Source of the DNA: an uncultured Gammaproteobacteria bacterium | Lineage (GTDB): Bacteria; Pseudomonadota; Gammaproteobacteria; UBA6429; Thiohalophilaceae | Direction of reading: 5' to 3' | Length of the DNA: 64,000 bases | Assembly (NCBI GenBank): GCA_913064945.1 | Contig: CAJYAN010000005.1 | Span: forward strand, 186,001-250,000 | Translations under genes and position numbers: made by a program | Shown: piece by piece, positions 1-64,000 of the stretch | Layout: the number at the start of each line of letters is the position of its first letter | How positions within the stretch are numbered: the first letter of the stretch is position 1 | Notes under the pieces: generated by a model | What the model was told of the DNA's origin: nothing | Seen by the model: the letters and a program-made list of their open reading frames with translations, nothing else | The model's database searches: none

Positions 1-138
1 GGCACCTTCTGCCAGGGTACGGAAGCCATCGCTGGCGATTGCAGAGAAGTGTACGAATACGTCTGCACTGCCGTCTGCTGGAGAAATAAAGCCAAAACCT
101 TTTGATTCGTTAAACCATTTTACTGTGCCAGTAGCCAT
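1..138 (-). CDS. cold-shock protein (CspA family), partial
   Basis: Minus-strand reading frame starting at ATG 136-138 and running off the left edge after 46 codons. The visible product begins [20 protein letters not shown] and continues into DVFVHFSAI. This contains the RNP1-like KGFGFI and RNP2-like VFVHF motifs of the single-stranded nucleic-acid-binding cold-shock fold. The family is about 67-70 residues long, so roughly the last third is missing. A Shine-Dalgarno sequence (GAGGT) lies 9 bases before the ATG. Members act as RNA chaperones. This copy is followed upstream by a long leader and the RNA helicase gene dbpA, both RNA-remodelling functions. Whether it is the cold-induced paralogue cannot be told from this fragment. 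Confidence 0.93.
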
Positions 139-298
139 GTAAATTACCTCTAATTATTCATATTTAAAAGACCATGTTGAAATGCAAAACATGAAGGGCA
201 ACTTACAGGAGAAAACATGATGGTACTTCTGACAAGTGCTGATGGTATTGCAAATAACATTCAGAATAATTATACGCACATCCCGTCGCGCTTGTCGC
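139..298 (-). promoter_or_regulatory. putative promoter and long leader of the cold-shock gene
   Basis: On the minus strand there is a perfect -10 hexamer TATAAT at 274-269. A weak -35 (GCGACA at 298-293) lies 18 bases upstream. Transcription from it would begin near 262 and give a 5' leader of about 120 nt before the ATG. Long structured leaders are typical of cspA-type cold-responsive mRNAs. The leader role is inferred from length only; I did not fold it. Confidence 0.45.
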
Positions 299-359
299 TA
301 CCTGAGGCAAAACTTTTTTATTGCTGGTGCCTGCGGCTTAAGCACAGAACAGGCCAATT

Positions 360-1742
360 TTAGTTGATTTTGCGGGCACGGAATTTTCGTCCCTTGATCT
401 TGCCTTCGCTGAGATGCTCCAGCGCGGCGCGGGCGACCGAGCGATCCACGGCGACATAGGTGATCGTATCAAAGATATTGATCTTGCCGATTTGCTTGCC
501 CGGGATGCCGGCATCCTTGGTAAGGGCGCCGAGAATATCACCGGGGCGCAGCTTGTCCTTGCGTCCGGCCGATATAGCCAACGTGACCATGGACGGTTTG
601 AGGCTGGCGATCTTCTTTTCGACCAGCGTCGAGACGGGTTGAATTGTTACCGGCTGGCTCTGATAGTCTTCAATGGCCGTGACCTTGCGGACCTCGGCGG
701 GCATATACAAGCTGACTGCCAGACCCTGTTGTCCGGCGCGGCCAGTACGTCCGACACGATGGACATGGATGTCCGGGTCGTGGGCCAGTTCGTAATTAAT
801 GACCATGTCGAGGTCCTTGATATCCAGGCCACGGGCGGCGACATCGGTGGCGATGAGTATGGCGGTGCTCTTGTTGGTGAATTGTACCAGTACCCGATCA
901 CGATCCTTCTGCTCCAGGTCGCCGTGCAGGGCGCGGGCGTAATAGCCCTGCTCACGCAGGTCAGCGGCCAGTTCGTCGCACTGATTCTTCATGTTGCAAA
1001 AGATTAGGCAGGATTCGGGCCGGTAATGATTCAGCACCGCCTTCAGGGTCTTGCTGCGTTCCCCCTTATCGAATTCGTAAAAGACCTGCTTGATGTCGGT
1101 ATGGGGTTCATCCTCTGAGACGCTCACCTCAGTCGGCTGACGCTGGAATTCGGTGCTCATTTGTTGAATGGTATCGGGATAGGTGGCGGAGAATAACAGC
1201 GTCTGTCGCTGCGGTGGGGTCATGGCAATAATGGCCGCCATGTCATCATAAAAGCCCATGTCCAGCATGCGGTCGGCTTCATCCAGTACCAGCATCCTGA
1301 CGGTCGCCAGTTGCAGCGTGCCCTTGTTGAGGTGTTTCAATATACGTCCCGGTGTGCCCACTACGATATGGGCATGATGCTGTAGCGAGGTCACCTGTGG
1401 TCCGTAAGGGGCACCGCCACATAGGGTGACCAGCTTGATGTTCGGCGTGGTGCGTGCCAGGCGGCGTAGTTCCTTGCCCACCTGATCGGCCAGTTCTCTC
1501 GTCGGGCACAGCACCAGCGCCTGTACCCTGTTGTCCTGCAGGTCCAGTCGTGTCAACAGGCCAATGCCAAAGGCAGCGGTCTTGCCACTGCCGGTCCGGG
1601 CCTTGGCGATCAGGTCCTTGCCATCGAGCACGATGGGGAGTGCCTCCGCCTGGATCGGCGTCATTTCGGTATAACCCAGCGACTCGAGATTGGTGAGCAT
1701 TTCAGGGGACAGTTCGAGGGAGGAGAATTGGGAGTTAGTCAC
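360..1742 (-). CDS. dbpA: ATP-dependent RNA helicase DbpA
   Basis: A 460-residue DEAD-box helicase. Motifs in order: Q motif with TPIQ near 28-31, Walker A ARTGSGKT at 48-55, PTRELA at 80-85, TPGR near 130, DEAD at 154-157, SAT at 185-187, and HRVGRTGRAG in the second RecA domain. The C-terminal 70 or so residues (from about GRKDKLRPGDILGALTKDAG) match the DbpA RNA-binding domain. That domain directs the enzyme to hairpin 92 of 23S rRNA during 50S subunit assembly. The length fits the family. The start codon is GTG (1740-1742); the N-terminus beginning MTNSQFSSLELS fits DbpA proteins. It is a single gene downstream of a lipoprotein gene, separated by a hairpin. Confidence 0.95.
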   Translation of the reverse strand: MTNSQFSSLELSPEMLTNLESLGYTEMTPIQAEALPIVLDGKDLIAKARTGSGKTAAFGIGLLTRLDLQDNRVQALVLCPTRELADQVGKELRRLARTTPNIKLVTLCGGAPYGPQVTSLQHHAHIVVGTPGRILKHLNKGTLQLATVRMLVLDEADRMLDMGFYDDMAAIIAMTPPQRQTLLFSATYPDTIQQMSTEFQRQPTEVSVSEDEPHTDIKQVFYEFDKGERSKTLKAVLNHYRPESCLIFCNMKNQCDELAADLREQGYYARALHGDLEQKDRDRVLVQFTNKSTAILIATDVAARGLDIKDLDMVINYELAHDPDIHVHRVGRTGRAGQQGLAVSLYMPAEVRKVTAIEDYQSQPVTIQPVSTLVEKKIASLKPSMVTLAISAGRKDKLRPGDILGALTKDAGIPGKQIGKINIFDTITYVAVDRSVARAALEHLSEGKIKGRKFRARKIN

Positions 1743-1812
1743 AGGCCGTCTTTATGTTACGCGATGAGGGTCGGTGCATGTTAGCAGATTCACTCTGCAA
1801 AGAGGTGATAAT

Positions 1813-1841
1813 ACAAAGGCCGGCATGGTGCCGACCTTTGT
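1813..1841 (-). terminator. hairpin between the lipoprotein gene and dbpA
   Basis: An inverted repeat with arms ACAAAGG (1813-1819) and CCTTTGT (1835-1841), extended inward by CGGC/GCCG. It lies 26 bases after the lipoprotein stop codon on the minus strand and is followed by a T-rich stretch (TTTGTATTATC). Probably a rho-independent terminator, though the T tract is interrupted. Confidence 0.45.
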
Positions 1842-1866
1842 GAACACTAAATCGTGTCATATTGTT

Positions 1867-2475
1867 TTAGTAGCGTACACCATCCTGCGGGTTCAGGTGA
1901 CGCTCGGCCAGCTCCTGTGCATTTTTTTGCCGAAAGCGTGCCCAGTAGGTCTTATAAATTTCCTGGTATTCGGCTTTTTTGCCAGCAAACCATGCGGCTG
2001 CTTCGGGTTTTTGTGAAATTAGCGTCGTACCATCACGCCAGTCCTTGAAATCGGCGCTGCTGGTGTTGTATTCGCTGCTACCATCAGCGCGGACCGGAGT
2101 GGGGGCGAAGCCACCGGTGCCCCAGTTGGGACGAACGATGACATAGTAAATCTTGCCCGCCTGAACATCGGCTGTCATAAAATCGGCCGCGGTGCCATAG
2201 GCCATGAATGTTTTCTTCCCCGGTGTCGTTTCAAAGGCGATCTTGTTGCCGTTGGGTAAGACACCGACGAGCGAAAGGTTACCGTTTTTAACTTCGAGAA
2301 TTTCTGACGAAATTGCACTGGCGACAAATGAGTCACGCATAAAGACGATCTTGGCCTTGCCTTTGCTCGGTGGTGTAATTTGCTGTGATGAAGATGGCTT
2401 CATCATGTTGCTGGCGCAGGCTACCAGCGAGACGGCGACCGCGAACAGACTGATATACTTAAATAGATGTTTCAT
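1867..2475 (-). CDS. small outer-membrane-type lipoprotein, DUF2846-like
   Basis: A 202-residue predicted lipoprotein. The start is set at ATG 2473-2475 because the product then opens with a standard lipoprotein signal, MKHLFKYISLFAVAVSLVAC. The lipobox cysteine is residue 20, and AAGGGA sits at a good distance upstream. An upstream in-frame ATG would bury this signal. The mature part has a beta-rich stretch (KIVFMRDS, then KIYYVIVRPNW) resembling DUF2846-type lipoproteins, then a charged C-terminal helix. The residue after the lipid Cys is Ala, which does not signal inner-membrane retention. Function unknown. It is monocistronic, between glcF and dbpA on the same strand. Confidence 0.8.
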   Translation of the reverse strand: MKHLFKYISLFAVAVSLVACASNMMKPSSSQQITPPSKGKAKIVFMRDSFVASAISSEILEVKNGNLSLVGVLPNGNKIAFETTPGKKTFMAYGTAADFMTADVQAGKIYYVIVRPNWGTGGFAPTPVRADGSSEYNTSSADFKDWRDGTTLISQKPEAAAWFAGKKAEYQEIYKTYWARFRQKNAQELAERHLNPQDGVRY

Positions 2476-2698
2476 AAAAGATTCCCTTAATAGGTGGTAT
2501 AAAAAATAGAGCGTGGGGAACAGATACATCGTATGACCCTGTTGCGTATACCCCCCCTTTTTTACAACAGGCAAAAATGAATATCGACCTGTTTGCCAAT
2601 ATCTTTAGTATTATCAAATTCAAAATTGATAAAATTATTATGCCAGACACGGGCGATATATTTTGTTGCAACGTTTTGTGGTGGTGCAGCGGAAATTG

Positions 2699-3904
2699 TT
2701 ATAGCAACAGCTCTATCCAGTGTTTAACCGGGACATCGGCACGGGTGGCAATGTGTAGCTGGCATCCGATATTGGCAGTGGCGATGATGTCCGGTTGTTG
2801 ATGTTGCAGTGCGGCGATTTTATTTGTCAGCAGTTGTTGCGACAGGGCAGGCTGCAGAATGGAATAGGTCCCGGCGGAGCCACAGCATAGATGCGTATTT
2901 TCGACATCGACTAAGGCATAACCAGTTTTACGCAGAATGGTTTCCACGACACCGGTAAGCTGTTGTCCATGTTGTAAGGTACAGGGGCTATGAAAAGCGA
3001 CCTGTCTGTTCGTGTTGCTGGGTGTAAGTTGCGTAATATCTTCATTAATGAGGACTTCACTCAAATCCCGACTGAGCTCGCTAACACGTCTGGCCTTGTC
3101 TGCATACTGGGCATCATGCTTTAACAACTCGGCGTAATCTTTAACCATCACGCCGCAACCGCTGGCCGTGATCACGATGGCCTCGATACCCTGCTCGACA
3201 TAGGGCCACCAGGCATCAATATTATTTCTGATAAAGCGTTTTGCTTCTTCACTCGCCGACAGGTGTTGACTGACAGCGCCACAACAGCCAGCCGCCGGTG
3301 CCGTTAGCAGGTTGATACCGAGGTGATTGAAGACCTGACACGCCGCCGCATTGGTCTGTGGTGTCGTAGCACTTTGTGCACAACCGGCCAGGACCAGCAT
3401 ACTTCGCGTATGGTTTGACGGTTTTGTAGACGTCGCGTGCTGTCGCTCCGGGACCTTGCGCTTAATACCCGCGGGCAGCATCGGTCGTACGGCCTGGCCG
3501 AGGCCTAATAACAGTTCGAAGCGCCCAGGGTAGGGCAGGACCCTGCGCAATAACCAGCGTTGAATTTTCTGGCCGATGGGGCGTGGGATGGTTTGTTCGA
3601 TTAATTCGCGGCCAATATCGACCAGCTGGCCGTAACGCACTCCCGAGGGGCAGGTGGTCTCACAGGAACGGCAGGTGAGGCAGCGATCCAGATGAGTCTG
3701 CGTTTTGCGGGTGACGCGCTCACCTTCGAGCATTTGTTTAATTAGATAGATCCGCCCACGCGGGCCATCGAGCTCATCACCGAGTAATTGATAAGTAGGA
3801 CAGGTCGCGGTACAAAAACCGCAGTGTACACAGCTCCGCAGGATGGCCTCCGCCTCCTGGCCAAGCAGACTATTGCGATACTGTTCTGTCAGATTCGTTT
3901 GCAT
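2699..3904 (-). CDS. glcF: glycolate oxidase iron-sulfur subunit GlcF
   Basis: A 401-residue protein. It carries two ferredoxin-like [4Fe-4S] motifs: CVHCGFCTATCP at about 25-36 (Cys 25, 28, 31, 35) and CLTCRSCETTCPSG at about 74-87. Two CCG domains follow, with GCCGAVSQ and LCCGSAGT. This is the standard GlcF layout and length. It passes electrons from the flavin subunits of glycolate dehydrogenase towards the quinone pool at the inner membrane. It is the last gene of the operon, 19 bases after glcE. Glycolate oxidation gives glyoxylate, which suits salvage of 2-phosphoglycolate in an autotroph or use of glycolate from algae; the substrate is inferred from the complete GlcDEF set. Confidence 0.93.
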   Translation of the reverse strand: MQTNLTEQYRNSLLGQEAEAILRSCVHCGFCTATCPTYQLLGDELDGPRGRIYLIKQMLEGERVTRKTQTHLDRCLTCRSCETTCPSGVRYGQLVDIGRELIEQTIPRPIGQKIQRWLLRRVLPYPGRFELLLGLGQAVRPMLPAGIKRKVPERQHATSTKPSNHTRSMLVLAGCAQSATTPQTNAAACQVFNHLGINLLTAPAAGCCGAVSQHLSASEEAKRFIRNNIDAWWPYVEQGIEAIVITASGCGVMVKDYAELLKHDAQYADKARRVSELSRDLSEVLINEDITQLTPSNTNRQVAFHSPCTLQHGQQLTGVVETILRKTGYALVDVENTHLCCGSAGTYSILQPALSQQLLTNKIAALQHQQPDIIATANIGCQLHIATRADVPVKHWIELLL

Positions 3905-3923
3905 CGTATCAATATATAGAGTG

Positions 3924-5003
3924 TTAGAGTTCCGGGTATACGCGGCCTGGATTTAAGATGCCGTTTGGGTCAAATGCCCGCTTGATGTTTTTATGTAATT
4001 GCATCAAACCGTCCGGCAGGGTTTGAAAAATCTCCTGCGGCTGTTGTTGGGCCTGCACCTGTCCCGGTCGAAACAGGGTGGCGTGGCCACCGGCGGTGAG
4101 TGCCATGTGCTGCATGGCCTGTGTCGGCAGGTCTGTTTTTATCCAGCGCAGCGCACCACCCCATTCGTACAGGACTTTATCGGCGACCTTCAGCGGCGGG
4201 GTCGTGGAGGCAATAGACAGACGCCACAGGGGCTTGTCGCCGGCAAAAAATTCATGGCGTTGTTCCCGGATGGACCGCCAGAACTCACCGGCATTCTCCA
4301 ACGTCTCACCCCCCAGCTTTTGTGTTGCCGCACGGACGGCGGTCGGCGCACCGCTGAGTCGTATCATTAACTGATCGCCATCAAAACAACTGGCGGAGAT
4401 GGGCAGGGGTTGCAATGCCCAGTCGTGTAATTTGTCAAGCGCCGTGGTGGTATCGACCGTCTGAACCAATGTGGTCTCAAACTCGGGTAACGGTAGTACC
4501 TTTAACGAGATCTCCAGCAGGACACCGAGTGTGCCCATGGCACCAGTGACCAGGCGCGAGACATCATAACCGGCGACGTTTTTCATGACCTCGCCACCGA
4601 AGTGCAGGTCTTCGCCCTTGCCGTTAATCAGGCGTGTGCCGAGGACATAATCGCGCGCGGCACCGGCATAGGCGCGACGTGGGCCGGAGAGATTGCAGGC
4701 GATGCTGCCGCCCAGCGTCGCACTGTCGCCAAAGTGGGGTGGTTCAAAGGCCAGCATTTGATTTTGTGCCGCCAGGGCTATTTCAATGTCACTGAGTAAA
4801 GTACCACTACGCGCGGTCAGCACTAATTCGGTGGGCTCATAATTGATGATGCCCTGATGCGGACTGACATCGAGTATGTCAGCGTTGACGGTATGACCTA
4901 AAAACGCCTTGCTGTGGCCGGCACGGATTTGTAGTGGCGACTTGTTTTCGTTTGCCGTCTGCACCTGCACCTGTAATGCCTGTGAGAGATCCTGCTCTTT
5001 CAT
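3924..5003 (-). CDS. glcE: glycolate oxidase FAD-binding subunit GlcE
   Basis: A 359-residue subunit of the FAD-binding-4 (VAO/PCMH) family, matching GlcE in length. The N-terminal half binds FAD, with the conserved stretch GDSATLGGSIACNLSGPRR and the later GEVMKNVAGYDVSRL. The end FDPNGILNPGRVYPEL is shared with related flavoproteins. It works with GlcD and GlcF in membrane-associated glycolate dehydrogenase. The start ATG (5001-5003) lies 2 bases after the glcD stop, so translational coupling is likely. Confidence 0.93.
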   Translation of the reverse strand: MKEQDLSQALQVQVQTANENKSPLQIRAGHSKAFLGHTVNADILDVSPHQGIINYEPTELVLTARSGTLLSDIEIALAAQNQMLAFEPPHFGDSATLGGSIACNLSGPRRAYAGAARDYVLGTRLINGKGEDLHFGGEVMKNVAGYDVSRLVTGAMGTLGVLLEISLKVLPLPEFETTLVQTVDTTTALDKLHDWALQPLPISASCFDGDQLMIRLSGAPTAVRAATQKLGGETLENAGEFWRSIREQRHEFFAGDKPLWRLSIASTTPPLKVADKVLYEWGGALRWIKTDLPTQAMQHMALTAGGHATLFRPGQVQAQQQPQEIFQTLPDGLMQLHKNIKRAFDPNGILNPGRVYPEL

Positions 5004-5005
5004 AC

Positions 5006-6490
5006 TTAAAATCGTTCCAGCTCAGGAAATGGCAGTTCGCCATGGTGAATATGCATGGCACCAAACTCGGCACAGCGATGCAGTGTCGGTACGGCCTTGC
5101 CGGGGTTTAACAGTCCCTTCGGATCAAATGCGGCTTTAATGGCGTGGAACTGTGTCAGCTCGAGAGGTTTAAACTGCACACACATCTGGTTGATCTTTTC
5201 TATACCAACGCCGTGCTCGCCAGTAATAGTGCCACCGACCTCGACACACAGTTCGAGAATTTTGCCGCCAAACGCTTCGGTACGTTCCAGCTCGCCTGGT
5301 TTGTTGGCATCGTACAGAATCAACGGATGCAGATTGCCGTCACCGGCATGAAAGACATTGGCTACCGGCAGGCCATACGCCTTTGAGAGATCGGCCATGG
5401 TCTTTAATACCCGCGGTAGATGTTTGCGCGGGATCGTGCCATCCATGCAGTAATAATCCGGCGAGAGGCGGCCGACGGCGGGGAAGGCGGCCTTGCGCCC
5501 CTTCCAGAATGTCATGCGTTCTGTTTCATCCCTGGCAGTGCGAACCTCGGTGGCGCCACTGTCCTGAAGGATTTTGCGCACGGTAAGAATATGTGCCGAG
5601 ACTTCTTCATTGGTGCCATCCAGCTCGCACAATAAAATTGCCTCGGCATCCACCGGATAACCGGCATGCACAAAGGCCTCCGCGGCCTGGATGGCGAGCT
5701 TATCCATCATCTCCAGTCCGGCCGGAATAATACCGGCGGAAATAATATTACCCACCGCCTCGCCAGCCTTGACCACGTCATCAAACGCCGCCAGTAGCAC
5801 CTGCACGCGCTCCGGTATGGGTAACAGGGTGACCGTGATCTCGACAATGATACCCAGCATGCCCTCGGAACCGGTGAGCAGGGCCAGCAGGTCATAGCCG
5901 GGGGCATCCAGACCCTGCGCGCCGATCTCGATGAGTTCACCGTCGATGGTGATGATTTTTAATTGTTGAATATTGTGTACTGTCAAGCCGTACTTCAGGC
6001 AGTGCACGCCACCGGAGTTTTCCGCGACGTTGCCGCCAATGCTACAGGCAATCTGGGATGACGGGTCCGGCGCATAATATAAACCGAATTTTTTCGCCGC
6101 TTCGGAGATCGCAAGGTTGCGTACACCGGGTTGCACGCGTGCTGTGCGCTGTTGAACATTGATATCGAGGATCTGGTTAAAGCGGGCCAGGCTCAAGAGC
6201 ACGCCCTCACTGTGTGGCAGGGCGCCGCCGGATAAGCCCGTACCGGCACCGCGCGCGACGACAGGGATTTCGTGTTGCTGGCAAAGTTTTACAATGGCCT
6301 GTACCTGTGGAATCGTCTCGGGCAGCACCACGACCAGTGGCAACTGTCGATACGCCGAGAGTCCATCGCACTCATAAGGTTTTAAATCTTCCTGTTCGAA
6401 GAGGATCGCGTCGTCGACCAGGATCGTGCGCAGGGCGTCGATAAGCGTCGATCGCTGAATGGCTGTTTGGTTGTGTTTAGAAGTCTGCAT
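5006..6490 (-). CDS. glcD: glycolate oxidase catalytic FAD subunit GlcD
   Basis: A 494-residue FAD-linked oxidase with an FAD-binding-4 domain (about 45-185) and a FAD-oxidase C domain (about 220-465). Diagnostic stretches are VVARGAGTGLSGGALP, PDPSSQIACSIGGNVAENSG, VFHAGDGNLHP and GTITGEHGVGIEK. The last two hold active-site and flavin contacts in the D-lactate/glycolate dehydrogenase family. The neighbouring glcE and glcF identify it as GlcD rather than a D-lactate dehydrogenase. The C-terminus runs about 20 residues past the usual PGK motif. It starts 33 bases after the sugar-acid kinase gene in the same operon. Confidence 0.94.
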   Translation of the reverse strand: MQTSKHNQTAIQRSTLIDALRTILVDDAILFEQEDLKPYECDGLSAYRQLPLVVVLPETIPQVQAIVKLCQQHEIPVVARGAGTGLSGGALPHSEGVLLSLARFNQILDINVQQRTARVQPGVRNLAISEAAKKFGLYYAPDPSSQIACSIGGNVAENSGGVHCLKYGLTVHNIQQLKIITIDGELIEIGAQGLDAPGYDLLALLTGSEGMLGIIVEITVTLLPIPERVQVLLAAFDDVVKAGEAVGNIISAGIIPAGLEMMDKLAIQAAEAFVHAGYPVDAEAILLCELDGTNEEVSAHILTVRKILQDSGATEVRTARDETERMTFWKGRKAAFPAVGRLSPDYYCMDGTIPRKHLPRVLKTMADLSKAYGLPVANVFHAGDGNLHPLILYDANKPGELERTEAFGGKILELCVEVGGTITGEHGVGIEKINQMCVQFKPLELTQFHAIKAAFDPKGLLNPGKAVPTLHRCAEFGAMHIHHGELPFPELERF

Positions 6491-6523
6491 AATATCGCGT
6501 TGGATTATACAACAGTCGCGCGC

Positions 6524-7852
6524 TTAATTTTGCGGTTTCAGACGACGATAGACATCGGCCAGCGCATGCTCATCGCCGACGTTGCCGGGAAAAATCACCA
6601 CCGGTAAATCGGGGTAACGTGGGTGATCATGCGGGCAGCATACCACGGAGCAACCGGCGTGAATTTGTCCAGCCACGCGTGCCGCGCGTAGTGCCAGCCC
6701 GGTACTCAGGACATCGTTCGAGGTAATACCGCCTTTGCTGATGAGAAAACCAATGGTCGAGGGCAGATGTTTCACCACGTCCATCAAAAAGCTCGATACG
6801 GTCTCGCCGAAGTCCAGCCGGGCCTGCTGATGATCAAACAGTAACTCGGTGCGGCTGGTATAGATCACTGGCGTGATATTATTGACATGACAGAATTCAG
6901 CTTTGGTAATAATCTCCTGCAACAATTGCTCTCGTTGTGAAGCGAGCCTGGCGACGTTGACCTCAATGCCTTCGATGCCATCCTGTTGGAGTAGCTGTTT
7001 GAGTTGCTGGGTGGTCTTTTTGACATGTGAGCCAACAATGACCGCGCCGGGCATGTTGTTGCGCACATAGGCATGCATCTTTTCGGCTGCCACCGGTTGT
7101 GGTGGTAATTGCGCTAGTGCCGTCAGCAGGCTGGCGGCGCTACGAAACAGAAAACGTTTTCCCTGGGCGGCGGCCTGCATTAATTGCGTGCAAAAATGAT
7201 TCAGGTCCTGCTGCGTCTCACTATCGACCACGCAACACTGGTTGTCTTTCAATGCCAGTAAACGCGGCATGACATCGCCGCGGACATCGGCCAACACAAA
7301 GCGTTCGACTTCCGACGCTTTGATCCGGCCATGGGTCTTTTCTTCGACGTAGTCCGGCAGGTAGCTATGCGAGTAGGCAAACACCGAGTCTTTGGCAAAC
7401 TCGGTTTCATGCACCGGCACCGCATCGCCATCGACTATCAGGTAATGGGTACTGTCGCGCGTGATGCGTCCGCCTTCAAAGAAGGCCGGCACCATGAAGT
7501 GTGCATCAAACGGCCCCAATTCTTCGGCGATGACGTCGGTTTCAATCGGGTAATGACCGCGTAAGGTCGAATCCGAACGACTGACCAATAACGGATTAAT
7601 AGCAATGCCCTCTGCGGCCAGTGCGTCTAACGCTGTACGCAGGTTATGGCAGATATTACGCGTGAGCGACGTGGCACTGCTGGCACTCATGCCGCGCGAA
7701 TTACTCAGGACAAAGAATAGTGGCGCGGTATCGCAGAGTCCCTGTTTTAGCGTCTCGACATCCCAACGCGTCAGCAATAGACAGCTATGGACGGTCTGCG
7801 AGCCGGTCGGGTCGTCGTCGATGACGATGATCTTGGTTTGTGTCAGTGCCAT
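6524..7852 (-). CDS. four-carbon acid sugar kinase family protein (DUF1537)
   Basis: A 442-residue protein of the OtnK/DUF1537 kinase family. The N-terminal substrate domain opens with DDPTGSQTV (13-21), the family signature. The C-terminal nucleotide-binding domain has SKGGITSNDVLSTGLALRAA and ends with VVIFPGNVGDEHAL. Characterised relatives phosphorylate four-carbon sugar acids such as threonate, erythronate or 3-oxo-tetronate, on the way to central metabolites. The usual partner dehydrogenase, isomerase or aldolase genes of those pathways are not present. Instead it sits between a phosphoketolase-family gene (9-base gap) and glcD (33-base gap), so its substrate here is open. A link to glycolate or phosphoglycolate metabolism is inference from the operon. 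Confidence 0.87.
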   Translation of the reverse strand: MALTQTKIIVIDDDPTGSQTVHSCLLLTRWDVETLKQGLCDTAPLFFVLSNSRGMSASSATSLTRNICHNLRTALDALAAEGIAINPLLVSRSDSTLRGHYPIETDVIAEELGPFDAHFMVPAFFEGGRITRDSTHYLIVDGDAVPVHETEFAKDSVFAYSHSYLPDYVEEKTHGRIKASEVERFVLADVRGDVMPRLLALKDNQCCVVDSETQQDLNHFCTQLMQAAAQGKRFLFRSAASLLTALAQLPPQPVAAEKMHAYVRNNMPGAVIVGSHVKKTTQQLKQLLQQDGIEGIEVNVARLASQREQLLQEIITKAEFCHVNNITPVIYTSRTELLFDHQQARLDFGETVSSFLMDVVKHLPSTIGFLISKGGITSNDVLSTGLALRAARVAGQIHAGCSVVCCPHDHPRYPDLPVVIFPGNVGDEHALADVYRRLKPQN

Positions 7853-7861
7853 ACGATAGTC

Positions 7862-10072
7862 TTAGTTATGAGCCAGGGTAGCGTTAACGCGCGTTACCAT
7901 GTTGTCGGCCGTGATACCGTTAAATGCCATGATCTCTGCCGGTGTCGCCGTGGTCTCACCACGCTTCCAGCAGAAGGTATCGCGTTGCGCTGCACGTGTA
8001 CGCAGTAGTACCGGTTCCAGTGCCGCACTCGGTCCGCCGCTCACGGCCAGCAACATGTTGCCATCAAACAGGGTATTAAACTGGGCATTACTCATGAACG
8101 TGCCGTCCGGCTCTGCTACTGTGTCCCAGGCAATATCCGTCGGGCGATACAGTCGGCGCGGGTTGACGACCGCAACGATACGCACTTTATAGCCGGCGTT
8201 TTCTAACTGATCCTTCGCTTCAAAGACCGGCAGGAAAATCATGTCACCGGTGACGGCAAACACAACCGTACCCTTGCTGCCGCCAGCCGATTCATAAATC
8301 GTCGCCGCGCCATGTTCGAATGCCTGTCGGGCCTCGTCCACTGACAGATATACCGGCAATGGACTCTTTGAGGCAATGATCACCATGTTCTTGTTGTAGC
8401 TGCCGGTCGCATATTCATACGCCACCTGTATCGCATTCGCATCACAGGGGAACAGGGGATAGGTATTGCCGTTACGCATCATGGCCGCAAAATAATTTTC
8501 AATCTCCGGGCGTTGATGAGTCCAGCCATTGCGTCCCTGTTCCAGGGCACCGGCGGTAAACATGCTGACGATCGAAGGCGTCTTGCGGCGTAGTTCTGCC
8601 ATGGCCTGCGCTACGGTTTGCATAATCGGCCAGCCGTTAATGGCAAATGACTCATATGACAACCATATGGAGCGCGAACCAAACAGGGCCAGTCCTGCAG
8701 CAAAACCGGCACAGGCATCTTCATTGAGGGGTTCATAGACCTGGCCATTGGGCTCCTGATTGTATAGCGGGTCCTGTGTCGGATGACGAATCTTCAACGC
8801 ATCGTTGATGTTTTTCATTGCCGAGGCCTCGTTGCCATCGGCATTGGTGACGACGTAACGCGCATCGGACTTACCCATTTGTGCCACCAGTGCCCCCATG
8901 GCGGTGGCGGGTACGGCCTTTTCACCTTTTGTGAAGTCCTGCATCTCGAAGGTTGGTAAGGGCGTAAACGTCAGTTGACCTTCCGTAACGACAGTCTTTG
9001 CCGCCGGTCCACCACCGGCACGACGCAGGTTGTCGCGGACCAGTTGCCAGGCTTCGATTGGTAAGGCGCGGCGTTTGAGTCCATCAATGATGTGGGGTTG
9101 ATCGAGTGTATCGGCCGGATACAGATTGTGTGACTTGGCGCCGACGGTGTGCACGCCGGTACCTTTCAATTGCTTGATAATGAACGCCGTCAGCTTGCCG
9201 CCCATGGCTGATTTTGCGGCACGATCGATCCCCTGTAACACGGCTCTGGTAAACGCCAGGCGCTGAGGCAGGGAAAAGCGGCTACTATCGACATAGGCAC
9301 CCTGTTGATCACTGTCGTCAAATTCCCTGGCATCGATCAGGATGACTTCTTCGAAGCCGTGACCCTGCCAGTAGGCAAGCATTTGTTGATTGTCGTGTAG
9401 TGAGACCATGGAGTGGTGTTCCTGCGAATAACCATTCCAGATAAGACACGGTAAAAAATTGGTGACTTCAGGGTAGGCGACGTGGAAGTGCATCATCGAA
9501 TTCAGGACATAGGGTTCACCCATGCCGCCGTCACCAATGGTGACGGGAAACAGCTTGTCGCGATGCAGGTAGGCACCGGCCATGGCAAAGTGCTGACCCT
9601 GTCCAAGCGGACCGGCCGGTGCCAGTAGACCCGGGATGGCACCGGAGAGGTGACCGAGCAGACCGTGTTGTTCACGAAAACGTTGCATCATGTCATCCAT
9701 ATTCTGGATACCCATGTCTTCAAGTGAGCCGTCAAGGAACATGGAAGAGTAAAAGCCGGGGGCGTGATGGCCGACTTCGGTGACGATATTCGTATGACCG
9801 AGCATCATTAACGACGCATGCGCCTCGGCGCTGGAGGCAAAGCCGCCGGGGTGACCGCTACCTTTTGAGCCGGTGACCTGCAGTGTGAGATACCGCAGTG
9901 CATCGGCGGCCAGCAGAGTCTGGTAGACACTATTGGCGTCAGCACTGTCAGCAATGGCGCTTTGGCCTTCCGCAATGGCGGCCTGGGCGGTACGGGCATC
10001 GAAATCCGGCCATTTTTCACCGAAATGCTGGATGCCCTGACAAAAATTCGGAGTGTTGGTCTGCTTGCTCAT
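7862..10072 (-). CDS. phosphoketolase/transketolase-family thiamine diphosphate enzyme
   Basis: A 736-residue ThDP enzyme. The N-terminal part has GSKGSGHPGG (about 68-77) and GHHAPGFYSSMFLDGS, and the ThDP signature begins at GDGGMGEP, with a conserved Asn about 30 residues on. The second half has VYEPLNEDACAGFAAG, SYESFAINGW and GRNGWTHQRPEI, followed by PCDAN. These are the landmarks of phosphoketolases (COG3957) rather than ordinary transketolase, although GHPGG recalls transketolase. It is shorter than bona fide xylulose-5-phosphate phosphoketolases (about 790 residues) and the His-rich substrate motifs differ. The substrate is therefore not assigned; some databases label such proteins xylulose 5-phosphate 3-epimerase. 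It is the first gene of the five-gene operon. ATG is at 10070-10072, with GAGG upstream. Confidence 0.82.
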   Translation of the reverse strand: MSKQTNTPNFCQGIQHFGEKWPDFDARTAQAAIAEGQSAIADSADANSVYQTLLAADALRYLTLQVTGSKGSGHPGGFASSAEAHASLMMLGHTNIVTEVGHHAPGFYSSMFLDGSLEDMGIQNMDDMMQRFREQHGLLGHLSGAIPGLLAPAGPLGQGQHFAMAGAYLHRDKLFPVTIGDGGMGEPYVLNSMMHFHVAYPEVTNFLPCLIWNGYSQEHHSMVSLHDNQQMLAYWQGHGFEEVILIDAREFDDSDQQGAYVDSSRFSLPQRLAFTRAVLQGIDRAAKSAMGGKLTAFIIKQLKGTGVHTVGAKSHNLYPADTLDQPHIIDGLKRRALPIEAWQLVRDNLRRAGGGPAAKTVVTEGQLTFTPLPTFEMQDFTKGEKAVPATAMGALVAQMGKSDARYVVTNADGNEASAMKNINDALKIRHPTQDPLYNQEPNGQVYEPLNEDACAGFAAGLALFGSRSIWLSYESFAINGWPIMQTVAQAMAELRRKTPSIVSMFTAGALEQGRNGWTHQRPEIENYFAAMMRNGNTYPLFPCDANAIQVAYEYATGSYNKNMVIIASKSPLPVYLSVDEARQAFEHGAATIYESAGGSKGTVVFAVTGDMIFLPVFEAKDQLENAGYKVRIVAVVNPRRLYRPTDIAWDTVAEPDGTFMSNAQFNTLFDGNMLLAVSGGPSAALEPVLLRTRAAQRDTFCWKRGETTATPAEIMAFNGITADNMVTRVNATLAHN

Positions 10073-10111
10073 AGTTCTGGCCTCGTAAAACGCATGTAAG
10101 ATGGGCTAAAA

Positions 10112-10145
10112 TTTCACATTACAAATAATATTTCACAATACGAAA
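10112..10145. promoter_or_regulatory. candidate IclR-type operator pair before the glycolate operon
   Basis: TTTCACAATACGAAA (10131-10145) matches TTTCATAATATGAAA (10245-10259) at 13 of 15 positions. A second, poorer copy TTTCACATTACAAAT (10112-10126) starts 19 bases earlier. They lie 40-75 bases upstream of the phosphoketolase-like ATG, where a regulator could overlap the promoter. IclR proteins bind palindromes of about this size. Assignment to the adjacent regulator is inference. Confidence 0.5.
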
Positions 10146-10156
10146 ATTTATGTGTA

Positions 10157-10191
10157 AAATAAAGGCAGTGAGTATGACACTGCCTTTATTT
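10157..10191. terminator. 14-bp perfect inverted repeat in a divergent intergenic region
   Basis: Arms AAATAAAGGCAGTG (10157-10170) and CACTGCCTTTATTT (10178-10191) are perfectly complementary around a 7-base spacer. The GC-rich core flanked by A on one side and T on the other resembles a bidirectional rho-independent terminator. That is odd here, because no gene converges on it: the flanking genes both point away. It could instead be a regulator-binding site or an insulator between the two promoters. Confidence 0.5.
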
Positions 10192-10244
10192 ACTGCTTGT
10201 TTAAAAGGTAGCGTAAAGCTTATAATTTTGCAATACACAATCGT

Positions 10245-10259
10245 TTTCATAATATGAAA
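10245..10259. promoter_or_regulatory. candidate operator just before the iclR-type gene
   Basis: TTTCATAATATGAAA is a perfect palindrome (6-base arms, 3-base centre) ending 9 bases before the ATG of the regulator at 10269. It nearly repeats the site at 10131-10145. Its position over the ribosome-binding region suggests autorepression. This is inference from position and similarity. Confidence 0.55.
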
Positions 10260-10268
10260 TATTAAGAG

Positions 10269-11006
10269 ATGTCATCAATACAAGTAATCGATCGTAGCGT
10301 CAGTCTGCTGGACGCCATTAGCCAATATGAAGATGCGGCCAGCCTGAAGTTATTGTCTGCCGATACCGGTCTGCATCCCTCCACCGCGTTTCGAATCCTC
10401 GGTGCCTTAATGGAATCGGGTCTGGTCGAAAAAAATGCGGCAGGCCACTATCGCCTGGGCCGCAAGCTGGCCCACCTTGCCGGTAAGGTTCGCCAGGGGC
10501 TGGACCTGAGAGAACAGGCACTGGACATCATGGAGGCCCTGCGCGACGAGATTGGTGAGACGGTTAATCTGACAGTGCGTGAAAGTGATGAGGTCATCTA
10601 TATCGAGCGCGCCACGCCCAATCGGATGATGCGCGTGGAACAGGTCATTGGTAGCCGTGCGCCACTACACGTGACGGCAGTTGGCAAGTTGATGCTGGCC
10701 GAGCTGGGTGAGTCCTTTCTCAATGCCTATACGCAGCGCACCGGACTCAAGTCCTATACACCCCATACGATTACAACCGCGCCGAAGCTATTGGAGGAAA
10801 TCCAGCAAGCCCACGCCTTAGGTTTTGCCTACGACAATGAAGAGGCCGAAGAAGGGGTTGGTTGTATCGGTGTCCTGATTTATGACGGCAAGCAACATGT
10901 GGTTGCCGGGCTGTCTATCTCCGCCCCCATCGAGCGGCGTAAGGACGCCTGGGTCAAGCTGGTGAAAGACGCCGGTAAAAAGATATCAGAACGCCTTGGT
11001 CGTTAA
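10269..11006 (+). CDS. IclR-family transcriptional regulator
   Basis: A 245-residue IclR-family regulator. The N-terminal winged helix-turn-helix spans about 5-60, with VIDRSVSLLDAI and then ADTGLHPSTAFRILGALMESGLVEK. A C-terminal effector-binding domain spans about 75-245, with TVNLTVRE, SRAPLHVTAVGKLMLAE and GCIGVLIYDG. The family binds small organic acids such as glyoxylate or aromatic acids. It is divergent from the phosphoketolase/kinase/glcDEF operon across a 196-base region with matching palindromes, so it most likely controls that operon and itself. The sign of control and the inducer cannot be read from sequence; glyoxylate or a sugar acid would be reasonable candidates. The SD is weak (AAGAG directly before ATG). 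Confidence 0.93.
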   Translation: MSSIQVIDRSVSLLDAISQYEDAASLKLLSADTGLHPSTAFRILGALMESGLVEKNAAGHYRLGRKLAHLAGKVRQGLDLREQALDIMEALRDEIGETVNLTVRESDEVIYIERATPNRMMRVEQVIGSRAPLHVTAVGKLMLAELGESFLNAYTQRTGLKSYTPHTITTAPKLLEEIQQAHALGFAYDNEEAEEGVGCIGVLIYDGKQHVVAGLSISAPIERRKDAWVKLVKDAGKKISERLGR

Positions 11007-11104
11007 GCACAGCAAAAATTTCCCGTCAGTCTGTCCACTCCGCAGTGCCCTGTACGAATGTATAGAATCAACTATGCTTGGCTATTTATACTGGGATTTG
11101 TCAG

Positions 11105-11671
11105 ATGCATGAACAGGCAGACGTCACACAGCTATTGCTCGACTGGCGGGGCGGTGAAGAAAAGGCGTTGAATGTGTTATTGCCTATCGTGCAGGATAAT
11201 CTGCACCAGCTGGCAGCAAGTTATATGCGTGGCGAGAACGCCGGTCATACACTGCAGGCGACGGCACTGGTCAATGAGGCCTTTCTGCGTCTGGTGGATG
11301 CGAAGCTGACCTGGCAGAACCGCGCCCACTTTATCGCCATTGCCGCTAATACCATGCGCCGCATTCTGGTCGACCATGCCCGTGCCAAACAACGAGAAAA
11401 GCGCGGTGGCGACGCCATCCAGGTGACGTTACACGAAACCAGTATTGGGGGCGGAGAAGGGCCGGACATCCTGGACCTGGAAGATGTTTTAACCCGACTG
11501 ACAACATTTGATGCGCGCAAGGCACAGGTCATCGAGATGAGCTTTTTTGGCGGTCTGACCTATGATGAGATCGCCGAGGTGCTGGCGATCTCTCCCGCCA
11601 CGGTGGATCGTGAGTTACGTTTTGCCAAGGCCTGGCTCTATCGGGAAATGCACCAGGACACCTGTCATTAG
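11105..11671 (+). CDS. ECF RNA polymerase sigma factor, Ser/Thr-kinase-linked type
   Basis: A 188-residue sigma factor of the ECF type described by PF07638/TIGR02999. Region 2 includes HTLQATALVNEAFLRLVD (about 48-65) and NRAHFIAIAANTMRRILVDH. Region 4 has MSFFGGLTYDEIAEVLAISP, with a helix-turn-helix for the -35 element. These factors usually have no anti-sigma factor and are encoded next to a Ser/Thr kinase. In Vibrio parahaemolyticus, threonine phosphorylation of such a factor (EcfP) by its kinase (PknT) activates it. Here a kinase and a haem-motif sensor gene converge on it from the other strand, with a 9-base gap between stop codons. I start at ATG 11105; an in-frame TTG at 11078 is possible but adds no conserved sequence. 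Confidence 0.9.
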   Translation: MHEQADVTQLLLDWRGGEEKALNVLLPIVQDNLHQLAASYMRGENAGHTLQATALVNEAFLRLVDAKLTWQNRAHFIAIAANTMRRILVDHARAKQREKRGGDAIQVTLHETSIGGGEGPDILDLEDVLTRLTTFDARKAQVIEMSFFGGLTYDEIAEVLAISPATVDRELRFAKAWLYREMHQDTCH

Positions 11672-11680
11672 TTTCATCCG

Positions 11681-12550
11681 CTATGTGTCAATCATATTCA
11701 TCGCGTTGACCAGGCTGCGTCGCATGCGGTTAAATGAACGTGATAGCGAGGCCACTTCATCCTTACCCTTCAGCTCATATTCCGGTTGGTCCATTTTACC
11801 CATGCTGACATCATGGGCGATGAGGGACATTTTTTTCACCGGCTGTACCACAATCTTATACAGCAGGATGTTGAGTAAAAGGATAATCAATAAAAAGACG
11901 GCACCGGTGGACAGTAAAAAGGTGCTCAGGGTCTGTCTGGCCCGCGCCAGCGCAACGTCCATGGAGACGCTGACAATCTGACTGCCAACCACTTCGTTGA
12001 GTTTCCAGCCAAAGCCATTCGATTCGCCGTAACGCGCCAGCATGGCCGGTGGTGCATCGCTGACCTTGCCGTGACAGGCCAGGCAACTTTCGTTTTTAAT
12101 CCGGATGGGACGGGCGATGTACAGGCTCTGACCCGTGGCGGTTTTATGTTCGCCGACAAGCTCGGTCTTTTGCGCATGGTTACGAAAATACTCAACCAGC
12201 CCCGTCTCCCACTCGGTAGCACGTGATGCGGGATTCGTTGGGTTAAGCGTCGCCTCTTTATAGGAATAATCGGGATACAGTTTTCTTAACCGGGCCACAT
12301 TGTTGGTGGCGGCATAGGCCGGAACAGTCTGCGGCAAAAAGTTATCTTTTTGCATGGCCAGCAGGGGGCGTATTTCCTCAATAGTATAATTGCGTACCGA
12401 CAGGGCGCTTTGCAGGATAATTCCGGCGGTATGCAGTACCTCTTCACGGGCATTACTCTGCAGGACGGTGTAGGCAATTTTACCGATAGCACCAATGCCG
12501 ATTATAAAGGCAATAAAAAAAGCCAGATTAAATTTTAACCAGAGTTTCAT
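11681..12550 (-). CDS. membrane sensor with DUF3365 domain, c-type haem motif and HAMP
   Basis: A 289-residue protein. A transmembrane helix (about 8-30) is followed by a periplasmic DUF3365 (Tll0287-like) domain with a single CxxCH motif (CLACHG, about residue 155), the signature for covalent haem c. A second membrane helix (about 211-235) precedes a cytoplasmic HAMP segment (VVQPVKKMSLIAHD to MRRSLVNAMN) that ends the protein. There is no kinase, cyclase or methyl-accepting domain, so the output must go to another protein. It follows the Ser/Thr kinase gene by 31 bases on the same strand, making that kinase the obvious partner. Redox state or a gas such as NO, CO or O2 is a plausible stimulus; that is inference from the haem motif. 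Confidence 0.85.
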   Translation of the reverse strand: MKLWLKFNLAFFIAFIIGIGAIGKIAYTVLQSNAREEVLHTAGIILQSALSVRNYTIEEIRPLLAMQKDNFLPQTVPAYAATNNVARLRKLYPDYSYKEATLNPTNPASRATEWETGLVEYFRNHAQKTELVGEHKTATGQSLYIARPIRIKNESCLACHGKVSDAPPAMLARYGESNGFGWKLNEVVGSQIVSVSMDVALARARQTLSTFLLSTGAVFLLIILLLNILLYKIVVQPVKKMSLIAHDVSMGKMDQPEYELKGKDEVASLSRSFNRMRRSLVNAMNMIDT

Positions 12551-12581
12551 AACATCCCCCTTTTAAAGAATTCAAAAAAAT

Positions 12582-14141
12582 TCACTCCGTCATAATTGAT
12601 TTCATTTTTTGACGCGCCGTAAGTTGTTCCGCTGGGTTTGTCAGGCTCTCGGCTAATATCTGACAGACGACGTCCCGGTCACCGCTGGTGGCAATCGCGC
12701 GGCGTATGAGTGAGCCGGCAATCGGTCCAACATAAGGTAGCAGGCAGGATTCAAGCTTTGCCAGTTGTACTGGTGTCAGTTCAAGGTGGTTGCTGGGATT
12801 GCTGACGTTGACGGGATTAACCGCCGGAGGCGTGGTGTTCATGGCGGCCTTGAGTTTCATTTTTTCAGCAAAGGAACGCTTCGTTATATCGTCGGGCAGC
12901 AGATCACAAAGTGCCGAGCAAAGCTGATCAATATTACTGGCGTGTCGGGCCTGTCGTTGTACCAGCTTGGTGCTGATTGGGCCCAGAGTTGGCGTGAGCA
13001 GGGCAATAATGATATCGAGAAAGGCAGGTTCCCACTCAAAGGCAATGTTGTCATTTTTAGTCAGGTGATTCGCACGACGTGTCACCTGTAGATTCGTCCC
13101 CTGGGACGCCTGTATCTGAAGACAGTCTTCCAGCATCGACTTTATATCGGCATAGCGTGCATTGCGATTGCGTTGCATGGCCTTACTGAGAATTGAGTGT
13201 AATGCCGGTGGAATACAGTCGGAAATGGATGCAGCGCGATCATCTGTCAGCACGGCCTCAACCACCTGGCTGGCACCATCACCATCGAATGCCGTCTTGC
13301 CTGTGAGCATTTCATACAGGGTAACGCCAAGTGCCCAGATATCGGCGCGGGCGTCGACCTCCTGTCCGCGCATTTGCTCTGGTGCCATATAGGCCAGGGT
13401 GCCGATCCCCATGCCGGTGCTGGTGAGGTGGATGTTGGCTACCTTGGCAATACCAAAATCAAGAATCTTAACGCCACGATCCTGAGTCAACATGATATTG
13501 GCGGGTTTGATATCACGGTGCACGATATCGTTGGCATGCGCGGCGGCGAGTCCGTCGGCGACCTGGATGGTTACCGCCAGGGCATCATGGCTTTGCAGGC
13601 AGCCGCGTTTCAGGCGCGCCGCCAGGGTTTCGCCCTGGTAGTAGGGCATGGTGATATACAGGTGCCCCTCCGGCGTTTCATTGATGTCATGGATGACACA
13701 TATATTAGGGTGATCGAGCCTGGATGCCGCGCGGGCCTCGGCCATAAAGCGCTGCCGTGATTCCGCCTTACTATGCATATTGGCGGGTAAAAACTTGAGG
13801 GCCACATCGCGCTCCAGGCGTGAGTCAAAGGCCTGATAGACCACCCCCATCCCACCAACTCCTATCTGGTCAATAATTCGATGGTGGCCGATGTCATCGC
13901 CGGTTTTGTATGGGGACGATATTCCACCAAAAGGGGGTACTACCGGTGACTGTTGATTCCATTTTTTTGTGGCAGCGAGATGGGCATCCAGGAGCGACAT
14001 GACCTCGTCCGACAGACGAGGTTCACCGGCACAGGCGTGGGCAACAAAGGCTGCCCGCTGCGCGGGGGGAATACCCAGTGCCTCATCAAAGATGGCCTGT
14101 AGTTTTTGCCAGTAGGTCTCGTCCATAAGTCGCCGGATCAT
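12582..14141 (-). CDS. cytoplasmic Ser/Thr protein kinase (ECF-linked)
   Basis: A 519-residue Hanks-type kinase. The N-terminal 75 residues (WQKLQAIFDEALGIPPAQRA, CAGEPRLSDEVMSLL) are the helical preface typical of kinases paired with ECF sigma factors. The kinase domain (about 90-350) has the glycine loop IGVGGMGVVY, VALKFL with the catalytic Lys, HRDIKPANIM, DFGIAK and GTLAYMAPEQ, so it should be active. No membrane helix is visible. The C-terminus holds two related helical units, around GPISTKLVQRQA and GPIAGSLIRRA (near residue 472), probably a protein-interaction module. It lies in an operon with the haem-motif/HAMP gene and converges on the sigma factor gene. ATG 14139-14141 has AAGG very close to it; an internal ATG at 14126 is the alternative. 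Confidence 0.9.
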   Translation of the reverse strand: MIRRLMDETYWQKLQAIFDEALGIPPAQRAAFVAHACAGEPRLSDEVMSLLDAHLAATKKWNQQSPVVPPFGGISSPYKTGDDIGHHRIIDQIGVGGMGVVYQAFDSRLERDVALKFLPANMHSKAESRQRFMAEARAASRLDHPNICVIHDINETPEGHLYITMPYYQGETLAARLKRGCLQSHDALAVTIQVADGLAAAHANDIVHRDIKPANIMLTQDRGVKILDFGIAKVANIHLTSTGMGIGTLAYMAPEQMRGQEVDARADIWALGVTLYEMLTGKTAFDGDGASQVVEAVLTDDRAASISDCIPPALHSILSKAMQRNRNARYADIKSMLEDCLQIQASQGTNLQVTRRANHLTKNDNIAFEWEPAFLDIIIALLTPTLGPISTKLVQRQARHASNIDQLCSALCDLLPDDITKRSFAEKMKLKAAMNTTPPAVNPVNVSNPSNHLELTPVQLAKLESCLLPYVGPIAGSLIRRAIATSGDRDVVCQILAESLTNPAEQLTARQKMKSIMTE

Positions 14142-14398
14142 ACCTTGTCTATCTGGGAATACGTAATTTCAATAAGTACTTGTATTGCTTAATAAATATT
14201 CTGATGCTTGGTGTGATGGTAGCTGGAAATGCGAGTGCTGCCTGTCGATTACCGTCCAACTGGTTGTTTAGTAGTCAATTCTGCCTGATGTGAAATTTTT
14301 TTACATTTTTTTCGATGGATGTGAGGGGATCTGCTGGTGTTCATCGCTTAACCCAGTAACCAGGAAGAAAACACACATATCAATCAGGAGAAACGAGC

Positions 14399-15319
14399 AT
14401 GAACACACTCACGCAAAAAATGCGCACTACCACCATTTGTTTAATTACCGTTGCCGCCATTGCCCTGCCGGGAATCAGCCAGGCAGGCTGGTTTAGCAGC
14501 TCAAAGCCGGTTAAAAGTGTGAGTCACATCGCACACAGGACGACCGGTAGCGTAAGGCATGCAGCGACATCAACCGCCGGTAGTATCAAGGATAAGGTGA
14601 CAGATATCTCCAGTAAGGTGAATGAAATGGCAGCCCAGTTCGCGGAGAGCCGTCCGTTAGCCGACGCGATGAAAAATGGCAAAATGATGTCGCATCTGAC
14701 CGAAATGGTGCATTACATTAATGATTACCAGAAGGATTACGAGGACTTCAATAATCGTGGTGCAGATGAGATGCGCGACGATATTCGTCGCCTGGTGAGT
14801 TCTGTCAATGGCGTGATCAGCACCCTGGGAATGGACAATAAGGTGGCTGACCAGATGCAACGTGCCGCCGATATTATCGAAAAAGTGCCGGCGACCTTTT
14901 TGTATCCACTGGCAAAGTCTGGTCTGAGTGAAAAACTTAAAGCGACGCGCGACCGTTTTTTACAGATGAAGGATGACGTGACGCTGATTGCAACACTGCC
15001 ACGGGAAAAAGATGTCCTACTATACCCTGAGTCTTACAAGGCTGACCTTTGCCCCCTGGTCAATGACTACCACACCAAAGTTCAGCTGGCCGTACTGAGT
15101 GCTCGTATCAAACAGGACAAGTATGCGGTTGACCTGATGAGTAAGCTGATACCAGATGATTTAACTGTGAATATTGAAGTGGTTGGTGGCGGTGGTTTGA
15201 CGATTTCAAAGTTCCCGGTCCAGTACCTCTTCATCGCAATGAATACTGTTCTTGATGTTATCGAAATGCGTATCGATACCTACACGTCAATCGGCGGTGC
15301 CATGTGTACATCTAACTAA
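14399..15319 (+). CDS. secreted helical protein of unknown function
   Basis: A 306-residue protein with a clear Sec signal peptide (MNTLTQKMRTTTICLITVAA, then a cleavage-like SQAGW near 30). The mature part begins with a Ser/Thr/Lys-rich stretch containing repeated HIAHRTTGS/HAATSTAGS-like segments, followed by amphipathic helices (about 55-260). I do not recognise a family. Only three cysteines are visible, including two near the C-terminus (MCTSN end). AGGAG lies 9 bases before the ATG. It diverges from the Ser/Thr kinase gene across 257 bases, which makes it a possible target of the adjacent ECF sigma factor. That is inference from position only. Confidence 0.72.
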   Translation: MNTLTQKMRTTTICLITVAAIALPGISQAGWFSSSKPVKSVSHIAHRTTGSVRHAATSTAGSIKDKVTDISSKVNEMAAQFAESRPLADAMKNGKMMSHLTEMVHYINDYQKDYEDFNNRGADEMRDDIRRLVSSVNGVISTLGMDNKVADQMQRAADIIEKVPATFLYPLAKSGLSEKLKATRDRFLQMKDDVTLIATLPREKDVLLYPESYKADLCPLVNDYHTKVQLAVLSARIKQDKYAVDLMSKLIPDDLTVNIEVVGGGGLTISKFPVQYLFIAMNTVLDVIEMRIDTYTSIGGAMCTSN

Positions 15320-15336
15320 GTTCTAAACTCCACTTT

Positions 15337-15360
15337 GGGGAGCCCTGGCTCCCCTTTTTT
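15337..15360 (+). terminator. rho-independent terminator after the secreted-protein gene
   Basis: Stem GGGGAGC/GCTCCCC (15337-15343 and 15348-15354) with loop CCTG, followed directly by six T residues. It lies 18 bases after the stop codon of the secreted-protein gene. Confidence 0.88.
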
Positions 15361-15390
15361 ATGCGTGAGAGATAATATAAGCGAAAGGCC

Positions 15391-15936
15391 TTACCGTGGT
15401 GGATAGCGTTTTAGTATCTCCGTCACCAGTTCCTGTATCAGGCGGTTGTTGGTCGCAGGGGTACTACCTGCATATAAACGTCGTCCCAGAGAACCACGCC
15501 AGAGCAATGCATTCTGTCTGTCGAGCACATCAATCGTTAAGACCAGGTCATCGACCGAGGCAACAGATGGCCCGCCAACATTATAAGACATACCCAGGGC
15601 ACTATTATAAGTTGATGTGCCAAAACCGAAAAAGACCCCCGAGCCATCGGACTCAACCTCCTGCTTGATGTCGAGGTGGTATTTGATGATGACATCGGGC
15701 TGCCCTGGGCTAAGTGAGTAGCCTTTTGTCTTGAATGCCGCTTTTAGAGTCTCGACAGTGCGTTGCTGCATAAAGGGATTATTGACGCGAGTATCTTTGC
15801 TGGTGTTGACCGGTGTGTCCTGTACCTGAAAGGTTTTGATCTGAGAGAAGTCAAACCCGGAACGATAATCGACATCGACGCTGGAAGCGCAGGCGGACAA
15901 CAGTAAACAGGTCAGGGCGATAAAGGATAGTTTCAT
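15391..15936 (-). CDS. DUF4136 lipoprotein
   Basis: A 181-residue lipoprotein. The signal peptide MKLSFIALTCLLLSAC carries the lipobox LSAC, with the lipidated Cys at residue 16. The mature protein starts with the DUF4136 pattern (VDYRSGFDFSQIKTF), continues with DVIIKYHLDIKQE and a Gly/Ser-rich middle, and ends with LVLTIDVLDRQNALLWRGSL and LVTEILKRYPP. Family members are outer-membrane-associated lipoproteins of unknown role. Length and layout are normal. It is transcribed alone, facing the terminator of the secreted-protein gene. Confidence 0.87.
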   Translation of the reverse strand: MKLSFIALTCLLLSACASSVDVDYRSGFDFSQIKTFQVQDTPVNTSKDTRVNNPFMQQRTVETLKAAFKTKGYSLSPGQPDVIIKYHLDIKQEVESDGSGVFFGFGTSTYNSALGMSYNVGGPSVASVDDLVLTIDVLDRQNALLWRGSLGRRLYAGSTPATNNRLIQELVTEILKRYPPR

Positions 15937-16013
15937 AGCAGGAAGTCTAGCGCATTGGGCAATCGTTTGGTCAATAAAAAATTGTGATGGGGTCGGAACG
16001 ATAAAGCGAAGTA

Positions 16014-16358
16014 TCAGTCCAACAGGGCTTTTGAATCAGCCGGCGCCTGCTCCCGATCCGACTCAGTATAATCGCGTACAACGTCCGCGACCCGGATGCG
16101 GTAGTTGTGAAACAACTCCTGCTTACCTTTTTGTTGTGCGCTGCGGTGCTCCATCAGATTACGCCATGCCTGGATCGCCGCCTCATTCTCCCAGAACGAC
16201 AGGCTCAGGATCTTGCTTTTATCCACCAGGCTTTGAAAGCGTTCAATAGAGATAAAGCCCGGAATGTCCTTCAGTGATTCGCGGAGGCTGGCAGCAATGG
16301 CCAGGTATTCTGCCTTGCCTTCCTCGGTGGGGGTAACCTCAAAGATCACAGCGAGCAT
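16014..16358 (-). CDS. antibiotic biosynthesis monooxygenase (ABM) domain protein
   Basis: A 114-residue single-domain protein. It shows the ABM ferredoxin-like fold pattern: MLAVIFEVTPTEEGKAEYL, DIPGFISIERF, ILSLSFWENEAAIQAWRN and HRSAQQKG, ending in a charged tail. Members range from haem-degrading to quinol-oxidising enzymes; many small ones have no known substrate. I start at ATG 16356-16358 because it gives the canonical N-terminus and has GGAGAA 6 bases upstream; the longer frame has no such support. The following gene on this strand, a small membrane protein, is 46 bases upstream. Confidence 0.85.
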   Translation of the reverse strand: MLAVIFEVTPTEEGKAEYLAIAASLRESLKDIPGFISIERFQSLVDKSKILSLSFWENEAAIQAWRNLMEHRSAQQKGKQELFHNYRIRVADVVRDYTESDREQAPADSKALLD

Positions 16359-16404
16359 GTTGGTTCTCCGTTTTAGATTAACAGTTATTACCGTAATGAT
16401 GATT

Positions 16405-16815
16405 CTACAGGGTCTCCGCCACCTGGTGTAAGACATTCTCTTCAGGCACAAACTGAAGCAAGGCGGTTTTTATCGGGCAAGGCCCACGAAAATAAAGCGG
16501 CAGCCACCACGACACGCCTTTGTTGCGCTGGATATAAATATGCCGGATGCCGAGGAATGTCCGCAGCCTCGCGCTTTTGATATCCGACCAGCCCAGCTTG
16601 TTCATACGATACAGCACAATACCGTCAGCAGAGATGGCAGCAACGCTGAGGAGCCAGATGACGAATAATGGCGGTATCAGTCCCAATAAAATGATCACGG
16701 TTATCTTGGGAGTGAGGCCATGAGCGGTAATCACGGGTGGCAGCCACATTAAAATAAACAGGATCGAAAAGGCGATGCGCGCGGGGAGGTGGAATTTTAT
16801 TGTGACGTTATGCAT
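16405..16815 (-). CDS. small membrane protein, possibly bacterial PH-like domain
   Basis: A 136-residue protein with two closely spaced membrane helices (FSILFILMWLPPVITA and ITVIILLGLIPPLFVIWLLS). A short beta-rich cytoplasmic part follows (ISADGIVLYRMNKLGWSDIKSARLR, HIYIQRNKGVSWWLPLYF), resembling bacterial PH-like domain proteins. Function unknown. The start at ATG 16813-16815 is supported by AGGTGAG 5 bases upstream. The 5' end is next to the AT-rich gene at 16859 on the same strand. Confidence 0.68.
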   Translation of the reverse strand: MHNVTIKFHLPARIAFSILFILMWLPPVITAHGLTPKITVIILLGLIPPLFVIWLLSVAAISADGIVLYRMNKLGWSDIKSARLRTFLGIRHIYIQRNKGVSWWLPLYFRGPCPIKTALLQFVPEENVLHQVAETL

Positions 16816-16858
16816 TTTCTCACCTGTCGTTTTAGTTTGCGTCCGAACGAGTGTCTTG

Positions 16859-17599
16859 TCATACAGCATTTTTCGTTACCAAATAAATTACGGTAGCTAT
16901 ATAAGAGCCAATAGCGCCCATGATAATTGCTGAAATGGCAGATATAACCATTGACCAAATTGGATGTTTTTTCACAAATGACATCATGCTATAAAATAAT
17001 GGCTTTTTTTTTAAAATTTCATTTTGAGCTTTTGAGATGGTTTCATTCGATAATTTCTCTTTTCGTAGACGCTCAACACAATCAGGACAGATAATTGGTT
17101 CATGGAGTGAATATATAATATCCGTTTTGATGCCGTTCATATCAAATAGGCAGCCACGGGTTTCATCATGTGTAAAATTCGTGACCTCGTCATTTAACGG
17201 TATTCGCTCTCCACTACGTTTGTATAAAAAGGTGTAAGCATATAAGAGCCGAAAAACTGCATTTTCTAACGGTATGTTAAAGTGATTTAAAATATCTTTA
17301 ATTTCCTGAAAGGTAAAAACCACTCTGTTTTTACTAAGACGGCGTGAATACCAGTTGTACTCAATTGGAACATTTACAATTGCGACGAGAAAGTGGCCTG
17401 AAAATTGTTCCGGCAAAACCTGTTCAAGTTTGGCATCAGTAAATTCCCAGCCATAACCATCCGAATCTTGTGTAAGGGAGTAACTTTCAATATCGCCAAC
17501 GACTGAGAATAGGGCTGATTTCCAGCCTTTGATTTTTCTTTTATCAAACTCGCTAGGCATATTGCCTATTGTTGCTACTGATATTGTTGTTTTATCCAT
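16859..17599 (-). CDS. AT-rich hypothetical protein with C-terminal membrane anchor
   Basis: A 246-residue protein that I do not recognise. The start at ATG 17597-17599 has AGGGAA 6 bases upstream and gives MDKTTISVATIGNMPSEFD. The soluble body (1-205) includes a CPDC pair near 175 (IICPDCVERLRK). The last 30 residues form a hydrophobic segment (WSMVISAISAIIMGAIGSYI and on), so it is probably tail-anchored. Base composition is clearly more AT-rich than the neighbours, with many AAA, ATT and TTT codons, which suggests recent acquisition. Homology and role are unknown. Confidence 0.7.
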   Translation of the reverse strand: MDKTTISVATIGNMPSEFDKRKIKGWKSALFSVVGDIESYSLTQDSDGYGWEFTDAKLEQVLPEQFSGHFLVAIVNVPIEYNWYSRRLSKNRVVFTFQEIKDILNHFNIPLENAVFRLLYAYTFLYKRSGERIPLNDEVTNFTHDETRGCLFDMNGIKTDIIYSLHEPIICPDCVERLRKEKLSNETISKAQNEILKKKPLFYSMMSFVKKHPIWSMVISAISAIIMGAIGSYIATVIYLVTKNAV

Positions 17600-17918
17600 T
17601 ATTTCCCTATTGAGGTCTAACCGTGGTTTAGATGGACGTCCGTAATTTACCTTACTATACGGACGTTTGTGTAAGACACGATAAAGCTGCAATAGCAGAC
17701 GTTGGGTATAAATAACACAATGTTCTTGTAGGTTCTACCATCGATATCGACAGGTTCTGGTGAGTGTATTAGTGAATGATGGTACGGGAGTTTGTTTTGC
17801 AAAAACCTATTTGCGTGCAATGACTGTGGAATTAATCAGAAAATAGATCATATCCACGAAAGACTTGGCCCAAAGGGTAGGGCGATAGCGTGACAGTATG
17901 ACTATGTCTTTTTGATAA

Positions 17919-17958
17919 CCCCTCACCCCTACCCTCTCCCTCAAGGGGAGAGGGGGAT
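17919..17958. repeat. palindromic repeat CCCTCTCCC...GGGAGAGGG type
   Basis: Arms CCCTCTCCC (17932-17940) and GGGAGAGGG (17946-17954) with a 5-base loop, preceded by CCCTCACCCCTA. This type of intergenic palindrome is common in gammaproteobacteria, and a related one occurs at 62442-62462. It lies 14 bases beyond the purH stop and may serve as its terminator. The rest of the 372-base gap between 17599 and 17972 shows no gene that I can support. Confidence 0.65.
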
Positions 17959-17971
17959 AAGAGAATGTTGC

Positions 17972-19537
17972 TTAGTGACGGAAATGCCGCATGCCGGTGA
18001 AGACCATGGCCATGCCGTGTTCGTTGGCGGCGGCGATGACTTCTTCGTCACGCATGGAGCCACCGGGCTGAATCACGGCGACGACACCGGCTTCGGCGGC
18101 GTTGTCGATACCATCGCGGAAGGGGAAGAAGGCGTCGGAGGCCATGACGGAGCCTTTGACTTCCAGCTTGGCGTGTTCGGCTTTGATGCCGGCGATACGT
18201 GCGGAATTGACGCGGCTCATCTGGCCGGCGCCGACACCGATGGTCATGTTGTTGCGGCCATAGACAATGGCGTTGGACTTGACGAACTTGGCCACCTTCC
18301 AGCTGAATAACAGGTCATTCATTTCCTGTTCGGTCGGCTGACGTTCAGTCACCACTTTCAATTCGTTATACAGCAACAGGTCACTGTCCTGAACGAGTAG
18401 ACCACCGTTGACGCGCTTGAAATCCAGTCGCTGGGCCGGTTCACCGGACCATTCACCACATTCGAGCAGGCGAACATTTTTCTTGGCGCTGACGATCTCA
18501 CTGGCCTCGGCACTAACCCTGGGGGCGATGATGACTTCAACGAACTGACGCTCACAAATAGCGGCGGCGGTCCTGGCATCCAGCTCCTGATTAAAGGCAA
18601 TAATGCCACCGAAGGCCGATTCCGGGTCGGTGCGGTAGGCCAGGTCATAGGCCTCTAACAGGTCCTTGCCTATGGCGACGCCACAGGGATTGGCGTGCTT
18701 GACGATGACACAGCTGGGGCCTTCGCTAAACTGTTTGACGCACTCCAGTGCCGCATCGGTATCACCGATGTTGTTATACGACAGTTCCTTGCCCTGTAGC
18801 TGTTTGGCCGTGGCAACGCTGGCCTCTTTGGCGCCGGCCTCGACATAGAAAGCGGCTTCCTGGTGCGGGTTCTCACCGTAACGCATTTCCTGTGCCTTGA
18901 TGAACTGGCTGTTAAAGGTGCGTGGGAAGGCGGTGTTCTCACCACACTGGGTTATTTTGCCGAGGTAGTTGGCAATATTGCCGTCGTACTTCGCGGTGTG
19001 TTCAAAGGTCTTCACCGCCAGGTCAAAACGGGTGGCAGTGGTGACAGCGCCTTTATTGTCTTGCATTTCATTCAGGACGCGCTCGTAGTCAGTGGCATCA
19101 ACCACGACAGTGACATCGGCGTGGTTCTTGGCAGCTGAGCGCAGCATGGTCGGGCCACCGATATCGATGTTCTCAATCGCCATGGGGAGCGTACAGTCAT
19201 CACGCGCAATGGTCGCTTCAAACGGATACAGATTGACGACCACCATATCAATCGGTGGAATGTCGTGCTCTTTCATCACCGCGTCGTCCGTACCGCGTCT
19301 CCCTAATAGGCCACCGTGTACTTTTGGATGCAGGGTCTTGACGCGTCCGTCCATCATTTCCGGAAAGCCGGTGTAGTCGGAGACTTCAATGACCTTGATA
19401 CCTTTTTCGGCCAGCAATTTGGCGGTACCACCGGTAGACAGAATTTCGACACCGTGTTGTTCCTGCAGGCTTTTGGCGAATTCGACAATGCCGGTTTTAT
19501 CCGAAACGCTTAGCAGTGCGCGGCTGATCTTGTTCAT
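17972..19537 (-). CDS. purH: bifunctional AICAR formyltransferase/IMP cyclohydrolase PurH
   Basis: A 521-residue enzyme for the last two steps of IMP synthesis. The N-terminal IMP cyclohydrolase domain (1 to about 150) begins [20 protein letters not shown] and has STGGTAKLL and HPKVHGGLL. The AICAR transformylase domain has [35 protein letters not shown] and [14 protein letters not shown]. It ends GMRHFRH as usual. The length is normal. It is in the common gammaproteobacterial position after fis, but 352 bases separate the two genes. purD, which commonly follows purH, is absent. Confidence 0.97.
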
Positions 19538-19648
19538 GACGTGTTCCTTGGATTCATAATCAAAAAAAAACAGTTCCTCCCGTAATACTGGGAGAGGAGA
19601 TTTTATCTCTCAGGGTTTAATTCGTCACAGCATACGACAAATATTTCG

Positions 19649-19717
19649 GTAGGAGCGGCGCCCTCGCCGCGATTTACATAATCTACGAGGTAATCGCGGC
19701 GAGGGTGACGCTCCTAC
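19649..19717. repeat. REP-like palindrome GTAGGAGCGGCGCCCTCGCC
   Basis: An inverted repeat running from GTAGGAGCG (19649-19657) to CGCTCCTAC (19709-19717), with an inner core CCCTCGCCGCGATTAC/GTAATCGCGGCGAGGG carrying small interruptions. It belongs to the same family as the units at 55849-56369 and 58992-59052. It lies in the purH-fis gap. Confidence 0.7.
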
Positions 19718-19718
19718 G

Positions 19719-19755
19719 ATTTAATACCCCGTCAACTTGACACGGGGTATTAAAT
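19719..19755. repeat. 14-bp perfect inverted repeat
   Basis: ATTTAATACCCCGT (19719-19732) and ACGGGGTATTAAAT (19742-19755) around a 9-base loop, directly next to the REP-like palindrome. The A/T outer stem and GC inner stem would suit a bidirectional terminator, possibly for the dusB-fis operon. There is no clean T tract. Confidence 0.5.
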
Positions 19756-19772
19756 TGCCAGAGGCTAAACGC

Positions 19773-19817
19773 ACACCGGCGCGCTCTTTCTAGGAGTCGC
19801 GCCGGTGTGTTTTATCT
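19773..19817 (+). terminator. GC-rich hairpin in the fis-purH gap
   Basis: Perfect 11-bp arms ACACCGGCGCG (19773-19783) and CGCGCCGGTGT (19798-19808), 14-base loop, followed on the + strand by GTTTTATCT. It looks like a + strand terminator, yet both flanking genes are on the minus strand. It may therefore be a structural element rather than a functional terminator. It is the third hairpin in this 352-base gap, which holds no gene I can support. Confidence 0.4.
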
Positions 19818-19889
19818 CTATTGGCTTTCTAAACTGGTTTTTAAAACAGTTTGCCTCGTACCTAGAACCTAGGAACTCGAACCTGTATT

Positions 19890-20186
19890 TTATTCGTGTA
19901 AACCGTAACGCTTGAGTTTTTTACGCAGGGTACCGCGGTTAATACCAAGCAGGATTGATGCCTTGCTCTGGTTGCCCCGTGTGTAATCCATCACGGCGTG
20001 GAACAGCGGGGCTTCGATTTCCTGTAGGACCATGTCGTACATGTCCTGTACGGGGTGACCTTCAAGATTCTGAAAATAGGTTTTTAATGCGACTTCGACG
20101 CAATCGCGTAGTGGTTTGTTATCAGCCTGTGGGGCATCCAAGTTAAATGTTTCGTTTATAGAAACAGGAGATGCAGCTTCGTTCAT
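19890..20186 (-). CDS. fis: DNA-binding protein Fis
   Basis: A 98-residue nucleoid protein. The C-terminal helix-turn-helix (about 70-98) is strongly conserved: DYTRGNQSKASILLGINRGT, then LRKKLKRYG. The central part (VEVALKTYFQNLEGH) forms the dimer core. The length matches E. coli Fis. It regulates rRNA promoters and DNA topology. The ATG (20184-20186) overlaps the dusB stop, so translation is probably coupled, as in enteric dusB-fis. Confidence 0.97.
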   Translation of the reverse strand: MNEAASPVSINETFNLDAPQADNKPLRDCVEVALKTYFQNLEGHPVQDMYDMVLQEIEAPLFHAVMDYTRGNQSKASILLGINRGTLRKKLKRYGLHE

Positions 20187-21202
20187 GCGGCTAGGTCCTC
20201 CCTGAGCATCAGTTGATCAAAAAAGTCTTGTGTCATTGTAATTTGTTCTTCTACGCTATCAACACGAGTAACCGTTTGTCGAAAGGCCGCACCGTGGCGT
20301 TGGCCCTTACTGTACCAGCTAATGTGTTTGCGCGCTATGCGTACGCCCGTGTCTTCGCCATAAAAGTCATAAAGATTTTTTAGGTGCCCAATAAGAATAT
20401 CGCGAACTTCTTTTATAGATGGCTCGGGTAGTTTCTCACCGGTGAGCAAGTAGTGGTTGATTTCACGAAAGATCCACGGCCGACCTTGTGCCGCACGACC
20501 AATCATGACCGCATCTACACCGGTTTGGTCTAAAACTTGCTGTGCTTTTTCAGGTGTCGTGATATCACCGTTGGCAATGATTGGTATGTGCACTCGACTC
20601 TTTACGTCGGCGATCGTTTCGTATTCAGCATCGCCCTTATATTGGTCCGCACGGGTGCGACCGTGAATGGCCAGCGCCTGAATACCACAGTCTTCCGCAA
20701 TGCGTGCAATTGCTACTGCGTTCTTGTTGGCGCGGTCCCAACCGGTGCGGATCTTTAAGGTGACGGGAATCTCGACGGCGTTCACGACCGAGGTAAGAAT
20801 GCGTGCCACCAGCGCCTCATCCTGCAGCAGGGCGGAACCGGCCATCACGTTACAGACTTTCTTTGCCGGGCAACCCATGTTGATATCCAGGATCTGCGCG
20901 CCGTTGTCGACATTGTGGCGGGCGGCCTCGGCCATCATGGCGGGATCGGCACCGGCGATCTGTACCGACTTGGGTTCGGTCTCACCGGCATGGTTGGCGC
21001 GACGGCGGGTCTTTTCGCTTCCATATAATAAGGAATTGGAGGTGACCATTTCGGAGACGGCCATGCCCGCCCCCAGGCGGCGACATAATTGCCGGAAAGG
21101 GCGATCGGTCACACCGGCCATGGGGGCCAGTAGCAGGCGATTGGGTAATTGATAAGGTCCGATTTGCATCATGGTCAACATCTGTTCAGAGCGGGCAATC
21201 AT
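20183..21202 (-). CDS. dusB: tRNA-dihydrouridine synthase B
   Basis: A 339-residue FMN enzyme that reduces specific uridines in tRNA. It carries LAPMAGVTDRPFRQLCRRLG, INMGCPAKKV with the catalytic Cys, TLKIRTGWD, ALAIHGRTR, PIIANGDITT and VMIGRAAQGRPWIF, which together identify DusB. The frame opens with an extra ten residues (MIARSEQMLT) before the usual MMQIGPYQL. An internal ATG at 21172 or 21169 is a plausible true start. It lies 33 bases after the DUF3426 gene and overlaps fis by 4 bases. Confidence 0.95.
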   Translation of the reverse strand: MIARSEQMLTMMQIGPYQLPNRLLLAPMAGVTDRPFRQLCRRLGAGMAVSEMVTSNSLLYGSEKTRRRANHAGETEPKSVQIAGADPAMMAEAARHNVDNGAQILDINMGCPAKKVCNVMAGSALLQDEALVARILTSVVNAVEIPVTLKIRTGWDRANKNAVAIARIAEDCGIQALAIHGRTRADQYKGDAEYETIADVKSRVHIPIIANGDITTPEKAQQVLDQTGVDAVMIGRAAQGRPWIFREINHYLLTGEKLPEPSIKEVRDILIGHLKNLYDFYGEDTGVRIARKHISWYSKGQRHGAAFRQTVTRVDSVEEQITMTQDFFDQLMLREDLAA

Positions 21203-21235
21203 ACCCGTTCTCTTCGCCGGGATAAACCGTCTGCT

Positions 21236-22627
21236 TTAGAGAAAACGAAATTCGAAATTGACGGCCTCATTGCCCGGGTCGAGAACATCCAGGGTAATCA
21301 CGGTGGGAATATCGGGGCGCAGCAGTTTGAGCCTGGACTCTCCTTTCTTGAGATAGTCGTGCGGACTAAAAATGCGTTCAGCGACTACCTCGCCTGACAG
21401 GTCAGAGAGCTTGATATCGACGCGTGGAAAAGGCTGGGCATAACCGGCCTGGTTTAGCAGGGTGGCGCTGATAAGCAGGGCGTGTTTGGTGCTGGGATGG
21501 ACCCGGATGTCACGATTGACCAGCTGTATTTTACGCGGGTCACGCCGACCGCTGTAGACACAGGGTAGGTATTGGCAGGCACGGGTTAGTATCGGCCGTG
21601 TTTGCGGCCACTGGGTGGCGATGTCATAGCTGCGAAAGACAAGGAGCTGTAGACCGAGCCCGGCGATGAGCAGGAGCAGTGCGGCGGCCATCAGTGTCGT
21701 GAATAGTGGATGGCGTTTTTTATTTTTTTCGAGGGCCTGCATGGAGCTGCGTAAAGCGGCAGGGATGTCCGGGTCATGGTCGACGTCGGCATTCCAGTTG
21801 ACGGAGGTATGGTCTTCACCGGGCAGGGCGCTCAGCTCAATATCTTCCACCGTGGTGACGTCGTGGGTCTGGTTCTCATCTGCAAGGTAGTCGATGTCTT
21901 CGTCTTCCAGGGCGATGCTGTAGCGACTGGAAGTGGTATCGTCCATCGAGGTTTCGGCATCGTCTGGCGGAGTCTGTAGTTGACGCTGGATATCGCCCTG
22001 CAGCTGATCCAGACCCCGCTCATCGAGGGCATTGAGATGAGTGTCATCTTCATAGACCGGTTCAAGGCCCGGCAGGATGTTAATATTTTCAGGCTGTTGT
22101 TGGTTTATGTTCAGGTCGCCGGGGATAAGTGAGTCCTTACTGGCAATTTCTGCCTGATCAGGGCTTGCCGTTGTTGGTTCGAGCCCGGGCCCGGCAGCGT
22201 CAAGCCCCTCGTCAGGCGGGTCGATATTATTCGCTGTCTCGATGGTGGACGACGGTTCGTCTGTCAGGGACGAGGTGAAACTGCCTTCATCAGCAAGTGA
22301 TTCGGTCTGCACGGTGTCATGTTCGGCGTCGTGGTTAGCCGTGAAGGTGTCACTAATTTCAATATCGGCCGTGTTATCAGTGGTCTTGCCAAGGTCGATG
22401 TGTTCGATACTGGATTTATGAGTCTGTTGCAGCCAGTCGATCTGTGGTGGCGTCGATATTTCTTGTGGAGTGTTACGGTCTGTTGTTGCTACATCTGGGG
22501 GATGTATATGTTCCCTGGCATTAAAGACCTGTTGGCACTTGCCGCAGCGAACTTTGCCGCGGGCGGCATTGAGTTGTGCCTGCGAGACACGAAAGGTGGT
22601 TTGGCAATGTGGACAGCGAGTTTGCAT
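21236..22627 (-). CDS. MJ0042-type zinc-ribbon/DUF3426 membrane protein
   Basis: A 463-residue protein. The N-terminal zinc ribbon has CPHCQTTFRVS and CGKCQQVFNARE (two CxxC pairs within the first 40 residues). A long acidic low-complexity stretch follows (about 45-290), rich in Asp, Glu and Thr. One membrane helix (HPLFTTLMAAALLLLIAGLG, about 303-328) and a DUF3426 domain complete the layout. The family is conserved between prmA and dusB in many gammaproteobacteria; its role is not established. Only the linker is unusually long and acidic. It starts 37 bases after the prmA stop. Confidence 0.85.
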   Translation of the reverse strand: MQTRCPHCQTTFRVSQAQLNAARGKVRCGKCQQVFNAREHIHPPDVATTDRNTPQEISTPPQIDWLQQTHKSSIEHIDLGKTTDNTADIEISDTFTANHDAEHDTVQTESLADEGSFTSSLTDEPSSTIETANNIDPPDEGLDAAGPGLEPTTASPDQAEIASKDSLIPGDLNINQQQPENINILPGLEPVYEDDTHLNALDERGLDQLQGDIQRQLQTPPDDAETSMDDTTSSRYSIALEDEDIDYLADENQTHDVTTVEDIELSALPGEDHTSVNWNADVDHDPDIPAALRSSMQALEKNKKRHPLFTTLMAAALLLLIAGLGLQLLVFRSYDIATQWPQTRPILTRACQYLPCVYSGRRDPRKIQLVNRDIRVHPSTKHALLISATLLNQAGYAQPFPRVDIKLSDLSGEVVAERIFSPHDYLKKGESRLKLLRPDIPTVITLDVLDPGNEAVNFEFRFL

Positions 22628-22664
22628 TTATAACGTCATCTTATCCGAACGTTGGCCCAGTATA

Positions 22665-23573
22665 TCAGTCTTGCGCCGGTACGCCTGTGGGTGTATTGAG
22701 GCGGGTGCCGTGCAGACAGACCCATTCTTCGACCTGCTGATCGATGTCCATGCTAAACCACTGGGAGTAGTGCGCCATCAAGGCGGTCGCCTGTTCTTCC
22801 AGCAAGCCGGCCAGCAGCAATTCACCACCCGGTCGGGTATAGCGGGCAAAGTGCTCCGCGAGTTGTTGCAGTGGTCCGGCGAGAATATTGGCCAGTAACA
22901 AGTCGACACTGAAGTCCGGTATGGCCGCCGGCAGGTACGTCACAATGTTGGCAGCGACCTGGTTTTGCCGGGCATTGTCGTTGGTCGCCAGCAACGCCTG
23001 CGGGTCAATATCGGTGGCAATGACCTCACTGGCCCCCAGCAAGGCGGCGGCAATCGCAAGAATGCCCGAGCCACAGCCGTAGTCGATGACCTGCAGTTGC
23101 TGGGGCGGGTGGCGGTCCAGCCAATTCAGACACATGGCGGTAGTGGGGTGAGTGCCGGTGCCAAAGGCAAGGCCGGGGTCGAGATGGATATTCACCGCAC
23201 CAGGGTCGGGTGCGGCATAGCCGCTGGGGATAATCCACAGGCGCTGACCAAAGGGCATGGGTTTAAAGTGCTTGAGCCAGACCCGTTCCCAGTCCTGATC
23301 ATCGAGTCCTTCCCAGCGATAAGGTGGTAGAGGCCCATCACCCCGGTGTTGTTGCAGCTGACCGATGAGTGCCTCGGTATCGACCTCCGCTGTGAATAGA
23401 CCAATGACCAGGGTCTGGTCCCACAGCGGTGTTTCACCGGGCAGCGGTTCAAAGAGGGGCTGGTCGGCCGCATCCAGCAAGGTGACCGAGACCGCGCCAA
23501 CCGCCGTCAATAAATCGGAGAGTTGATCGGCCTCATTTGCCTGTGTGGAGAATTTTACTTGTAGCCAGCTCAT
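22665..23573 (-). CDS. prmA: ribosomal protein L11 methyltransferase
   Basis: A 302-residue SAM methyltransferase that trimethylates ribosomal protein L11. Landmarks are the N-terminal MSWLQVKFST domain, the hinge sequence DPGLAFGTGTHPTT, motif I VIDYGCGSGILAIAA, and DLLLANILAGPL. The start is placed at ATG 23571-23573, giving the canonical N-terminus; the longer frame adds 32 unrelated residues. It lies 105 bases after accC. Confidence 0.95.
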   Translation of the reverse strand: MSWLQVKFSTQANEADQLSDLLTAVGAVSVTLLDAADQPLFEPLPGETPLWDQTLVIGLFTAEVDTEALIGQLQQHRGDGPLPPYRWEGLDDQDWERVWLKHFKPMPFGQRLWIIPSGYAAPDPGAVNIHLDPGLAFGTGTHPTTAMCLNWLDRHPPQQLQVIDYGCGSGILAIAAALLGASEVIATDIDPQALLATNDNARQNQVAANIVTYLPAAIPDFSVDLLLANILAGPLQQLAEHFARYTRPGGELLLAGLLEEQATALMAHYSQWFSMDIDQQVEEWVCLHGTRLNTPTGVPAQD

Positions 23574-23678
23574 ATATGGTAACGAGTCTCGAGGGATGAG
23601 TGACGAGGATAATAAGCGACACCGTTTGGCGTAGTGCCTCGCTACTTGATACTCGTCCCTGAAAAGCAATTGGGTCAG

Positions 23679-25022
23679 TTATTTTTCACTCAACTTCTTT
23701 TCCAGATAATGGATGTTAGTACCGCCGGCCTGGAAGGCGGCATCACGGAGCAATTCCTGGTGTAGCGGGATATTACACTTGATGCCTTCAATGACGACTT
23801 CCCCGAGGGCGCCACGCATACGGGCCATGGCAACCGCACGGCTATCGCCATAGGCGATCAGCTTGCCAATCATGGAGTCGTAATAGGGTGGTACACGATA
23901 ACCATTATAGATATGCGTATCGACGCGAATGCCGGGACCGCCGGGGGCATGATAGGCCGTCAGGGTGCCGGGTGACGGCATAAAGGTCTCCGGGTCTTCG
24001 GCATTGATACGACACTCAATGGCATGACCACGAATGACAATATCGCCTTGCGTGTAGGATAGGGGTTCACCCGAGGCGATTAACAACTGCTCTTTAACAA
24101 TATCCACGCCGGTGATCATTTCCGTGACCGGGTGTTCGACCTGGACGCGGGTATTCATTTCAATGAAAAAGAATTCGCCATCCTGATAGAGGAATTCAAA
24201 GGTGCCCGCACCACGATAACCGATATCGATACAGGCCTGGGCACAACGCGTGCCGATGCGATGACGAACTTCATCGCTAATTCCCGGTGCTGGAGCCTCT
24301 TCGATAACTTTTTGGTGGCGGCGTTGCATGGAGCAGTCGCGTTCACCGAGGTGGATGGCGTGACCATGCTCGTCCGCCAGCACCTGGATCTCTATATGAC
24401 GCGGGTTGCCGAGGAATTTTTCCATGTAAACGGTATCGTTATTGAAGGCCGCACCCGCCTCGGCTTTGGTCAATGCAATGGCATTGAGTAGATGTCCCTC
24501 AGCGTGCACAACGCGCATGCCGCGACCACCACCGCCACCAGCGGCCTTGATAATGATCGGATAACCAATATCGTGGGCAATACGCAGGTTGGTCTCATCA
24601 TCCGTGCCTAGCGGGCCATCCGAGCCAGGTACACAGGGGACACCGGCCTTTTTCATGGCGGCGATCGCGGCGACCTTGTCGCCCATCATTTCGATGGTCT
24701 CGGCACGTGGGCCAATGAAGATAAAACCACTCTCATCGACACGACGGGCGAACTCGGCATTCTCTGACAGGAAGCCGTAACCGGGATGGATGCCGACGGC
24801 ATCTGTAACCTCGGCGGCACTAATCAGGACCGGGATGTTGAGGTAACTATCGACGGAGGCCGCCGGTCCGATACAGACAGACTCGTCTGCCAGGCGCACA
24901 TGCTTTAAGTCGCGGTCGGCCTCGGAGTGGGCGGCGACAGTTTTGATCCCCAGCTCGCGACAGGCGCGCAGGATACGCAGGGCAATTTCCCCGCGATTGG
25001 CAATAAGTACTTTATCCATCAT
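23679..25022 (-). CDS. accC: acetyl-CoA carboxylase, biotin carboxylase subunit
   Basis: A 447-residue biotin carboxylase of the ATP-grasp family; it carboxylates the biotin on AccB in the first step of fatty-acid synthesis. Motifs include [40 protein letters not shown] (the glycine-rich ATP loop), [27 protein letters not shown] with the catalytic Glu and Arg, and ECRINAEDP. The length is normal. Two adjacent ATGs (25022 and 25019) are both possible starts. It is 48 bases after accB. Confidence 0.97.
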
Positions 25023-25070
25023 GAACGTATTTCTCTGGCAATGCTCAGCCGCAAAGACGGCCGAGGCGGA

Positions 25071-25520
25071 TTATTCAATAATAAACAGCGGCTGGTTGTA
25101 TTCCACCGGCTGACCATTCTCGACCAGAATAGCCTTTACTGTGCCGGTCTTATCCGCTTCGATCTGGTTAAGCAATTTCATGGCTTCGATTATGCACAGG
25201 GTTTCACCGGCATTGACCTGCTGACCGACCTCGGTAAAGGGCTTGGCACCAGGGGAGGAAGAGCGATAGAAAGTGCCCACCATGGGAGACTTTACGGTAT
25301 GACCGCTAGGCTCGGCAGGGGCGGTATTTGCTTCACTGGCAGAGGCTGCCACGGCAACGGGGGCGGCGGCAGGAGCAGGTGCCTGCATTATGGGGGCGGC
25401 CACATAAGACTGTGTATTGCGACTGATGCGGACAGACTCCTCGCCTTCGTGAATCTCGATCTCGGAAACGCCAGACTCTTCCAGCAGTTCGATTAATTTT
25501 TTAACTTTGCGAATATCCAT
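25071..25520 (-). CDS. accB: biotin carboxyl carrier protein of acetyl-CoA carboxylase
   Basis: A 149-residue carrier. The N-terminus [20 protein letters not shown] is typical. An Ala/Pro-rich linker (about 38-70) leads into the C-terminal biotinyl domain with [10 protein letters not shown] and the attachment motif EAMKLLN, whose Lys carries biotin. The usual motif is EAMKMMN; Leu replacement of Met is seen elsewhere. It precedes accC and follows aroQ by 20 bases. Confidence 0.97.
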
Positions 25521-25540
25521 CGTTTGCGTCTCACCTGTGA

Positions 25541-25990
25541 TTAAGTTGATGGGGTGTTCAATTGTTGTAGCGCGGCCTGTAGTGCCAGCTCATAGCCCTG
25601 TGCACCCAGCCCACTAATCACGCCCACGGCGAGATCAGAAAAATAGGAATGCTGGCGGAAGGCTTCCCTGGCATGCACATTGGATAAATGAATTTCAATA
25701 AACGGAATCGCCACCGCGGCGAGGGCATCGCGAATGGCAACGGAAGTATGGGTGTAGGCCGCCGGGTTAATCAGAATGAAGGCGACTCCCTGCTGTTGGG
25801 CCTCCTGTACGCGACTGACCAGTTCATGCTCCGCATTACTCTGGAAGGTACTCAGCTGGTGACCTGCATTGCCGGCCAGCTCCGCCAGCTGCAGGTTAAT
25901 GGTCTCCAGGGTGGTGGTGCCATAGTGCCCCGGTTCCCGCGTACCCAGCAGGTTCAAATTTGGTCCATGTATTACCAGAATGTGTGCCAT
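25541..25990 (-). CDS. aroQ: type II 3-dehydroquinate dehydratase
   Basis: A 149-residue type II dehydroquinase of the shikimate pathway. The active-site segments are present: [17 protein letters not shown] (catalytic Tyr in the flexible loop), [28 protein letters not shown] and [15 protein letters not shown]. The length is standard. It is first in the aroQ-accB-accC run, a common gammaproteobacterial arrangement. A 218-base gap separates it from the upstream tlpA-like gene and probably holds the operon promoter; I could not pick a convincing -35/-10 pair there. Confidence 0.97.
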
Positions 25991-26208
25991 TATTGCTTTT
26001 TATAACTTGAGTTACGGGTGATTACAGCCAAAACACCGCTAGTTATCCGAAGATAGCGACTTTTACTGCCCCTTCTTACGGCCATAATGGAAGTAATTGT
26101 GCATGAGACGCGGAACAAAGTCCAGAAAAGGCCAGATTCCCGAATTTCGGCGCAGATAATAGCCAGTTTAGCGGACTTTACCCGTCTAGCCGATCACAAA
26201 TGGGCAGA

Positions 26209-26760
26209 TTACAACAGAGGTTTGATAATTTTTTCAGCTTCCGCATAGGTCAGCGCGCTGCTGTGGGTGGTGACAATCTTGCCGCTCCGGTCAATAAAGA
26301 CCGTATAAGGCAACACGCCAAAGCGGTTACCATAGGCCTTGGCCAGTGAAATCCCTTTCTCGTCACCGATCAGGACCGGGTAGTTAATCCCCATGGGGTC
26401 GACAAAATCGATAACATTCTGTCGTGTATCAATGGCGATACCGACAACGGCCAGCCCCTTGGCCTTATATGCCTGCTCCAGCTCGATAAATGCAGGGATC
26501 TCCTTGCGGCACGGAGGACACCAGGTCGCCCAGAAATTGATCATGACGACCTTGCCATTCCACTCCTTTGCCTGACGTTGTTTCCCGGCAATGTCCTGTA
26601 ACGAAAATTCAGGACGGTGTGTGGGCGTGCTGACATCTTCGCTTTTGCCCGGCGTTGGCTGGGCCACAGTGATGGCTGGAGTTGACCAGCGTTGGACAAC
26701 AAACCCCGTACCAAGTCCCAGAATGGCGACAATGATAAATATCCATGAAGACTTTTTCAT
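26209..26760 (-). CDS. TlpA/ResA-type membrane-anchored thioredoxin
   Basis: A 183-residue periplasmic thiol oxidoreductase. One N-terminal membrane anchor (about 5-22, WIFIIVAILGLGTGFVV) and a thioredoxin fold follow, with VVMINFWATWCPPCRKEIPA holding the WCPPC active site near residue 80, and VLPYTVFIDRSG with the cis-Pro. Members keep cytochrome c or other periplasmic cysteines reduced. It is 23 bases after dsbD, whose product is the natural electron donor, so the two probably form one periplasmic reduction pathway. Confidence 0.92.
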   Translation of the reverse strand: MKKSSWIFIIVAILGLGTGFVVQRWSTPAITVAQPTPGKSEDVSTPTHRPEFSLQDIAGKQRQAKEWNGKVVMINFWATWCPPCRKEIPAFIELEQAYKAKGLAVVGIAIDTRQNVIDFVDPMGINYPVLIGDEKGISLAKAYGNRFGVLPYTVFIDRSGKIVTTHSSALTYAEAEKIIKPLL

Positions 26761-26783
26761 ACGAATAAGCGCTCAAATAATAA

Positions 26784-29072
26784 TTAATTGTTCTTGAGCA
26801 CTTGCCGCACTCGGGTCAGAAACGTATTGGCATCCATTTCACCGACGATGCGATAGTTTCTAACCTCTTTACCACTCTTATCAAAAAACAAAATTGCCGG
26901 TGGTGCCTGTACCCCGACATATTTGTTCAAGGCACGATCCGTTTCATCGTTAGCCGTGATGTCAGCCTGTAATAAAACAAAATCCTTTAGTTGTGCCTGA
27001 ACCTGTGGGTTAGAGAAGACATAGTCTTCGAATTGTTTGCAATAGGTACACCAGTCCGCATAAAAGTCGAGCATGACATATTTACCGGAGGCGCTTGCGG
27101 CGGCAATTTCCCGCTTTAAATCCGCTTCCGACTTAATCCGCTTGAAGTGAAGCTCTTGCTGGGCCGCAACGGCACCACCGCCCGTACTGATCAGACTGGA
27201 GCCATGGAAGGGATCAGTGACATTGCGTGCCCCGGTCAGGCCACCGAGCATAACAATCACGCCGTACAGGATCAGGACGATACCGAGCCCCTTCCAGAGG
27301 CGCATCCAGCCGGAGGCCTCTTTTTGTAGTTGTTCCAGTGCGCCCATGTAGATCCCTGAGACGATAAACAGTGCTGACCACATCATCATCAGTAACTTGA
27401 CGGGAATAAAGCTGACGCGTTCGAGGAACAGGATGGCAATGGATAGCAGGATGACTCCCGCCACCGCCTTGACCACATCCATCCAGGTGCCGGCCTTGGG
27501 CATAAACTTACCACCGGTGGTACCGACGATTAACAGTGGCAGGCCGAGACCATTGCCAAGGACAAACATGGCGATAAAGCCGAGTAAAATGTTGCCTTCT
27601 TTGGCGGCCACGGCGAGTGCCCCAATCACGACAGGACCGGCGCAGGGGCCAATAATCAGGGCCGAGAGTGCGCCCATAATCGCAATACCGATAAAGGAGC
27701 CACCGCGTTGCTTGTTGCTGATTTCACTTAAGCGGCCCTGTAACGAGGCGGGCATCTGGATGGTGTAAAAACCGAACATGGAGAGTGCCAGCAGCACAAA
27801 CAGGATGGAAAAGGGAATCAATATCCAGGGGCTCTGGAAATAGGCCTGCAGGTTAACACCACCGGCAAACATGGCGACGACGGCGCCCATGACACCGAAG
27901 GTAATGGCCATGGACTCAACATAAACCAGCGACATGCCGAAGGCGCTGGCCGTGGTGACCTTCTCACCCTGACCAACAATGATCGATGACAGGATGGGAA
28001 TCATCGGATACATACAGGCAGTAAAGGCCAGCGCCAGTCCGCCGAGGAAAAAATAAATAATTATTTGCAGGAGACCGCCAGAGGCCAGCACCTGTGCCGA
28101 CTGGTCCTGTGCCGAGACAAACCCACCTGCCGTTGTCGTGGTCGCTTTATTAGCGGGAGTGGCAGCGGAGGTGTTGGTGGTCGCCGGTAATACCAGATCC
28201 AGTTTTCGGGTCTGCGGGGGATAACAGATCCCCTGTTTCTCGGCACAGCCCTGATAGATGACCTGTAGCGGCAGGGTCATTTGTGCCGGATTGCTGCGAA
28301 TTAGATTGAGCGTAAGGTCTGCCTGGTCGTGATAGACCTCGTAGTCTTTCTGCAGGACGGTATCGTGTTTTGGTTGTGCAGTGGAAAAGTCGACCTTGCC
28401 GATACGGACACCTGCGACGTTGTCCAGTTTAATATTGAACTTTTCTTTATAAAGATAATGATCCTTGGCAATCTGCCAGTGCAGTTTGACGGTATTACCG
28501 TCGATGACTTCATGCGAGAAGGCAAAGGCCTGGTCGACCGGCATGGGTCCACCGTTATCACCGAGACCGAGGGATTGACTCAATGAGGATAATGACTGGC
28601 TAATCGCCGACTTTGCCGCCGCCGGGGGTAATTCAATGCTGACTTTTTGTTGATGTGGCGGATAACAAATGCCGATCTCGGCGCAGCCCTGCGACTTGGC
28701 AGTGAGTTCCAGGGTACTGGCGGCCGAGGCGCTGCGAATAATGGGGATGCGGACTGACAGCTTGTCCTTGAATATTTCTACCTGGCCCTCACTGCCATCT
28801 GGGCGGATACCGTGATGCATCGTGCCCCTGGGCATTTCCGCGGCCCCCAGGGTGATACCGGCGCTGTTACTGACGAACTTAAACTTATCGAGATAGAGGT
28901 AATAACCCTTGGCCAGATCCCAGTCTACCCGGATAGCATCCGGGCCATCCGCACGGGCACTGATTTTGAAGGCCTGGTCCGGCATGAGCGGCTCTTCATC
29001 GGCAATTGCCGTGAGTGGCAGCAGACAGATAAGGAACAGACTTAAAAGGGAAGTGGCTATTTTATTTAACAT
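26784..29072 (-). CDS. dsbD: thiol:disulfide interchange protein DsbD with duplicated N-terminal domain
   Basis: A 762-residue DsbD, about 160-200 residues longer than typical. After a signal peptide (1-24) there are two tandem periplasmic alpha domains. The first (about 30-150) has GCAEIGICYPP and the second (about 170-295) GCAEKQGICYPP, each with the reactive Cys pair. The membrane domain (about 330-610) holds the two essential cysteines (FTACMYPMIPILS and GPCAGPVVIG). The C-terminal thioredoxin-like domain has YADWCTYCKQFE. DsbD carries electrons from cytoplasmic thioredoxin to periplasmic partners. The second alpha domain has one extra residue between its cysteines. It follows cutA by 6 bases and precedes a TlpA-like gene. 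Confidence 0.95.
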   Translation of the reverse strand: MLNKIATSLLSLFLICLLPLTAIADEEPLMPDQAFKISARADGPDAIRVDWDLAKGYYLYLDKFKFVSNSAGITLGAAEMPRGTMHHGIRPDGSEGQVEIFKDKLSVRIPIIRSASAASTLELTAKSQGCAEIGICYPPHQQKVSIELPPAAAKSAISQSLSSLSQSLGLGDNGGPMPVDQAFAFSHEVIDGNTVKLHWQIAKDHYLYKEKFNIKLDNVAGVRIGKVDFSTAQPKHDTVLQKDYEVYHDQADLTLNLIRSNPAQMTLPLQVIYQGCAEKQGICYPPQTRKLDLVLPATTNTSAATPANKATTTTAGGFVSAQDQSAQVLASGGLLQIIIYFFLGGLALAFTACMYPMIPILSSIIVGQGEKVTTASAFGMSLVYVESMAITFGVMGAVVAMFAGGVNLQAYFQSPWILIPFSILFVLLALSMFGFYTIQMPASLQGRLSEISNKQRGGSFIGIAIMGALSALIIGPCAGPVVIGALAVAAKEGNILLGFIAMFVLGNGLGLPLLIVGTTGGKFMPKAGTWMDVVKAVAGVILLSIAILFLERVSFIPVKLLMMMWSALFIVSGIYMGALEQLQKEASGWMRLWKGLGIVLILYGVIVMLGGLTGARNVTDPFHGSSLISTGGGAVAAQQELHFKRIKSEADLKREIAAASASGKYVMLDFYADWCTYCKQFEDYVFSNPQVQAQLKDFVLLQADITANDETDRALNKYVGVQAPPAILFFDKSGKEVRNYRIVGEMDANTFLTRVRQVLKNN

Positions 29073-29078
29073 GCGGAT

Positions 29079-29402
29079 TTATCTCACTGATTTGTTGATC
29101 CATTCCAGGTAACCTGGCAGGCCGGCGGTGATTGAGACCGCGACGATTTCCGGAAGTTCGTAAGGATGATGCTCGCGTAACTGGGTCTGTAAAGCTTCAT
29201 AGGCCGTTGTCGTCGTTTTAATCAAGAGCAGGGCTTCACTACTGGTCTCAATCTTGCCCTGCCAGGCGTAGACAGATTGTAGGCCATTAATGATGTTGAC
29301 GCAGGCGGCCAGTTGTTTACTGACGAGGCGTTCGGCCAACATATTGGCCGTTTCATCATCCGGACAGGTACAATAAACGAGCAGGGCCTCAGAAGTCATC
29401 AC
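29079..29402 (-). CDS. cutA: divalent-cation tolerance protein CutA
   Basis: A 107-residue CutA1-family trimeric protein. It contains YCTCPDDETANMLAERLVSK, LAACVNIINGLQSVYAWQGK and HPYELPEIVAVSITAG, the conserved core. It was named from copper tolerance in E. coli, but the molecular role is unsettled. It is upstream of dsbD by 6 bases, the common arrangement next to fxsA-groESL. The start gives a 107-residue product of normal size. Confidence 0.95.
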   Translation of the reverse strand: MMTSEALLVYCTCPDDETANMLAERLVSKQLAACVNIINGLQSVYAWQGKIETSSEALLLIKTTTTAYEALQTQLREHHPYELPEIVAVSITAGLPGYLEWINKSVR

Positions 29403-29497
29403 GTAACGATAACAGCGGGACCTGAGCCAGGCAAAAGGTATAATGCCACTTGAGGACTGTGCGTCACCACAGTTACCCCCGAATTTTGAGGTTACAC

Positions 29498-29959
29498 ATG
29501 TTTCGACTCCTGCTACTGCTCTTTATGGCCATCCCTGTCGTGGAGATTTATCTGCTCGTCCAGGTCGGCGAGCGCATTGGCGCGTTGCCGACGGTGGGGC
29601 TGGTGATCTTCACCGCCGTGCTGGGAGTCTGGCTCTTACGCAGGCAGGGGCTGGCAACCCTGACGCAGGTCCAGTTAGCCATGGCACAGGGCCAGTTGCC
29701 CGCGATTCCCTTACTGGAGGGGTTATTGTTGCTGGTGGCAGGCGCGCTTTTATTGACCCCCGGATTTTTCACCGATACGTTCGGCTTTTTGCTGATGATA
29801 CCGCCCTTGCGCCGAGCGCTGGCGCGGGCCGCGTTGCAGCAGGGTTGGTGGCGGATGAGTGGTCAGTTCCGCCAGACGGGTGATGAAGCAGCTGCTTCGC
29901 GGACCATTGAAGGTGAATTCACCCGGACAGAAGAAAAAAACGACCGCTTTCCTCGTTAG
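29498..29959 (+). CDS. fxsA: FxsA family membrane protein
   Basis: A 153-residue inner-membrane protein. It opens MFRLLLLLFMAIPVVEIYLL, then has an EIYLLVQVGERIGALPTVGL helix pair and LLEGLLLLVAGALLLTPGFFTDTFG, the conserved FxsA core. The charged C-terminal tail ends with a short acidic/basic segment. In E. coli FxsA overproduction relieves phage T7 exclusion; its normal role is unclear. I start at ATG 29498 (GAGG 8 bases upstream); the longer frame has no support. It is divergent from cutA and runs into the groESL promoter. Confidence 0.9.
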   Translation: MFRLLLLLFMAIPVVEIYLLVQVGERIGALPTVGLVIFTAVLGVWLLRRQGLATLTQVQLAMAQGQLPAIPLLEGLLLLVAGALLLTPGFFTDTFGFLLMIPPLRRALARAALQQGWWRMSGQFRQTGDEAAASRTIEGEFTRTEEKNDRFPR

Positions 29960-29965
29960 CCCCCC

Positions 29966-29993
29966 TTGACTCTGAAGAATTCGACCCTATTAT
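29966..29993 (+). promoter_or_regulatory. groESL promoter (sigma70-like, also sigma32-like)
   Basis: TTGACT (29966-29971) and TATTAT (29988-29993) with a 16-base spacer. The same stretch reads CCCTTGAC, a 14-base spacer and CCCTATTAT, close to the heat-shock sigma32 pattern. Its -10 abuts the CIRCE operator. Confidence 0.65.
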
Positions 29994-30019
29994 TAGCACT
30001 CTGTTTGTTTGAGTGCTAA
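29993..30019 (+). promoter_or_regulatory. CIRCE operator (HrcA-binding site) of groESL
   Basis: A perfect TTAGCACTC-N9-GAGTGCTAA (29993-30001 and 30011-30019), the exact CIRCE consensus. It sits at the expected transcription start of groESL, where HrcA represses. hrcA itself is not in this window. Confidence 0.95.
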
Positions 30020-30102
30020 TAACTGCCGGCCACAGGTTTTCCAAGGTGTTGCCGGAAAAGAACATAACTAGTTGAAATATATCTATTTAGGAGATAACCA
30101 AG

Positions 30103-30393
30103 ATGAAAATTCGTCCCTTGCACGATCGCGTCGTTGTACGCCGCATGGAAGAGGAACGCACCAGTGCTGGTGGTATCGTAATCCCTGACTCGGCCACTGA
30201 AAAACCTGCGCAAGGTGAAATCCTGGCAGTAGGTAAGGGCAAAATGGGTGATAGCGGTACTGTTACCCCAATGGACGTCAAAGTTGGCGACAAAGTGTTG
30301 TTTGGCAAATATGCCGGTACCGAAGTTAAGGTCGATGGTGAAGAAGTACTGGTCATGCGCGAAGAAGACATCATGGGTGTCGTCGAAGGCTAA
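30103..30393 (+). CDS. groES: co-chaperonin GroES
   Basis: A 96-residue co-chaperonin. It has [18 protein letters not shown], the mobile loop [17 protein letters not shown] and the end [14 protein letters not shown]. The length is normal. It caps GroEL rings and is the first gene of groESL, controlled from the CIRCE/promoter region. GGAG is 10 bases before the ATG. Confidence 0.98.
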
Positions 30394-30407
30394 GTCTCAC
30401 TATTTAA

Positions 30408-32081
<1,674 letters not shown>

Positions 32082-32085
32082 TCCT

Positions 32086-32106
32086 GAACCTTCTGTCCGA
32101 AGGTTC
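32086..32106 (+). other. small hairpin after groEL
   Basis: Perfect 8-bp arms GAACCTTC (32086-32093) and GAAGGTTC (32099-32106), with a 5-base loop, starting 5 bases after the groEL stop. There is no T tract, so it is more likely a 3' stabilising stem than a terminator. Confidence 0.5.
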
Positions 32107-32130
32107 GGCCTAATCTAGAAGCCTGAACTC

Positions 32131-32165
32131 AAAAAGCCCTCGCCGATTGGTGAGGGCTTTTTTTT
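32131..32165 (+). terminator. rho-independent terminator of groESL
   Basis: Stem with arms GCCCTC (32136-32141) and GAGGGC (32152-32157), extended by CC/GG nearer the loop, flanked by A5 on the left and T8 on the right (32158-32165). A strong terminator for groESL and possibly bidirectional, serving the opposing methyltransferase gene. Confidence 0.92.
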
Positions 32166-32334
32166 GATCATACTCGGTGAACGTTAACAGACATCTGTTG
32201 TTTAGGTACGAACAGTTGAGTTTCATGTCCGGTCGATTGGCGGCCTTGCTGCAATTTTAGCATCGCGTGCTTTGGAGCAAACATCAACAAACCCCGTCGG
32301 GAACCGCAGGGCCATATTTCTTGTGTTTTAGACT

Positions 32335-33159
32335 TTAAGGTTTGAAGTGCCTGTCGCTCTGAAACCATGTGGAGGTATTGGTCTCAATATCACTGGTGCG
32401 AATGGCTTTGTAGATGGCGATTTTACCCAGCAGCATACCGGGACTCATGAGCGTGCCCAATGTTTTGCGATTACGCTTTTTCTGTTCTTTACCGCCTTCA
32501 CGGTTCTCACGCAGGATGTAGTGTAGAAATGAAAACAGATAAATAAACGGCGCAACTGGCAACATCAGCATCGAGTTCAGAGTACCTTTGTTGGTTGTCA
32601 CCTGGATATTTTCAAAGCCGTTCTTGCGCAGAATATAAATTAACTGCAGCGGGTTAAGGGGATTCACATGTCCCATGTTCAACCAGTATTCGTTATAGGG
32701 ACGGCGAAAGTAATCATAACAACCGGTGAAGAAAAAACGCAGGCGTGAGGCCAGGCTCAGGATATTCGGTGAGGTAACAATCAGCATGGAACCCGGGCTG
32801 AGGATACCGGCAAACTCCCGGATCAGGTGAAACGGGTTTTCGATGTGCTCGATGAGCTCAACGATAATACCGATATCATAGTGTTTATCGAGATTAAATT
32901 TTTCCTGGGCATTGACATAACGGCATTCAAAACCAAGGTTTTGATCGTTGATCTGCTGTGGCTCGATATCACCGCATTCTATTTCATAATTAATGCCTGC
33001 CGCTTCCAGCGCGTCACGAATGGCTTTGGAAAGGGCACCTTTTCCCGGCCCGATCTCAAGGATACTGATTTTTTCTTTATTCAGCTGCCTGGCCTGGGTA
33101 ATGACGGACTGCAGAACAATTTCGTTGACGCCTTTTGAAGATATTGAGCCGGTAATCAT
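32335..33159 (-). CDS. class I SAM-dependent methyltransferase
   Basis: A 274-residue methyltransferase if started at ATG 33157-33159, just before SISSKGVNEIVLQSV. Motif I is ISILEIGPGKGALSKAI; the acidic Asp/Glu contacts are at IECGDIEP, and IIVELIEHIENPFHLIREFA is the post-II segment. The C-terminal third is hydrophobic (PVAPFIYLFSFLHYIL) then highly basic. Substrate unknown; the fold is shared with methyltransferases of lipopolysaccharide and capsule loci, which begin 5 kb away. The frame stays open upstream to 33405. A start at 33264 would overlap the glnE ATG on the other strand and adds no conserved sequence, so I prefer 33159, though neither start has a clear SD. Confidence 0.8.
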   Translation of the reverse strand: MITGSISSKGVNEIVLQSVITQARQLNKEKISILEIGPGKGALSKAIRDALEAAGINYEIECGDIEPQQINDQNLGFECRYVNAQEKFNLDKHYDIGIIVELIEHIENPFHLIREFAGILSPGSMLIVTSPNILSLASRLRFFFTGCYDYFRRPYNEYWLNMGHVNPLNPLQLIYILRKNGFENIQVTTNKGTLNSMLMLPVAPFIYLFSFLHYILRENREGGKEQKKRNRKTLGTLMSPGMLLGKIAIYKAIRTSDIETNTSTWFQSDRHFKP

Positions 33160-33262
33160 GCGAGGTGTGGATACCTGTTTTATAAATTGATAAGTCAGTG
33201 TATCTTTAATTTTGATCCTATAAAAGAATATATGTTCTTTATCCCGAGGCAAGGAATCTATC

Positions 33263-36160
33263 ATGTTATCTGAATTGTCAGAGGCTATCGCCCAGCTACC
33301 GGTCGGCCTGCGTGGTCCGGTGGAGCAATATTGCGAAGAATTTATTGCCTCAGGACAGACAATCGCGCAACTAAAATCAACGGAGGTCATTACGAGTTTG
33401 CCCATGATATGGGCCTGTAGTGACTATGTGGCGCACTGCTGTGTGCGCTATACGGGCCTGCTGGAGGAACTCGAGGCGGATTTGTTGCGTTGTTATTCGC
33501 CGATGGATTTACGTCAGGCGCTGCAGCGGCGATTGAACGGGATCGAAACTGAGGCACAGCTCTCGGTTGCCCTGCGCCAGTTTCGTCGTCGTGAGATGGT
33601 ACGTATTATGTGGCGTGATATCGCCGGCTGGGCCGCACTGGAAGAGACCATGGCGGACCTTTCCACGCTGGCCGATGTCTGTCTCGACCTGGCGTTGGAT
33701 AAGCTCTATGCCTGGCAGTGCGTGGAACTGGGTACACCGTGCAATGCGCTCGGTGAGGCGCAGCGGCTTGTGATTATTGGTATGGGCAAGCTCGGCGCCG
33801 GTGAGCTGAATCTCTCTTCTGATATTGACCTGATCTTTACCTTCCCCGAGGCTGGCGAGGTGCAGGGGGGCCCGAGGCCCTTGAGTAACAGTGAATTTTT
33901 TACTCGCCTGGGACAGAAGTTGATCAATGCCCTGCATCAGCATACTGCCGAGGGTTTTGTCTTCCGCGTTGATATGCGCCTGCGACCGTTTGGTGACAGC
34001 GGTGCCCTGGTCGCCAGCTTTGATGCGATGGAGAGTTATTATCAGATTCATGGCCGCGAGTGGGAGCGCTTTGCCATGATCAAGGCCAGGGTCGTGGCGG
34101 GGGATCAGATGGCCGGAGCCGCGTTGATGCAGATGCTCAGGCCGTTTGTCTTTCGTCGCTATCTGGATTTCGGTGCCTACGAAAATCTGCGTGAAATGAA
34201 GGCGATGGTGGCGGCCGAGGTCAAACGTAAAGGCATGGAGCGCAACGTCAAACTGGGTGGGGGGGGGATTCGTGAGATCGAGTTCATCGCCCAGGTATTT
34301 CAGATCATCCGTGGGGGCCGGGAGATTGCCCTGCAGGACCGTCGTCTAATGGTCATCCTGCCGACGCTGGTAGGGCTGGATATCCTGCCGGAGTATGTCG
34401 CCACGGAGTTGCTGGAGTCATATCGTTTTTTACGTAATGTTGAACATCGACTCCAGGCCTGGCAGGACCAGCAAACCCATGCCCTGCCGGACGACGAACC
34501 GGGACAGACTCGCCTGGCCTATGCCATGGGATTTGCCGACTGGGATGCCTTTCGCGCACAACTGAATGAGTATCGCCAGCGGGTGCAGGAACAATTCGAT
34601 CAGGTGTTTGCTGCACCCCAAACCGAGGTGTCGGCGGAAGACGATCATGACCTGGAGGGGATCTGGTTTGGCCGGATTGAAAAAGACGCGGCGATTGAAA
34701 AATTACAGGTACTCGGATTTACCGAGGCCGCCAGTGTCTGGCAGCGCCTGCACCATCTGTACACCGGCCGCCAGTATCACGCCATGAGCGCCCAGGGGCG
34801 CACCCGCCTGGATCGCCTTATCCCGATGATGCTGCGTGCCGTCCTGCACTCGGAACAAGCGGACGTGGTGGTGGCACGCGTACTTGATCTGATTGAGAAT
34901 ATTGCCCGTCGTACGGTCTATCTTTCACTCTTAACCGAAAATCCGCTGGCCCTGTCGCAGCTGATTCGCCTGTGCGCCGCCAGCCCGTGGATTGCCCGCT
35001 ACCTGGCGCAGCACCCGATTTTGCTCGACGAGCTCATGGACTCGCGCAGCCTGTACGCACCACCAGAGAAGGCGGCGCTGATTCAGGACCTGCGCCAGCG
35101 CCTGTTGCAATTACCGGCGGAGGACCTGGAACAGGCGATGGATAGTCTGCGACATTTCAAGCAGAGCAGTGTCCTCAGTGTGGCGGCGGCGGATATTGCC
35201 GAGGTCCTGCCGTTGATGAAGGTCAGTGACCACCTGACCTGGATAGCCGAGACCATTCTGGAAGAGGTACTGGAACTGGCCTGGCAGCATCTGGTGAGTC
35301 GTCATGGCCGACCCGTCTGCGCCTCCGACGGGCGTCTGTGCGACAAGGGCTTTGCCATTATCGGTTACGGCAAACTAGGTGGCATTGAGCTGGGCTATGT
35401 CTCGGACCTTGACCTGGTCTTTATCCACGGCGCCGAGGACGAAAGCCTGGCGACCAATGGTGAGCGTCCATTAGCACTACAGACCTTTTTTGCCCGCCTG
35501 GGGCAACGTGTCATTCACATGCTGACGGCCCACACGGCCGGGGGGATTCTCTACGATACGGATATGCGGCTGCGGCCGGATGGGGCCTCGGGCATGTTGG
35601 TCACCAGCCTGAAGGCCTTTCGTGACTATCAGTTGAGCAAGGCCTGGGTCTGGGAGCATCAGGCGCTGGTGCGCGCCCGGGTGGTGGCCGGTGACCCGTT
35701 GATTGCGGAACAGTTTGAGGCCATTCGCGGCGAGGTCCTGAGCTTAGTTCGCGAGCCACCAGTATTGTGCCGGGAGGTGGTCGAGATGCGTGATAAAATG
35801 CGCCAGACCACTGACAAGGGTAAAAACGGCCTGTTTGACCTTAAGCAGGGGCGGGGAGGTATCGTTGATATCGAATTTATGGTGCAATATGGGGTCTTGG
35901 CCTGGGGCCATCGTCACCCGGCATTGATACGTTATACGGATAATGTTCGGCTATTGATGTTGTTTGCCAGTGAGGGCCTGATGTCGGCCGCCGACGCGGA
36001 TGTGTTGACGGATGCCTATCGTTGTTATCGGCAGCGACTGCACCGCATCAAGCTGATGGAGACCCCCGGTTTGATCCCGGAAGATGAGGTCAAGCAAGAA
36101 CGTGAGGCGGTATCCCGTATCTGGCAGCAGTGGTTACTGGAAGCCAACGGGGTAGCGTAA
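33263..36160 (+). CDS. glnE: bifunctional glutamine synthetase adenylyltransferase/adenylyl-removing enzyme
   Basis: A 965-residue GlnE that adds AMP to glutamine synthetase and removes it, according to PII state. The two nucleotidyltransferase domains are both present: N-terminal with GMGKLGAGELNLSSDIDLIF (about 173-192) and C-terminal with GYGKLGGIELGYVSDLDLVF (about 701-720). A central helical regulatory region separates them. The length is normal. It stands alone between a divergent methyltransferase and ilvE. An SD-like AAGGA lies 8 bases before the ATG. Confidence 0.97.
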   Translation: MLSELSEAIAQLPVGLRGPVEQYCEEFIASGQTIAQLKSTEVITSLPMIWACSDYVAHCCVRYTGLLEELEADLLRCYSPMDLRQALQRRLNGIETEAQLSVALRQFRRREMVRIMWRDIAGWAALEETMADLSTLADVCLDLALDKLYAWQCVELGTPCNALGEAQRLVIIGMGKLGAGELNLSSDIDLIFTFPEAGEVQGGPRPLSNSEFFTRLGQKLINALHQHTAEGFVFRVDMRLRPFGDSGALVASFDAMESYYQIHGREWERFAMIKARVVAGDQMAGAALMQMLRPFVFRRYLDFGAYENLREMKAMVAAEVKRKGMERNVKLGGGGIREIEFIAQVFQIIRGGREIALQDRRLMVILPTLVGLDILPEYVATELLESYRFLRNVEHRLQAWQDQQTHALPDDEPGQTRLAYAMGFADWDAFRAQLNEYRQRVQEQFDQVFAAPQTEVSAEDDHDLEGIWFGRIEKDAAIEKLQVLGFTEAASVWQRLHHLYTGRQYHAMSAQGRTRLDRLIPMMLRAVLHSEQADVVVARVLDLIENIARRTVYLSLLTENPLALSQLIRLCAASPWIARYLAQHPILLDELMDSRSLYAPPEKAALIQDLRQRLLQLPAEDLEQAMDSLRHFKQSSVLSVAAADIAEVLPLMKVSDHLTWIAETILEEVLELAWQHLVSRHGRPVCASDGRLCDKGFAIIGYGKLGGIELGYVSDLDLVFIHGAEDESLATNGERPLALQTFFARLGQRVIHMLTAHTAGGILYDTDMRLRPDGASGMLVTSLKAFRDYQLSKAWVWEHQALVRARVVAGDPLIAEQFEAIRGEVLSLVREPPVLCREVVEMRDKMRQTTDKGKNGLFDLKQGRGGIVDIEFMVQYGVLAWGHRHPALIRYTDNVRLLMLFASEGLMSAADADVLTDAYRCYRQRLHRIKLMETPGLIPEDEVKQEREAVSRIWQQWLLEANGVA

Positions 36161-36359
36161 CTGGAAGTTTATTTTTGGCCGCAGAGGTATCAAGCGCGCA
36201 GCGGTATTGGTTCTTAATCTGAAGATATCCCCGTTTCTCGTTTTAACCGAGAGTGGCTGATGTTAGGCAGAGAGGCGTTTTATATATTTTACTTTGCGTT
36301 CTCTACATCTTTGCGGTTTATAATTACTTGATGAAGTATGAAATTTAGGAGTAACAACG

Positions 36360-37283
36360 ATGTCGATGGCCGATCGTGATGGCGTCATCTGGTTTGATGG
36401 TGAATTGGTTCCCTGGCGCGAGGCCCAGGTTCATGTCCTAACCCATACGCTGCATTATGGCATGGGTGTCTTTGAAGGGGTGCGCGCCTACCAGACGGAG
36501 CAGGGCGCGGCCATTTTTCGTTTACAGGCGCATACCGATCGCCTGTTTCGTTCGGCGCACATCATGGGTATGGACATTCCTTTCGCCAAAGACGAAATCA
36601 ACGAGGCGCAGCGCGCCGCCGTGCGGGAAAACAAGTTGAATTCTGCCTATATTCGTCCCATGTGTTTTTATGGCTCGGAAGGCATGGGCCTGCGTGCCGA
36701 TAATCTCAAGGTGCATACCATTGTTGCCGCCTGGGAATGGGGTGCCTACCTGGGTGCCGATGGTATTGAAAAAGGGATTCGTATTAAGACCTCTTCGTTT
36801 ACCCGTCATCATGTCAACATCTCGATGTGCAAGGCCAAGGCCAATGGCCACTACATCAATTCTATGCTGGCACTGCAAGAGGCGCTGCGTGATGGATACG
36901 ATGAGGCCCTGTTGCTGGATGTTGATGGTTTTGTTGCAGAAGGCAGTGGCGAGAATTTTTTCATGGTACGTAATGGCATTATCTATACCCCGGAGCTGAC
37001 CTCGGCATTAGAGGGTATCACCCGCGAAACGGTTGCCGTGCTGGCCAAGGAGTTGGGTTACGAGTTACGCGAAAAACGCATTACCCGCGATGAAGTCTAT
37101 GTTGCCGATGAGGCCTTCTTTACCGGTACCGCCGCCGAGGTGACGCCGATCCGTGAACTGGACAATCGCAAGATTGGCAATGGCACACGCGGTCCGATTA
37201 CCGAAAAACTACAATCCGCCTATTTCGACCTGGTACATGGCCGTACGTCAGCGTATCAGGACTGGCTGACACCGGTGGCCTAG
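36360..37283 (+). CDS. ilvE: branched-chain amino acid aminotransferase
   Basis: A 307-residue class IV PLP aminotransferase for the last step of valine, leucine and isoleucine synthesis. It has IWFDGELVPWREAQVHVLTH, LHYGMGVFEGVRAY, MCKAKANGHYINSMLALQEA with the PLP-binding Lys, EGSGENFFMV, and TGTAAEVTPIRELD. The length matches IlvE. TAGGAG is present 8 bases before ATG. The 199-base region upstream contains no other gene that I can support. A zinc-finger gene follows after 24 bases. Confidence 0.96.
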   Translation: MSMADRDGVIWFDGELVPWREAQVHVLTHTLHYGMGVFEGVRAYQTEQGAAIFRLQAHTDRLFRSAHIMGMDIPFAKDEINEAQRAAVRENKLNSAYIRPMCFYGSEGMGLRADNLKVHTIVAAWEWGAYLGADGIEKGIRIKTSSFTRHHVNISMCKAKANGHYINSMLALQEALRDGYDEALLLDVDGFVAEGSGENFFMVRNGIIYTPELTSALEGITRETVAVLAKELGYELREKRITRDEVYVADEAFFTGTAAEVTPIRELDNRKIGNGTRGPITEKLQSAYFDLVHGRTSAYQDWLTPVA

Positions 37284-37307
37284 GCGGGCAAAAAAGGGGA
37301 ATCAACA

Positions 37308-37508
37308 ATGAGTCAACCACAGGGTCAAACGCTGGAACCCAATACCGCAAATCGTTACGAGATTAGTCGGCGTGATCTGCCTTTACACTGTCCTGTGCCG
37401 GGTATGAGCCTGTGGAATGCACACCCACAGGTTTATTTGCCTATTGAAGCGCAAAATGGCGAAGCCCGTTGCCCATACTGCGGCACACTTTATATTTTGA
37501 AGGACTAA
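37308..37508 (+). CDS. CHCC zinc-finger domain protein
   Basis: A 66-residue protein of the zf-CHCC family (related to the NDUFS6 C-terminal part). The ligands are visible: Cys in LPLHCPVPGM, His in NAHPQVYLPI, and CPYCGTLY. In gammaproteobacteria it commonly lies between ilvE and LPS heptose genes. It may assist iron-sulfur or respiratory complexes, but the bacterial role is not established. It follows ilvE (AAAAGGGG SD) and precedes hldE by 9 bases, so it is probably cotranscribed. Confidence 0.93.
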   Translation: MSQPQGQTLEPNTANRYEISRRDLPLHCPVPGMSLWNAHPQVYLPIEAQNGEARCPYCGTLYILKD

Positions 37509-37517
37509 ACACGACTC

Positions 37518-38957
37518 ATGACCGAACCTTCCACGCCGACGGACTTACCGGATTTTAACAGTGCCCATGTCGTGATCGTTGGCGACCTGATGCTGGATCG
37601 CTACTGGCATGGTAATACCTCACGGATTTCACCCGAGGCACCGGTACCAGTAGTACACGTCGGGGAGATCGAGGAGCGCCCCGGTGGCGCCGGTAATGTC
37701 GCCCTAAATATCACGGCGGTGGGTAGCCAGGCCACGCTGTTAGGCCTGATCGGCGAAGACGAGGCCGGTGCCCAATTGACAAGGATCCTGCAGCAGGCCG
37801 GTGTTGACTGTCAGTTGCAAGCGCTGACGGGCATGCCGACGATTACCAAGCTGCGCGTTATCAGTCGTCACCAACAACTGATCCGACTCGACTTTGAAGA
37901 TGGTTTTACCGATGAGCATGTCGCCGAGCTGCCAACGCGACTGGTAAACCATCTCAAGCAGGCAGGCGCCATCGTGCTGTCGGATTATGGCAAGGGGACG
38001 CTCGGCCAGATTCAGCAATTGATCACGACAGCAAAACAGGCGGGTAAACCGGTACTGATCGATCCAAAAGGCACTGACTTTGAACGCTATCGTGGTGCGA
38101 CATTGTTGACGCCCAATATGACCGAGTTTGAGGCCGTCGCGGGTAAGTGTCGCAACGATGCCGAGATTGAAAGCAAGGGTATGCAGTTGATGACGTCTCT
38201 GACATTGGATGCACTGTTGATCACCCGCAGTGAACGCGGTATGACGTTGTTGCAAAAGGGTCAGCCACCGTTGCATCTGCCAACTCAGGCACAAGAGGTA
38301 TTCGATGTGACCGGTGCCGGAGATACGGTGATCTCGGTACTGGCGGCATCGCTGGCCGCCGGTATGGCGCTGCCCCAGGCGACCGAGCTGGCCAATCTGG
38401 CGGCGGGCATCGTGGTCAGCAAACTGGGTACGGCGACGGTATCAACGCAGGAACTCAAGTTGGCCCTGCACGAAGAGCTGCGTATCGAGGGCGGTATCGT
38501 CACCGAAGATCAATTGATTCAACAGGTGCGTGCTGCCCAGCAGCGTGGTGAAAGAGTTATTATGACCAATGGTTGTTTCGATATTCTGCACTCGGGTCAT
38601 GTCACCTATCTACAGCAGGCACGGCAACTGGGTGACCATCTCATTGTTGCCGTGAATGATGATGCCTCGGTGAAGCGACTTAAAGGTGAGTCACGTCCGG
38701 TAAATACTCTGGAGAGCCGTATGCACGTACTGGCGGCACTGGGTTGTGTCGACTGGGTGGTGTCCTTTGGCGAGGAGACCCCGGAGCGTTTGATCTGTAA
38801 GATATTGCCCGATTCACTGGTTAAGGGTGGTGATTATAAACCCGAGGAGATCGCCGGTGGTCAATGTGTGACAGACAACGGCGGTGAAATTCAAATCCTG
38901 GATTTTGTTGCCGGGCACTCCACCACCGATATTATAAAATCTCTACAAAAGACTTAA
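37518..38957 (+). CDS. hldE: bifunctional heptose 7-phosphate kinase/heptose 1-phosphate adenylyltransferase
   Basis: A 479-residue fusion of a ribokinase-fold kinase (about 1-320: [20 protein letters not shown], and the anion hole [16 protein letters not shown]) and a cytidylyltransferase-like domain (about 345-479: [20 protein letters not shown], with the HxGH motif). It makes ADP-D-glycero-beta-D-manno-heptose for the LPS inner core. The length matches E. coli HldE. It begins the heptose pathway here and is followed by hldD after 23 bases. Confidence 0.97.
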
Positions 38958-38980
38958 TCCTACATAACAAGGTTAGCAAT

Positions 38981-39943
38981 ATGATCATCGTTACTGGCGG
39001 CGCCGGTTTTATCGGTAGCAACATCGTTAAAGAACTCAATCAACGTGGCGAGACGGATATTCTGGTCGTCGATAATCTCAGGAACGGTGTCAAGTTCAAG
39101 AATATTGCCGATTGTGAAATCGCCGATTACATGGATAAGGAAGAATTTATCCAGCGTGTTAATAATGGCGAGTCATTTGCCAAAAAGGTGGATGCTATTT
39201 TTCATGAAGGTGCCTGTTCTTCCACAACTGAGTGGGATGGCAAATTCATCATGCAGAACAATTACGAATATACCAAGTCGCTACTACACTATTGCGTAGA
39301 GAGAAAGATATCTTATCTGTACGCCTCATCGGCATCCGTTTATGGTGGTGGTGCGGTATTCAAGGAAGATCGGCAGTATGAAGAGCCGCTGAACATGTAC
39401 GCCTATTCCAAATTTTTGTTTGATCAGTACGTGCGTCGACACTTTAGTGAGTTCAAGAGTCAGGTTGCCGGTTTTCGTTATTTTAATGTCTATGGTCCGC
39501 GCGAGCAGCATAAGGGTAGCATGTCGAGTGTGGCCTTTCATGTGAATACCCAGATTCACGAATCCGGTAAGGCCCGTCTGTTTGAAGGCTGTGATGGATA
39601 TGGTAATGGCGAACAGCGTCGTGATTTCGTCTATGTTGGTGATGCCGTGAAGGTCAATCTCTGGTTTCTCGATCACCCACAGGTCTCTGGTATATTTAAT
39701 TTAGGTACCGGCCGTAGCCAGACCTTTAAAGATGTCGCTGACGCGGTGATCGACTTTCATGGCCGTGGTGAAATTGAATATATCCCGTTTCCAGAACACC
39801 TTAAGGGTCGTTACCAGAGTTTTACCGAAGCCGATATTTCACACTTACGCAAGGCAGGCTATGCCGCAGATTTTTACAGCGTGGAAGAGGGTGTGAAAGC
39901 GTATATGCAGTGGCTGAATCAGGATATGTCCACTCCCGCCTAA
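38981..39943 (+). CDS. hldD: ADP-glycero-manno-heptose 6-epimerase
   Basis: A 320-residue short-chain dehydrogenase-type epimerase. It has the Rossmann motif [20 protein letters not shown], the YAYSK active-site Tyr-Lys ([10 protein letters not shown]), [13 protein letters not shown] and [10 protein letters not shown], with family-specific [12 protein letters not shown]. It converts ADP-D,D-heptose to ADP-L,D-heptose, the donor for WaaC and WaaF. The length is normal. waaF begins only 17 bases after the stop if its proposed ATT start is right. Confidence 0.97.
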
Positions 39944-39960
39944 AGACTAAGGAAGGCACA

Positions 39961-40959
39961 ATTTCTACTCAAAAAATATTGGTTGTCGGCCCGGCCTGGG
40001 TCGGCGATATGGTGATGGCGCAAAGCCTGTTTATTTCTCTCATGCAGCAGAATCCACAGGTGTTGATTGATGTACTGGCTCCGGCGTGGTCATTGCCGAT
40101 ATTGCAGCGCATGGCCGAAGTTCGTCAGGGGATATGTCTGCCCGTCACGCACAAACAGCTTGGTGTGCTAAAACGCTGGCAGCTTGGCAGGCAACTCCGT
40201 GTAGAACAATATAACAGCGCTATTGTCCTGCCGCGTTCCCTGAAAGCGGCGCTGGTTCCCTTTTTTGCGGGGATCCCTCTACGCTGCGGTTATCGTGGTG
40301 AGTACCGTTATGGCCTGCTCAATGATATGCGGCCATTGGACAAGACGTTATTAAAACAGACTGTGCAGCGCTATGTTGCGCTGGGCCTGCCCGGCGTGGC
40401 GTCATCACCACCGACAATACCGTTTCCCCGTCTGACGGTGGATAAGAACAATCAGCGGCGTCTGTTGCAAACGCTAAAATTGAAAAACGACAGGCCTGTT
40501 ATTGGCATGATGCCGGGTGCTGTATATGGTCCTGCCAAGCAGTGGCCGGTTGACAATTATCGAGACCTGGCAGTAATGCTTGTCGAGCAGGGCTACAGGG
40601 TTTGGGTCTTCGGGTCGCAAAAAGAACAGGACCTCGGCGATAGGATTGCCACACATGTTGATATAGTCAACTTGTGCGGCCGAACCGAACTGGTGGATGT
40701 AGTTGATTTGCTGGCCGGTTGTGAGTCTGTGGTGTGTAATGACTCGGGGCTAATGCATATTGCCGCGGCGGTCGATATTAAGGTAACCGTCATCTATGGC
40801 TCATCAACACCAGTCTACACGCCACCGCTTAGCAGCAGGGCAACGGTAATTTATCATCAGCTGGAGTGTAGTCCGTGTTTTGAACGCCGCTGCCGCTTTG
40901 GACATTATAACTGTTTGCGAAACATCAAAACCAAAGAAGTCATGGAGAATTTGTGTTAG
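39961..40959 (+). CDS. waaF: lipopolysaccharide heptosyltransferase II, unusual start
   Basis: A GT9 heptosyltransferase adding the second L,D-heptose of the core. The family-typical N-terminus is KILVVGPAWVGDMVMAQSLF; later GMMPGAVYGPAKQWP and NDSGLMHIAAAVDI bind ADP-heptose, and the C-terminus has CSPCFERRCRFGHYNC. No ATG lies near the expected start. An ATT at 39961 is placed 4 bases after a very strong AAGGAAGG (39949-39956) and gives a 332-residue protein with the normal N-terminus. The only conventional candidate is GTG 39910, overlapping hldD by 34 bases without a visible SD. ATT starts are rare (infC, pcnB), so this may also be a point mutation. Confidence 0.9.
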   Translation: MSTQKILVVGPAWVGDMVMAQSLFISLMQQNPQVLIDVLAPAWSLPILQRMAEVRQGICLPVTHKQLGVLKRWQLGRQLRVEQYNSAIVLPRSLKAALVPFFAGIPLRCGYRGEYRYGLLNDMRPLDKTLLKQTVQRYVALGLPGVASSPPTIPFPRLTVDKNNQRRLLQTLKLKNDRPVIGMMPGAVYGPAKQWPVDNYRDLAVMLVEQGYRVWVFGSQKEQDLGDRIATHVDIVNLCGRTELVDVVDLLAGCESVVCNDSGLMHIAAAVDIKVTVIYGSSTPVYTPPLSSRATVIYHQLECSPCFERRCRFGHYNCLRNIKTKEVMENLC

Positions 40960-42230
40960 CCAAAATGGCAGCCTGGACCTACAAACCTTTCTTGGCCTAT
41001 CCGGGCTGGACCGAAAGGCTGGTGTATTTGCTGGTATTTCTCTTTCCCATCGCCGGTATGAGTGTCAGGGGATGGCTTACCAACATATTCAATATCCTGG
41101 CCCTGCTTGGCCTGGTAACACTATGGCGCAAGCGTGAGACCCTGTTGCCAGCGGAAAAAATCTTTCTGTGGATCTGTGTCGCCTATTTTTCGATGTTTAT
41201 TATCGCCGCCTTGGGTAATGGCTGGAGTGCGACCCAGACTCATGAACTGGGGACCGAGACTCGCTTTTTGTTAGTCATCCCGGTCTATTTTCTGATGCGT
41301 CGTTACCCTGATTGTACAACCTGGTTGTTACGAGGTGCTGTGATTGGCGGTTTTTGCCTGTTTGCCCAGGCCTATACTGATGTCATGATTCATCATATGC
41401 CCACAGCGTGGGGTGCCTACAGTAAAAATATTATTGGCCCGTTTGCGGTGTTGATAGCATTCTGGTCGATGTATTACTTCTGGCAGAATAAATCGCGAAT
41501 TCACTGGATGATGTCACTCATTATTTTGTTGTCAGTTGTGGCTGCTCTGATCGCCGCCGGTTTATCCGGCTCACGTGGGAGTTATGTGGGATTTCTGATC
41601 ACGGGTATTTTTTGTATTCTCTTTTTTACCAGGCCCCGCTGGATGTTGGCGAGTCTGGTGGTGATGAGTCTGATTGGTTATTCACTCTATAAGGAGATCG
41701 ATATTGTACGAAATGGAATCGACGTGGCCGTTGGCCACAGCATTAGTTATTTTAAGGCAAAAGACCATGTCCACGACTCCAGTTCAGATACATCCACAGG
41801 TATACGTCTGGAGATGATGCGCACCGGTATACTGTTTGTGAAGGACAATCCATGGATAGGGATTGGGTCTGGCAACTATCAGGATAAGGCAGAGGTTTAT
41901 GTTAAAGAAGGCAAGGCGAATCCTGGTATCGCACAGCACGGCTATCCGCATAATGCCTTTTTAGAAGTGGCGGTCGACAAAGGTCTGCTGGGCCTGGTGA
42001 CCCTGTTGCTATTGCTGTATTACCCGGCCTATATCTATATTAAGGGTTATAAGGTCTGCAAACCGACAGCCGTTGTCGGTCTGATCCATATTGTGGCGCT
42101 CTCTACCTTTGGGCTCACCGATCACTCGGTGGTAGTGATGAATAACTACACGTCGATACTGCTGCTGGGGATGGCGATTTTCTATTCCGGGCATATTCGT
42201 GCCTGTAGGCAGCACCTTGTCCATGGCTAG
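40953..42230 (+). CDS. O-antigen ligase/polymerase family membrane protein
   Basis: A 425-residue multi-spanning protein of the Wzy_C family (WaaL or Wzy). About ten or more membrane helices are visible. The large loop holds AGLSGSRGSYVGFLIT, the conserved Wzy_C start. WaaL enzymes join O-antigen or other polymer to the lipid A core; position directly after waaF favours a ligase. The start is GTG 40953, overlapping the waaF stop by 7 bases, with GGAGAA upstream; ATG 40965 is an alternative. The gene is in the hldE-to-GT2 operon. Confidence 0.88.
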   Translation: MLAKMAAWTYKPFLAYPGWTERLVYLLVFLFPIAGMSVRGWLTNIFNILALLGLVTLWRKRETLLPAEKIFLWICVAYFSMFIIAALGNGWSATQTHELGTETRFLLVIPVYFLMRRYPDCTTWLLRGAVIGGFCLFAQAYTDVMIHHMPTAWGAYSKNIIGPFAVLIAFWSMYYFWQNKSRIHWMMSLIILLSVVAALIAAGLSGSRGSYVGFLITGIFCILFFTRPRWMLASLVVMSLIGYSLYKEIDIVRNGIDVAVGHSISYFKAKDHVHDSSSDTSTGIRLEMMRTGILFVKDNPWIGIGSGNYQDKAEVYVKEGKANPGIAQHGYPHNAFLEVAVDKGLLGLVTLLLLLYYPAYIYIKGYKVCKPTAVVGLIHIVALSTFGLTDHSVVVMNNYTSILLLGMAIFYSGHIRACRQHLVHG

Positions 42231-42984
42231 GCTGTCGATTGTCCTCATCGTCAAAGACGAAGCGGCAATTCTCGATGGCACGCTGTCGAACCTTGTCTGG
42301 GCCGATGAAATTATTGTTGTCGATGGTGGTAGTCGTGATGGCACTGTCGAGATTGCCAAAAAGTATACCGAACTTGTTTTTGAATATACGGACTGGCGGG
42401 GTTACGGTATTCAACGTCAGCGGGCACAGGCGCATGCCAGTGGTGAGTGGATATTAATGCTCGATGCCGATGAGCAGCTTACGCCTGAGCTATGTGAAGC
42501 GATCAAATCCGTGCTCAGGGAGAATGATCAAAATAAGGTCTATGCCTTGCCTCGACTGTCGTGGGTTTTTGGCAGGTTTATCCGCCACGGCGGCTGGTAC
42601 CCGGATTATGTGGTGCGCTTATATCCCCGTGATAAGGCGGCGTATGGTGATGAGAAGGTTCACGAGAAGCTGCGCTTTAACAAGGGTTTGGAAGTAATAA
42701 AACTCAAGGGCGACCTGCTGCACTATACCTATCGTGATCTGGAACACTACCTGGTCAAGTCGGCAGGCTATGCCGCCGCCTGGGCGGAACAGCGTGAACG
42801 TAAAGGCAGGCAATCGTCCCTGACACAGGGATTTTTACATGGATTGGTCTGTTTTCTGCGAATGTATCTAGTGCGGCTTGGATTCCTCGATGGCAGACAG
42901 GGTTTGTTATTGGCGATGTTGTCTGCCCACTCGACCTTTGTTAAATATGCCGATTTGTGGGTAAGGCGTCAGGAAAAAAATTAA
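42223..42984 (+). CDS. GT2 glycosyltransferase, WaaE/LgtF-like core glucosyltransferase
   Basis: A 253-residue GT-A enzyme of family 2. It opens MARLSIVLIVKDEAAILDGT, with IIVVDGGSRDGTVEIAKK, and the metal-binding DADE motif (ILMLDADEQLTPE). The pattern WYPDYVVRLYPRDKAAYGDE, VHEKLRFN and LLHYTYRDLEHYL is typical of WaaE/KdtX-type enzymes that add glucose to heptose I. Exact acceptor not proven. The ATG overlaps the ligase gene by 8 bases, and the 3' end overlaps the opposing GT9 gene by 4 bases. Confidence 0.87.
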   Translation: MARLSIVLIVKDEAAILDGTLSNLVWADEIIVVDGGSRDGTVEIAKKYTELVFEYTDWRGYGIQRQRAQAHASGEWILMLDADEQLTPELCEAIKSVLRENDQNKVYALPRLSWVFGRFIRHGGWYPDYVVRLYPRDKAAYGDEKVHEKLRFNKGLEVIKLKGDLLHYTYRDLEHYLVKSAGYAAAWAEQRERKGRQSSLTQGFLHGLVCFLRMYLVRLGFLDGRQGLLLAMLSAHSTFVKYADLWVRRQEKN

Positions 42985-44015
42985 GTGAGATAGTGCTGAC
43001 TAATGGTTCGGGCGGCAACATCAATATCGATACTCTGCATATCCTCTTCATCCGCATCACTGGGTGGCGAAAAGGCAAGACGTCTGTTTGCGCTGTTCAA
43101 GGTTTGCCAGCGCAATGCGGTTGCAGAGCGGCGTCGCGGATAAAAGGCGGCCGTTGGACAGTCGAGGGCACCGGCGATATGTAACGGCCCTGTGGAGCCG
43201 CCAATGAAGACATCGGCAAACTGGATGTGTTGGGCAAAGGCACGCAGGCCATTATGTGACTCATAGACGACATGTGGTGTGTCGGTCAGATGGCTTGCCA
43301 TTTGCTGTGCATTTTCATATTCCCCCGGCCCGGCACTAATGACAATGACATGCCTATGGGTTGTAAGGAGTTTACTGGCCAGCGCAGCGTATTGCCGGGT
43401 ACTCAGATTACGCGCCGAGCCACCACTACCGGGATGGACAAAAATCAGCAACGTATCTTCGCCGAGTTGATGTTGTTGCAAAAATGCCTGTTTGGCGAGG
43501 CTAACTTCACCTGTATCAAATTGAAGTAGCGGTGGCACTGGAAGGGCCGGCTGTGGAATAGCAAGGTCATGGCAAAAGTTCTGCACCAGATCACTATTAT
43601 AGACGTGCTCCGGTTTTTCAGAGCGGGAGCGGTGCTGTGTCAGTCGATGATTATAAAAGATCTGCGCCAGTTTGGTTGCCGGGGCAAGGCGATAGGGGAT
43701 GCCCGCCAGCCAGGCGCACAGGCCAATTCGTGTGGTGGAATAGAGGCTAATGATGGCATCGAACCGATGTCGCTTGATTAGAGATAATAATGCGGCGTTG
43801 CCAAACACCCCATTGTTCTGCCATTCATCGAGCAGCACCTGATCGATCCAGGGGCAGGCCTCGGCCATATCACGTGTATAGGGTGGCACCAGGGCATAGA
43901 GCTGACTTTCTGGTAGACTGCGTTTGAGCAAGGCAAAGGCCGGGTAGGAGAGCATAAAATCGCCGAGCTTGTCGTTGCGTACAATCAGTATTTTTTTTGG
44001 CTGAGCTGCAGTCAT
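42981..44015 (-). CDS. GT9 heptosyltransferase-family protein
   Basis: A 344-residue GT9 protein. It has the N-terminal ILIVRNDKLGDFMLSYPAFALL, HPGSGGSARNLSTRQYAALA, and a C-terminal donor site FIGGSTGPLHIAGALDCP. This is the ADP-heptose:LPS transferase fold; sugar and acceptor are not certain. It is transcribed against its neighbours, its stop overlapping the opposing GT2 gene by 4 bases. No close operon partner is present. The 5' region (44016-44115) also contains the start of a divergent GT4 gene. Confidence 0.88.
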   Translation of the reverse strand: MTAAQPKKILIVRNDKLGDFMLSYPAFALLKRSLPESQLYALVPPYTRDMAEACPWIDQVLLDEWQNNGVFGNAALLSLIKRHRFDAIISLYSTTRIGLCAWLAGIPYRLAPATKLAQIFYNHRLTQHRSRSEKPEHVYNSDLVQNFCHDLAIPQPALPVPPLLQFDTGEVSLAKQAFLQQHQLGEDTLLIFVHPGSGGSARNLSTRQYAALASKLLTTHRHVIVISAGPGEYENAQQMASHLTDTPHVVYESHNGLRAFAQHIQFADVFIGGSTGPLHIAGALDCPTAAFYPRRRSATALRWQTLNSANRRLAFSPPSDADEEDMQSIDIDVAARTISQHYLT

Positions 44016-44115
44016 GAATTGTATAATAGGATGTTAGTTTGCGAACCAGTATAAATGATATTTGCCTTTCGAGCAGACTCTTCGCGGAAAAATATCAGGG
44101 GCAGCGATTCGGGTT

Positions 44116-45243
44116 ATGAAGATTATCGAGTTATGTACCTCAAAAGGCTGGGGCGGACTGGAGTTATACGTCTGGCAGGTCAGTCAATGGCTCAACACGC
44201 ACGCGCATGAGTGTCATGTGGTCATCGCATCAAACTCACTTATTGCGGAACGGCTGAAAGATTCAGATATCAGCACATCCTTTATCCAGCCGCGTTTTCG
44301 TCTCTTTCCCTGGCTCGCCGCATTTCACCTCGCACGGTTTATTGATCAGCAACAGGTAAATATTCTGCATGTGCACTGGACCAAAGACCTCATCCTGGCC
44401 GCTCTGGCAAAGCGACTATCACGCAGGCCAGTGAAGCTGGTCTTTAGTCGTCACATGGCCCTGACCCGACACAAGCGCGATATATATCACCGTTTTATAT
44501 ACGGCAGTATTGATAAGTTTCTGGTTATTAGTAAACGGTTGTATGCCGAAGCCAGGCGTTATCTGCCAGTCGCGGAGGATAGACTCGAGCTGCTTTATCA
44601 TGGTATCGCCGATTTTCCTGCCGTCAATCCCGAAAACTGCCAGCAAACTTTTCGACAAAATAACCTGTCAAATGCCAAATTCCGGATTCTGCTGCCTGGT
44701 CGTATCGAACACTACAAGGGGCAGCACACCTTACTCGAGGCCATTATTTTGCTGCAGCAACGTGGGTATGATGTCGATGTCGTCATCCTGGGGCACATTA
44801 TGGATGAAGCGTATTTCAGGAAACTTGAGCAACAGACTAAGGCGGCCGGGCTGGAGAAAAAAGTCCATTATCTTGGCTTTGTGGAAAAACCTACATTAAT
44901 ATACGGTTGCTTTGATGTAGTCGTATTAACGACCTACGCCGAAACGTTTGGTCTGGTATTGGTTGAGGCGATGAAGAGTGGTGTTGCCGTGATCGGTACG
45001 AATGCCGGTGGTGTGCCCGAGATCATCGAACACGATCAAACGGGTATGCTCTATGCGCCCGGTAATGCCAGCGAGCTGGCGGAGTGTTTGCAAAAATTGA
45101 TTGAGGATGCAGGGCTGCGACAGCGACTTGCGGTGGCCGGTAGGGCCTATGCCGAGGCGACCTTCTCAGAACAGCAGCACTATTCAAAGTTAATACAGAT
45201 ATTTTCAGAACTCGTTAACGATAAAAGCGAAAATGATTTATGA
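44116..45243 (+). CDS. GT4 glycosyltransferase
   Basis: A 375-residue GT-B retaining glycosyltransferase. The N-terminal domain has MKIIELCTSKGWGGLELYVW. The C-terminal group-1 domain (about 195-350) has LLPGRIEHYKGQHTLLEAI and YAETFGLVLVEAMKSGVAVI, the EX7E motif with donor nucleotide contacts. It probably adds a hexose to the LPS core or O-antigen. I start at ATG 44116, which gives a family-like N-terminus; the longer frame (44062) adds 18 weakly supported residues. The stop overlaps the next gene (ATGA-type). Confidence 0.88.
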   Translation: MKIIELCTSKGWGGLELYVWQVSQWLNTHAHECHVVIASNSLIAERLKDSDISTSFIQPRFRLFPWLAAFHLARFIDQQQVNILHVHWTKDLILAALAKRLSRRPVKLVFSRHMALTRHKRDIYHRFIYGSIDKFLVISKRLYAEARRYLPVAEDRLELLYHGIADFPAVNPENCQQTFRQNNLSNAKFRILLPGRIEHYKGQHTLLEAIILLQQRGYDVDVVILGHIMDEAYFRKLEQQTKAAGLEKKVHYLGFVEKPTLIYGCFDVVVLTTYAETFGLVLVEAMKSGVAVIGTNAGGVPEIIEHDQTGMLYAPGNASELAECLQKLIEDAGLRQRLAVAGRAYAEATFSEQQHYSKLIQIFSELVNDKSENDL

Positions 45244-46037
45244 CCGTTCAACAAACTACTCGTCCGTGTGTCATCTGCGATTCCGCCAATAGTCAGCATT
45301 ATTGTTCTTATAGTGGTCTGGAATATGTGCAGTGTAATACCTGTCATTTAATTTATGTGGCGAAGTTTGCCGATAACGAGACCATGTACGGGGCCTACAC
45401 AGGAGGTGGCTTTAAATCCTGGCGGCGTAAATTTTTTGCACCGATCCGTCGTATGCGGAGTATCAAGGGTTATAGTCATTTCCTGCAACGGGCACGGGAC
45501 ATTTTTGCTTTTGCGAAACAGCAGGTCGGTGGGCATGGGCAAAAAACCTACCTGGATATTGGCTGTAATAAGGGCTTCCTGCTGACTGCCGCGTTGGAAC
45601 AGGGCTATGACGTGCATGGCGTCGAACTGGTCACCGAACTGATACGGCCGTTCTGCAATACCTATCCGCAATTCAGCGAGCAGGTTTATAGTGACAAGTT
45701 CCAGGATGTCGCCAAACGCTTTGCCGACCGGCATTTTGATATTATTACGGCGATTGATGTGGTTGAACATTTTGAAGACCCGTTATCGGATCTTCGAGAA
45801 GTACATCGTATCCTGAAGGATGACGGTGTCTTTGTGATTCAAACACCGGATATTGATTGTAGACAAGCCGGGACGCTGGGTTGTCAATGGGGGGCACTAA
45901 AACCGTTGGAGCATTTACACCTGTTTGGCCGCGAGAATTTTGTTGCCTTTGGCAAGAAGGCGGGTTTTCGTGAAGTGCTTGTATCGGATCCCTTTGAAGA
46001 GGCCGATGGAAATTTTGTCGCGGTACTCAAAAAATAG
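45240..46037 (+). CDS. SAM-dependent methyltransferase with N-terminal zinc ribbon
   Basis: A 265-residue class I methyltransferase. The N-terminus has two Cys pairs (CVICDSANS and CNTCHLIYVAK), a zinc-ribbon-like start seen in several sugar-modifying methyltransferases. Motif I is TYLDIGCNKGFLLTAALEQG, then IITAIDVVEHFEDPLSDLRE. Substrate unknown but most likely a sugar residue or cell-surface glycan. It overlaps the GT4 gene by 4 bases, so they are translated together. Confidence 0.83.
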   Translation: MTVQQTTRPCVICDSANSQHYCSYSGLEYVQCNTCHLIYVAKFADNETMYGAYTGGGFKSWRRKFFAPIRRMRSIKGYSHFLQRARDIFAFAKQQVGGHGQKTYLDIGCNKGFLLTAALEQGYDVHGVELVTELIRPFCNTYPQFSEQVYSDKFQDVAKRFADRHFDIITAIDVVEHFEDPLSDLREVHRILKDDGVFVIQTPDIDCRQAGTLGCQWGALKPLEHLHLFGRENFVAFGKKAGFREVLVSDPFEEADGNFVAVLKK

Positions 46038-46056
46038 TAAGCAAGGTAAACTCGTT

Positions 46057-47061
46057 TTATGAATCCTTGAGCAGGATTTCTTCCAGTGCTGACGTTACGG
46101 CCGCCACCGCGGGTTGGCCCCCTTCAATGGCAAAGACCACTTTGTGTAGACCAAAGCGCGGTTGATAGTTAAAGGGTAGCGTTGAGATAAAGATCCCCAC
46201 GGTCGGGGTTGCTGTCGCGATGGCCAGATTGCGAATGCCGGTATCATTGGCGACCAGCGCCGTTGCGCCATTGATGAGCGCCGGGGTTTTATCGCTACCA
46301 CGAATATATTGCAGATTCGCCTGCTTACCGGCTTGTTGCAGTATTTTCTGACATACCTGATCTTCCCAGTCGGCGACGCCGCCCAGCAGGATGTGCTGAT
46401 AGTCAGGGTGTGTTTGCAGCATCTGTTTTATAAGCTCGGTAAAATGCTCGGGCAACCATGCCTTGTAGCTGTCCGAGGCAGTGGGGAAATAGACCAGATA
46501 GGGTTGCTCTATATCGAGCGTGCCGGGATTATAATCAAAGTGTAAAGGCCACTCATAGTCCACACCCAGGACCTGTAACTGGTCGAGAAAGGTCTCGGCC
46601 TCAAAGCGAAAACCGGTGCGGTTCAGGGCGATATCGTAAATAAAACGATGTAGTCGACGGTGCTGAAAGCCGATTTTAAGTGTCGCCCTGTTTAAAAACG
46701 AGATCCAGAAAGTACGCGTAACGGCAGAGAGATCAAACAACAGGTCGTGTGGGCCAAGCTCACGAAAGTTTCTCAGGCGGGCCATGGCCCCGGCTTTTTG
46801 CTGACGGCTTAGAGTGACGTGGACGCGGTCCACCAGGTCATGGGGAATTCCTGCCTGATAGTTATCCACGACGCTCAGGGTAATTTTGGCATTCGGAAAG
46901 TATTGGCGTAAAGCGAGAAAAAAGGGTCTGGTGAGTAGCATATCCCCGAGTGCTGCATGTTTCAGCACCGCGATGCTGTCGACATTAGCAAACTGAAGGT
47001 TTGCAGCTTTTGCAGGGGCCTTGGCGGCAACCCAGGTACGTTTCCAGGACCAGATTTTCAT
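46057..47061 (-). CDS. GT9 heptosyltransferase-family protein
   Basis: A 334-residue GT9 protein. After a basic N-terminal extension it has SIAVLKHAALGDMLLTRPFF, then VYFPTASDSYKAWLPEHFTEL and a donor-site-like LVANDTGIRNLAIATATPTV. The GDMLLTRP motif replaces the usual GD(V/I)..T.P of WaaC/WaaF, so specificity may differ from heptose. It is on the minus strand between two plus-strand genes, converging with the methyltransferase (19-base gap) and divergent from another GT9 gene (66 bases). Confidence 0.83.
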   Translation of the reverse strand: MKIWSWKRTWVAAKAPAKAANLQFANVDSIAVLKHAALGDMLLTRPFFLALRQYFPNAKITLSVVDNYQAGIPHDLVDRVHVTLSRQQKAGAMARLRNFRELGPHDLLFDLSAVTRTFWISFLNRATLKIGFQHRRLHRFIYDIALNRTGFRFEAETFLDQLQVLGVDYEWPLHFDYNPGTLDIEQPYLVYFPTASDSYKAWLPEHFTELIKQMLQTHPDYQHILLGGVADWEDQVCQKILQQAGKQANLQYIRGSDKTPALINGATALVANDTGIRNLAIATATPTVGIFISTLPFNYQPRFGLHKVVFAIEGGQPAVAAVTSALEEILLKDS

Positions 47062-47127
47062 GAATGACGGATAGCAGCGTTGTTTTTGGTTATGCTAAGA
47101 TGATGCGACAATTATATTAGACTATAC

Positions 47128-48183
47128 ATGTATTTAGATAGCACTTCGATTAACAAAATCTGCATTCTGTCCTGGGGCCTGATTGGCGATGTTTTTATCC
47201 GTGTGCCAGTGATTGAGGCGGTCAAGCAGCGATTTCCAGATGCCCTGATCGATGTGGTGGTCGATCCGTCCAGCGTTGGTGTACTGCTAAACCACCCGGC
47301 GATTTACCGTGTTATCCCTTATAGCCGCAAAAAAAAACCACGCCTGCACTACCTGTTTAATTCTCTCCGCAATCTCTCGATTTTACGCGGTAATGCCTAC
47401 GATCTTTGTATCAACCTTTACTGTGGTGGCTCGAGTCCCGTCATCAGCCGGCTCAGTGGTGCACGCTATCGTCTTAGTTATAATCATACGAAAGCACTAC
47501 GTTGGGCCAATAATCTGCAGGTTGAGACGCCTTCCTTCTGCGGAAACTGGGTTGTTGCCCTGGCAAAAATGCTCGAACCTCTGGGTATTGAGTCGCAACT
47601 GGTTCGACGCGGGACATCCTTTTACTGCACCGATGTCGCTGAGCAGAAGGCCGCACAGCTCCTCGATGGTGTCCAGCGTCCCCTCATCGGACTCAATCTG
47701 GGGGCAGGACCAGAAATCAAGCGTTGGCCTATTCGTGCATTTCTGGAGATGGCAGAACGGCTCTGTAAGGAATATGCGGTGCAGTTTGTCTTATTTACCA
47801 ATCCAGGCATGGAACAGCTGGCAGAGGAATTTTCCGACAAGTTTCAAGCCGCTGAGAAGTTGCAAACCCTGCCCGTGTTGTCTCTGGATGAAGTGGGGGC
47901 CGTGATGCAACACTGTGCGGTCATGATCACCGGTGATACTTCCCTGATGCATATGTCATTCGGCCTGAAACGACCAACCCTGGTGCTGTTTACCTCGACT
48001 CGGCCTGAAGTCGTTGAGCCGGAGGATTGTCTGCATGCAGACTGCTTTGTGGAAGACCCCACGCAGACCGATGCCTGTGGTAATGCCCTGGGCAGTAAAG
48101 ATATCCCCGTGAACGAAGTATGTGAAAAGTTTGCTATGCTTGCCCAACAAACGGGGCTGACACCCCTTCGGCAAATGTCCTGA
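47128..48183 (+). CDS. GT9 heptosyltransferase-family protein
   Basis: A 351-residue GT9 protein beginning MYLDSTSINKICILSWGLIG, then DVFIRVPVIEAVKQRFPDAL. The donor region has LIGLNLGAGPEIKRWPIRAF and MITGDTSLMHMSFGLKRPTL. The C-terminus has HADCFVEDPTQTDACGNALG. It is the third GT9 family gene in 8 kb and its acceptor cannot be told from sequence. It precedes a methyltransferase by 7 bases. Confidence 0.85.
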   Translation: MYLDSTSINKICILSWGLIGDVFIRVPVIEAVKQRFPDALIDVVVDPSSVGVLLNHPAIYRVIPYSRKKKPRLHYLFNSLRNLSILRGNAYDLCINLYCGGSSPVISRLSGARYRLSYNHTKALRWANNLQVETPSFCGNWVVALAKMLEPLGIESQLVRRGTSFYCTDVAEQKAAQLLDGVQRPLIGLNLGAGPEIKRWPIRAFLEMAERLCKEYAVQFVLFTNPGMEQLAEEFSDKFQAAEKLQTLPVLSLDEVGAVMQHCAVMITGDTSLMHMSFGLKRPTLVLFTSTRPEVVEPEDCLHADCFVEDPTQTDACGNALGSKDIPVNEVCEKFAMLAQQTGLTPLRQMS

Positions 48184-48190
48184 GGTCGCT

Positions 48191-48877
48191 ATGATCAGAG
48201 AAATTATAAAACGTATCCGATATAACCTGTTTGCGCCAATGCCGCATCGCTATGAAAACAAGCCGATTAAGGACAGGATACGGAAAATTCGTTACAACCT
48301 GTTTGGACACATACCATTTCTCGGCAGAAAAAAATCCATTGGTGAGACCGCCAAGGCGAAACGCCGTCGGCAACGCGAAGACTTTTTTACGAAGTTTTGT
48401 CAGGGCAAGGGTCTGGATATCGGTTATGGCGGTGACCCGGTGGTGAGTAATGTCCGTGGTTGGGATTTTGAACATGGTGATGCCCAGTTGCTACGTGGCC
48501 TGGATAATGAAAGTTACGATTTTGTCTATTCCAGCCACCTGCTGGAGCACCTCCCCGATGTGGAACTGGCGATTAAAAACTGGTGGCGTGTACTGAAGCC
48601 TGGTGGGTTTCTCCTGCTTTACCTGCCGCATCGCGATCTATATGAAAAAAAGACGAGCCTGCCTTCACGCTTTAATTTTGATCACCTGCATTTCTTTTTG
48701 CCAGACCAGGATGAAGCACCGGATACCATTGGCCTGGTGCCGCTGCTGGAGAAGTCACTACAAAATGCCGAAATTGTCTATGCCAGGGTTTGTGATGAAG
48801 GCTATGTCAATCCGGCTGACGAGCTTCCCAGCCAGGGTGAATTTTCCATTGAAATCGTTGTGCGTAAAACTGCATAA
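48191..48877 (+). CDS. class I SAM-dependent methyltransferase
   Basis: A 228-residue protein with a basic N-terminal stretch (MIREIIKRIRYNLFAPMPHR). The methyltransferase core has LDIGYGGDPVVSNVRGWDFE, YDFVYSSHLLEHLPDVELAI and VLKPGGFLLLYLPH. The G-rich motif I is present. The basic start contains two near-identical segments (RIRYNLFAPMP and KIRYNLFGHIP), a short internal duplication. The likely substrate is a cell-surface sugar. Runs in series with the GT9 gene before it and the FkbM-type gene after it. Confidence 0.82.
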   Translation: MIREIIKRIRYNLFAPMPHRYENKPIKDRIRKIRYNLFGHIPFLGRKKSIGETAKAKRRRQREDFFTKFCQGKGLDIGYGGDPVVSNVRGWDFEHGDAQLLRGLDNESYDFVYSSHLLEHLPDVELAIKNWWRVLKPGGFLLLYLPHRDLYEKKTSLPSRFNFDHLHFFLPDQDEAPDTIGLVPLLEKSLQNAEIVYARVCDEGYVNPADELPSQGEFSIEIVVRKTA

Positions 48878-48906
48878 AATACTACTCTCTATCAAACAGG
48901 ATCACT

Positions 48907-49821
48907 ATGTCGCATCGTGCTGGTAAATTGACTCGCCTCTTTCGTAAACTACGCTGGTTTTTTCTGGTTTATATTTTGCCCCGTCACGATGCCACGGTCT
49001 TGACAAAAAATGGACTACTAAGTTTCGACAGCCGGGATCGCACCCTTGGCCGCAGCCTGCACCTGGAACGGGAGTTTGAGTTCGATGGTATGATGAAGAC
49101 GGTTGAGTTGTTGCAACAGCAACACTTCATCCCGCAGGACCTGAGTCAGGCAGCGATGCTGGATGTAGGTGGCTATATTGGGATGATCTCAGTAGGCTTT
49201 GTGCGGACGGGGACTTTTGCTCAGGCGTTGGCCTTTGAACCCAACCCAAATAACTATCGCTTATTGGAAAAAAACATCGTACAAAATGGTCTGACTGAAA
49301 AAATTATGCCGTATAACGTTGCCCTGTCAGATCGTAAACAAACATTGGCGATGGAATTAAGTAAAAAAAATTATGGTGATCACCGTATCCGAGAAAAGAG
49401 TCACGAGGCGACAGGTGATCACTACGGTGAATCAGGCCGAAAAGTCATTAACGTCGAGTCGGTTACCCTTGATGAATTACTGACGAATGTTGATTCCACC
49501 GTGGTAGAGCGGGTGAGCCTGGTGTGGATGGATATTCAGGGCCATGAAGGTAAATTTCTCAAGGGAAGTAAGGAGTTTTTCAAGTCACACCAGCACGTCC
49601 CCGTGGCGATGGAATTCTGGCCATACGGGATTCGACGCTCGGGAATGTCGAAGGAAGAATTCTGTCGTATCGTAAAAGAACTATTTCAGAACTTCTATAT
49701 TCTTGATGAACAAACGCCGCGACTACGGGATATCCAGAGTATTGATTCCTATTTTGAAAAATTTAATGCCCCCGATACCGGTGCCCATCTTATTCTAGTC
49801 AATGAGCCTGTTGTGCAATAA
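48907..49821 (+). CDS. FkbM-family methyltransferase
   Basis: A 304-residue FkbM-type SAM methyltransferase. It has MLDVGGYIGMISVGFVRTGT, ALAFEPNPNNYRLLEKNI, MPYNVALSDRKQTLAMEL and VSLVWMDIQGHEGKFLKGSK, the usual order for the family. FkbM enzymes methylate hydroxyl groups of sugars or polyketides; here an LPS sugar is likely. The N-terminus (about 1-45) is hydrophobic and basic. It follows the preceding methyltransferase by 29 bases. Confidence 0.87.
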   Translation: MSHRAGKLTRLFRKLRWFFLVYILPRHDATVLTKNGLLSFDSRDRTLGRSLHLEREFEFDGMMKTVELLQQQHFIPQDLSQAAMLDVGGYIGMISVGFVRTGTFAQALAFEPNPNNYRLLEKNIVQNGLTEKIMPYNVALSDRKQTLAMELSKKNYGDHRIREKSHEATGDHYGESGRKVINVESVTLDELLTNVDSTVVERVSLVWMDIQGHEGKFLKGSKEFFKSHQHVPVAMEFWPYGIRRSGMSKEEFCRIVKELFQNFYILDEQTPRLRDIQSIDSYFEKFNAPDTGAHLILVNEPVVQ

Positions 49822-49836
49822 GTTGTTTGTCTCTCC

Positions 49837-49863
49837 AGTGTAAGTGATGCAAGCTACACTTTT
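49837..49863 (+). terminator. weak hairpin between convergent genes
   Basis: Arms AGTGTA (49837-49842) and TACACT (49855-49860) with a 12-base loop, then TTT. It lies 15 bases after the FkbM-type gene and before the opposing GT39 gene. A weak terminator candidate. Confidence 0.35.
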
Positions 49864-49869
49864 ACGCAG

Positions 49870-51477
49870 TCAATCGCCCGCGTGAGTTATCTCGATTATA
49901 TTGATGGCCGCTGAAGTATAGATTAAGCCACGTGTGCTTTTCATTGTCTCATCGGCAGAGAGAACTTTAAATCGCCTCGTCCTGGTAGCCGGGTTAATAA
50001 CAGGAGAGGGATTCTGATAGATGGCCAGGTAAGCGGGTATGGTCTTGTATAGTTTCCATTGTCCTTCAGGTAATTTCTGTATTTCATCTGAGAATGAAAT
50101 TTCGACGCGCTGCCCTTTACCGATGACTGAATCGAAACTGGTTTTGATTTTGGCAAGATGTCTAAAGCTTGGCATAAACGCAGATGATGTTTTGAGTTGC
50201 AGGCTTTGGTAGTTATAGAAAATTACCACCATACAGATATTAAATGCTGTCATAGCGAGAAACATTCTTGTTAGTATCCAGGCGCTGGACCTGTTTGCCA
50301 TGTGCTGAATGACCAGGCCGGGCAGCAGGAAAAGCAGCGGAAAAATAATGATGCTATAGCGAGTGGCATAAGCCTTACCCGTGAAGGTGTAGAGCAGGAG
50401 CGGCAGCACTAGCAGAATGCCGGTAAATAGCGTCGTACTATGCTGTTGATACCGTTCTCTAAGCGACATTTTTCCTGAAAATATCGATCGATATAGTCTT
50501 TTCATGAAACGGATTACAACAATAAGTGCGAGTGTCAGTGAAATGAGATTGACAATAAGTAACAGGATATACGAGCCAAAGCAGGCATCGCCAAACTGTT
50601 TGAAATCCTCAAAACCCCGTCCTGCCCATTGTCCGGGATGATTCGTCAGCATGGCAATGGGTGTCGAAATAACCTTCAGCGTCCCGGCAGAAAAATGACG
50701 GTCGCCCGTAAGCATAAGCTGCGTATTCTGCCAGTGATGCTGTATTTCACCGATGACGTAAGGCATGTAGAGTGCGATACCCGCAAGGACACCGGCGACG
50801 AAGTAGCGTCTATTAATTCTCGCAGGGGAAATGATCAGTAGTAAAAGAATAGCAGGATAGTAAAATATGCCGATCATATGAAATTGAGGAATGCCCGCCG
50901 CCAGCAGACAAACCCAGAAGATGTTTCTGGAGTGATCTGCCTGGGTCGTCTGCCACAGGGCAAGAAACAACAGCGCGCCAAGGAGGGCGAGAGGGAAGGG
51001 ATTATAGAGACCCGCGGAATAATATATGCCCCAGGCGGAGAACGAATAAAGCAAGGTACTAAACAAGGCGTAACGATTTGGCATCATGACCCGGGCAAGC
51101 CGGTAGACCAGGTAGATCGCCAGCGTATTTAATATCACCATACCAAAAATGGCACCCTCCGCCGTACTGCCACCGATTTTGTACAGACCAGCCACCAGCA
51201 TGGCCCACAACGGTCCGGGTAAATTTCCCTGGTTGAGTGCAGGTGAGCCGAGATAAAGCATGTGCTGATCGCCTGCCAGAAATCCCAGGGCATATTGCAG
51301 AGCGGTGACCTCATCATTGATGGCGAAATAGGTATAGGCCTGACCGACGTACAGCGAATAAAAACGCAACAAAAACCCGCCGAAAATAATGACGGCAAGT
51401 GTCAACCTGTGAGCCCTCGATGAATCATTGTCAATCAGGGATGCATAGGCGTATAGCCGGTTTTTTATTGTCTTCAT
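49870..51477 (-). CDS. GT39/ArnT-like membrane glycosyltransferase
   Basis: A 535-residue integral membrane GT-C enzyme. The first periplasmic loop has FAINDEVTALQYALGFLAGD, matching the Asp/Glu-bearing catalytic loop of the PMT/ArnT superfamily. About 10-12 membrane helices are visible. It uses a polyprenyl-phosphate sugar as donor. The gene directly follows a GtrA-like flippase and a GtrB-like transferase gene, a set that makes and uses such donors. I start at ATG 51475-51477; a longer frame would overlap gtrA. Confidence 0.85.
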   Translation of the reverse strand: MKTIKNRLYAYASLIDNDSSRAHRLTLAVIIFGGFLLRFYSLYVGQAYTYFAINDEVTALQYALGFLAGDQHMLYLGSPALNQGNLPGPLWAMLVAGLYKIGGSTAEGAIFGMVILNTLAIYLVYRLARVMMPNRYALFSTLLYSFSAWGIYYSAGLYNPFPLALLGALLFLALWQTTQADHSRNIFWVCLLAAGIPQFHMIGIFYYPAILLLLIISPARINRRYFVAGVLAGIALYMPYVIGEIQHHWQNTQLMLTGDRHFSAGTLKVISTPIAMLTNHPGQWAGRGFEDFKQFGDACFGSYILLLIVNLISLTLALIVVIRFMKRLYRSIFSGKMSLRERYQQHSTTLFTGILLVLPLLLYTFTGKAYATRYSIIIFPLLFLLPGLVIQHMANRSSAWILTRMFLAMTAFNICMVVIFYNYQSLQLKTSSAFMPSFRHLAKIKTSFDSVIGKGQRVEISFSDEIQKLPEGQWKLYKTIPAYLAIYQNPSPVINPATRTRRFKVLSADETMKSTRGLIYTSAAINIIEITHAGD

Positions 51478-51481
51478 ATCG

Positions 51482-51868
51482 TTACGCCATAACCTGAAAG
51501 GTCCAGTATTTATTAGCAAGAAAATTCCACGCCAGTACAGCCGCTGTCGCCAGGAGTTGCGCGATAAGGTACTGGAGGTCGATAGATTCGATCAGAACAT
51601 ACATGAGTCCCGTGTTGATGCAGGCGCCTATCGCGGCGACGACTAGAAATTTGACCAGTGTCTCGCGATGTGGCTTGTCGCTCTTGAAGGTGTAGCGATA
51701 ATTCAGGATGTAATTGATTAATGCCCCCACCAGGAAGCCGAGTGTCGATGCCAGCACGGGATTTTGTTTGGTAACCTCAACCAGTAATATTAACATGGCA
51801 TATTGTCCGCTGGTGCCAACGGCGCCGACTACGGAGAACAACAGAAATTGTTTCAGGCCCTGATTCAT
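51482..51868 (-). CDS. GtrA-family small flippase-like membrane protein
   Basis: A 128-residue GtrA-like protein with four membrane helices: FLLFSVVGAVGTSGQYAMLI, VLASTLGFLVGALINYILNY, the third near FLVVAAIGACINTGLMYVLI and LIAQLLATAAVLAWNFLANK. The conserved NY.LNRRYTF-like motif is NYRYTFKSD. GtrA proteins are thought to flip undecaprenyl-phosphate sugar. It lies between the gtrB-like and GT39 genes on the same strand (4-base gap to the latter). Confidence 0.92.
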   Translation of the reverse strand: MNQGLKQFLLFSVVGAVGTSGQYAMLILLVEVTKQNPVLASTLGFLVGALINYILNYRYTFKSDKPHRETLVKFLVVAAIGACINTGLMYVLIESIDLQYLIAQLLATAAVLAWNFLANKYWTFQVMA

Positions 51869-51900
51869 CTTATTGCCACGCCTGGCTGGGCAGCGATCTA

Positions 51901-52878
51901 TTATTCTTCATCACTTTCGGCGCGTGGCGGCAGGTACTGGTTTAAAAAATACAGCGGCCGACGTTTGGTTTCGGTAAAAATTCGCCCAATGTATTCCCCC
52001 AGTATGCCGATAAACATCAGCTGCACGCCGCCAAGAAACAGAATAATCACAATCAGCGAGGGATAGCCTGGCACCGGATTGCCATACAGGAGTGTACGCA
52101 CCAGAAAATAGATTCCATAACTCAACGCCCCCAGGGCAACGATTAATCCCGAGTAGCTGGCGAACTTAAGCGGGGCGATTGTAAATGAGGTAATGCCCTC
52201 GATAGCAAAATTCCACAGACGCCAGTAATTCCATTTGGTCTGCCCGGCCTGACGCGGGTCGCGCTCATATAGAACTGCTTTTTGTTTATAGCCGATCCAG
52301 GTGAACAGGCCCTTCATAAAGCGATGGTGTTCGGTGAGCGTATTCAGGGCATCGACGGCGCGCCGACTCAGTAGACGAAAGTCGCCGGTGTCTTCCGGGA
52401 GCTTGACGTGTCCCATGCGCTGCATGATGCGGTAGAAGCCATGTGCGGTCGCCTTTTTGATAAAGCTTTCGCCCTCGCGGCGTGAGCGTTTGGCATAGAC
52501 AACATCATAGCCGTTGTGCCATTCGTTGATCAGTTCCGGAATGAGTTCCGGCGGGTCCTGCAGGTCGGCATCAATAACCACAACCGCATCACCCCGGGCC
52601 TTATGTAAACCAGCAGTGAGGGCGATCTCTTTACCAAAGTTGCGACTAAGATCGACTACGGCCACACGGTGGTCATCACGATATAGAGATTCGATAATTG
52701 CCAAAGTGTCGTCCTGGCTACCATCATTGACGTAGATAATCTCACTGGCAAATGATAACGTATTGAGTACGACGGAGAGCCGCTGGTGAAAGTCTGGTAA
52801 TACCTCTTGCTCATTATAAACGGGCACTACAATCGAAATTTCTGAAGCCGGTTGCGAAGTCACTGTCATACGCTCCAT
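51901..52878 (-). CDS. polyprenyl-phosphate glycosyltransferase (GtrB/DPM1-like GT2)
   Basis: A 325-residue GT2 protein with cytosolic catalytic domain and two C-terminal membrane helices (about 228-290). Motifs: SIVVPVYNEQEVLPDFHQRL, IIYVNDGSQDDTLAIIESLY, VVVIDADLQDPPELIPELIN and QAGQTKWNYWRLWNFAIEGI. This matches GtrB-type enzymes that load a sugar on undecaprenyl phosphate. ATG 52876-52878 or 52867-52869 may be the start. It is the first gene of a gtrB-gtrA-GT39 set. Confidence 0.92.
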   Translation of the reverse strand: MERMTVTSQPASEISIVVPVYNEQEVLPDFHQRLSVVLNTLSFASEIIYVNDGSQDDTLAIIESLYRDDHRVAVVDLSRNFGKEIALTAGLHKARGDAVVVIDADLQDPPELIPELINEWHNGYDVVYAKRSRREGESFIKKATAHGFYRIMQRMGHVKLPEDTGDFRLLSRRAVDALNTLTEHHRFMKGLFTWIGYKQKAVLYERDPRQAGQTKWNYWRLWNFAIEGITSFTIAPLKFASYSGLIVALGALSYGIYFLVRTLLYGNPVPGYPSLIVIILFLGGVQLMFIGILGEYIGRIFTETKRRPLYFLNQYLPPRAESDEE

Positions 52879-52944
52879 GATTGAGCAGATATTATTTGGT
52901 TAGTCATTGTACACAAATCTTGCGACGAACGGACACTGACAGGG

Positions 52945-53988
52945 TTAAGGGTAGCCGCGGCCATTCGGGGCAGTGCCCCCTGCTAGGGCACCAAACTGTG
53001 GCGGCTGATACAATATCGCAGGTTCAATACCCGCGATATCAAAATAGTCGAGGCAGCTGTCATGCACAAAAAATAGATTGGCACCGGACAGTTCGATATA
53101 AACTAGATGATAGCCCTTTCGCCGCCCTAGTTCATACAATGCCTGCAGACTGGCACCTTCCTGCGCTGTGCCGCTCAGCCGAAAGGCATCGGTTTCGGGC
53201 ACGACATAGGAGTGTCCCGGCGGGATTGATGGGTTCGATTCGACCAGTACGATTTTGGGTTCAAAATCAGTTAGCGCCTGCCAGAGATAATAATCGGGAC
53301 CATCCACATCGATCGACAGGACCTCAAAGTCCCGGGGTACACCGGCGCGTTCGAATAGGCTGTTGATGTTTTCTTTGTAGATAAATTCATTGAGTAGTGT
53401 CACGCGTGGATTGTCAGAATAACGTTGCCCCAGCTTTTTGAAAAAACGTGGGTCGGGTTCGATCAGACAGGCATGCCAGCCATGATCCTTAATCAGGTAA
53501 CGGCTATTACTCATGTATTCACCATCATAGGCGCCAAATTCGACGACGTATTGATGTTTGATAGGGATATGCCTTAGTAACGCCTGGATGACACCATCCT
53601 CACCATGTTGTGAGTAGACTGCCCGCTCTGCCTGTTCTAGCTCCTGGACCAGGGGCAGATGATCGGTCGTTTGCCAGCGCGTGGGGTTGTAGGTGAAGCC
53701 AGTGCAGGCACCCTTAATATCGTAAGCAGGGTGTGCGTTGTTGAATGGCTTAATACGGAACAGTCCAGCTTTAATTTCGACTTCACATACTGTCGGTTTG
53801 AAGTACTCCTGCCAGGTGGGCAGGTCGGAACGATCCACCTGCATGTTATCGCCCGCATGTGTGACGAGGGTAAAGGTCTTTCCGGACAGGCCTGTCGAGG
53901 CCAGCAAGGCCTGTAACGGATTCTGAAAGTCATGTTTGAGCTTGTGGTATTTCGTAAGGCTAAGTCCTGTAAGACGACTAAGACGCAT
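52945..53988 (-). CDS. FkbM-like methyltransferase domain protein
   Basis: A 347-residue protein with an N-terminal region (about 1-115) of unknown role and a C-terminal methyltransferase-like domain (about 120-335). Landmarks are YSQHGEDGVIQALLRHIPIK, YVVEFGAYDGEYMSNSRYLI, ACLIEPDPRFFKKLGQRYSD, and FEVLSIDVDGPDYYLWQALT. The order resembles FkbM enzymes found in glycan loci. The end (YQPPQFGALAGGTAPNGRGY) is low in structure. It stands by itself between gtrB and the GT9 gene. Confidence 0.78.
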   Translation of the reverse strand: MRLSRLTGLSLTKYHKLKHDFQNPLQALLASTGLSGKTFTLVTHAGDNMQVDRSDLPTWQEYFKPTVCEVEIKAGLFRIKPFNNAHPAYDIKGACTGFTYNPTRWQTTDHLPLVQELEQAERAVYSQHGEDGVIQALLRHIPIKHQYVVEFGAYDGEYMSNSRYLIKDHGWHACLIEPDPRFFKKLGQRYSDNPRVTLLNEFIYKENINSLFERAGVPRDFEVLSIDVDGPDYYLWQALTDFEPKIVLVESNPSIPPGHSYVVPETDAFRLSGTAQEGASLQALYELGRRKGYHLVYIELSGANLFFVHDSCLDYFDIAGIEPAILYQPPQFGALAGGTAPNGRGYP

Positions 53989-54045
53989 ATTCGTTTATCC
54001 TGAAAATATCGGTTTGTGTCTGGCTGGTAGCTGTGTAGTAGCCAG

Positions 54046-55125
54046 CTATTGCGTTGGTGCAGAATTATCTGCAATCACGCTATCAAGTTTGTGTTTGACG
54101 TCGGTGATGGAAATTCTTTCCATCGTGCCTTTATCACGTACTCTGACTCCCCAGGGCAACTCCGCAACACTCTTCGCATACTTGTCCTGCACTGCCTGAG
54201 GATATTGATTCACGACATATTGTGGAAAACTGTAGGGCCGCGCGCGATCCGGATTGGTGGTGGCATACAGGCCGATCACCGGCGTACCAACGGCATTGGC
54301 CAGGTGGGCGGTGCCGGCGTCGGGACTAATGACAACTGCGGCGCGTTGCAGCACGGCCAGTAACTGTTTCAGATCCGTCTTGCCAACCAGGTCAACCGGC
54401 TGGCTCTGCATGCCGGCGCTGATTGCCGTGGCATATTCACGTTCAATCGTCGCCGGGCCACCGGTGAGCACCACCTGCATGCCATACTTCTGCGTGGCAT
54501 AATTGGCCACGGCGGCATAGCCTTCTACCGTCCAGTTACGGTAGGCCATGCTGGAGCATGGCGCGATCACCAGGAGCGGTTTTTCGCTACTAAACTGTTG
54601 TCGAGCAAAAGCTTGGGCGCTTTCCGGAATAGGAATATTCCACTCCAGGCGGTGTTCCGAGATACCGAGGGCCTCGCTAAATCCCAACAGGCTGTCGATA
54701 ACATGCTGTCGCGTATGGGAGGCGATTTTTGCATTGGTGAATAACCATTGCAGATCCTTGGCGCGATCACGATCAAAGCCGAGGCGCACCCTGGCCGGGA
54801 TCAGCCGCGAGGCCACACTGGCGCGTAGTGACATCTGCATATGCAGCAGCACATCAAAGCGTCGCCCCTTCAGAGTCTGGTATAGTTGCCAGTAGGCACG
54901 CCAGCCCTGCTGTTTATCAAAGACAATAAACTCTATGTCGGGGATGTCGCTGACCAGGCTGTATTCCATTTTGCCAATCACCCAGGTGAGGCGGGTCTGC
55001 GGCCAGTGTGCCTGCAGGGTGCGTACCACCGGCAGGGTATGAGTAATATCGCCAATGGCGGAGAGACGCAATATGCAGATAGAATCGGGTTTATGTAATC
55101 GGGGTAATCGAACCAAGTGAATCAT
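54046..55125 (-). CDS. GT9 heptosyltransferase I-like protein
   Basis: A 359-residue GT9 enzyme. It has ICILRLSAIGDITHTLPVVR, which is WaaC-like, then PLLVIAPCSSMAYRNWTVEG and the donor site VVISPDAGTAHLANAVGTPV. Its neighbour kdkA modifies the Kdo to which WaaC adds heptose I, so WaaC is the best call, though it is longer than usual. The start is set at ATG 55123-55125; this overlaps the divergent kdkA start codon by 9 bases. A longer frame (from 55149) overlaps more. Confidence 0.86.
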   Translation of the reverse strand: MIHLVRLPRLHKPDSICILRLSAIGDITHTLPVVRTLQAHWPQTRLTWVIGKMEYSLVSDIPDIEFIVFDKQQGWRAYWQLYQTLKGRRFDVLLHMQMSLRASVASRLIPARVRLGFDRDRAKDLQWLFTNAKIASHTRQHVIDSLLGFSEALGISEHRLEWNIPIPESAQAFARQQFSSEKPLLVIAPCSSMAYRNWTVEGYAAVANYATQKYGMQVVLTGGPATIEREYATAISAGMQSQPVDLVGKTDLKQLLAVLQRAAVVISPDAGTAHLANAVGTPVIGLYATTNPDRARPYSFPQYVVNQYPQAVQDKYAKSVAELPWGVRVRDKGTMERISITDVKHKLDSVIADNSAPTQ

Positions 55126-55824
55126 CCTGTTGTCGAGCAACACCAGCAAAGCGCTATCCTATACGACCCGCTATGGTCAGGCAAAATTTCCGCCGACTGG
55201 TTTCAACCACAATACTGGCAGGCGAATGCTGTGGCCACTGTAGAGGGTCGTGGTAGTAGCTACTTTGTCACGCACGAAGGGCGTGAAGCGGTGCTGCGAC
55301 ATTATCGCCGCGGTGGACTGGCCGCCAGGCTGGTTAGTGACCAGTATCTATGGACTGGCCTCGAACAGACGCGGCCGTGGCGCGAATGGCGCTTGCTGGC
55401 GATAATGATTGCCAAGGGGTTACCGGTGCCAAGACCAATCGCGGCACACGTGCAACGACAGGGCATCTACTATCATGGTGACATCCTGGTAGAGCGCATC
55501 ATTGATACCATCCCCGTGTCACGGATTTTACAGGATCACGGTTTGACGACCGAGCAGTGGCAGGCCATAGGCCGCTGTATCAAGCGCTTTCACCAGCAGG
55601 GTATTTATCATGCCGACCTGAACGCACATAATATTTTATTGCGTGAGACGGAAGTCTTTTTGATTGACTTTGACAAGGGCGGGCAGCGTCCTGCAGGTCG
55701 TTGGCCTCAGGCCAACCTGAAACGCCTGCTGCGCTCGTTAACCAAGTTGGCTAATCAATATCCCTGCTTTGCCTTTAATGACGAAAACTGGCAGACGCTG
55801 GTCGATGCCTATGCTGATATTTAA
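55117..55824 (+). CDS. kdkA: 3-deoxy-D-manno-octulosonic acid kinase KdkA
   Basis: A 235-residue small kinase that phosphorylates Kdo in the LPS inner core. It has ILYDPLWSGKISADWFQPQY, EGRGSSYFVTHEGREAVLRH, GLPVPRPIAAHVQRQGIYYH, HQQGIYHADLNAHNILL with the catalytic HAD.N and VFLIDFDKGGQR with DFD. The only in-frame start is GTG 55117, because a stop lies at 55105. In Haemophilus, KdkA goes with a single-Kdo core made by a monofunctional WaaA; that may apply here too. Confidence 0.94.
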   Translation: MNHPVVEQHQQSAILYDPLWSGKISADWFQPQYWQANAVATVEGRGSSYFVTHEGREAVLRHYRRGGLAARLVSDQYLWTGLEQTRPWREWRLLAIMIAKGLPVPRPIAAHVQRQGIYYHGDILVERIIDTIPVSRILQDHGLTTEQWQAIGRCIKRFHQQGIYHADLNAHNILLRETEVFLIDFDKGGQRPAGRWPQANLKRLLRSLTKLANQYPCFAFNDENWQTLVDAYADI

Positions 55825-55830
55825 GCCAGG

Positions 55831-56680
55831 GTGAATGACGGAACCGATGTAGGAGCGCCGCCCCCGACGCGAAAGAATATCAATCAACATCTATCTCGCG
55901 CCGAGGGCGGCGCTCCTACAGCAAAGGTGGTCTCAGGCGATCGGGGTTTGCATCTGATACCTCGCGCCGAGGGCGGCGCTCCTACAGCAAAGGCGGTCTC
56001 AGGTGATCGGGGCTTGTATCTGATGCACGTTGCCCGGTGCCCTGTACTTTGCAGTGTTAAAGGGTGAGGTCGCGGCAAAGACGTCGGGGTGAGTGGCGAA
56101 ATCAATGTAGGAGCGCCGCCCCCGGCGCGAAAGAATATCAATCAACATCTAGCTCGCGCCGAGGGCGGCGCTCCTACAGCAAAGGTGGTCTCAGGTGATC
56201 GGGGCTTGCACCTGATGCACGTTGTCCGGTGTGCTGTACTTTGCAGTGTTAAGGGGTGAGGTCGTGGCAAAGACGTCGGGGTGAGTGGCGAAATCAATGT
56301 AGGAGCGCCGCCCCCGACGCGAAAGAATATCAATCAACATCTATCTCGCGCCGAGGGCGGCACTCCTACAGCAAAGGTGGTCTCAGGCGATCGGGGTTTG
56401 CATCTGATACCTCGCGCCGAGGGCGGCGCTCCTACAGCAAACGTGGTCTCAGGAGATCGGGGTTTGCATCTGATGCCTCGCGCCGAGGGCGGCGCTCCTA
56501 CAGCAAAGGTGGTCTCAGGCGATCGGGGTTTGCATCTGATGCCTCGCGCCGAGGGCGGCGCTCCTACAGCAAAGGCGGTCTCAGGTAATTGGGTTTGCAT
56601 CTGATACCTCGCGCCGAGGGCGGCGCTCCTACAGCAAACGTGGTCTCAGGAGATCTGGGTTTGCATCTGATGTACATTGT
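55831..56680. repeat. nested tandem repeat array (66-bp units in 190-260 bp blocks)
   Basis: A non-coding array between kdkA and the acyltransferase-WaaA gene. Three blocks start at 55831, 56091 and 56281. Each opens with a 71-bp palindrome from GTAGGAGCG to CGCTCCTAC (55849-55919, 56107-56177, 56299-56369; the last has one mismatch). Within and after it, a 66-bp unit beginning CTCGCGCCGAGGGCGGCGCT occurs eight times: at 55895 and 55961, at 56153, and at 56345, 56411, 56477, 56543 and 56608 (the last spacing is 65). Blocks 1 and 2 end in a tail matching the 3' end of the downstream gene (TTGTCCGGTGTGCTG, TACTTTGCAG, TTAAGGGGTGA). Open frames across it are repeat artefacts. Confidence 0.93.
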
Positions 56681-58886
56681 CCGGTGTGCTGGTACTTTGC
56701 AGCTTTAAGGGGTGAAGCTGCTGCAATAACGTCAGGTATTGTGCAATGACATCGGTTTTGGTTTTGATCGCCTGACGGGCATTGTCGGCCATCTGTTGCG
56801 CCTGCGTCGGATGGTCGAGCAATTGCTGCAGGTGGCTTGTCAGCTCATGACGATTCGCCACCTGCTGCAGGCCGTTGGCGGCTAACAGCCAGGCGGTTTC
56901 TTCGCGAAAGTTATCCATATAGGGGCCAACAATAATCGCCTTGCCCAGGCGGGCTGCCTCCAGAATATTATGTCCGCCTTTTGGTACCAGTGAACCACCC
57001 ATGAAGATTAACTGTGCCCCGGCCATCAGGGCAGGCAATTCACCAAAGGTATCGGCCAGGTAGATATCGGTGGTTGGCGTGATCGATTCGTGGCGGCTGC
57101 GGACGGCAATGTTTACGTTATACGGCGCGATGTCCTGGCGTATCGCTGTCAAACGCTTCGGGTGTCGTGGTGCGATCACCAGTAGCGGTCGCGGCTCGGC
57201 GAGTTGTTGCCAGGCCTGGATGACTTCACGCTCCTCTTGTTCGCGTGTCGAAGCGGCGAGGAGATAAGGTCGGCTTAAATCGACAGGCTCAATGTTACGG
57301 TCGTCGCTGGGCGTGGCGAATTTGAGATTATCGATCTGGAACAGGCGTTCCTCCTTGACCCCCAGCGAGGCGAAGTGCTGGCGATCTTCAGGGCTACGCG
57401 CCACGATGGCCACACAGTGCTGCACTATGCGGCAGTAAAGAAAGCGTAACCACGGCGGGACCTGCAGGCTCTTGGCCGTCAAGCGGCCATTAATCATAAT
57501 CATCGGTAGACCCTGGTTATAAGCCGCCTCGTGTAGGTTGGGCCAGAATTCGGTCTCCATGATCAGGCCGAGCAGGGGGCGGCTATGATTTAAAAAACGC
57601 TGCACCGCCCAGTTCCAGTCAAGTGGTAAATAATACAGCCGCACCCCGTCCGGTAGTTTGGCACGAGCCACTTGTCCGCCGGTGGGTGTGGTCGTGGTCA
57701 GACACATCGGCAGGTGGCGATAGCGTTCACGTAAGGCCTTGACTAACGGCATCACCGCATTGACCTCACCGACCGAGGCCGTGTGGATCCAGATGCCACC
57801 GCGCTCAATATCGCGGCTCTGACCAAAGTAACCCAGGCGCTCATAAAGATAGTGTTTATCTCTGTATTTAAAGGCCTGATAGAGTGTGTAGCCGAGTAGC
57901 GGCAAGCCCAGCAGGCCAAGTAATAGACGATACAGTTTAAGCCTGGAGGGTGGCTTGAGTGGGTAAAACGGTGCTTCACCCTCGGGGCGGGTTTTGAAAC
58001 GGCGGTGGATCCACAAATATTGGCTGGGCGTGAGTTTGACCTGTTGCTCGATGGCGTGATTGATAGTGGTCGCATCACGCACATCATTACCGGTGGGAAA
58101 ATTTTCCAGGATCTGCCCAAGCCGGATACGATAACCCTGATGATTTGGCAGGCGCTCCGAATACAGCGGTACGACCGCCGCGCCGGAGACTCTGGCGAGG
58201 CGCGCGGTCATGGTCAGGGTGGCGGTCTGCACACCCATAAACGGCGCAAACACCGACCGTTCACTACCAAAGTCCTGATCGGGGGCATACCACAGCAATT
58301 GCCGGTCTTTGAGTAATCTTAAAATGCCACGCATATCACTACTGGCGACGATCCCCTTATTCATGCGTGCGCGGTTGCGTGTCATCAGGGCTTCGAACAG
58401 GTCATTATGCGCCGGCTTGTAGGTGGTGTAGATGTTGTCCGCATGATAGGCCAGTAGGCGACCTAGAATTTCTATCGTCGTCCAGTGCCCACCGAGCAGG
58501 ATTACCCCTTTGCCCTTTTTCTCGGCGGCTCGCAGATGTTCCAGTCCTTCGACGCGATAGAGGGGTTTGAGTCGGCGGTCGCTGGCCCACCAGGCCAGGG
58601 CAGCTTCAAACAATGCAATACTGGCGGAATAGAAACAGCGTTTGACTAGGCGACGGACTTCGTCCTCATCGATGTCCGGGTAGACTTTGCGAATATTGGT
58701 GCGGGTAATACGCCGCCGCCGCGGTGTCAGATAATAGGCCAGCCAACCCAGTGCCGTACCCAGCTGTAAAATGACAACGTAGGGCAGCTTGGTGGACAGA
58801 TACAGCAGGCCAATGCCCAGCCAGGTCGGCCAGTGCTTTGGTGCCAGATAATCCGTTGGCATGAATGTCTCGCGGTTATCTGACAT
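56646..58886 (-). CDS. waaA: fusion: LpxL-type lipid A acyltransferase + Kdo transferase WaaA
   Basis: A 746-residue two-enzyme polypeptide. Residues about 15-305 are an LpxL/HtrB acyltransferase: WLGIGLLYLSTKLPY helix, the catalytic HX4E in LLGGHWTTIEILGRLL, PDQDFGSERSVFAPFMG and the usual end YLWIHRRFKTRPEGEAPFY. Residues about 315-746 are a complete Kdo transferase: YERLGYFGQ, GGIWIHTASVGEVNAVMPLV, LGLIMETEFWPNL, APRHPKRL and MGGSLVPKGGHNILEAARLG. Standalone WaaA is about 425 residues and LpxL about 306, so both are full length. Kdo transfer precedes Kdo-dependent acylation in lipid A assembly, so the fusion joins consecutive steps. The last 20 or so codons overlap the repeat array. Confidence 0.93.
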   Translation of the reverse strand: MSDNRETFMPTDYLAPKHWPTWLGIGLLYLSTKLPYVVILQLGTALGWLAYYLTPRRRRITRTNIRKVYPDIDEDEVRRLVKRCFYSASIALFEAALAWWASDRRLKPLYRVEGLEHLRAAEKKGKGVILLGGHWTTIEILGRLLAYHADNIYTTYKPAHNDLFEALMTRNRARMNKGIVASSDMRGILRLLKDRQLLWYAPDQDFGSERSVFAPFMGVQTATLTMTARLARVSGAAVVPLYSERLPNHQGYRIRLGQILENFPTGNDVRDATTINHAIEQQVKLTPSQYLWIHRRFKTRPEGEAPFYPLKPPSRLKLYRLLLGLLGLPLLGYTLYQAFKYRDKHYLYERLGYFGQSRDIERGGIWIHTASVGEVNAVMPLVKALRERYRHLPMCLTTTTPTGGQVARAKLPDGVRLYYLPLDWNWAVQRFLNHSRPLLGLIMETEFWPNLHEAAYNQGLPMIMINGRLTAKSLQVPPWLRFLYCRIVQHCVAIVARSPEDRQHFASLGVKEERLFQIDNLKFATPSDDRNIEPVDLSRPYLLAASTREQEEREVIQAWQQLAEPRPLLVIAPRHPKRLTAIRQDIAPYNVNIAVRSRHESITPTTDIYLADTFGELPALMAGAQLIFMGGSLVPKGGHNILEAARLGKAIIVGPYMDNFREETAWLLAANGLQQVANRHELTSHLQQLLDHPTQAQQMADNARQAIKTKTDVIAQYLTLLQQLHPLKLQSTSTPDNVHQMQTQIS

Positions 58887-58991
58887 GAAAGAATCGTGTA
58901 TTAGGCATCAGGTATCCGATTGAAAGTATCCGGGCATCATAGCGGAATGCCGTGGCCAGGTTAATGCGAGATGGGTAATTCATCAGCAACA

Positions 58992-59052
58992 TCGCCCTCG
59001 ACGCGATTTTATTTATTTAAAAACATTTCGCGCCGAGGGCGGCGCGCCTACA
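58992..59052. repeat. degenerate REP-like palindrome
   Basis: ATCGCCCTCGACGCGA at the left and TTTCGCGCCGAGGGCGGCGC at the right, ending GCCTAC, with an A/T-rich loop. It is the same family as the units in the 55.8-56.7 kb array and at 19649, but lacks the left GTAGGAGC. It lies between the acyltransferase-WaaA gene and the isochorismatase-like gene. Confidence 0.7.
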
Positions 59053-59599
59053 CAATTAATTTTGACAGTTCCTTAAATGCCGGATGTCTGGCATCGCGCA
59101 GCCACTCGAATAGTACGGACTCGGTGTTGCTGATCACCACGCCGGCATGACTCAGACGTTGCAGGGCATTTTTGTGATGCTGCTTCTGACGCGAACAACA
59201 GGCATCACTGACGACAAATACCTGTTGCCCGGCCGCCTGTAATTGCAGTGCGGTCTGCAACACACAGACGTGGGTCTCGACGCCTGCCAGTACCCACTGC
59301 GGCTGGACCTGTTGATGGGAGATTTCGGCGACCTCGGCCACCCCACCACAGGAAAACACGGTCTTTTCAATCTTGAGGCTATCGGCCGGTAATAGTGCCT
59401 CGATAGCTTGATCGGTATTGCCGAGACCGCGGGGGTATTGTTCTGAACGGACCACTGGTACCGCCAGGGTCTGGGCGGCCTGTAACAGAATGGCCGAGTT
59501 TTTCAGTAGCTGGGTACGGGGCTTCTCCGGCATGGCCGCCAGCAGACGCGCCTGCTCATCGATGATCAGCAGGCGGCTTTGCTGTACCTCGCTGAGCAT
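59048..59599 (-). CDS. isochorismatase-family hydrolase
   Basis: A 183-residue cysteine hydrolase of the isochorismatase superfamily. It begins MLSEVQQSRLLIIDEQARLL with the Asp of the catalytic triad. The Lys is in LKIEKTVFSCGG, and the Cys in WVLAGVETHVCVLQTALQLQ. The usual DxQ motif reads DEQ here. The substrate is unknown; such YcaC-like proteins are often unassigned. Its start immediately precedes the tolC stop codon on the same strand, so it is cotranscribed with tolC. Confidence 0.88.
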   Translation of the reverse strand: MLSEVQQSRLLIIDEQARLLAAMPEKPRTQLLKNSAILLQAAQTLAVPVVRSEQYPRGLGNTDQAIEALLPADSLKIEKTVFSCGGVAEVAEISHQQVQPQWVLAGVETHVCVLQTALQLQAAGQQVFVVSDACCSRQKQHHKNALQRLSHAGVVISNTESVLFEWLRDARHPAFKELSKLIV

Positions 59600-60931
59600 T
59601 TAGTTAGTCAGCCAGCGGTTAACCTGTTTTAAGTCTGCCTGTTGCAGGGTACCGGCCGCCTCTTTCAGGCGCAGGTTCTGTAAAAAGTAGTCGTAACGGG
59701 CGCGGGCCAGGTTACTGCGGGCGCGATAGACTTCCTGTTGTGAATTCAGGACTTCGACCGCTGTACGAGTACCCACTTCAAAACCGGCGCGGGTCGCTTC
59801 TAGCGCGGTTTCGCTTGAGGCCAGTGCCTGTTTGTAGGCCTTGACCTGACTGATATTGGCCATCAGGGTCAGAAAGGCACTGCGTGTCTGGCGCTCGGTG
59901 CTACGACGCTGTTGTTCATATTGCTCCTTCACCTGCAGGCTGGTGTACCTGGCCTGGCGGGTGCGCGAAGACGTCAGGCCACCGGAGAACAGCGGCACAT
60001 TTAATTGCAGGATCAGGCTGGTCTCTTCACTGTTATAACGAGTGGTGCTGAAGGTGCCGTCCTTGAGCTTGGTTTTGCTGGCGATCAGATCCAGTGTCGG
60101 GTAGTGACCGGCGCGCTGGCGATTGACCTCTTCGCTGGCAATGTTCATGCTTTTTTCCGCCGCAATCAGGTTCAGGTTCTGTTGCAGCGCGGTCTTGACC
60201 CAGGCATCGATATTGTCCGGCTCTGGTGGTACCAGTGGACTTTGCGTCATCAGACCACTGAGCTGAGTCTGCATTTTGCCGGTCAGTTCGCGCAACGCCT
60301 CATAGCTGATGGCCTGGGCATTCTGTGCACTGATCTCCTGCGCCACCGTCTGGTCATAACGGGCCTGGGCCTCATGGACATCGGTAATCGCGGTCAGGCC
60401 GACATGAAAACGCTGCTTGGTCTGATGGAGCTGCTCGCCAACGGCCTTTTTCTCCGCCTCGGCAAAGCTCAGCGCATCGCGGGCCGCCAGCACATTAAAA
60501 TAGGCCTCGGCCGAGCGCAGCATCAGAGACTGTTGTGCGCTATTAAATGTGGCCACGGCGCGGGCAATACTGTCATCCGCCTGGCGCAGGGCGATAACAA
60601 AGTCATGGTGGTAAATGGCCTGGTTCAAGCTCAGGATGTAGCGGTCACTGTTGTTGGTTCGGCTACCCAGTGGTAGTAATGCGGTATTGCTGGAAGAGGT
60701 GGTATCGGTTTCATTGCGTACACGCTGCGCCGTGAAATTGAGCTGTGGCAACCAGGCCGCCCAGGCCTGGGGTTTGGCCTCGCGCGCCGCGTCCAGGGCA
60801 TCTTTTGCCGCGCGGTACTGTGGGTCGTTCTGTAAGGCCTCCTGGTAAATCGTATCTAAATCCGCGGCGGCGGCGAAAAGGGGTAAACCTGCGAGCAACA
60901 GGATGAGCGCGCGTTGCTTGAAATGTTTCAC
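59600..60931 (-). CDS. tolC: TolC-family outer membrane channel
   Basis: A 443-residue TolC-type efflux/secretion channel. The product has two repeat halves of the OEP family: DLDTIYQEALQNDPQYRAAK, RYILSLNQAIYHHDFVIALR and, in the second half, YPTLDLIASKTKLKDGTFST with the LQLNVPLFSGGL barrel motif. The end FLQNLRLKEAAGTLQQADL is typical. The start is GTG 60929-60931, giving the signal peptide VKHFKQRALILLLAGLPLFA. An upstream in-frame ATG at 61072 adds an unlikely 47 residues. No inner-membrane or fusion partner lies nearby. The gene sits in the common rhodanese-tolC-waaA order. Confidence 0.93.
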   Translation of the reverse strand: MKHFKQRALILLLAGLPLFAAAADLDTIYQEALQNDPQYRAAKDALDAAREAKPQAWAAWLPQLNFTAQRVRNETDTTSSSNTALLPLGSRTNNSDRYILSLNQAIYHHDFVIALRQADDSIARAVATFNSAQQSLMLRSAEAYFNVLAARDALSFAEAEKKAVGEQLHQTKQRFHVGLTAITDVHEAQARYDQTVAQEISAQNAQAISYEALRELTGKMQTQLSGLMTQSPLVPPEPDNIDAWVKTALQQNLNLIAAEKSMNIASEEVNRQRAGHYPTLDLIASKTKLKDGTFSTTRYNSEETSLILQLNVPLFSGGLTSSRTRQARYTSLQVKEQYEQQRRSTERQTRSAFLTLMANISQVKAYKQALASSETALEATRAGFEVGTRTAVEVLNSQQEVYRARSNLARARYDYFLQNLRLKEAAGTLQQADLKQVNRWLTN

Positions 60932-61149
60932 GAGTTCAATTCTCCAATGTGAAATGAGTAAGTGCTTTACGCTTTCGTTAGCGCGATGATAGCAAGGCGT
61001 TGACGGGCGAAAAAGCGGAGTTTTATACCTGGAGGACATTTTGTCGTGAAGTCTTTGGCCCTGGGGTTGCATGGCGAGGCAAGAGCGACTATCGACATAA
61101 AAATTCCTTTTTCCTGTTACGCAATACCGCGAATACGCGTTAATGCAGG

Positions 61150-61467
61150 CTAATAGCGGCGCATCGTGGGCTCAACTTCCTGTGCCCAGCGTTCAACCCC
61201 GCCTTCGAGGTTGATGACGTCATCATACCCCTGAGTCTCCAGATAATATGCCACTTGTCGGCTGCGGATACCATGGTGACAGATCACGACGACCTCCGCG
61301 CTGGGATCGATTTCATCGAGTTGTCGATGGATCTGGCCCATAGGGATCAAGGCCGAACCCTCGATACGACAATAGTCATACTCCCAGGGTTCCCGCACAT
61401 CCAGCAGAACGGGTTTCGCCCCCTGTTCGAGGTGGACTTTGAGTTCTTTGGGGGAAAAATGCCGCAT
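61150..61467 (-). CDS. single-domain rhodanese
   Basis: A 105-residue rhodanese-like protein. It has PVLLDVREPWEYDYCRIEGS, the active-site loop CHHGIRSRQ with the catalytic Cys, and ends in VINLEGGVERWAQEVEP. The active loop CHHGIR is a typical small sulfurtransferase. It follows the Pcm-like gene by 93 bases and precedes tolC by 218 bases. The pair Pcm-like and rhodanese is common before tolC in gammaproteobacteria. Confidence 0.93.
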   Translation of the reverse strand: MRHFSPKELKVHLEQGAKPVLLDVREPWEYDYCRIEGSALIPMGQIHRQLDEIDPSAEVVVICHHGIRSRQVAYYLETQGYDDVINLEGGVERWAQEVEPTMRRY

Positions 61468-61518
61468 GCGGGGGGATATAGTGGCGTCGAGGCCAGGTTA
61501 CAAGTGGGGCTGAACGAC

Positions 61519-61538
61519 GGGTCTCGAAATCGAGACCC
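61519..61538. other. short perfect inverted repeat
   Basis: GGGTCTCG (61519-61526) and CGAGACCC (61531-61538) around AAAT. It lies in the 93-base gap between the Pcm-like and rhodanese genes. There is no T tract, so I do not call it a terminator. Confidence 0.4.
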
Positions 61539-61560
61539 GAGGCGTCAGGCAGGGCGCTGA

Positions 61561-62223
61561 CTACAACACAAAGCGTTCCGGCTGGCGGGCGTTGACCAGA
61601 CAGGGCATGTCGGTTTCGAACAGGTTTTCGGTAGTCCAGTCGCGCTCACCGGTGCGATGTATGAGCTGCACCTCCATGCTGGGGCTGTCGCCAATAATGG
61701 CAATCATGCGGCCACCGACCTTAAGGTCCTGACGAAACTGGTCTGGTAGCACGGGCAGGGCCGCGGTAATGACAATGGCATCGACGCGGTCGTGCTGGCT
61801 CCAGCCCTGAGCGGCGTCGCCAACTTCGAGGCTGACGTTGTGAATGTGATGCTCTTCAAGATTCTGCTGCGCCTGTTCACTCAGGTCGGCATACAACTCG
61901 ACGCTGTAGACATGGGCGCAGGAGCGGGCCAGCAGGGCAGTGAAGTATCCGCTACCAGTGCCGATCTCTAAAATGGTTTCATGTGGCTGCAGCGCCAGGG
62001 CTTGCAGAATACGGGCCTCCAGCTTGGGCGGCATCATGCATTGGTCATGGCCCAGTGGCAGGGGCATGTCCATAAAGGCCATGGCCTTATAGGCCTCGGG
62101 CACAAAGTCTTCACGTGGAAGCTGCACCAGCAGGTCCAGTACCTGATCGTCCATCACGTCCCAGGGACGGATCTGTTGTTCGATCATGTTGTAGCGGGCA
62201 ATCTCGTTATTCACCATTGTCAT
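61561..62223 (-). CDS. protein-L-isoaspartate O-methyltransferase-like protein
   Basis: A 220-residue methyltransferase of the PCMT family. The N-terminus ARYNMIEQQIRPWDVMDDQV is the version found in the Pcm-like proteins beside tolC. Landmarks: MMPPKLEARILQALALQPHE, ETILEIGTGSGYFTALLARS (motif I), VYSVELYADLSEQAQQNL, and VDAIVITAALPVLPDQ. A protein repair function is known for true Pcm; whether this subgroup does the same is not established. It diverges from thiC across a region with a repeat and the riboswitch. Confidence 0.9.
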   Translation of the reverse strand: MTMVNNEIARYNMIEQQIRPWDVMDDQVLDLLVQLPREDFVPEAYKAMAFMDMPLPLGHDQCMMPPKLEARILQALALQPHETILEIGTGSGYFTALLARSCAHVYSVELYADLSEQAQQNLEEHHIHNVSLEVGDAAQGWSQHDRVDAIVITAALPVLPDQFRQDLKVGGRMIAIIGDSPSMEVQLIHRTGERDWTTENLFETDMPCLVNARQPERFVL

Positions 62224-62441
62224 GAATCGTTCTCCTGCCTAGTAATAGCCCTAGAGTATGCAACTCGACCGACGGAGACAAGCAAACTCCTTTTTGCCCT
62301 CCCAAAGGTCGTTTAATGAAGATGATTTCCCTGTAAATTCAAAGGGATAATGTCGACAGCTTGCAAAGCAACAGGCATTGGATTACCTTGACGATTCGAC
62401 TGCCGGGGGTGCCCAGATATATTCAGGTTGTGACCGACACC

Positions 62442-62462
62442 CCTTCTCTCTCAGGGAGAAGG
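62442..62462. repeat. palindrome CCTTCTCTC...GGGAGAAGG before the TPP riboswitch
   Basis: Arms CCTTCTCTC (62442-62450) and GGGAGAAGG (62454-62462), a 9-bp stem with one wobble and a 3-base loop. It is followed by ATGGGATGAGGGG, which runs directly into the riboswitch. It is similar to the palindrome at 17932-17954. Confidence 0.6.

Positions 62463-64000
<1,538 letters not shown>

Follow-up and report, generated by a model that had tools for sequence, protein, structure and literature searches.

In Archaeoglobus fulgidus, the receptor Af1503 has HAMP as its only cytosolic part, and the gene beside it encodes Af1502, a STAC protein (PMC4834066; PDB 5A1Q). STAC is defined by an LGPx(x)A motif and a four-helix bundle (PMC4834066). 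Af1503 was presented without a recognisable effector (PMC4834066), and the precise role of STAC has been called unclear (PMC13022988). Haem Cache receptors that bind NO have been described recently. The Pseudomonas azotoformans protein WP_033902098 (sCache_heme-TM2-HAMP) is a dimer that carries haem c and binds NO with a koff of 6.25e-4 per s (PMC12889525). On the output side, PknS-EcfK of Xanthomonas citri and PknT-EcfP of Vibrio, of the ECF43 type, combine a Hanks-type kinase gene with a nearby ECF sigma factor gene and no anti-sigma (PMC13147305, PMC8999054). The hallmark of kinase-activated ECF43 factors is a sigma2.2 region without acidic residues in which a Thr is kept (PMC8999054). PknS phosphorylates EcfK on T51 and T106, the latter being needed for function (PMC13147305), and in EcfP the phosphate sits on the corresponding Thr of sigma2.2 (PMC8999054).

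The locus described here lies in a stretch of 64,000 nucleotides, which we call the window, and shares features with these systems. Like Af1503, its receptor ends at HAMP with RRSLxxAMxxL, and the product of a neighbouring gene has, like Af1502, an L/I-G-P-x-A motif, together with a predicted helical fold. However, Af1502 is a single bare STAC with no catalytic part, whereas the window has two STAC-like copies on a kinase (elsewhere on a cyclase). Af1503 is archaeal, whereas here the sensor is a haem Cache domain, the host is bacterial and a sigma factor can follow. The receptor also resembles in architecture the P. azotoformans protein, which has a Cache domain for haem c, a pair of TM helices and a HAMP at its end, and lacks an axial Cys; for the latter, the accessible part of PMC12889525 reports no partner protein. 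As in PknS-EcfK and PknT-EcfP, the sigma factor lacks the acidic sigma2.2 motif and has the same-site Thr and the linker Thr. PknS, in contrast, is a transmembrane receptor kinase, while the window's kinase appears soluble and tailed, with a separate haem receptor. In CbrA-type SLC5-STAC histidine kinases (PMC13022988), STAC likewise has a membrane module on one side and the signalling output on the other, but it is fused there in one polypeptide with the transporter and the histidine kinase. We consider it likely that the locus is one example of a widespread type of transmembrane receptor that is split in two: the HAMP-terminated protein signals, without covalent linkage, to soluble effectors that are interchangeable (Ser/Thr kinases, cyclases and fusions of the two) and carry STAC in tandem.

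Layout of the locus and the predicted haem receptor

The three open reading frames lie where an earlier note on this DNA had placed them, with gaps of exactly 31 and 9 bases, and profile searches confirmed their domains. The absence of an anti-sigma gene adjacent to the ECF sigma gene, also claimed there, held as well. The sigma gene, on the plus strand, faces the receptor and kinase genes, both on the minus strand.

The kinase gene (12582..14141, minus strand) encodes an apparently soluble Hanks-type Ser/Thr kinase of 519 aa (Pkinase E=8.2e-52) with a C-terminal tail in two copies. By Pfam profile, the kinase domain spans residues 90-333 (13143..13874, minus strand). Its catalytic VAIK Lys (K116), HRD (208-210) and DFG (228-230) are intact, and they are invariant in 44 homologues. 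The predicted model has a PknB-like fold (Z 34), and a fold search with the whole model gave only kinase structures among its matches. No obvious transmembrane helix was seen in the kinase, whose best 19-residue hydropathy is 1.56 versus 2.79 for the receptor. It would therefore have no route of its own to the periplasm, and a separate receptor would supply its input.

The receptor (11681..12550, minus strand; 289 aa) consists, by Pfam profiles and predicted model, of an sCache_heme domain (DUF3365/Tll0287-like), two TM helices and HAMP, without output domain. It matches PF11845 (Tll0287-like, formerly DUF3365) with E=8.5e-40 and 136.9 bits against a cut-off of 24.1, and HAMP with E=1.8e-8. 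Its predicted model (pLDDT 88) matches Tll0287 (5B82; Foldseek E=2e-7, TMt 0.77), pointing to a Cache/Tll0287 fold. The predicted haem c attachment motif CLACH (residues 156-160; 12071..12085, minus strand) is a CxxCH that is invariant in homologues, and no second Cys is conserved among them. Tll0287 differs in this respect, with Cys/His ligation. The protein ends in the signature RRSLVNAMNMI (11690..11722, minus strand), a proposed docking helix singled out by motif counts among receptors. That the terminal HAMP reflects a broken gene was ruled out because some 100 loci have this kind of C-terminal end in common.

A PF11845 search of 144 relatives yielded a high-scoring group of receptors of about 290 residues resembling that of the window, and nearly every receptor among the 31 loci from these relatives had a kinase-like gene beside it. 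Scanning of named genomes added 80 loci; after removal of duplicates, 97 receptor loci were retained.

Since the receptor has no second conserved Cys, like the NO-binding P. azotoformans protein, NO is the leading candidate ligand. By this analogy with a single relative, the input is most likely NO and possibly redox state. A gene for NnrS was found in 19/24 genomes carrying the tail versus 56/120 others, a weak association in which kinship is not controlled. The window's own genome has NnrS and lacks nirS. At one sigma-containing locus, an NnrS (NO response) gene (L048:10011-11270, E=2e-107) is found close to the kinase gene, in divergent orientation to it. The haem domain might instead be a redox cytochrome, serving electron transfer or redox sensing. 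Stand-alone sCache_heme proteins do behave as redox proteins (PMC12889525), but the receptor has a HAMP and no second conserved Cys to act as axial ligand, like the NO-binding P. azotoformans protein. We regard a redox cytochrome as possible, though on the unlikely side.

The ECF sigma factor

The sigma gene (11105..11671, plus strand) encodes an ECF sigma factor of 188 aa (PF07638 E=1.2e-51; TIGR02999 E=9.9e-62, above cut-off), termed ECF43-like here on the strength of these broader models and its motif. In place of the acidic DxxD, its sigma2.2 region reads Q51-A52-T53-A54 (11255..11266, plus strand). The earlier note had named Thr49 and Thr53 as candidate phosphosites. Thr53 stands at the EcfP/EcfK phosphosite position, while Thr49 does not fit, so that by analogy Thr53 and not Thr49 would be the expected site. 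Thr108, in the sigma2-sigma4 linker (11426..11428, plus strand), corresponds to EcfK Thr106 with the same offset of two. Homologues of the sigma factor are encoded beside the receptor gene at seven further loci. In all eight, sigma2.2 is Q[APT]TA without acidic residues, and both Thr53 and Thr108 are invariant. A search of the regions preceding the sigma and kinase genes for a promoter motif in common found none.

The sigma factor had been taken as the core of the locus; our survey shows it to be an accessory of one clade. Most receptor-effector pairs have no sigma gene (it is present in 7/97 loci plus the window), and pairs elsewhere are accompanied by LuxR-type regulators and by Flp/Tad pilus genes, or lie inside T6SS clusters. 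These observations favour a reading in which receptor and kinase are paired, the sigma factor beside them acts independently or answers to some other control, and the kinase has other substrates. However, in the tree the eight sigma loci belong to a single clade that also takes in the LuxR-associated pairs and one further row (support 100/99), and the sigma gene lies end-to-end with the receptor gene in seven of the eight. The lack of acidic residues in sigma2.2 and the retention of Thr53 also speak against independence. Moreover, the link between sigma factor and receptor persists at L094 even though the kinase has moved away. We therefore judge an independent sigma factor unlikely and keep to one that is served by the pair. 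Since the sigma loci lie within a single clade, the factor was apparently recruited late, once or twice. Among the relatives, no tail kinase was found for L053 and L093.

A further gene of the window (14399-15319, plus strand) lies upstream of the kinase gene and divergent from it. Its secreted product of 306 residues is of no recognised family, and the gene is a possible candidate target of the sigma factor.

Conservation of the pair and nature of the tail

The pairing of receptor and effector is well supported. An effector with the tail, whether kinase, class III cyclase or kinase-cyclase fusion, lies beside the receptor gene in 94 of the 97 non-redundant loci, usually on the same strand and mostly with gaps below 50 bases. 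The conserved neighbourhood implied by the earlier proposal of a haem-HAMP protein acting with a kinase was thus strongly confirmed. In a held-out test, the tail was recovered in 68/69 loci that had been left out of tail-model building. Of the three exceptions, L053 comes from an incomplete genome, on a contig of just 4.2 kb, L094 keeps a tail kinase elsewhere in the genome, unlinked from the receptor and sigma pair, and L050, with full flanks, has a receptor that has lost the signature at its HAMP end.

The tail was found in 24 of the 144 relatives' genomes, nearly always next to the receptor, and it is almost confined to such loci. Among 398 phylum-wide genomes, tail and receptor were each present in five and together in four, adjacent every time (Fisher p=2e-8), so that the co-occurrence of the two parts also held at this scale. 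The genome with the tail only (G482) has a diverged receptor with CATCY for CxxCH, and the match in the genome with the receptor only (G487) has no HAMP end. Since this diverged receptor (L217:4647-5516) has CATCY in place of CxxCH, its haem His ligation may be lost; it keeps its tail-bearing kinase. The window's own genome contains a second receptor-effector pair about 45 kb away, without sigma factor. On a plasmid of the cyanobacterium Rippkaea orientalis, a terminal-HAMP receptor (L240:3986-4894) had no adjacent tail effector.

The surroundings of the pairs vary. Six of them (L032, L033, L035, L037, L039 and L047) have a LuxR-type response regulator nearby, among them the second, sigma-less pair in the genome of the window, and five of the six are also near Flp/Tad pilus-like genes. 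Some receptor-kinase pairs (L238, L241, L242, L130, L162, L215 and L106) form part of type VI secretion clusters or lie close to them; in Skermanella, for instance, the gene order is tssM-tagF-receptor-kinase-tssH. This suggests a branch controlling T6SS. Upstream of the receptor, 32/97 loci encode a secreted protein of about 160 residues without Pfam match (e.g., L036:1024-1521, L041:2572-3063, L048:7300-7800 and L034:7139-7612), possibly a third, periplasmic component. No gene for it lies between the kinase and receptor genes of the window.

The tail unit has about 57 residues with the consensus 'L..yiGPiA..lV......el...La..i....R..F', and it nearly always occurs as two copies at the C-terminus of effectors. 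In the window's kinase, copy 1 covers residues 372-434 (12840..13028, minus strand; GP at 387-388; HMM 54 bits; pLDDT mostly >90) and copy 2 residues 457-518 (12588..12773, minus strand; GP at 472-473; HMM 49 bits; pLDDT mostly >89). In the predicted model both of these STAC-like units are compact and all-helical, with one long GP-bearing helix and two more. The GP is invariant in 24 aligned rows, mostly within [LIVM]GP[ILVM][AST], which fits the LGPx(x)A motif of STAC. A Pfam search gave no relevant match, ruling out a known Pfam domain.

Comparison of the tail profile with PDB sequences gave four weak matches, three of them to repeated or unrelated stretches. The only single-stretch match was to Af1502 (KKLLDELKKEIGPIAKIFLNKAMES), over its IGPIAK segment, with an E of 0.78 that is not significant alone. 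Alignment of the tail with two CbrA-type STACs by hhalign gave E=0.009 over 14 columns, at a probability of 4%. Such weak scores fit the reported divergence of the STAC family.

The receptors give independent support, since those coupled to the tail share their HAMP-end signature with Af1503. Its strict form, [RHK][RK]S[LM]xxA[MILVF]xx[LI], is present in 53/64 coupled receptors and a looser form in 59/64, and it is seen in 0/8 relatives fused to an output domain. Two dCache receptors without haem also have a terminal HAMP and no output, and each adjoins a tail protein, which indicates that the tail tracks the terminal HAMP and not haem. These dCache_1-HAMP receptors (L209:1118-2926 and L210:2255-4213) end after HAMP, and the neighbouring proteins of about 194 residues have neither catalytic head; their N-terminal domain is of unrecognised type. 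Judged by its motif, its small helical fold and its genomic coupling to a HAMP-only receptor, the tail unit is probably STAC.

The catalytic heads of the effectors differ, being class III cyclases, kinase-cyclase fusions or kinases (from three or more subfamilies), but the tail does not change. It is thus the likely interface that they share. Alternatively, the receptor could activate the kinase through the kinase domain or an N-terminal extension, and the tails could serve dimerisation or substrate docking. In its favour, the case for STAC is built on a short motif and on genomic reasoning. Against it, the tail is the only part that kinase, cyclase and fusion effectors have in common, and it also lies beside the two dCache-HAMP receptors on proteins without either head. 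We find this alternative quite improbable and retain the tail as the reader of HAMP. Adjacency could also reflect co-regulation without contact. That the pair is conserved merely through chance or a lineage-wide gene order is hardly credible: about 28 loci do belong to the family or class from which the window derives, but pairs occur across alpha-, beta- and gammaproteobacteria, as well as in records that bear the labels Nitrospirae and Acidobacteria. Between clades the order of the two genes is turned round, and the effector carries different heads.

Proposed mechanism and significance

Our best model, to which we give somewhat better than an even chance, is a two-protein receptor, a membrane haem sensor wired to a soluble kinase, that feeds a sigma factor. 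The membrane protein would place a Cache domain with covalent haem c in the periplasm, cross the membrane by two TM helices and end at HAMP. The soluble kinase would probably be recruited to this HAMP end, and switched by it, through the pair of STAC-like domains at its C-terminus. The binding of NO to the haem, as the most likely change there, or possibly a shift in redox state would flip the HAMP helices and alter kinase activity. The active kinase would then phosphorylate Thr53, and perhaps also Thr108, of the ECF43-like sigma factor, whose gene is convergent. This would supply the negative charge that sigma2.2 lacks, allowing the sigma factor to bind RNA polymerase. Docking, the direction of regulation, the ligand and phosphorylation of the window's sigma factor are the steps that we infer. 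The order from haem through HAMP and kinase to sigma factor is that of the earlier note and remains the best reading; the likely coupling element, the STAC-like tails of the kinase, had been missed there.

In the openly accessible literature that was searched, no paper came up that connects STAC with Ser/Thr kinases, or that has a haem receptor as the input to a sigma factor of the ECF43 type. Because HAMP-only receptors and STAC-like tails travel here with assayable enzymes, signalling from HAMP to STAC becomes directly testable. The model also proposes a partner for haem Cache receptors that bind NO, a group described only recently, and a source of sensory input to sigma factors that kinases activate. 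If true, the split arrangement would give HAMP-only receptors a concrete output and a family of bacterial kinases an input.
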